Source: a virus
Strand: one strand, 5' to 3'
Length of the DNA stretch: 24,202 nucleotides
IMG/VR virus record: IMGVR_UViG_3300036944_001491
Span: 1-24,202 of that record
The notes beneath the pieces were generated by a model. That model was not told the DNA's origin. It saw only the letters and a program-made list of their open reading frames with translations, and did no database searches. Shown piece by piece: positions 1 through 24,202 of this stretch; positions within the stretch are counted from its first letter, which is position 1; each line of letters opens with the position of its first letter. A program made the translations under genes and the position numbers.

Positions 1-32
1 ACTGGAGTTAAGGGTGTTCTGATTTCAGTCAC
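1..32 (-). CDS. Start of a further minus-strand gene, cut by the window edge
   Basis: A GTG at 30-32 opens a frame that stays open to the left edge (reads MTEIRTPLTP). It overlaps the stop codon of the gene before it (34-36) almost exactly, and an AAGGA lies about seven bases upstream, which is how the other genes of this operon are spaced. Only ten codons are visible, so the product cannot be named. An ATG just upstream is followed by a stop after two codons and is not usable. Confidence 0.35.
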   Translation of the reverse strand, partial: MTEIRTPLTP

Positions 33-33
33 T

Positions 34-300
34 TCATTTCCTTTTTGGATATCCAAATATCTTTCGATACTTCTTCTTCCACAACCACCAGTTGAAATTA
101 TCTAAACGGCTGTTCCATTTAGCGTTCTTATTGATATACCAACGAGACCCACCTAGCTTATCTGCGCGGATACAAATCGAATAGCGAAGAGGATTGTATC
201 GCTCTAACAAAGAGCGATACTTCCAACTCACATCACCTATACCGTGGTGTTGAATATAGAGATACTTACTCTGATGTTTTACTGTTTCTTCGTAGAACAT
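34..300 (-). CDS. Small basic, aromatic-rich protein of unknown function (88 aa)
   Basis: I do not recognise this protein. It begins MFYEETVKHQ and is rich in Trp, Tyr, Lys and Arg, ending in a strongly basic tail (KKKYRKIFGYPKRK). No membrane segment or catalytic motif is evident. The open frame extends further upstream to 369, but that would overlap the MazG-like gene by 68 bases. The ATG at 298-300 lies directly after that gene's stop codon (302-304) and has a strong GGAGG about seven bases upstream, so I chose it. The composition would suit a nucleic-acid-binding or small inhibitor protein, which is inference only. It is part of the minus-strand accessory operon. Confidence 0.7.
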   Translation of the reverse strand: MFYEETVKHQSKYLYIQHHGIGDVSWKYRSLLERYNPLRYSICIRADKLGGSRWYINKNAKWNSRLDNFNWWLWKKKYRKIFGYPKRK

Positions 301-301
301 A

Positions 302-853
302 TCACCCCTCCATGACATTTGGGATGTGATACCCTGTACCATCTCCCTTAATATCCCACTCACGCGCAAAATTGATGTTCATCTTACGCACGATGGCATT
401 CCACAATCCAGGTGCTCTAGTAAGGATGACCACAACATCGGCGGCTTCTTCCACCGCTTGGTCTGTCCACCCTTCTACCACCTTCTCTTTAAGTTCGTTC
501 ATCTCTTCTTGCGCGCGCTCAACAATACGAGATGGTTCAACAGGACCAAATACTTTCTCACCCCAGACACTTAATATTTCAAACGCTAAGGGTGCAGTAA
601 TACGCGAATTGGAGAACGTCTTCTTAGCTTCGATGTTTGCTAGTTTGATACGGGTGTGGTGATCGTTGTGACCGATTATATTTCCACCTGGTAACCACTC
701 TGCTTGGTAAATTCCGTTCTCATAATAGAAAACATCTTTATCCGATAAATACAGTATCCTATCATCAGACATCTTAATCGAGCTTACGATCTTTATTTCT
801 GCTCCTTCTTCATTGAGATAAACACCATCGACTTCTAGCTTAAATGTGTCCAT
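302..853 (-). CDS. MazG-like nucleotide pyrophosphohydrolase with N-terminal small domain
   Basis: A 183-aa protein with two parts. Residues 1-60 (LEVDGVYLNEEG...) resemble the small domain repeated in the 317-aa protein of this operon. Residues 85-180 look like an all-alpha NTP pyrophosphohydrolase of the MazG/dATP-dGTP diphosphohydrolase type: W-x-x-K-x-FGP near 97-104, the acidic metal-binding pattern E116-E117-x-x-E120, then E135-E136-x-x-D139, and a terminal REW....DGTGYHIP. Such enzymes cleave (d)NTPs to NMP and pyrophosphate, and in phages they adjust or clean the nucleotide pool. Substrate cannot be read from sequence; a purine dNTP preference is possible. AGGAGA precedes the ATG by about eight bases. 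The start almost abuts the NADAR gene (stop at 855-857), indicating translational coupling. Confidence 0.75.
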   Translation of the reverse strand: MDTFKLEVDGVYLNEEGAEIKIVSSIKMSDDRILYLSDKDVFYYENGIYQAEWLPGGNIIGHNDHHTRIKLANIEAKKTFSNSRITAPLAFEILSVWGEKVFGPVEPSRIVERAQEEMNELKEKVVEGWTDQAVEEAADVVVILTRAPGLWNAIVRKMNINFAREWDIKGDGTGYHIPNVMEG

Positions 854-854
854 G

Positions 855-1757
855 TCACAACTCTCCTATACGGATATGCCCTACGTCAACACACGTAACA
901 ATATCTTTTAGTTTTTGACGATTTCCAGGAATATCAACGATACCCTCTGGTAATGGAGCTTTAATCCATATTTCTGAGGTTTCAGTGAAGTCGATCTCAG
1001 TGGTGAGTAAATGGGCTGTCTTAATAGAGTCCAATGAATAGGTCAAAGGATCGATCTCATCGAGTTGTCCAGATTCAGTAATATCTCTTACCAACATCCA
1101 CAACTGACCCAGTACATCTAGACCACCGTTATGACTACCCCAATACCCATCGCGCCATGAGTCTTCCGATAGCTGACGACCATAGGTTTTAAGAAGCTTA
1201 GTCTTAACATATTCATGCTGTTTTACTTTTTCTATAATCAACATGAACATCGTACGAACTTTAGCTTCTTTATCATCCCAATCGGGGCGACGTTTGTCTT
1301 TGTGGCCTTGAGCAATTTGAAAGGCTTCATGTGCAGAATTGGCTCTGCGTATCATACCTCTGATAATTGCCAATTCTTTAAAGTTAGTGTCTACTTGATC
1401 ACGATACCCATAAGCATCAAACTTTTCGTAATGGTAAGCTGCTTCTAGTGTATCAAATCGTACGCCTTTCCATTTCAGACTAAAACTACTAAAGCTAGAG
1501 AACACGTAATAATCATTCTCATAAAAATTTATTTGGTCGGCTGTATCTCTACCATGACATTCAAACAACTCTTCGACGAGATCATACTCACTTGGGAATT
1601 CTTCTACTAGACCGTTCTGTCTGTAATTGAAACCTCGATCGTCTTGAAAGGAAACCGCGACTCCGTCAATATCACGCGATATTACTTCTGTAATCATCAC
1701 TTTCTCTCGAATGCGATTACGGTATACAAATCCTTTTTTCAGAGATATATTCGACAT
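855..1757 (-). CDS. NADAR-domain (YbiA/DUF1768-like) protein with extra N- and C-terminal domains
   Basis: Residues about 78-226 of this 300-aa protein carry the NADAR signature: F-S-S-F near 86-92, W-K-G-V-x-F-D-T-L-E-A-A-Y-H-Y-E-K (96-112, with E105 the likely key acid), DGYWGSHNGG-L-x-V-L-G-Q-L-W-M-L-V-R (203-224). NADAR proteins act on ADP-ribose N-glycosidic bonds; family members are described as removing ADP-ribose from guanine in DNA, opposing DarT-type toxins. Residues 5-65 (LKKGFVYRNR ... SEYDLVEEL) match the small repeated domain of the 317-aa operon protein. A C-terminal 75-residue tail is unrecognised. The ATG has AGGGGA upstream. It lies between AlkB and MazG-like genes, which fits a role in repairing modified bases or nucleotides; the precise substrate is inferred. 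Confidence 0.8.
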   Translation of the reverse strand: MSNISLKKGFVYRNRIREKVMITEVISRDIDGVAVSFQDDRGFNYRQNGLVEEFPSEYDLVEELFECHGRDTADQINFYENDYYVFSSFSSFSLKWKGVRFDTLEAAYHYEKFDAYGYRDQVDTNFKELAIIRGMIRRANSAHEAFQIAQGHKDKRRPDWDDKEAKVRTMFMLIIEKVKQHEYVKTKLLKTYGRQLSEDSWRDGYWGSHNGGLDVLGQLWMLVRDITESGQLDEIDPLTYSLDSIKTAHLLTTEIDFTETSEIWIKAPLPEGIVDIPGNRQKLKDIVTCVDVGHIRIGEL

Positions 1758-1766
1758 AACGTTCCC

Positions 1767-2357
1767 CTAGCTAATAATGTTTCTGAAAGTAAGATTGATT
1801 CTAGGTCCTACAACCCTTTTGGTTTTAGGAATAGCATGCTTCCAATGTAATTGGGTTTCACCACGCATAACCAGAACATCTCCGTGGACAAGATCTAATT
1901 TAACATCTGGAATATCTTTTGTCTTATGTTTAAAAACAAAGCGCCGTTCCGCTCCTAGCGATAGAGAAACGATGGTTGGATGAGGTCCAAGCTCTGGTTC
2001 ATTATCAGAATGATACCCAACGCTATCTCTACCATCGTGGTAGAGATTGAGTAACACACCGTTAAAGCTAGTCTTCGTTAAATCCTGCATCTCATCTCTA
2101 AGACTAAGCAGCATGGGTGTCATGGGTAACGGGACACGATCCGAGCTAGAATAGCTATATCCTCTGTCTCCGTACCAGCACGTCATTCTAGGCTCAGGAA
2201 AGGTCTTACCATATACCGTCACATGACGCTGTTCCCACGGCGTGTGTTTATAGAAATAATCAAAGAGGTTAGTGGGAAACATATCTGGATCTGTGGTCGT
2301 ATAAAGAGATACGTCCGCATCTACCATAGCTAGATCTGTTTTAGTAAATACAGACAT
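1767..2357 (-). CDS. AlkB-family 2OG-Fe(II) DNA/RNA dealkylating dioxygenase
   Basis: A 196-aa protein with the full AlkB/ALKBH2-type core. The iron ligands are H116-x-D118 (in DSVGYHSDNEPELG) and H174 (HWKHAIPK), and the 2-oxoglutarate-binding R-x(5)-R is R186...R192 in RINLTFR. The line SLSLGAERRF..KHK and HGDVLVMRGETQ are also typical of the family. The enzyme would oxidatively remove alkyl groups such as N1-methyladenine or N3-methylcytosine from DNA or RNA. Length is normal for a single-domain AlkB. The start has AGGAGATAGGG just upstream, and the gene follows the 42-aa membrane peptide by about a dozen bases. In context it belongs with the NADAR and MazG-like genes as a nucleic-acid repair cassette. 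Confidence 0.92.
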   Translation of the reverse strand: MSVFTKTDLAMVDADVSLYTTTDPDMFPTNLFDYFYKHTPWEQRHVTVYGKTFPEPRMTCWYGDRGYSYSSSDRVPLPMTPMLLSLRDEMQDLTKTSFNGVLLNLYHDGRDSVGYHSDNEPELGPHPTIVSLSLGAERRFVFKHKTKDIPDVKLDLVHGDVLVMRGETQLHWKHAIPKTKRVVGPRINLTFRNIIS

Positions 2358-2368
2358 ATCCCTATCTC

Positions 2369-2497
2369 CTATCTTGCTTCTAAAGCAGTAGCGATTCGGT
2401 CAAGATGCTTTACCTGATCTCGTTGATGTCTACAACTTGACACGGTAGCGATCATGATAATGAATAAGATAAATGCACTGGCGTCTCCCCAACCCAT
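2369..2497 (-). CDS. Short single-span membrane peptide (42 aa)
   Basis: This short gene fills the gap between the 317-aa protein and AlkB. It reads MGWGDASAFI..., with a hydrophobic stretch at about residues 7-21 (SAFILFIIMIATVSS) followed by a Cys and a charged cytoplasmic-type tail (RHQRDQVKHLDR..ALEAR). The ATG sits one base after the previous stop codon and has AAGGA eight bases upstream, so it is likely translated by coupling. The hydrophobic run followed by Ser-Ser-Cys is loosely like a lipobox, but a clean L-x-x-C consensus is missing. Function is unknown; small phage membrane peptides include anti-lysis, superinfection-exclusion and inhibitor proteins. Confidence 0.65.
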   Translation of the reverse strand: MGWGDASAFILFIIMIATVSSCRHQRDQVKHLDRIATALEAR

Positions 2498-2498
2498 A

Positions 2499-3452
2499 TC
2501 ACATTCCTTCTTTAGTTGACGGCGTTAACCGTATCTCAACATCCAAACCTACCTTATTGGCAAGCTGTTCAATCTGGCTGACATACTGACCAATGTTAAG
2601 TATATCTACGGTAGTCAAAAACGAAGTTTTCGGTGGAGTAGAAGTGGATGATGTGTCATCGTCATGGTCTTCTTCCTCCCCCATCTCTTCTACTATATCG
2701 TAAATAGACGGTTCTCTGGTTACCCAATTAAAATGACCGCGTTCGTCGTATGACGTGTCGTCTTTGTCAATGTAGAGATGCGTATTGAAAGCGTTATTAC
2801 GCCAGCCGAAATATATGGCTGAAATACTTCCATCACGGCGGCGATACACACCACCTTTCTTCAAACGAATACCTGTTTCGCCGACACCCGGAAGCAGGGA
2901 ACTGTCATTTTGAACTGGCTCTTCTATATTTTCAGGTTTCGTAATCTCTACTTCTTCGATGAGGTCATATTCTGATTTATCTTTATACGGACTATTAATC
3001 CGTCCATGAATATCATAAACCCGCATTTCTGTATCTTGGTGAAAGTCACTGTCAGGATGACAGACATCTGCCCCTAGTAATGTTTTAATCTCACCTTTAC
3101 GGTTGCGATATGATTTACCATATTCTAAAGTGAGTATAGTAGCGTTGTCTAAAGGAGATATAGATAAAGCGTAATCCGAAGGAGAAGTGGCCGTGACGAA
3201 CTCTTCTTCAGTTACCTGTTTATAAATAGAACCGTTAAAGGCTTCATTGGGAACTAAACTACAGCCAACAGAGTTGTATGGTTTTTTATTGTGATCGTAG
3301 AATACAGTTTTCCTAAAGGGAAGAGATTTCTTAGTGGCTATGTAAACATATTCCCCATTAACTAATAGATAATGTTTTCCGACTTCTATCTTAGAAGTAG
3401 GGTCTTCCAAATAACGCGGGCGGAGTTCGAAATATCCGGTATATCTAGCCAT
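2499..3452 (-). CDS. Triple-repeat small-domain protein, first gene of the accessory operon (317 aa)
   Basis: Function is not recognised. The protein contains three diverged copies of a domain of about 60 residues: residues 22-84 (IEVGKHYLLVNGEY...), 108-168 (LEYGKSYRNRKGEI ... SEYDLIEEV) and 196-256 (LKKGGVYRRRDGSI ... SIYDIVEEM). The consensus is L-x-x-G-x-x-Y-x-x-R-x-G, then about 35 variable residues and a closing Y-D-[LI]-[IV]-E-E. The same unit stands at the N-terminus of the NADAR and MazG-like proteins downstream. An acidic, Ser/Thr-rich linker (257-275) leads to a short C-terminal helix-like tail. AAGGAGA precedes the ATG. It is preceded by a likely promoter/leader containing GAACAGATT. 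Confidence 0.75.
   Translation of the reverse strand: MARYTGYFELRPRYLEDPTSKIEVGKHYLLVNGEYVYIATKKSLPFRKTVFYDHNKKPYNSVGCSLVPNEAFNGSIYKQVTEEEFVTATSPSDYALSISPLDNATILTLEYGKSYRNRKGEIKTLLGADVCHPDSDFHQDTEMRVYDIHGRINSPYKDKSEYDLIEEVEITKPENIEEPVQNDSSLLPGVGETGIRLKKGGVYRRRDGSISAIYFGWRNNAFNTHLYIDKDDTSYDERGHFNWVTREPSIYDIVEEMGEEEDHDDDTSSTSTPPKTSFLTTVDILNIGQYVSQIEQLANKVGLDVEIRLTPSTKEGM
2685..3389 (-). repeat. Three tandem protein-domain repeats within the 317-aa gene
   Basis: The copies correspond to about 3201-3389, 2949-3131 and 2685-2867. They are similar at protein level (G-x-x-Y-x-x-R-x-G start, YD-[LI]-[IV]-EE end) but not obviously at DNA level, so the duplication is old. The first copy is the most diverged and lacks the YD-[LI]-[IV]-EE ending. 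Confidence 0.6.
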
Positions 3453-3518
3453 TATAAGTCTCCTTAATAAATCTGTTCACACCATCTCTTCATTAAAAAC
3501 ATAAATAGATTTTATTAA
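3453..3518 (-). promoter_or_regulatory. Leader and probable promoter of the accessory operon
   Basis: AT-rich DNA lies between the hairpin at 3519-3546 and the ATG at 3452. On the minus strand it contains GAACAGATTTATTAAGGAG, ending in the ribosome-binding site. The GAACAGATT element also precedes the polymerase gene at the same distance from its ATG. No experimentally known promoter consensus can be assigned. Confidence 0.35.
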
Positions 3519-3546
3519 ATAGAGAGGAGCCTAGGCTCCTCTCTAT
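3519..3546. terminator. Perfect 28-base palindromic hairpin, probable terminator
   Basis: The arms ATAGAGAGGAGC and GCTCCTCTCTAT pair perfectly around CTAG. It has the same design as the other operon-end hairpins in this window. It lies upstream of the accessory operon, so it would end transcripts from the 3547-3815 block, or stop read-through from the polymerase. Confidence 0.7.
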
Positions 3547-3815
3547 ATTGTCTTTATTTAGCTATCCAATTTCGAACATTAATTAATTTATATCGTTCTA
3601 ACTAGATATGAATAGTAATTCAGTATAAGGTAATTAATGTGGTAGAACCCAGACTTAATCCAGATGATAGTCACTATCGCCGCTGTAAGTGCGATACATG
3701 TGAAGCAAGACGACAGAAGCATCACTTATAATAGGGCGACCATTTTCGGAAGTATCCCACGCTTTACGTAATGAAGGTAAGACAATTGAATATCTAGTGG
3801 GTAAAGAATGGTAAA
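3547..3815. other. 270-bp block between two terminators, no secure gene
   Basis: Two competing readings exist. On the plus strand a 30-codon GTG-start frame with a good ribosome-binding site runs 3639-3731. On the minus strand a frame of about 60 codons, in register with the polymerase, stays open from that gene's stop codon down to 3655, with protein-like composition (ends SGDSDYHLD) but no usable start codon. The left third (3547-3630) is very AT-rich and could hold a promoter. A small RNA is a third possibility. Confidence 0.5.
3639..3731 (+). CDS. Possible 30-aa Cys-rich micro-protein
   Basis: This reads MVEPRLNPDD then SHYRRCKCDTCEARRQKHHL, with a C-x-C-x-x-C cluster flanked by basic residues. 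The GTG start has AAGG eight bases upstream. The pattern Y-x-R-C-x-C-x-x-C-x-x-x-R resembles small Cys motifs seen in various phage proteins, perhaps binding zinc, but this is from memory of the pattern and not a confirmed family. The antisense open frame overlaps it, so at most one of the two is likely to be real. Confidence 0.35.
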   Translation: MVEPRLNPDDSHYRRCKCDTCEARRQKHHL

Positions 3816-3852
3816 TAGATAGGGGTGCATATGCACCCCTATCTAGGTTATA
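3655..3852 (-). pseudogene. Startless open frame directly after and in register with the polymerase stop codon
   Basis: After the TAG of the half polymerase (3853-3855) the same reading frame runs open for about 65 codons to a TAA at 3655-3657, through the terminator hairpin. The last 40 residues (SLRKAWDTSENG..., IISDASVVLLHMYRTYSG...) look like real protein. No ATG or GTG, and no TTG before the last 18 codons, is present. It could be the remnant C-terminus of a deleted gene or a chance frame. I do not recognise it as polymerase sequence. Confidence 0.3.
3816..3845. terminator. Perfect 30-base palindromic hairpin after the polymerase gene
   Basis: The arms TAGATAGGGGTGC and GCACCCCTATCTA pair perfectly around ATAT. 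It begins eight bases beyond the polymerase stop codon on the minus strand, so it is the expected terminator for that gene. Confidence 0.8.
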
Positions 3853-5601
3853 CTAATTAGAAATATGTTGAATGAATAAATCTTTTGCTTCGTCGAACGT
3901 AGGTAGATTAAAGAATTCAACTCCCATTTCTATACCATTTGAATTTGGCGTTATAAGGTAGCTACAGAGCATTTCCACTGACTCTGTAGGGGAGTACTTC
4001 TTAGTCACATGTTCGCCTTGTATGTTGAAGATAGTCGCCACCTTGGTCTGTTTTGATATGTTCATGGTTAATGCATTTTGAGGATACTGCGCTGAGAAGT
4101 CAATGTCATTAAGCCAAACATACACATGGGTGTGGTGATTAGGCCATTCTTTAAATAGCTTAATACCCTTAGCATGCATATTCTGCGGCACCAATACAGC
4201 GCCGCCTGCGGTCAAGAGTTCATCGTCACGATCAGATCTAACATCCATCCCAGTACCAAGAACATATCCTTCCTTCAACCAGTCCTCAAATAGGACCGTT
4301 GTGGCGTTGATTGTCTGATTAGGGTAGAACTTACACGGCGTAGCATCACACGTCTGTAGCATGGTCGTAAGGTCCTGATTGAGCCATTCTAGGATCTGTA
4401 GACCCATGCCATCCCACATGGCGTATAATGCATAGGCTGTAAAATATTTAGATAGCATCGCACGATGCCAATCTTCTGTCTGTAAACCATCAAGATCTTC
4501 ACCAACATCGATCTTAAGCTTACCCCCAATCTCAAACTTCTTTAAGATGTCATCTAGTCCATAGGACGTCTCTTTACCATCCACTTGTCGAATATAACTG
4601 TATAGCGACATAGAGTCTACAAATTGATAGTGAGACGTAGTGGAGAGCCAGTGCCACTTTTGGGTGAAATGTTGTACATCTCTTGGATCCTCACGCCAGT
4701 TAGCATATCCCAATCCTTGCTTTAGCATATCGGGATGTGCGAATATTTCGTGAAGTGGAATACCTTCTTCTTTTAAGACTTTGAGGATTTGAGGAATATC
4801 AAAGCCGATATTCCACACACCGATGAAGGATACCTTTGTCTCATGCATCTTAGACCAAATCCAGCGGATCATGTCGACTTCTGTTTCGCCAGCATAGAAC
4901 TCATAGATGAAGGGAAGCTTACTCTTCATCTCATCTAGATCACCGTGACTATCGAAGATACTCGCTACGAGAGGATCGATAATTTCATGTGCCGCCTTTT
5001 CGATGTCTTCTAATGTGATTTCAACAAAGACACCGTTCCTTGGTTCTACCATAAAGCTTTTCTTACACGCTAAGAATACTTTATTCTCAGCTGTAAACAC
5101 CATCAGGGGGAGTTTACCATAGGAGGATTTAAGTAGGGACATTTCGATATCGAAGAACCCTGTGGTGGGTGCTTGAGGGATCTTATTAGCCTTCTCCAGG
5201 TTCTTCTTGTAGAGGAGGCCTATCCTAGCTTCAATAGACAGATTAGCGCCGTAGACATACGGAGATTGATATACAGAGCGCCTTTGTTTAGGACTTAAGA
5301 AGTTAGGGGAAAAGCCATTGTTCAAAAGGCTAAATATTTCCTTGTCTCTATTCTTATACGAAACAGTATAAGGATCTAGACGACTAAGAGATTCAAACTC
5401 TTTCTTATCAGGATGATCTTGAAAAGAAGGCTGGGTTAACCAAAAAGTCATCTTAGGTGCTTTATACGCCTGCAGTCTGGGTTCTGTGGTGCCATCTTCA
5501 TACTCAACAATTTCTGAAGATACAACAGCATCTTCACCGCGACCTGTGTCTGGAACATATGCCGAATGTAGTAGAGTTTTAGCGGCGATGGTTTTGGTCA
5601 T
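3853..5601 (-). CDS. Family B DNA polymerase, N-terminal half (exonuclease plus motif A)
   Basis: The 582-aa product has the proofreading exonuclease motifs in order: Exo I FFDIEMS (D151, E153), Exo II FIGVWNIGFDIPQI (N264, D268) and Exo III YAMWD (Y393-x-x-x-D397). It then reaches polymerase motif A, DFSAQYPQN (D501), a divergent form of D-F-x-S-L-Y-P-S. It stops about 80 residues later. Motif B (K-x-x-x-N-S-x-Y-G) and motif C (D-T-D-S) are missing, while family B phage polymerases are usually 800-900 residues. The missing half is not elsewhere in this window. Either the polymerase is split, as in some T4-related phages, or this is a truncated or exonuclease-only protein. The ATG has AGGT upstream; a GAACAGATT leader lies 25 bases before it. 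Confidence 0.85.
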   Translation of the reverse strand: MTKTIAAKTLLHSAYVPDTGRGEDAVVSSEIVEYEDGTTEPRLQAYKAPKMTFWLTQPSFQDHPDKKEFESLSRLDPYTVSYKNRDKEIFSLLNNGFSPNFLSPKQRRSVYQSPYVYGANLSIEARIGLLYKKNLEKANKIPQAPTTGFFDIEMSLLKSSYGKLPLMVFTAENKVFLACKKSFMVEPRNGVFVEITLEDIEKAAHEIIDPLVASIFDSHGDLDEMKSKLPFIYEFYAGETEVDMIRWIWSKMHETKVSFIGVWNIGFDIPQILKVLKEEGIPLHEIFAHPDMLKQGLGYANWREDPRDVQHFTQKWHWLSTTSHYQFVDSMSLYSYIRQVDGKETSYGLDDILKKFEIGGKLKIDVGEDLDGLQTEDWHRAMLSKYFTAYALYAMWDGMGLQILEWLNQDLTTMLQTCDATPCKFYPNQTINATTVLFEDWLKEGYVLGTGMDVRSDRDDELLTAGGAVLVPQNMHAKGIKLFKEWPNHHTHVYVWLNDIDFSAQYPQNALTMNISKQTKVATIFNIQGEHVTKKYSPTESVEMLCSYLITPNSNGIEMGVEFFNLPTFDEAKDLFIQHISN

Positions 5602-5670
5602 GATGATACCTATATTTAATCTGTTCTATCATGAAGATGTTGGGTTCAAGGTTAGAAATTAAATTGAAAA
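5602..5670 (-). promoter_or_regulatory. Leader and probable promoter of the polymerase gene
   Basis: This is the AT-rich region between the hairpin at 5671-5706 and the polymerase ATG. On the minus strand it contains TAGAACAGATTAAATATAGG, closely like the leader of the accessory operon. Confidence 0.35.
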
Positions 5671-5706
5671 TAATAGAAAGGAGGGCATGTGCCCTCCTTT
5701 CTATTA
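5671..5706. terminator. Perfect 16-bp hairpin terminator after the capsid-like 195-aa gene
   Basis: The arm TAATAGAAAGGAGGGC pairs fully with GCCCTCCTTTCTATTA around a four-base loop. On the minus strand a T-rich run follows, as expected of an intrinsic terminator. It begins about ten bases beyond the stop codon of the 195-aa gene. Confidence 0.85.
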
Positions 5707-5716
5707 CATTAGATAT

Positions 5717-6304
5717 TCATTCAGAATCGTAATTCAACTTTACTCTATACGCAGCAAGTTCTGCCACAATGAGGTTTGGTGGTTTATTATCGATAGGATT
5801 ATCTTTATCGATATGTTCAATCACGGATTGACCTATTGTTTGGATGGTACCCAACTGAGGTTGGAGTAAGGACATAAACGAAGTGGTTACTTTAAAATGA
5901 TCTTTATCTATCATAGTTGTCAGCTTAGAAGGGCCACCGTCCCATTGAAGTGTGTGTTTGAAAATAAGGAAACTGAAAGTATTCCCCATTCCCTGCATTT
6001 TAAGATGACCACTACTTTCAACTGGCATAAATGTACTAGATGCGGTATCACCTAATCCGCATTTAAAATACTCTGTGATAAACTTGTCTTCGCAGAAGAA
6101 CGTAACTCCAACAACTACCTTATCAATGTAGCCATGGTCGCCCACTAGATCAGTACGATCGATGTGAGAGTATGACAGATTAGTAGCAAACCTACCTAGA
6201 TCCAACATCGATGCTATAACATTGGTTTTGATAAGATCCTCTGAGTCTCCAAACAAAACTTTATTGAAATCATTTTGTTTGTTTATAACGATTGGTTGTG
6301 TCAT
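5717..6304 (-). CDS. Mini-paralogue of the major capsid protein (195 aa)
   Basis: Residues 11-80 align with residues 247-315 of the 736-aa capsid candidate encoded at 7087-9297. The shared line is L-D-L-x-R-x-x-T-N-x-x-Y-x-HIDRTDLV-x-D-x(4)-D-x-VVV, followed by F-x-T-E-Y-F-K against N-T-E-H-F-K. Residues 147-154 (LQPQLGTI) match the capsid C-terminal tail (LQAQLGTI, 712-719). The stretch between, several hundred residues of the capsid protein, is absent. DNA identity also survives: 18 identical bases at 6150-6167 and 8432-8449. The gene has AGGA seven bases before its ATG, its own promoter-leader and its own terminator. It may be a minor capsid, vertex, decoration or assembly-control protein; function is inferred, the relationship is visible. 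Confidence 0.8.
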   Translation of the reverse strand: MTQPIVINKQNDFNKVLFGDSEDLIKTNVIASMLDLGRFATNLSYSHIDRTDLVGDHGYIDKVVVGVTFFCEDKFITEYFKCGLGDTASSTFMPVESSGHLKMQGMGNTFSFLIFKHTLQWDGGPSKLTTMIDKDHFKVTTSFMSLLQPQLGTIQTIGQSVIEHIDKDNPIDNKPPNLIVAELAAYRVKLNYDSE

Positions 6305-6309
6305 AATTC

Positions 6310-6393
6310 ATCCTTTTATAGTTCAAAATATCGGCTTCAATTTCGACTTTTTTATTTCTATATCGAAGTGTATATTTTGAACTATATAAGGAT
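6310..6393. promoter_or_regulatory. Divergent leader with a 22-bp inverted repeat
   Basis: 6310-6331 and 6372-6393 are inverted copies of one 22-base sequence with a single mismatch: ATATTTTGAACTATA, then A or T, then AAGGAT. Each copy ends in the ribosome-binding site of the gene it faces (195-aa gene to the left, 205-aa gene to the right). The two genes therefore have near-identical leaders and probably matching promoters. A shared regulator or early-phase expression of both is a reasonable inference. Confidence 0.7.
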
Positions 6394-6401
6394 ATCTAAA
6401 T

Positions 6402-7019
6402 ATGATCATTCTAGATCCAGGACATATATACAAACTAGACGATGGACAGACATTGAAGTTTGTAAAGCGTGGTGGTGGGGCTATTCAATATCCAGAAGAA
6501 TGGCCTGGTATCCAGACTCAGGCTGTTATGCGGTCTGTAATAGATCACTTATGGTTACTCGAAGGAGACATTGATTTCCCTATTGATTATGATTTATGGC
6601 AACTCGGTACGGATGAGACCGCTGGGTTAACATTGACAGATCGCGCGCAAATTTGCGACGTAATAAAAGTGTTATCTAATCGTAGTAATTATCTCAACGC
6701 TATTCTAGAATGTGCAGAAACTAAAGATTCTATCTGCTTTTTGAATGCGGCTCACTTCGAAGTATCACATTACATAGAGTTTGGTCAGTATACAATTGAA
6801 GGTTGTCCTATCGACCATATGCGCATGGCGTTATGGAATTACGAAGCCAGAGCATATCGGCGCAAGCAAGAGAAGGTTAATAGAGAAGCACCAACACATG
6901 ACGACTCACAGCGTCTTAAAGCCTGGAGATATCACCCTGCGGCCGATGTACCTTTTGGTCCTCACGAAATAGAAAGAAGACCCATAGGACTAGACGGACA
7001 TATTGTTTTAGAAACATAA
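6402..7019 (+). CDS. Unknown protein with possible small-domain N-terminus (205 aa)
   Basis: I do not recognise a family. Residues 3-53 (LDPGHIYKLDDGQTLKFV ... DHLWLLE) have the same outline as the small repeated domain of the accessory operon (G-x-x-Y-x-x-x-x-G, closing near an acidic D-x-L-x-x-E), which is a weak match. The rest is soluble, with Cys residues spread through it, an Arg/Lys-rich stretch near 150-165 (ARAYRRKQEK) and a C-terminal segment with PFGPHEIERRPIGLDGH. AAGGAT lies eight bases before the ATG. It is a single-gene transcription unit ending in the hairpin at 7027-7054. Confidence 0.7.
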   Translation: MIILDPGHIYKLDDGQTLKFVKRGGGAIQYPEEWPGIQTQAVMRSVIDHLWLLEGDIDFPIDYDLWQLGTDETAGLTLTDRAQICDVIKVLSNRSNYLNAILECAETKDSICFLNAAHFEVSHYIEFGQYTIEGCPIDHMRMALWNYEARAYRRKQEKVNREAPTHDDSQRLKAWRYHPAADVPFGPHEIERRPIGLDGHIVLET

Positions 7020-7024
7020 AGAAT

Positions 7025-7056
7025 GGGAGAGGCGGGCCTTGCGGCCCGCCTCTCTC
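7025..7056. terminator. Bidirectional GC-rich hairpin between convergent genes
   Basis: GAGAGGCGGGCC (7027-7038) pairs fully with GGCCCGCCTCTC (7043-7054) around TTGC, with further G:C pairing outside. It separates the 205-aa gene (plus) from the capsid gene (minus) and would serve both. Confidence 0.85.
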
Positions 7057-7086
7057 CACTTGGGACCCTCTTTCGAGAACTGATGA

Positions 7087-9297
7087 TTAGATAGCCAGCT
7101 CAGCGCTGTAGTTAGGGCTGAGTTCAACTGGCGTATGACCAATGGTGCCCAACTGAGCCTGCAGACCCTTGACTTCCATACAGATACCGACCTTGTTCGA
7201 CATCATCACGATTTCACGGGTCGTGGTCGCAAAGCGACGCATCGAAGCACCGTTGATGGTGGGGATGTAGTTGGTCGAAACCATACCGCAATCACGGATC
7301 TGTGCGGCCGAGAGAATGCTCGCCATATCAGACTCGATCACAGGTACGATGTACAGACGCTGGATCATGCAGTCGAAGTTGGTTTTGATCACATCGAGAC
7401 GATAACCGTTAGGCAACAGCATCGAATAGTCAGCACCGGTAGCCGTAGCAGCCTTGTCGGTGAGTTCTGGATAGTAATCGGTGATACCGATAACCAGGTC
7501 AGCAATGGTCGAGTGAGCCCAGCACTTAAGAACCGGACGTTCGCCAGCCTTATACTGGTTGAGCATCAGCGACTGTGCGAACAACGACGTTGCCAGCGAC
7601 AGCAGACGAGCACGGAAACGACCATGAATTTCGACCAGGCGGGTCGATTCGTTCATGACGTTCAGCTCTTCGTCTTCGAAGTTCAGAACCGAGGTAACAA
7701 CGGTAGGCTTGACGAGCGAAGCTGCAAAGCTCTGTTCGCCAATGGTATTGTACGAAGCGATCTCTGGATTGGTCATCGCCCACTGCTGACCTTCAGCGAT
7801 TTCGTTGAGCGCGCTCACAATGGTGTCAAGACCACGGCGACCGTTACCCAGCGCCATCACCGTCGAGGTGGTAGCAATGTTGTTCTCATCGACTTCCTGG
7901 CTCAGCGAGTAGTCTGCGAAATAGACGCGGCCACGTGGAACAGCAAACTGCTGTTCGTAGTAGTTAGTCTGGATCGACAGGTTCGCCTTACGCATATTTT
8001 CTTCATCGAAATATGCTTCAACGCTGAAAGCAGACAGCGAGGCTGTCATAGCGTTAAACAAAGTGGTGGTACCACCCGAGATGGCGACGCCGCTGGCCAG
8101 AGGAACCAGAACGAGTTCAGCGTTACCCGAACCTTCAAGCAGACCCGTCTTGATGTTGAGGGTCGCTGTCAGACGCAGATTGATCTGAACCTTAGCATCC
8201 GTTAGAGCAGCAGCAATAGCCGAGGCACTGCCGTCGAACTCAGTCGAGGTGGAGCTGATCGAGAAGGTAGCATCCAAGATAACCTGACGCTGACCCGAAT
8301 CCTTGGTCGAACCCGAGATGGAGAACTGAGCCTGCTCAAACACCTTGGTGCTCAGCTTGAAATGCTCTGTATTCGCGCCCGAGACAATGGTGACAACAAC
8401 CGCGTCAACCACAGCGCCGTCCGAAACCAGGTCAGTACGATCGATGTGATCGTAGGTGAAGTTGGTACCGGTGCGCGACAGATCCAGGATCGGCGCTTTC
8501 TTGCCGGTCTTGAAATATTCGGTGGTACCATTCCACAGAACATCACCCGAGTCGTTGGCATCAAGAGCAAGAATGCGCTTGGGTGCCGAGTTAACAGGCT
8601 GAGGGTTACGGAACAGATCGCGCAGGCGATTGGAGTTGGCAGGACCATGACGCGACGCGATTGTCGAGTTGGCTTCCTGGGTCTTGGCCCAATCGAACAC
8701 TTCAGGAGCAGGGACCTTGATAGTCACGATCGGCGAAGAATCGCTGACGCGAGCCAGGGCCTTGTCCATGATGTTTTCGCTAGGACGCATGATCGTCAGA
8801 GTCATGGTAACGCGATCATCCGACGACAGACGATTGACATCGTCACCGAAAGCTTCCATACCCACGCCGTCTTCGCCCATCAGCTGAGCAGCCATCGAGC
8901 GACCAACAACAGTGCTCATGGACACCTGATTGGCGCTAGGAGTAGCGGCATTCAAGATGGTCATAGGCTTACGATTGCCGTCGAACAATTCCAAGCACTG
9001 CTCGGTAACCTGTTCGATGTGGCGCGGCGGCATATCCATCTTCTGCAGACCCTGCATCAGACGCTCAGGGGTAGCATCCGAGAGGGCGTCGAAATTAGCA
9101 ACGCGCGTGACAGTGGAACCGAGATCTTCAAGACCAAGCTGGCCATGACCACCGGCAGGCGTAGCAGCACCCCAATCCTTGAGTGTGTCGCAGGTAAGCG
9201 CAAAAGCCCGATGCGCAAGGCTCTTGCTGTTCTGGTTAATCTGCAAATCAGCCGCCGCTTTGCGGACGCGGCGACGCAGTTCCTGATTGAAACTCAT
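7087..9297 (-). CDS. Probable major capsid protein (736 aa)
   Basis: A long, soluble, Ala/Ser/Thr-rich protein without membrane segments or enzyme motifs. Its size is close to the about 750-residue capsid proteins of phiKZ-like jumbo phages. It has a charged helical N-terminus (MSFNQELRRRVRKAAADLQI), as seen in delta-domain or scaffold-like regions, then mixed beta-rich sequence. The gene is visibly more GC-rich and codon-restricted than its neighbours (a sampled 60-base stretch is 57% GC against 45% in the next gene), which is typical of the most abundant virion protein. Residues 247-360 and 708-722 are partly duplicated in the 195-aa gene. AAGGAT precedes the ATG by about eight bases. Capsid identity is inferred from size, composition and context and not from a recognised motif; another abundant virion protein such as the tail sheath is the main alternative. 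Confidence 0.7.
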   Translation of the reverse strand: MSFNQELRRRVRKAAADLQINQNSKSLAHRAFALTCDTLKDWGAATPAGGHGQLGLEDLGSTVTRVANFDALSDATPERLMQGLQKMDMPPRHIEQVTEQCLELFDGNRKPMTILNAATPSANQVSMSTVVGRSMAAQLMGEDGVGMEAFGDDVNRLSSDDRVTMTLTIMRPSENIMDKALARVSDSSPIVTIKVPAPEVFDWAKTQEANSTIASRHGPANSNRLRDLFRNPQPVNSAPKRILALDANDSGDVLWNGTTEYFKTGKKAPILDLSRTGTNFTYDHIDRTDLVSDGAVVDAVVVTIVSGANTEHFKLSTKVFEQAQFSISGSTKDSGQRQVILDATFSISSTSTEFDGSASAIAAALTDAKVQINLRLTATLNIKTGLLEGSGNAELVLVPLASGVAISGGTTTLFNAMTASLSAFSVEAYFDEENMRKANLSIQTNYYEQQFAVPRGRVYFADYSLSQEVDENNIATTSTVMALGNGRRGLDTIVSALNEIAEGQQWAMTNPEIASYNTIGEQSFAASLVKPTVVTSVLNFEDEELNVMNESTRLVEIHGRFRARLLSLATSLFAQSLMLNQYKAGERPVLKCWAHSTIADLVIGITDYYPELTDKAATATGADYSMLLPNGYRLDVIKTNFDCMIQRLYIVPVIESDMASILSAAQIRDCGMVSTNYIPTINGASMRRFATTTREIVMMSNKVGICMEVKGLQAQLGTIGHTPVELSPNYSAELAI

Positions 9298-9313
9298 TGG
9301 TAACTATCCTTCT

Positions 9314-10783
9314 TTAAATTGAAATATTCTTCAGAAAAACCTGAAGTTTTAAAGACACAATTCGTTCTTTGGTGGCTGAAATAGCCGTCCGATAAAGATA
9401 CCCATTTACCCAGAAATTCAAAGCATCCTTTACATCCGCCGCTACACTGATACTGTCGTCACTTTTAAACCGATCATTTAGCGCAACAACAGCCATGCGA
9501 TAAAGATCTTCGTTAACACCCTCACCCGTTTTATCAAACGAGATCAGACCTATAGTATCCTCGTCGTCCATTACCTCCAGGGGGCTAGAGGGATGGGAGA
9601 CTGAAGGGTCAAATCCACCAGATTTCGTTGAGGGTAACCGCTTAGTATCCTCATCTTTATCAAGTGGCGTTGGTGTGGACGGATTGTCTTCCTCTTCAAC
9701 AGGTTCAGCTGAATCAGCCGGATCCTCTTTTAAAGATGGAATTTCATCAAGCGCTTCTAGTGCATAATCGAGAATATAAGACCGCCTAGGTTCTCGGCCG
9801 TACACCCTCTGCATTTCACCAAGCTTACGATAAATTGATCCAGATGGAAACATGTGACTACGACGGGTATCACCCATCTTTTTCACCATAACATCTAGTA
9901 AGACATTTAAAAGCGCTTTGCGACTGATATCTATATTACCTTGATGTCCATATAAGAACACCTGATAAAATCTCGCTGGTAGAGCGTTTCGACTAACTAC
10001 AGAGACGCCAGTTAGAGATTCCATATACAGTGATGCTGCTACCTTAGGTACAGTCAAGTTCTTTTGAGCGTCGCTGTTATTCGAAACAAACAGGAAGGAG
10101 CTCAACATATCGCACATTACATTGGCGGGATAGTCGAATTCTGATAACCCTTCTGTCAGTGTCGAAAAGAACGACCACAACGCTGTAACATGAATTCTAT
10201 CTTCGCCAAGACTATTATAAATCAAAGACGGTTTTGTGACTAGAATTTTGTCATCGTTGGAAAGATGGATATTTCCAAACAAGGAAATGTATAATCGAGG
10301 AAGCGTAGCGTCGTTTAGAAAATCGACCTGTCCGTATGTTTGTGCAACATAGTGGGCGATTGCCAAATCGTCATTTACAAAATTACGAGCTATGGCCACC
10401 GCGTGGATCTGTTCAGCTGAAAGTCTGTAATATGTCTTTGTTTCTGGAGAGAACAAACCGTTAAGATCCCCCAGTAGATTTCGTTCACTATCGGTTACAT
10501 CTCGATGATTGACCAACGCATTGAATCTACTCGTCAATCCTACCGCGATCATCTTACCAATTTTTGGATCATATGCAGCATCAGTAAACTGGAACTGCGG
10601 ATCAGAGATAAGTGTTGTACGGATACGGAAGCTATCTTCGCCGCAGGGTTCACCTTCTTGGTAAAATCCAGCGATAAGTAGATATGAATAAAATTCACTC
10701 CACAGGCGAGAAATATCATGCGTGAGCACGATCGAGGAGGTGCCCGAAAGGGAAAAAACCTTCTCGTCCTTTCTAAAAAACAT
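9314..10783 (-). CDS. Unknown protein co-transcribed with the capsid gene (489 aa)
   Basis: I do not recognise this protein. It has a mostly helical-looking N-terminal part of about 345 residues, then an acidic, Pro/Ser/Thr-rich disordered linker (about 346-410, with PVEEEDNPSTPTPLDKDEDT), then a C-terminal domain of about 75 residues ending in KLQVFLKNISI. The frame extends five codons further to a GTG at 10798, but that start has no ribosome-binding site; the ATG at 10781-10783 has GGAG nine bases upstream. Only 16 bases separate it from the capsid gene downstream, so the two share a message. A head-assembly, portal-vertex or inner-body role is possible from context only. Confidence 0.65.
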   Translation of the reverse strand: MFFRKDEKVFSLSGTSSIVLTHDISRLWSEFYSYLLIAGFYQEGEPCGEDSFRIRTTLISDPQFQFTDAAYDPKIGKMIAVGLTSRFNALVNHRDVTDSERNLLGDLNGLFSPETKTYYRLSAEQIHAVAIARNFVNDDLAIAHYVAQTYGQVDFLNDATLPRLYISLFGNIHLSNDDKILVTKPSLIYNSLGEDRIHVTALWSFFSTLTEGLSEFDYPANVMCDMLSSFLFVSNNSDAQKNLTVPKVAASLYMESLTGVSVVSRNALPARFYQVFLYGHQGNIDISRKALLNVLLDVMVKKMGDTRRSHMFPSGSIYRKLGEMQRVYGREPRRSYILDYALEALDEIPSLKEDPADSAEPVEEEDNPSTPTPLDKDEDTKRLPSTKSGGFDPSVSHPSSPLEVMDDEDTIGLISFDKTGEGVNEDLYRMAVVALNDRFKSDDSISVAADVKDALNFWVNGYLYRTAISATKERIVSLKLQVFLKNISI

Positions 10784-10798
10784 GTCGTTGTGCTCCAC

Positions 10799-10957
10799 AT
10801 ACGCAGAAATACGTTATCATAAGATTTATTAATATAATTCTACAGGGTGTTTTTGAGGAAAGGAATTAAACTAGACTTTGTCCAACTCTATTGTGTGCTC
10901 ATCAAATCGATGTCTTTTTAAGGGAGACATCTTTGCCTCTTCACAAGGTGAAACATA
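10799..10957. promoter_or_regulatory. Divergent promoter region with a leader hairpin
   Basis: This lies between the capsid operon (minus) and the helicase operon (plus) and is AT-rich (TATTAATATAATTCT near 10828). A seven-base inverted repeat, GATGTCT (10909-10915) and AGACATC (10925-10931), could form a small hairpin in the helicase mRNA leader, about 27 bases before its ATG. The helicase ribosome-binding site is AAGGTG. Confidence 0.4.
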
Positions 10958-12517
10958 ATGTACGTTTCGGCCTCGACCTACATCGATGCGCTAGTTCTTC
11001 TCTTGGGTGATAATTCAGAACGCACGCGCCGACTGGTGGGCGAGTTTATGAATGCCGCCGATAAAGATGACAAGCGTAAATCCATCATCACAAGTGATGA
11101 CGATCTCATCGATGTTTACAAAGGATTGATAAAGTCTGTACTGTCGGACAATGTCTCTCAAGAAAACACAACGGCCTGTAAGATTCTCTTGATCAAGGTC
11201 AAGAGTAATGAGGTTCTCAAATCCCATCCGATGGTAAGAGATCTTCTAACTGATATTCTTACAAACGTAGAACCTATTAGCGCTTCGCAAATAGATAAAT
11301 GTTTAAAAGCATTGCGCAACGCATTGGTTCTAGCCGAGATGGAAGACCATAATCGGAAGGTCTTTGCTAGAACGCAAAAAGCAAGTCTCATCACGGATCC
11401 TACAGAACAGGAAGAAGAGTTAACACGTATTCGCACCATGATCGATGATGGTGTTAAACTCGTCGACATGCGTCAGCGTGATACTGGGAACAAAGCGTCT
11501 GAGACGTATGTTAGTCTATCTGAACCTGATTCAATTAAACGCGCTCTTGAAACCTACATGGACAGAAATGTTCGCGGTATCATTCGAACAGGGCTCCAGG
11601 GTTTAAATCGCGCACTAGGTGATCGTGGTGGTTTTGGGTTAGGGGAGATGGTGGTTTTTGCCGCGCGATCCCATAACTACAAATCCGGTATCTTGATGGA
11701 TATTCTGCGATGGGCTGCCGTTCACAACAAATATGTGGTTGAGCCTGGTAAGAAAGCGCTTATCTACTTTGTATCGTTGGAGAATGAGGTCAGTCAAAAC
11801 CTCATGAATATCTTTAAGGCTGTCTATTCTCAATCCGAGAAGAAGAAAGTCAATGTTAAAGAATTCTCAATCGAATATATCACCACATGGCTTCGGGAAT
11901 ATTTCGCGCAATTCGATCTTGAGATTTTCATCGATCGGTATTCGCCCCATGAGTTTACCTATGGTAAATATGTTCAGCGGTACAATAGTTTTATCGAACA
12001 GAATTACCAGATGGTCCTGTTCGATCTTGATTACATGTCGGAAGCACGTGGTATAGATGCCCATGATACGATCTCATCTCAGGGTCGTATCCAGATGATT
12101 GCTGAAAATTATCTTAAGTTTCGTAGTCACGCTAACTCGCAAGGCTATCTCCTTACCACCGGCCATCAGCTCACGAAGAAAGCCGATGAGATAGCGGCCA
12201 ATGATCGCTATGCCGTTAAGAAATTTAACGCATCGATGATGGCTGACAGTTCTGATGTTTTTCGTATCATCGATATCTTATTTTTCCTAAACATCGCAGT
12301 TAATGTGGACGGCTTACCGTTTCTAATGTTCCAACTCCGTAAAAATCGATTGAGTATGGACACATTGGAAAAAGATAAGTTTTTTGCCTATATGTTTACA
12401 GAAGTAGGTATCGAAGACGATATTGGTGGGACACCTAAATTTGTCACCGATATCGATGCCTGGAGTAGCGACAGCACTAATGGTGATGCGTCTATTTCAG
12501 AATCCGCAATGTTCTAA
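10958..12517 (+). CDS. DnaB-like replicative helicase (SF4, RecA fold)
   Basis: The C-terminal half of this 519-aa protein follows the DnaB motif order. A GLNRALGDRGGFGLGEMVVF lead (213-234) precedes a P-loop ARSHNYKS (236-243, K242), then YFVSLENEV with the catalytic-type Glu E275, a Walker B-like LFDLDYM (354-360, D356/D358), TTGHQLTKK (400-408) and LMFQLRKNR (456-464), the equivalent of the A-K-x-R-N-G motif. The P-loop lacks both glycines of G-x4-G-K-[ST]. The N-terminal 200 residues are helical and could be the hexamer collar. It would unwind DNA at the phage fork, probably with the family B polymerase. It is followed by the 396-aa gene after 33 bases. Confidence 0.85.
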   Translation: MYVSASTYIDALVLLLGDNSERTRRLVGEFMNAADKDDKRKSIITSDDDLIDVYKGLIKSVLSDNVSQENTTACKILLIKVKSNEVLKSHPMVRDLLTDILTNVEPISASQIDKCLKALRNALVLAEMEDHNRKVFARTQKASLITDPTEQEEELTRIRTMIDDGVKLVDMRQRDTGNKASETYVSLSEPDSIKRALETYMDRNVRGIIRTGLQGLNRALGDRGGFGLGEMVVFAARSHNYKSGILMDILRWAAVHNKYVVEPGKKALIYFVSLENEVSQNLMNIFKAVYSQSEKKKVNVKEFSIEYITTWLREYFAQFDLEIFIDRYSPHEFTYGKYVQRYNSFIEQNYQMVLFDLDYMSEARGIDAHDTISSQGRIQMIAENYLKFRSHANSQGYLLTTGHQLTKKADEIAANDRYAVKKFNASMMADSSDVFRIIDILFFLNIAVNVDGLPFLMFQLRKNRLSMDTLEKDKFFAYMFTEVGIEDDIGGTPKFVTDIDAWSSDSTNGDASISESAMF

Positions 12518-12550
12518 ACCTAACCCAAAACCAAACAGGAGTATTCTCCC

Positions 12551-13741
12551 ATGTCTAGTCTTTCTTTTACTAAAGCTCGTCCTGTAAATGTCGGCTTCAC
12601 ATCGACGCGTAAATATGATCTTCCTTTTGACATGGAGTTAGGCTTCAACGCCATCGTCGGTTCTTGGGATAAGAATCTTGAGACTAATCTTTACTCAATC
12701 AATCCCGTGGCCGTGTTGGACAAACTGGAGAAAGATGAGCTTGTAGATTTGGCATCGCTTACTCTTGGATGTCAGATTCGAAAGGATACAGCTTGTGTTT
12801 GGGATGTGGTGTTCAATGCGCTGCGGCGGGATCATCTTGTAAGTTGCGTGTTTGTTGCGGACGAAAATTACGAGCCTTTAAAGGGAAATAGGGTTCTCAC
12901 CCATTCTCAGTTTCTCGATCAGGAACGACATATTTCTAGACTTCAAGAAAATATGGTGGATAAAGGTAGTCGAATTGGTGTTTCGATTTACAATGAAAAC
13001 AATCAGAAAACATTCGTTCTTCTATACACGGTCGTTGGTCACTGTCTGGCATATCACATTCAACTCAAGCCAGATGATCGTAAGGTTAAGACCAGTGCCC
13101 TCAACTGTACTCTTGATCACGTGTATGTCATCGAGGCCGATGATTCCGCCAGTCGTCTCGACGTGGACGAAGCGATTACTCCAAACAATAACGCCCACAC
13201 CTTTGTGGAGTGGATGGTGAATTGCGTAAATGATACACGCACTGTTTTTCCATGGAAGCCACATTTCCTTCCGGCAACCCATCGGGCGTATAATTCGGAA
13301 CAGATTTTAAAGACCCGCGATGCGGCAATTGAGAATGCTGTCGAAACGACGTATGATGAATTTGAAGACATTGTTAGGATCGTCTACAACAAGATTCGCC
13401 TTAAGCGAATTGGCGCCCTTAGCCGCACGCGGTCGAACGCCAAGGACACGGCGGTGGATAACAAGACGACCAGGGTACAAAATACATTTGAGGTACCCGA
13501 AATTGAAGTGATTGATCTTGGAGATACTAATCGTCTTTATGTTAGGATAATCGATCACAATAACAATCGTGGTTATATCTTCGATAAGCCGACAGATAAG
13601 AAAACAACGCTTGTCGAAAGATTCTTGTTGAATAAGGATCTTGAAAATAAGATCCTAACCGAAGTGACGGGTATCTTTGTCATGTCGGATGTAAGCGGAG
13701 AAAAGCCTTATATTCTACGTACACTCACTGCCAATTTTTAA
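12551..13741 (+). CDS. Unknown protein in the helicase operon (396 aa)
   Basis: No family recognised. Soluble, mixed alpha/beta, with a basic segment at about 279-295 (KIRLKRIGALSRTRSNAK) that could bind nucleic acid, and a C-terminal beta-rich part (EVIDLGDTNRLYVRIIDHNNNRGYIF). CAGGAGT lies about nine bases before the ATG; the leader also forms a short hairpin (GGAGTATTCTCC) that would include the ribosome-binding site. Position after the DnaB-like helicase suggests a replication partner such as a loader or accessory factor, but nothing in the sequence proves it. Confidence 0.65.
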   Translation: MSSLSFTKARPVNVGFTSTRKYDLPFDMELGFNAIVGSWDKNLETNLYSINPVAVLDKLEKDELVDLASLTLGCQIRKDTACVWDVVFNALRRDHLVSCVFVADENYEPLKGNRVLTHSQFLDQERHISRLQENMVDKGSRIGVSIYNENNQKTFVLLYTVVGHCLAYHIQLKPDDRKVKTSALNCTLDHVYVIEADDSASRLDVDEAITPNNNAHTFVEWMVNCVNDTRTVFPWKPHFLPATHRAYNSEQILKTRDAAIENAVETTYDEFEDIVRIVYNKIRLKRIGALSRTRSNAKDTAVDNKTTRVQNTFEVPEIEVIDLGDTNRLYVRIIDHNNNRGYIFDKPTDKKTTLVERFLLNKDLENKILTEVTGIFVMSDVSGEKPYILRTLTANF

Positions 13742-13753
13742 ATAGTTGTAGTG

Positions 13754-13785
13754 TAGGGAGAGGTGGCGTAAGCCACCTCTCCCTA
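13754..13785. terminator. Bidirectional hairpin that overlaps the stop codon of the minus-strand gene
   Basis: TAGGGAGAGGTGGC (13754-13767) pairs fully with GCCACCTCTCCCTA (13772-13785) around GTAA. Its right arm contains the TAG stop (13783-13785, minus strand) of the 274-aa frame. It lies between convergent operons and would end both. Confidence 0.85.
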
Positions 13786-14565
13786 TGTTCTGTTGGAACT
13801 GTTCTTTAAAGTTGTAAGCGTGGTCACAAAGGCGTGCTCCATGGCCTGGATATGGTCCATTACCACAGCGAAGATCGACACTCTATAGGCTGTTTCCATA
13901 AGCTTCACCCGCAAGACACCCGACTGTGTGACATTAGCATACGTCTTATTGTGCGCTGTTTCCAGTTCATCAATGAGCTTAGCCATAGAGATGACTTGAG
14001 GGTAATAGTCTCTAGTCACACTCAACAAAATATCATTAACCTTTGTTGTTTCAGACAGCGATGCCAATGCTATCTTACCAAGGCTATAGCTTAGGCTCGT
14101 TGGATTGTATAAAGATCCAATTGTTTTTTTATCCGTCTCAAACATCTTTTTTGTATATATAGGCTTAGGTAATGATTCGTCTGAGCCGACATACACACTT
14201 AGGGATAGTTGTTTCAAATCCTCGGTTAATCGATCGGCTTGAATATGCGCTAAGCACAGTAAAAGCTTCTCAAGCGTCTGATAATAGGAAAAAAGCATAC
14301 CCTTTGGAATAGCCACCCGGATGTCTTCTATCACCAATAAAGGATCTCGTAACATCAAGGTGATTTGTCGGTCATATCTTTTGTTGAACTGTTCTATTTC
14401 AGATTGTGAAAAGTCATGAAACCTATGTTTTACATTTGTAATAAATCTTGAGAAATAATAACCAACGAAGTCTTTCATTCGACTGTCGATAGAAAATGAC
14501 TCAAGTCCTTCAAAACATGATTCAAACTGTTCCAGTCGATAAACCTCGCGGAATGGCTCACCCAT
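13783..14565 (-). CDS. Unknown helical protein, last gene of the tail-fibre operon (260 aa)
   Basis: No family recognised. The sequence is mostly helical, with many Leu/Ile heptad-like stretches (FSYYQTLEKLLLCLAHIQ, LIDELETAHNKTYANV) and no membrane segment. The frame extends upstream to 14607, but the ATG at 14563-14565 overlaps the previous gene's stop codon by eight bases (ATGGGTGA) and has GTGGAG about ten bases upstream, so I chose it. Being coupled to two fibre-like genes suggests a fibre chaperone, baseplate or attachment component. This is inference from position. Confidence 0.65.
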   Translation of the reverse strand: MGEPFREVYRLEQFESCFEGLESFSIDSRMKDFVGYYFSRFITNVKHRFHDFSQSEIEQFNKRYDRQITLMLRDPLLVIEDIRVAIPKGMLFSYYQTLEKLLLCLAHIQADRLTEDLKQLSLSVYVGSDESLPKPIYTKKMFETDKKTIGSLYNPTSLSYSLGKIALASLSETTKVNDILLSVTRDYYPQVISMAKLIDELETAHNKTYANVTQSGVLRVKLMETAYRVSIFAVVMDHIQAMEHAFVTTLTTLKNSSNRT

Positions 14566-16030
14566 TGTTGAGATACTCCACGATCTGCTGGGTATCATTT
14601 TGCGCATAAAGAGCGAGCTCTCTTAGATACCCGCCAAAAGGGCCGAACGATACACCAGTGGTAGGAAGAGCGGCGTATGATCCAGATATTGTCTGTCGTG
14701 GTGAGGCTAGATCTTTAAAGATGATAGTGGTAGGACTGTAACTCAATGTCAGCTTATTGAGACCCTCAAGGATAGCCGATGTAAACACCGTGACACCATC
14801 AAGAGAAATACGGAAGTTGATCTGGTCCCGCGTAATAACAAGATCCCCAAACGTCAAAACAGTGGAGTCAACAACAGGCGATAGAATATCCTGCGGATGA
14901 AGATCCAGTGTCATCGTCACAATAAAGCGATCTAGGGTTTGGGGGACACCTATTTTGTCCAACTCTAGTAGGAATGTAGAGGTGTTTCCAGCAACATCTA
15001 AATCCACGATAGTGGGTTGATTGATTGTGGCTGTAGTCGTTTGTGGGTGCGCGATGGAAAAGATAAAACGGCCATTTGCTCCAGTTCGCGTACCATCGCC
15101 AGAGGAGTTTTCGTTAATGTGGACGACCCTAAGGATGTTATCTGCAGTGGGTAGTAGAGATGTAAAACTAATGGATACCCGGATCACTCCGTCAGCATCC
15201 ATATGGGTGACACCATATATCCCATCCCCTTCAAAGGTGATATCTCCTGTGCCCAAATCAACGAGGGCATAGTTTACACCATCGCTGGGCTGGTAGATAC
15301 GAACCGAACCACCAACAGCGGCCGCCATGATAAAAAAGTTAGTGGTGTACAAAACTTGAAGATCTTGCGTCATGGGGATATCCACACCAAACGTCGTCGT
15401 CATCGGTGTTTCTCGAACGTCGTAAAACGAGAACGGATAGTTAAGCGTGGTATTTTCAGATGCGAGCAGGGTTGTGTTGTGAAGCGTCGCAGAATCTGTC
15501 GCCCAGGTTGAAGGGGTTATGTTAACAAGCGATGAAAAAAGAGGTGTCCCTGCTTTCCCGCTACTATAATCAGTTCCAAAGAAATCGGATTCTTGCGAAG
15601 CATCTACCAACCAACCACCGGCAGTTTTGCGATAGACATTACTGTTGGTGTACACAACTGGAACAATTGTTCCTAGCGGTAGAGGTAGTGTAGCACTATA
15701 CGCAAAAAACGGGGGATGGTCAGGTACCGTACCATGAATGATACTCCCCAACACTTCCCGTGTAAAGTTACCAACAATCTGATCTAAGGTTACCTGATGA
15801 GGATTATCTAAATCAGCTAAATGGTCTCTAATTCTGTCTTCGATAATCGTCAACGAACTAGGATCTGGAAAATTAGCCCCCGATTGATTAAGGAGGAAAT
15901 TACGCACACTTTCAATCGACCATCCGACCGTACGAAGATCTGGATTACCCGTTGGAAGATTAACCTGATCGAATCCTGTGAGAGAGCCTTTACCAGATTG
16001 ATAATAACCAGCGTTTGGATTTTCTGCCAT
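14558..16030 (-). CDS. Tail-fibre/virion protein with NPH motif and LamG-like C-terminus (490 aa)
   Basis: Near the N-terminus (residues 69-81) lies DHLADLDNPHQVT, the H-x(3)-D-x-x-NPH-x-V-T motif common in phage tail-fibre and collar proteins. A Gly/Ser/Thr-rich beta region follows. The C-terminal 130 residues end in a lectin/LamG-like pattern: FRISLDGVTVFTS, LTLSYSPTTIIFKDL, FGPFGGYLRELALYAQ. Such beta-sandwich domains often bind sugars on the host surface. No catalytic motif is seen. AGGAATT precedes the ATG. It is the middle gene of a three-gene minus operon. Tail location is inferred from the motif and neighbours. Confidence 0.7.
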   Translation of the reverse strand: MAENPNAGYYQSGKGSLTGFDQVNLPTGNPDLRTVGWSIESVRNFLLNQSGANFPDPSSLTIIEDRIRDHLADLDNPHQVTLDQIVGNFTREVLGSIIHGTVPDHPPFFAYSATLPLPLGTIVPVVYTNSNVYRKTAGGWLVDASQESDFFGTDYSSGKAGTPLFSSLVNITPSTWATDSATLHNTTLLASENTTLNYPFSFYDVRETPMTTTFGVDIPMTQDLQVLYTTNFFIMAAAVGGSVRIYQPSDGVNYALVDLGTGDITFEGDGIYGVTHMDADGVIRVSISFTSLLPTADNILRVVHINENSSGDGTRTGANGRFIFSIAHPQTTTATINQPTIVDLDVAGNTSTFLLELDKIGVPQTLDRFIVTMTLDLHPQDILSPVVDSTVLTFGDLVITRDQINFRISLDGVTVFTSAILEGLNKLTLSYSPTTIIFKDLASPRQTISGSYAALPTTGVSFGPFGGYLRELALYAQNDTQQIVEYLNNG

Positions 16031-16076
16031 TTTTAATTCCTATGCTACTAAGCATTTTTGAGATCGATCGAAAAGC

Positions 16077-17111
16077 TTATGGAATGTTTCTACTCACAGT
16101 TAGGTCTTGTATCCCAAAAGCCTGTGTGAAAATATCACTGAGCGGCGCGCTAATAAGCGCTGTTACAAAAGGGCTAACATTTGAAAAATCAACAGTGAGG
16201 AAGGTAGATTCGAAAATTCCATTATCTTGACACGCGATCTCGATGGTACCATTTCTCGTCATGGTTATATTGTAAACACCCTCACTACAAGGAATTGGCG
16301 CGTTAAGTAGTAACGTACCCAATCGGATTTCTAATGCTCTATCAGGATTAACAATCAACGTAATCGTTTGTTCCCCATTTAAGAGCGATATCACAATCGT
16401 GGGTAAAATAGGGTATCCGTTAATACATAGGACTAAAGACAAGTCATTGGACACACTTGACAGTGCGATGGGATATCCAGATATAGCGTCAAAAGATCCG
16501 AAATATGGAACTTGTGGACTGAGGTGAAAGATACATTGACTCTGTGGAATCACCGGTTGTAGCGTATCTGCATTGAACACGACAGGAATAGGGGTACTAT
16601 TAACACCCCAACCGCTAGCTATAAAGGCATCTTCATCGGCAAGTTGCGAGGCAAAGGAAAACGTTACAGGGACATTATCCGAAACCAAATGTCCCCACTC
16701 TGAAGATAGGGTAACTGTACAGGTGGCTGGTACTGACCCATCGACATTTTTAATACGATCGTATAAATATCGATTCAATACGATTCTTCGTATCAACTCA
16801 AGGAAACCTATGGATGGTACGATATCTGATCTAAAGACCAACTCAGACACAGGCGTGGCTGTCATCTTTGTATAAATATCGTAAGTGCGTTCTATGATCT
16901 CTTCTAGGAAACTAGCATCACTTACTCTGTGAGGATCGTTAAAATCAAGAAGGTGATCGATGAATGACTGGTAGACCGTATTAAATTCATCGAAATTATA
17001 TCGTTTTAAAATACCTAGAATCATTTCGATAATAGTGCGATGGGAGGCTGGATCTAGGATATCCCCCTTTGTCTTTCGCAGTGCGACAAAGTTATTCAAA
17101 ATAGAAGGCAT
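16077..17111 (-). CDS. Virion or fibre protein related in layout to the next gene (344 aa)
   Basis: It has DHLLDFNDPHRVS at residues 52-64, a variant of the NPH motif of the following gene, set in a helical N-terminal region (ILGILKRYNFDEFNTVYQSF). The rest is beta-rich and LamG-like (LSLVLCINGYPI, ITMTRNGTIEIACQDNG, ending FGIQDLTVSR). The frame can start at a TTG two codons upstream, but the ATG at 17109-17111 is better spaced from GGGTGGA. It is the first gene of the operon 17111 to 13783. The two proteins may form one fibre or collar structure; this is inferred. Confidence 0.65.
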   Translation of the reverse strand: MPSILNNFVALRKTKGDILDPASHRTIIEMILGILKRYNFDEFNTVYQSFIDHLLDFNDPHRVSDASFLEEIIERTYDIYTKMTATPVSELVFRSDIVPSIGFLELIRRIVLNRYLYDRIKNVDGSVPATCTVTLSSEWGHLVSDNVPVTFSFASQLADEDAFIASGWGVNSTPIPVVFNADTLQPVIPQSQCIFHLSPQVPYFGSFDAISGYPIALSSVSNDLSLVLCINGYPILPTIVISLLNGEQTITLIVNPDRALEIRLGTLLLNAPIPCSEGVYNITMTRNGTIEIACQDNGIFESTFLTVDFSNVSPFVTALISAPLSDIFTQAFGIQDLTVSRNIP

Positions 17112-17261
17112 GATCAAAAATCCACCCGTTGTTATATGGTCATAGTATCCAAATTACCTAGGCAAGATGGTCAAATTAATGGGTGAATTTAATCTCTCCG
17201 ATTGCTTGGCGATGGTATGGAATTTGAAATAGCAAGCTTTGTTAATAAAGGTATATTTTTC
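17112..17261. promoter_or_regulatory. Divergent promoter region between fibre operon and UvsX-like gene
   Basis: AT-rich spacer of 150 bases. The right half could be coding if the TTG at 17202 or the ATG at 17217 were used for the plus-strand gene, but neither has a clear ribosome-binding site. No repeat or hairpin is evident. Confidence 0.35.
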
Positions 17262-18701
17262 ATGAACGCACGTCGCTTAATGATTAACGCCGATGCCGAA
17301 GAAGCACGGCCCCGCCCGTTTATCAACACAGGTGGGCCGCTGGATATGATCACGGGTAAGTTTGTCCCTGCTGTAGACGGAAGTTGGATGTTGTCAGGTG
17401 GGCTTGGGGCCACTACTGCGATTGTCGCTGAAGCCAATCGTTTTAAATCAACACTCTTACATGGTTGTGCGATCAACGCTCTAGCGCGGTGGCCGGACAC
17501 GGAGTATCTTAACAACGACACCGAATATGCTGCCGTGGACAAAGATCGTCTGGCTAACATGTCAGATCTATATTTAGACGATCCAGTAAAAAGAATATCC
17601 CATGTCGAAGACCTTAAGTCAAGGATCAGCATCTTTGATCCAACCACGCAACAAGGTGAAAGTCTAGATGCTTTTGTAGATCATCTCAAAGCCGTATCCG
17701 AGGAAAAGATTAAGCGATACAAAGACTATGAAGTGGAAACTGAGGTCCTAGATCCAGAGACCATGAAACCCATGCGTATGCTGCTACCCACATTCGGGGC
17801 CATTGATAGTTGGTCAGAGGCCATGGTGCGGCAGATGAATGTCAAGAATGATTCGTTCGATGCTAATACGGAAATGAAAGAGCAACGGACAATGCACATG
17901 GAGGAAGGCTGGCAGAAAGCTCGCCTCCTGCGGCAGATTCCTAGCATCTGTGCTAAGGGTGGAATCTATCTTCTCATGACTGGTCACATGGGTAAAAAGA
18001 TTGCCATAGGTACCACGCCAAATAAAAAAGACATGGCGTTCATGGGACAGGACGAAGCTGTCAAAGGTATGAGTAATAAGTTTTATTTCTTGATGGCCTC
18101 TATGATCAAGATCTCAAACACCTCTCCGTTAACAGATAAATCCGATAGACGATTGAGTGAATATCCATCGGCAGATGGTATTGCTGGGACAGAATTACAG
18201 CAGCTCTTACTTACCCTCGTACGGTGTAAGAATGCAGCATCTGGCAATCAAACACAGTTGGTATCATCACAGAAATTTGGTCTTCTAACCGGATTGTCCT
18301 ATTACGACTATTTGCGTAACAATAAATATCATGGGTTGGGAAGCCCCAATAAGGTTCGTAGTCCGTTTCTAGGTGATCTCAATATTGGGCGTACCAAGAT
18401 ATTCGATGCCGTTAATGATTATAAAGTTCGTAGAGCACTGGAAATCACGTATCAGCACAGTGTTATTCAAGGCTCTTGGACGTTAATGGGTCAGCCAGTG
18501 GATTGTAGTATTCCCATTGAAGTACTGGCCGAAAAACTCATGACATCAAATAGTTATGCTGTGGATGACATTTTGAATTCTCGTGGATGGTGGACCTATA
18601 GAGGTGCTCCAGTTGATCGCGAATATCTCTCTTTCTTTGATATCTTGTCGATCATTGAAAACAAGTATCGTCCGAAATGGTTTGCTGTAACTGCAGGATA
18701 A
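17262..18701 (+). CDS. RecA-fold ATPase, probably UvsX/RecA-like recombinase (479 aa)
   Basis: The P-loop is AEANRFKST (residues 56-64 from this start; K62), which has the F-K-S ending of T4 UvsX (G-P-S-K-S-F-K-S) and not G-K-[ST]. A Walker B-like segment is LLPTFGAIDSWSEAM (about 174-188), followed by GIYLLMTGHMG (234-244) and VRCKNAASGNQTQLV (320-334), positions where RecA/DnaB proteins have their sensing and DNA-contacting loops. The C-terminus is unfamiliar. It could instead be a second SF4 helicase-like protein. The open frame reaches back to a TTG at 17202; I chose the ATG at 17262 because AAAGG lies ten bases before it and conserved-looking sequence begins there. It is a single-gene unit between fibre operons. 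Confidence 0.65.
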   Translation: MNARRLMINADAEEARPRPFINTGGPLDMITGKFVPAVDGSWMLSGGLGATTAIVAEANRFKSTLLHGCAINALARWPDTEYLNNDTEYAAVDKDRLANMSDLYLDDPVKRISHVEDLKSRISIFDPTTQQGESLDAFVDHLKAVSEEKIKRYKDYEVETEVLDPETMKPMRMLLPTFGAIDSWSEAMVRQMNVKNDSFDANTEMKEQRTMHMEEGWQKARLLRQIPSICAKGGIYLLMTGHMGKKIAIGTTPNKKDMAFMGQDEAVKGMSNKFYFLMASMIKISNTSPLTDKSDRRLSEYPSADGIAGTELQQLLLTLVRCKNAASGNQTQLVSSQKFGLLTGLSYYDYLRNNKYHGLGSPNKVRSPFLGDLNIGRTKIFDAVNDYKVRRALEITYQHSVIQGSWTLMGQPVDCSIPIEVLAEKLMTSNSYAVDDILNSRGWWTYRGAPVDREYLSFFDILSIIENKYRPKWFAVTAG

Positions 18702-18704
18702 TGA

Positions 18705-18740
18705 GATTAGAGGTGAGGGCAGACGCCCTCACCTCTAATC
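18705..18740. terminator. Perfect 16-bp bidirectional hairpin terminator
   Basis: GATTAGAGGTGAGGGC pairs fully with GCCCTCACCTCTAATC around AGAC. It lies between the stop codons of the UvsX-like gene (plus) and the membrane protein gene (minus), which are only 40 bases apart. Confidence 0.88.
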
Positions 18741-18741
18741 C

Positions 18742-19179
18742 TCAATCGTCTTTTTTCTCACGGAGTTTTCTTTTAAGCTTTTCAAAAACATAAGGCTTTG
18801 GAGTGCTTATTTCCACAGCCTCTTCGTTTGTTGCATGGCCTTTGAATTTTTTGATTAAAACCGAACAGAAATTTGTCATGTTAAAAAAAGCTTTGTATAG
18901 CCACGTGTCTATAAACCTATTAAATGTTATCGTTATAAATCTGGTAACGCGAACCATTACATAGGTCACACGTCCTTTTCCTTTTAACTCGACATCTAAA
19001 TCTTCAATTGGGGGGATCGGGTAGTGTTCTCCAGGCTTAGGGAGAATGTTAGAAAATATACTAATTATACCCACACCGGTTATGATCATTGGCATGATCA
19101 CTTTACTGTATTGGGTTAAGGATGGAAAAACAAGCGATAACCAATTGATAAGATCGATTATGCCGAAATCTTGTCCCAT
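18742..19179 (-). CDS. Small membrane protein, holin-like in outline (145 aa)
   Basis: One clear membrane segment at about residues 23-46 (YSKVIMPMIITGVGIISIFS), preceded by an amphipathic N-terminus (IDLINWLSLVF). A Pro-rich turn (PKPGEHYPIPP) follows, then a weaker hydrophobic region near 80-110 (FITITFNRFIDTWLYKAFF) and a highly charged C-terminal tail (KLKRKLREKKDD). The shape and size fit a holin or virion-associated membrane protein, but no family is recognised. An upstream TTG at 19200 also opens the frame; the ATG at 19177-19179 has GGAG eight bases upstream and is preferred. It lies downstream of the tail fibre but beyond that gene's terminator. Confidence 0.6.
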   Translation of the reverse strand: MGQDFGIIDLINWLSLVFPSLTQYSKVIMPMIITGVGIISIFSNILPKPGEHYPIPPIEDLDVELKGKGRVTYVMVRVTRFITITFNRFIDTWLYKAFFNMTNFCSVLIKKFKGHATNEEAVEISTPKPYVFEKLKRKLREKKDD

Positions 19180-19274
19180 TTTCTTTCTCCGTCGTAACAA
19201 ATAAAGTCGGTATTATTTATAGCGACTCATTGCTTTTTGATCTGAATTTGCACAACGTATTTTACTATAAACAG

Positions 19275-19307
19275 ATAATGGAGGTGGGATAACTCCACCT
19301 CCATTAT
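19275..19307. terminator. Hairpin terminator after the tail fibre gene
   Basis: ATAATGGAGGTGG (19275-19287) pairs fully with CCACCTCCATTAT (19295-19307) around a seven-base loop. It begins nine bases beyond the fibre stop codon on the minus strand. Confidence 0.85.
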
Positions 19308-19315
19308 TTCGTTCT

Positions 19316-21268
19316 TTATGGGATAATACCCTCAACTGTCCAACGATTCCATACTGGTAACACACTGTCTCCAGATGTTTTATTGACAAAGACTCTAACC
19401 TGTGTACCCGAAGGGGGTTGCGCAAAGCCAGAGAAGGTGTCGTGGTAGTTTCCGATGGATGTTGTATTGTAATAAGACACGGCCGAATAGCTCATTACCG
19501 TTTCCATCGCAAATGGTAGATTGATTGTCACGATGGTAGATTCGGTTGTGAAGTAAGTAGACCCACTATACGTAATATAACGTTTACCCCCTCCAGCGGG
19601 GCGTATAGACCAGTCTACAGTACCGTTTGAACCATAGCTGAACCCTAGCGTATCTGCGTTGAAGTTACCGCCATGCCAGACTGGTTGACCACCATAGCGT
19701 AGAGTCGCGTCGTTTGGATTACATCCCAACATAGTGAGGGAATTACCAAAGGATACAAATCCAGCATTGATATCACCTTGCCCGCGAATACCAATAGTGT
19801 TGGCAACGTTAATATCGCCAATCCAAGCATCATCACCAATCGCAATGGCACGCCCGGTACCGTTGGCTGTAGCATATAGCATCGGTGTGTGAATGGATGT
19901 TGTTGCGGTTATTGTCGATTGACTTGAAAGTGACTTAACGTTTGTGCTACCATTGCTTTCGGCAATATAGAAAGAAGTCTCTAAAAAGCCACCGCTGTTA
20001 TCGTGACGATTGACATAAAACGCATTGATGGAGGTGGATCGACCAACCGACCATCTTAGTACATTGTTGTGTCTTAGAACTATCGTACTGTCGGCACTAC
20101 TCGAGGTGTTGTTTAAAATGAGAGATGACCCAACGCCCTCAACCGTGATAGAACCTTTAGCACTCAATGTGTCGTTTATAGTCGTACGGCTTTGAACGAT
20201 TGAACCATCGGATTCATTGATGTAGAAAGGCGTATCGACATAAACACCCTGCGCATTCAAGCGGGCAATATAAAGTCTCTGCGCCGCATCTGAACGATTC
20301 AGATACCATCTAGGTACATTCGATCGATGGATTGCCAACCCTGCGTCTGCCGTATCCGTTTGATTGATGATAGCGTTTCGAGACGTAATAGTCGTACCAG
20401 CACTAAGTGCTCCGATAACAGATACTTCACCTGTGGGTTTAATCGTCAGTCTATCGATAGAACCTGTATCATCGCAGATTCTAAAGGTTCCGTTGTCTTG
20501 TACATTAAGACGCAGTGTTCGACCAGATCCGCCAGTTGTATTGCGTAAGGATAAGGAAGCATTATCACCAACAGCTGCAATTTGTAAGCTACCCGACATG
20601 ATATCGCCGGTCTTTGATACCTTACTAAGACCAAGCGCATTTTCTGCTTGTGTTGCTCTATTTGTTTCATTGGTGACAGAAGTCTGTACCGTTCCAACGC
20701 GTTCGTTAACATCGATTGCCGTGGCGAATTGGTTCGTCGACCAGGATGTCACGCGCGTTCCAAGGACTGGGGCTTGGAATGTTACTGGACTCCGCACGGT
20801 CTGTTGTGACGTGGCAATAACGGATAGAAAAACGCCCATACCAGCGGACAATAAGGATGCAGGATCGGCGGTGACGGTAGCATCATTATACGTTGGTACA
20901 CCGCTTTGACTTACGGTAGAAACATAGCGTAGTCTACCATCTGTACTACGAATATACCAGGCATTTTGATTAATCGTATTCCCTTGAGAGGATACTTGTG
21001 GTTCGGTAGAAGATACCCCAAGATAGGTCGAGGAAAAACTATTAAATACCGTCAGCGCGGTTGTCGCAGCCGTGTCTGCCTCAGTGGCGGCCGATTGTGC
21101 ATCACCAGCATGGCCAGATGCCTGTGTGGCAAACCCTTGTGATTGATTGACCAGATTTCGCAGATATCCAGTAGATGAACTAATACTGGTAGATACAGCG
21201 ACAAGCTTGCGATCTGCAACCGCATTGATATAATCCGAAAGGCGGTCGAAGTCTAGAAGATTTGACAT
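19316..21268 (-). CDS. Long tail fibre protein (650 aa)
   Basis: The N-terminus has an Ala/Ser/Thr coiled region (AATEADTAATTALTVF, residues 60-75; NETNRATQAENALGLS, 200-215). SKTGDIMSGSL (218-228) is the K-T-G-D-x-M-x-G-x-L motif of phage tail fibres. Two fibre repeats follow (about 305-356 and 390-443: H-x-N-V-x-RW-x-x-x-R ... F-Y-I-x-E-S-x-GS). GQPVWHGGNFN (527-537) resembles the W/Y-H-x-G-N-F motif near the receptor-binding tips of T4-type fibres. The last 110 residues form a probable beta-rich tip domain (SYGSNGTVDWSIRPAGGGKR). No peptidase-type intramolecular chaperone motif is seen. The start has GAGGAG about eleven bases upstream. It would trimerise and bind the host surface. Confidence 0.85.
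   Translation of the reverse strand: MSNLLDFDRLSDYINAVADRKLVAVSTSISSSTGYLRNLVNQSQGFATQASGHAGDAQSAATEADTAATTALTVFNSFSSTYLGVSSTEPQVSSQGNTINQNAWYIRSTDGRLRYVSTVSQSGVPTYNDATVTADPASLLSAGMGVFLSVIATSQQTVRSPVTFQAPVLGTRVTSWSTNQFATAIDVNERVGTVQTSVTNETNRATQAENALGLSKVSKTGDIMSGSLQIAAVGDNASLSLRNTTGGSGRTLRLNVQDNGTFRICDDTGSIDRLTIKPTGEVSVIGALSAGTTITSRNAIINQTDTADAGLAIHRSNVPRWYLNRSDAAQRLYIARLNAQGVYVDTPFYINESDGSIVQSRTTINDTLSAKGSITVEGVGSSLILNNTSSSADSTIVLRHNNVLRWSVGRSTSINAFYVNRHDNSGGFLETSFYIAESNGSTNVKSLSSQSTITATTSIHTPMLYATANGTGRAIAIGDDAWIGDINVANTIGIRGQGDINAGFVSFGNSLTMLGCNPNDATLRYGGQPVWHGGNFNADTLGFSYGSNGTVDWSIRPAGGGKRYITYSGSTYFTTESTIVTINLPFAMETVMSYSAVSYYNTTSIGNYHDTFSGFAQPPSGTQVRVFVNKTSGDSVLPVWNRWTVEGIIP
19940..20356 (-). 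repeat. Two protein-level fibre repeats
   Basis: The copies correspond to about 20201-20356 and 19940-20101. Shared residues include RSNVPRW / HNNVLRW, PFYINESDGS / SFYIAESNGS and an aromatic [LF]Y[IV]-x-R. A weaker third unit may lie upstream (LRLNVQDNGTFRI). The DNA has diverged, so the repeats are old. Confidence 0.6.
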
Positions 21269-21390
21269 GATTTAAAAAACTCCTCATCCTCCAGTGGGGT
21301 GGAGACATCATAACATTTCGCAAATCGGTTATTGTGCGTTGTTTAAAGCTTGTTTTTCATGATATGACTCATAGCTGAAGGGCTCCAACC
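21269..21390. promoter_or_regulatory. Divergent promoter region between the tail fibre and a virion operon
   Basis: A 122-base spacer. CTCCAGTGGGGTGGAG near 21290 forms a five-pair inverted repeat close to the fibre ribosome-binding site. ATGATATGACTC lies near 21360 ahead of the plus-strand gene. No firm promoter consensus. Confidence 0.35.
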
Positions 21391-23382
21391 ATGCCGACTA
21401 TATATCAACGGATCGAAGCACAAGGTTCGAGCATATTAGATATCATAACCAACCAAGTCGTGGTTGGGCTACTCGATGAAATCGATCTCATGGAAACGAT
21501 GAAGGATTCCATTTATATTCTACATAGTTTCTCAGCCTATTCGCAATTTGGAGATACTAAGGGTAATCTCACCATCAATAAGAACAGATGTGATGTTACA
21601 GTAGATTTCATCTTGGATAAAGCACAAGTACCATGGCCCGTAGAATCCGTTGGAACAACACCTGCACTTGGTGTGCTTGGGACAACCAAAGGGTCACAGA
21701 CGCCTATATTCTTCGATAAAAAAGCTGGTGTGTTAATGGAATATCACACCTCACCATGTGCTTTAGATATGGATTTTACGTTACGCTTTCAAAATTTTGA
21801 TCAGGCGGCTAAAGCGTTTGATACTATTAAGAACAAATATAGTGGAGGGCATCTTGGACCACCTTTTAATTTGGTGTTCTCCTTCCCAGCTGGACAGGCT
21901 ATGTATAATTATCTGTCTTCTGTGTATAGTAAAAAAGATGATTATGTCACAAAGAGTCTCGTGGATTACATTAAGGATATGCAAATATCCGCTATGAGCT
22001 TTGATATAAGAAAGTCGCAGCTTACCAGTCCAGATGCAGATAAGATGCTCATGATTGGGTGTACCCAACTTGGTTGTGTTGCACAGCTTACCATGGATCA
22101 GACAGAACCTGATGCGCATCATGTTGAACAGCTTCCAGATGGATATACGCTCACCTTCAAATTCCAGATTCAATTTGGTAGACCGTCTTTGATTGCTATT
22201 CATACACCGTTGTCAATTGACAACAAGGCGCTACCTTACAGCTTCTTTGAGAATAACATGGTGACCCATCACCATAATCCCGCTGTCACTGGTGTCTTTT
22301 CAAACCTTATGGTTCATGAATACGCAAAGCGCAGTTATGGGGATTATCGTAATAGCGCCCAAATACTTCGATCCCCTATCTACGATGATTGGTTTTGTGT
22401 CGATAGACAGTATAGCCAATATGAATATCGTCCGATCTATATTGGGCATTTCACATTGGATGGTCCTGTCTCCACAATTGATTTGAAATTGTTGGATGAT
22501 CTTCAGTTACATTCTGTCGTACAAACCATCATACGTGAAACAGGAAATGACGTCTTCACCTATGGGGGTTTGTTTAATATTGGTGTATATGCCAACGATC
22601 TACGTATGGGACAAGAACTTGTTTCGATCGATGAAAATCTCATTCTCACCGTGCGCTCCGATCGTCTGGACAAAACATACCATGTCATGATTTCGGAAAC
22701 AACAGCGCTTAAGAAGACAGATCCTAAATGGGATTATCTTCTTTTGCGCTATCGGTATTTCTTTCCCATGACCATTGAGAGAAATCTCAAGCATCTCATC
22801 GATCAAAAATACATGTATGTTGACTATGATAATGCTTTTTTAAATCTCATTTCATCCTTGAATCAAAAGAGACAGTTAAAGCCTCTTTTGGAAAATATGG
22901 TTGTAGCAGGAGAAGTGACAAACGAGATTTTCAGCTATACGCAAAATTCCTCACAGTTAGCGGATTATCTGGTTTACACTCAGTCTAAAAGGACACAGTA
23001 TCCGCATCCGTTATGGAACACGGAACTCCCCGTTAACGATGCTGTTATTCTTTCGCACTATTACGAAGCGGAAGGTGGGTATTATGTGCTGAAAAGTAAT
23101 GATGGTACGATATTGTTCGGCGCGGATGGTAAGTTGATTTTGGGATATAATGCGCTTCCAGAATTACCCTTGTTATTGGAAGGCGCCTCTATTTACGGTA
23201 GATCTCTTTTTGTGGCTTTTATCGAACAGTGTCTGCTCGCTAGAGTCCTAACCATAAACGACATCCCAATGCAATATCTGCGTTACAATAAATCGATCTA
23301 TCCATACACCAATGTATCAGGAGGCTATTATGGCTTTAACACCCCGATCCGGGTTTTCCGCTACGACATCAGGCCGCAATGA
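21391..23382 (+). CDS. Large unknown protein, probable virion component (663 aa)
   Basis: I do not recognise a family. The protein is soluble, with no membrane segment, catalytic motif or repeat, and has the mixed beta/alpha composition with many aromatic residues (FSAYSQFGDTKGNL, YRPIYIGHFTL, YYGFNTPIRVFRYDIRPQ) common in baseplate, neck and tail proteins of large myoviruses. It overlaps the next gene by 53 bases. AAGGG lies about ten bases before the ATG. It follows the fibre gene divergently, in line with a tail or baseplate role, which is inferred from position. Confidence 0.6.
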   Translation: MPTIYQRIEAQGSSILDIITNQVVVGLLDEIDLMETMKDSIYILHSFSAYSQFGDTKGNLTINKNRCDVTVDFILDKAQVPWPVESVGTTPALGVLGTTKGSQTPIFFDKKAGVLMEYHTSPCALDMDFTLRFQNFDQAAKAFDTIKNKYSGGHLGPPFNLVFSFPAGQAMYNYLSSVYSKKDDYVTKSLVDYIKDMQISAMSFDIRKSQLTSPDADKMLMIGCTQLGCVAQLTMDQTEPDAHHVEQLPDGYTLTFKFQIQFGRPSLIAIHTPLSIDNKALPYSFFENNMVTHHHNPAVTGVFSNLMVHEYAKRSYGDYRNSAQILRSPIYDDWFCVDRQYSQYEYRPIYIGHFTLDGPVSTIDLKLLDDLQLHSVVQTIIRETGNDVFTYGGLFNIGVYANDLRMGQELVSIDENLILTVRSDRLDKTYHVMISETTALKKTDPKWDYLLLRYRYFFPMTIERNLKHLIDQKYMYVDYDNAFLNLISSLNQKRQLKPLLENMVVAGEVTNEIFSYTQNSSQLADYLVYTQSKRTQYPHPLWNTELPVNDAVILSHYYEAEGGYYVLKSNDGTILFGADGKLILGYNALPELPLLLEGASIYGRSLFVAFIEQCLLARVLTINDIPMQYLRYNKSIYPYTNVSGGYYGFNTPIRVFRYDIRPQ

Positions 23383-24202
23383 CATTGAGAATAATATTCC
23401 AAACAGTGCATCGGATGTAGCGAACAATATGCCTAATGTTGGCGATGCGATGCTCAATCGATTTGCCATCAATACAGCTGCCTATCCCAACACGACAAAA
23501 CTCCTTGTGGGGTTCATGAAGGGTAAGCGGACTCTTGTTACGTATTACCGTCTCATGGATAAAAATGGTTCTAATCTGCGGACCAATATCGCAGATTATC
23601 CCTCACTTAAAAACGTCCTCTTTAATGAATATCAAAAGATCATAAATCTGGAAATTACAATTCCCCAGGGCTTTGCGTTTGAAGCTGATCCTTCCAATGC
23701 CAGTGTTGAGATTACAGGGGATGCAAAAATGTATCCTGGTATGAACCCAAATGTGGGGGATATCTTTTACACATCTATGGGGGACGGTCAAATTGGCGTC
23801 TTCCAGGTGACATTGGTAACCCCGACCACTTGGCGTAATGATCGTATTTACATTATCCGATTCGTACTCCAGAGCTTTCTGGATAATGTTGATTCCGATC
23901 CCATTGAAGGGTCTGTGACCCTAACGCATATCTTTAGCAAAACTAACTATCTTGGATCGACCGCTGCCTTATTGTCAGAGCAGACATATCTTGATCTTCA
24001 AACCATCAAAGCTAGACGAAGTAGTTTAATTCGGTATTATCATCAAACTTTCTTTTGTCAGGATATCAATAGCTATATTAGACCAGATCAGGTGTATGAT
24101 CCTTACGCTGTTCAGTTCATGGTTAATAAAATCACAATGGACGATCTACCCATACGTCCTAAGAATCTCATGGGGCAAAATAGTGATCTGTATCGTAATA
24201 GT
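23330..24202 (+). CDS. Unknown protein, probable virion component, cut by the window edge
   Basis: The visible 291 codons begin MALTPRSGFSATTSGRNDIE and continue open to the edge. An Asn-rich N-terminal stretch (IENNIPNSASDVANNMPNVG) leads into a beta-rich region with NVGDIFYTSMGDGQIGVFQV and RIYIIRFVLQSFLDN, then a helical part (QTYLDLQTIKARRSSLIRYY). The start lies inside the previous gene but has a strong AGGAGG six bases upstream, so the 53-base overlap appears genuine. No family recognised; the layout suggests a neck, baseplate or tail protein made in step with the preceding one. Confidence 0.65.
   Translation, partial: MALTPRSGFSATTSGRNDIENNIPNSASDVANNMPNVGDAMLNRFAINTAAYPNTTKLLVGFMKGKRTLVTYYRLMDKNGSNLRTNIADYPSLKNVLFNEYQKIINLEITIPQGFAFEADPSNASVEITGDAKMYPGMNPNVGDIFYTSMGDGQIGVFQVTLVTPTTWRNDRIYIIRFVLQSFLDNVDSDPIEGSVTLTHIFSKTNYLGSTAALLSEQTYLDLQTIKARRSSLIRYYHQTFFCQDINSYIRPDQVYDPYAVQFMVNKITMDDLPIRPKNLMGQNSDLYRNS

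Follow-up and report, generated by a model that had tools for sequence, protein, structure and literature searches.

The major capsid protein (MCP) of phage phiKp24 is composed of a body, an arm and a hand, and the hand (residues 167-313) consists of two layers with three antiparallel strands each (PMC9700779). Capsomers are connected by the arms and hands, which probably give the shell the kind of stability that decoration proteins provide elsewhere (PMC9700779). Folds similar to Ig-like decoration proteins also occur as insertion domains of capsid proteins (PMC7602432). Paralogues of capsid proteins as such are already known, T4 gp24 being one example. A literature search with partial coverage yielded no description of stand-alone capsid domains, which is not proof of novelty. 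Here we describe a gene that encodes a hand domain on its own, together with its counterparts in other phages.

Results

The window, i.e. the whole stretch of DNA that was analyzed, comprises the 24,202 bases of an IMG/VR record. It covers part of the genome of a phiKZ-type jumbo phage and encodes a DNA polymerase, a helicase and a capsid protein of this type. An earlier note on this DNA had proposed that an open reading frame for 195 amino acids (ATG start) encodes a condensed paralogue of a 736-aa capsid protein candidate. The candidate is indeed the MCP, as judged from Pfam, PHROG and structural matches (Table 1). Single-sequence searches of phages and of IMG/VR did not reveal direct relatives of the two proteins, and distant relatives were reached via alignments of the DNA polymerase and the MCP. 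As nearest relatives, four contigs of IMG/VR were found (G001, 94.8 kb; G002, 74.7 kb; G003, 307.8 kb; G004, 249.6 kb), the DNA polymerases of which are 50-61% identical to that of the window.

Table 1. Features of the window in the region of the capsid protein gene
Feature	Position	Strand	Evidence or remark
Terminator-like hairpin 3' of the stand-alone hand gene	5670-5707	-	17-bp perfect stem, T-rich tail
195-aa stand-alone hand gene	5717-6304	-	BLASTP to MCP, MCP-only hand HMM, AF2, Foldseek
Predicted six-stranded beta core of the 195-aa protein (residues 59-189)	5738-6130	-	AF2 strands
18 bases identical to 8432-8449 in the MCP gene	6150-6167	-	Encode part of HIDRTDLV
Divergent leader, common to the hand gene and the 205-aa gene	6305-6401	.	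Contains 37-nt inverted repeat
205-aa gene, divergent from the hand gene, function unassigned	6402-7019	+	ORF list, orthologue in G003
Terminator-like hairpin 3' of the MCP gene	7027-7054	-	Hairpin search
MCP, phiKZ type, 736 aa	7087-9297	-	PF25620 (E 5.9e-25), PHROG 3231 (phrog_3231; E 1.3e-21), Foldseek (8bfl, 8y6v)
Hand domain within the MCP (residues 242-433), segment copied in the small gene	7999-8574	-	Alignments; confident AF2 strands 296-427

The small protein corresponds to one entire MCP domain

In BLASTP, the small protein aligned from residue 11 to residue 195 with MCP residues 248-433 (E 2e-11, 27% identity), and the alignment with the MCP of G001 was equally good (E 5e-13). The proposed homology was thereby confirmed. 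The proposed shape, with several hundred residues skipped and a second match (LQxQLGTI) to the capsid tail, did not stand. The match is a single contiguous and colinear stretch that extends as far as the C-terminal residue of the small protein, therefore the term condensed is wrong and a second match is not needed. In the colinear alignment LQxQLGTI pairs with LNIKTGLLE inside the hand. Outside of the hand, the score of the best ungapped protein match was equalled in 44 of 100 codon shuffles, and the tail match was rejected as being at chance level in protein; the score of the best DNA match outside of the hand was reached in one of 100 shuffles. The small protein begins at the hand boundary, and its end coincides with the end of the MCP hand. 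It represents one entire MCP domain and not a capsid protein that has been trimmed and then joined from separate parts. Of the original interpretation, the paralogy to the capsid protein is retained, and a whole single domain replaces the duplicated and trimmed form.

The 18 identical bases that had been pointed out in the two genes are present and lie in the conserved motif (Table 1). Identical codons at identical residues were observed 21 times, compared to 17.4 expected. As this is not a clear excess, the data do not point to a recent gene conversion between the hand gene and the MCP gene, and this possibility was rejected.

Among the characteristics of a phiKZ-type MCP, the 195-aa protein has the beta sandwich of the hand. 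The HK97-type body with P and A domains is not present, the match being limited to MCP residues of about 248-433, nor is the N-terminal propeptide that is cut by the head protease, as the protein begins at the hand boundary. It is a stand-alone hand, i.e. a single hand domain that ends at the MCP hand boundary. A Pfam search with this protein did not yield any match, PF25620 and PF25619 included.

The AF2 model based on the MCP alignment was poor overall (pLDDT 43), and its best part comprised six strands at residues of about 296-427. For the 195-aa protein, six homologous rows yielded a model with a pLDDT of 78 and a pTM of 0.77, in which the same six strands are predicted (residues 59-71, 74-83, 104-114, 136-148, 153-165, and 179-189). 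The two models are not independent, because MCP rows were included in the 195-aa alignment. A Foldseek comparison of this model with solved structures retrieved 8bfl (E 1e-8) and 8y6v (E 7e-7), and below an E-value of 0.001 only capsid proteins of phiKp24 and phiKZ were found (query TM-scores of 0.64-0.71). The small protein and the MCP domain share one predicted fold, and the similarity extends beyond HIDRTDLV, as seen in the BLASTP alignment and with a hand profile derived only from MCPs. The proposal thereby withstood both conditions that the note had named for its refutation. On the basis of predicted fold and position, the copied segment is equated with the phiKp24-type hand.

The hand of the MCP (window 8227-8424, MCP residues 292-357) also had weak phmmer matches to levivirus coat proteins (E 0.0012 to 0.5). 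In Pfam the respective family (PF01819) was reached with an E-value of 0.088, below the cut-off, for the MCP hand only. No further support was obtained and the kinship was rejected; the likeness is probably due to chance or a common sheet pattern.

The hand gene has its own transcription unit and a codon usage typical for the window

The claim that the gene is situated in its own transcription unit was borne out by the separate leader and the hairpin (Table 1). The leader contains an inverted repeat with 37-nt arms (6310-6346 and 6357-6393), and TATAGTTCAAAATAT is identical in both arms; no further exact copy was found within the 24,202 bases of the window. The 205-aa gene has a clear orthologue in G003 (16660-17301, E 8e-62), which is located far from the G003 MCP gene, and a Pfam search with the 205-aa protein gave no match. 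Between the MCP gene and the DNA polymerase gene the window has a gap of 1485 bases, which contains the 195-aa gene and the divergent 205-aa gene. In all four related contigs the DNA polymerase gene comes 121-150 bases after the MCP gene.

As had been noted before, the hand gene lacks the GC-rich codon usage of the MCP gene (GC3 0.35 versus 0.62), but the MCP gene is the exception in the window. It alone is high (overall GC 0.54), and all other genes have GC3 values of 0.33-0.45. Codon adaptation to the MCP is 0.30 for the hand gene, which resembles the other window genes, versus 0.69 for the MCP gene itself, therefore a low expression of the hand gene would be expected. Codon bias is a weak guide, as a tail-fibre-like gene and other probable structural genes of the window have equally low values.

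A PADLOC search did not yield any match. Elsewhere in the window, positions 855-1757 encode a NADAR-domain protein (E 8.7e-14) and the adjoining positions 1767-2357 an AlkB-like 2OG-Fe(II) oxygenase (E 8e-36), possibly a pair of nucleotide or NAD repair genes.

Stand-alone hands are present in several phages

The hand profile was built from twelve MCPs only, and its E-values count one sequence. It detected the window copy (28.4 bits), a 290-aa protein of G003, gp106 (188 aa) and gp282 (406 aa) of 201phi2-1, Phabio_274 (315 aa), and Viktualia CDS0496 (373 aa). In whole-record profile searches the MCP hand was found in 27 records, the window included, and five of these contained stand-alone hands in the first round. 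A search of four records with the filters switched off added three proteins of pEt-SU (pETSU_087, pETSU_088, and pETSU_096) and two of OBP (OBP_148 and OBP_160). As a profile, the pEt-SU trio matched the hand profile with a probability of 92.6%; as single sequences the values were 47, 28, and 9%, and none of 60 control ORFs exceeded 0.9%. The MCP PHROG was matched by two of the three (5e-5 and 1e-5). Altogether, eleven stand-alone hands were found in seven phages (pEt-SU three, 201phi2-1 and OBP two each, the window, G003, Phabio, and Viktualia one each), which is a lower bound, because the search without filters covered four records only. All stand-alone hands of 201phi2-1, Phabio, pEt-SU, and OBP are annotated as hypothetical.

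A Foldseek search against viral models also had small uncharacterized proteins of phiKZ-type phages among its matches, and B3FIW9, A0A1Y0SWN0, and A0A4D6DWC6 were linked to gp106, Phabio_274, and pETSU_096, respectively, by organism and protein length only. For the entry G9IA52, no link to the tested 185-aa ORF of OBP could be established. Several further candidates were rejected. The weak match of phiKZ gp266 (E 0.005) was gone when its orthologues were used (probability 0.7-1.4%), and the syntenic phiKZ gp185 did not match the hand profile.

gp282, Phabio_274, Viktualia CDS0496, and the G003 protein are extended at the N-terminus by about 90-190 aa, and a comparison did not support a module common to the N-terminal parts of gp282 and the G003 protein. 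The stand-alone hands with a clear C-terminal alignment end where the MCP hand ends, before the ENxRKA/NxNRR motif.

Positions and origins of the hand genes

The window copy adjoins the MCP gene. gp106 (NC_010821, 55727-56293; L042, 7728-8294) has the nuclear-shell gene gp105 as its immediate neighbour on one side and the RNA polymerase gene gp107 on the other; in the equivalent gap nothing is annotated in phiKZ, and Phabio contains an unrelated-looking 90-aa gene. gp282, Phabio_274, and the Viktualia copy are found upstream of thymidylate kinase, pETSU_087/088 and OBP_148 after an SbcC-type ATPase gene, pETSU_096 and OBP_160 after RNase H, and the G003 copy beside an SbcC-like gene (assigned by reading the sequence). 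The synteny is thus kept between OBP and pEt-SU for OBP_148/pETSU_088 as well as for OBP_160/pETSU_096. In pEt-SU (MK689364, 100843-101963) two stand-alone hand genes are arranged in tandem, with an overlap of four bases, directly after the SbcC-type gene.

In a tree of hands, a single origin of the stand-alone copies was rejected by the AU test for six (p 0.00034) and for eleven copies (p 3.9e-6). The window copy groups with the MCPs of its own lineage and with the G003 copy (98/95), and a common origin of these two copies was not rejected (p 0.145). The finer placement is unsure, because the branches are long. The presence of more than one origin argues that the domain alone has been useful repeatedly, and making one-domain copies of the hand is probably of use to giant phages. 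A random frame of 195 codons would be open by chance with a probability of about 9e-6. The open frame at 27% identity, together with the OBP/pEt-SU synteny, indicates that stand-alone hands are kept under selection.

Discussion

The 195-aa protein is devoid of a propeptide, an arm and an HK97 body, and therefore it cannot replace the MCP in the shell. The stand-alone protein may have kept the binding surfaces of the hand, and it would then occupy the hand-contact sites on capsid subunits or on capsids. As it cannot join the lattice in the manner of an MCP, it would act as a cap, a spacer or a competitor at these sites. Our tentative reading is that the protein is a low-abundance accessory factor in head assembly or head handling, which acts at hand-contact sites, and not an abundant component of the shell. 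The evidence favors such a factor over an abundant decoration protein, albeit not strongly. For the vertex, size-determining and capsid-poisoning roles that the note had considered, no support was obtained; the 201phi2-1 record does not name its two copies among the virion proteins, and the vertex protein gp119 of phiKZ is not related to the hand.

A minor virion protein appears to be a somewhat unlikely alternative. It would be bound outside of the mature head at places where a hand partner is missing, e.g., at the hexamers around the portal vertex, or it would decorate the local two-fold ridges. This would agree with the capsomer-linking role of the hands, which resemble a built-in decoration (PMC9700779), with the location of the window gene beside the MCP gene, and with the extra densities of unassigned nature at the vertices of jumbo phages (PMC5646251). 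However, the record of 201phi2-1 lists dozens of virion proteins as "identified as virion protein by mass spectrometry", and gp106 and gp282 do not carry this remark, although this is one distant relative and a protein with few copies per virion could escape detection. In addition, OBP_148 and OBP_160 are annotated as hypothetical and not as virion proteins, and the hand gene is devoid of an MCP-like codon bias.

The fast evolution with long branches, the patchy presence, the several origins and the accessory locations would fit an interference factor. Such a capsid fragment would co-assemble badly with the capsid of a related rival phage and lower its yield, while the own capsid would be tolerant. 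Phages of this group compete when they infect the same cell, and a barrier has been proposed to arise when divergent structural proteins co-assemble (PMC7804931; see also PMC11620839). Yet the gene order shared by OBP and pEt-SU suggests that, at least in these two, the protein has long had a role for the phage itself, and we regard interference as unlikely. Even less probable is a docking factor at the phage nucleus, in which a hand copy would connect the capsid to the nuclear shell while DNA is packaged. The shell is a docking site for capsids (PMC10643120), and gp106 lies between the genes for the shell and the RNA polymerase and has no virion remark, but the idea fits the position of gp106 only, the remaining copies are not adjacent to a shell gene, and docking has already been attributed to ChmB and the portal. 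Two profiles did not find a nuclear-shell gene in G001-G004, from which no conclusion can be drawn, because both also missed SPN3US. Lastly, a functionless relic of a partial gene duplication would agree with the strong divergence and the presence of each copy in few phages, but it is scarcely credible in view of the intact frame, the own leader and terminator, the domain-exact ends, the several origins and the conserved synteny.

The low-abundance accessory factor is thus the reading that we prefer. A more general proposal, which is doubtful at present, would be that phiKZ-type phages repeatedly free the hand as a small protein that is not part of the virion and either controls the assembly or docking of heads or sabotages the capsids of co-infecting relatives. 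To our knowledge, a capsid-derived regulatory or interference factor has not been described for tailed phages. Irrespective of the mechanism, several "hypothetical proteins" of giant phages, some of them in cultured Pseudomonas phages, become a recognizable group with a defined capsid origin. The role of a lone capsid-linking domain in the infected cell, be it to stabilize, time, dock or poison capsids, becomes directly testable.

The closest known counterpart is the hand of the phiKZ-type MCPs (phiKp24 gp372, residues 167-313; phiKZ gp120, PF25620), which has the same predicted fold and a detectable sequence homology. The difference is that the 195-aa protein is encoded by a separate gene, without propeptide, arm and HK97 body. 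Of the same kind as the window copy are gp106, gp282, Phabio_274, pETSU_087/088/096, and OBP_148/160, and they differ in genome position. The vertex-binding protein gp119 of phiKZ (PF25619) is likewise small, of similar length and encoded beside the MCP gene, but it does not match the hand profile and is unrelated. The Ig-like decoration proteins Hoc, pb10, and gp17 are beta sandwiches like the hand, and no relation to them was found; unlike these, the hand copies derive from phiKZ-type MCPs. T4 gp24 has the whole fold of a capsid protein. As the vertex paralogue of the capsid protein gp23 it builds the pentameric vertices of the T4 head (PMC5694885), whereas the 195-aa protein is one domain only.
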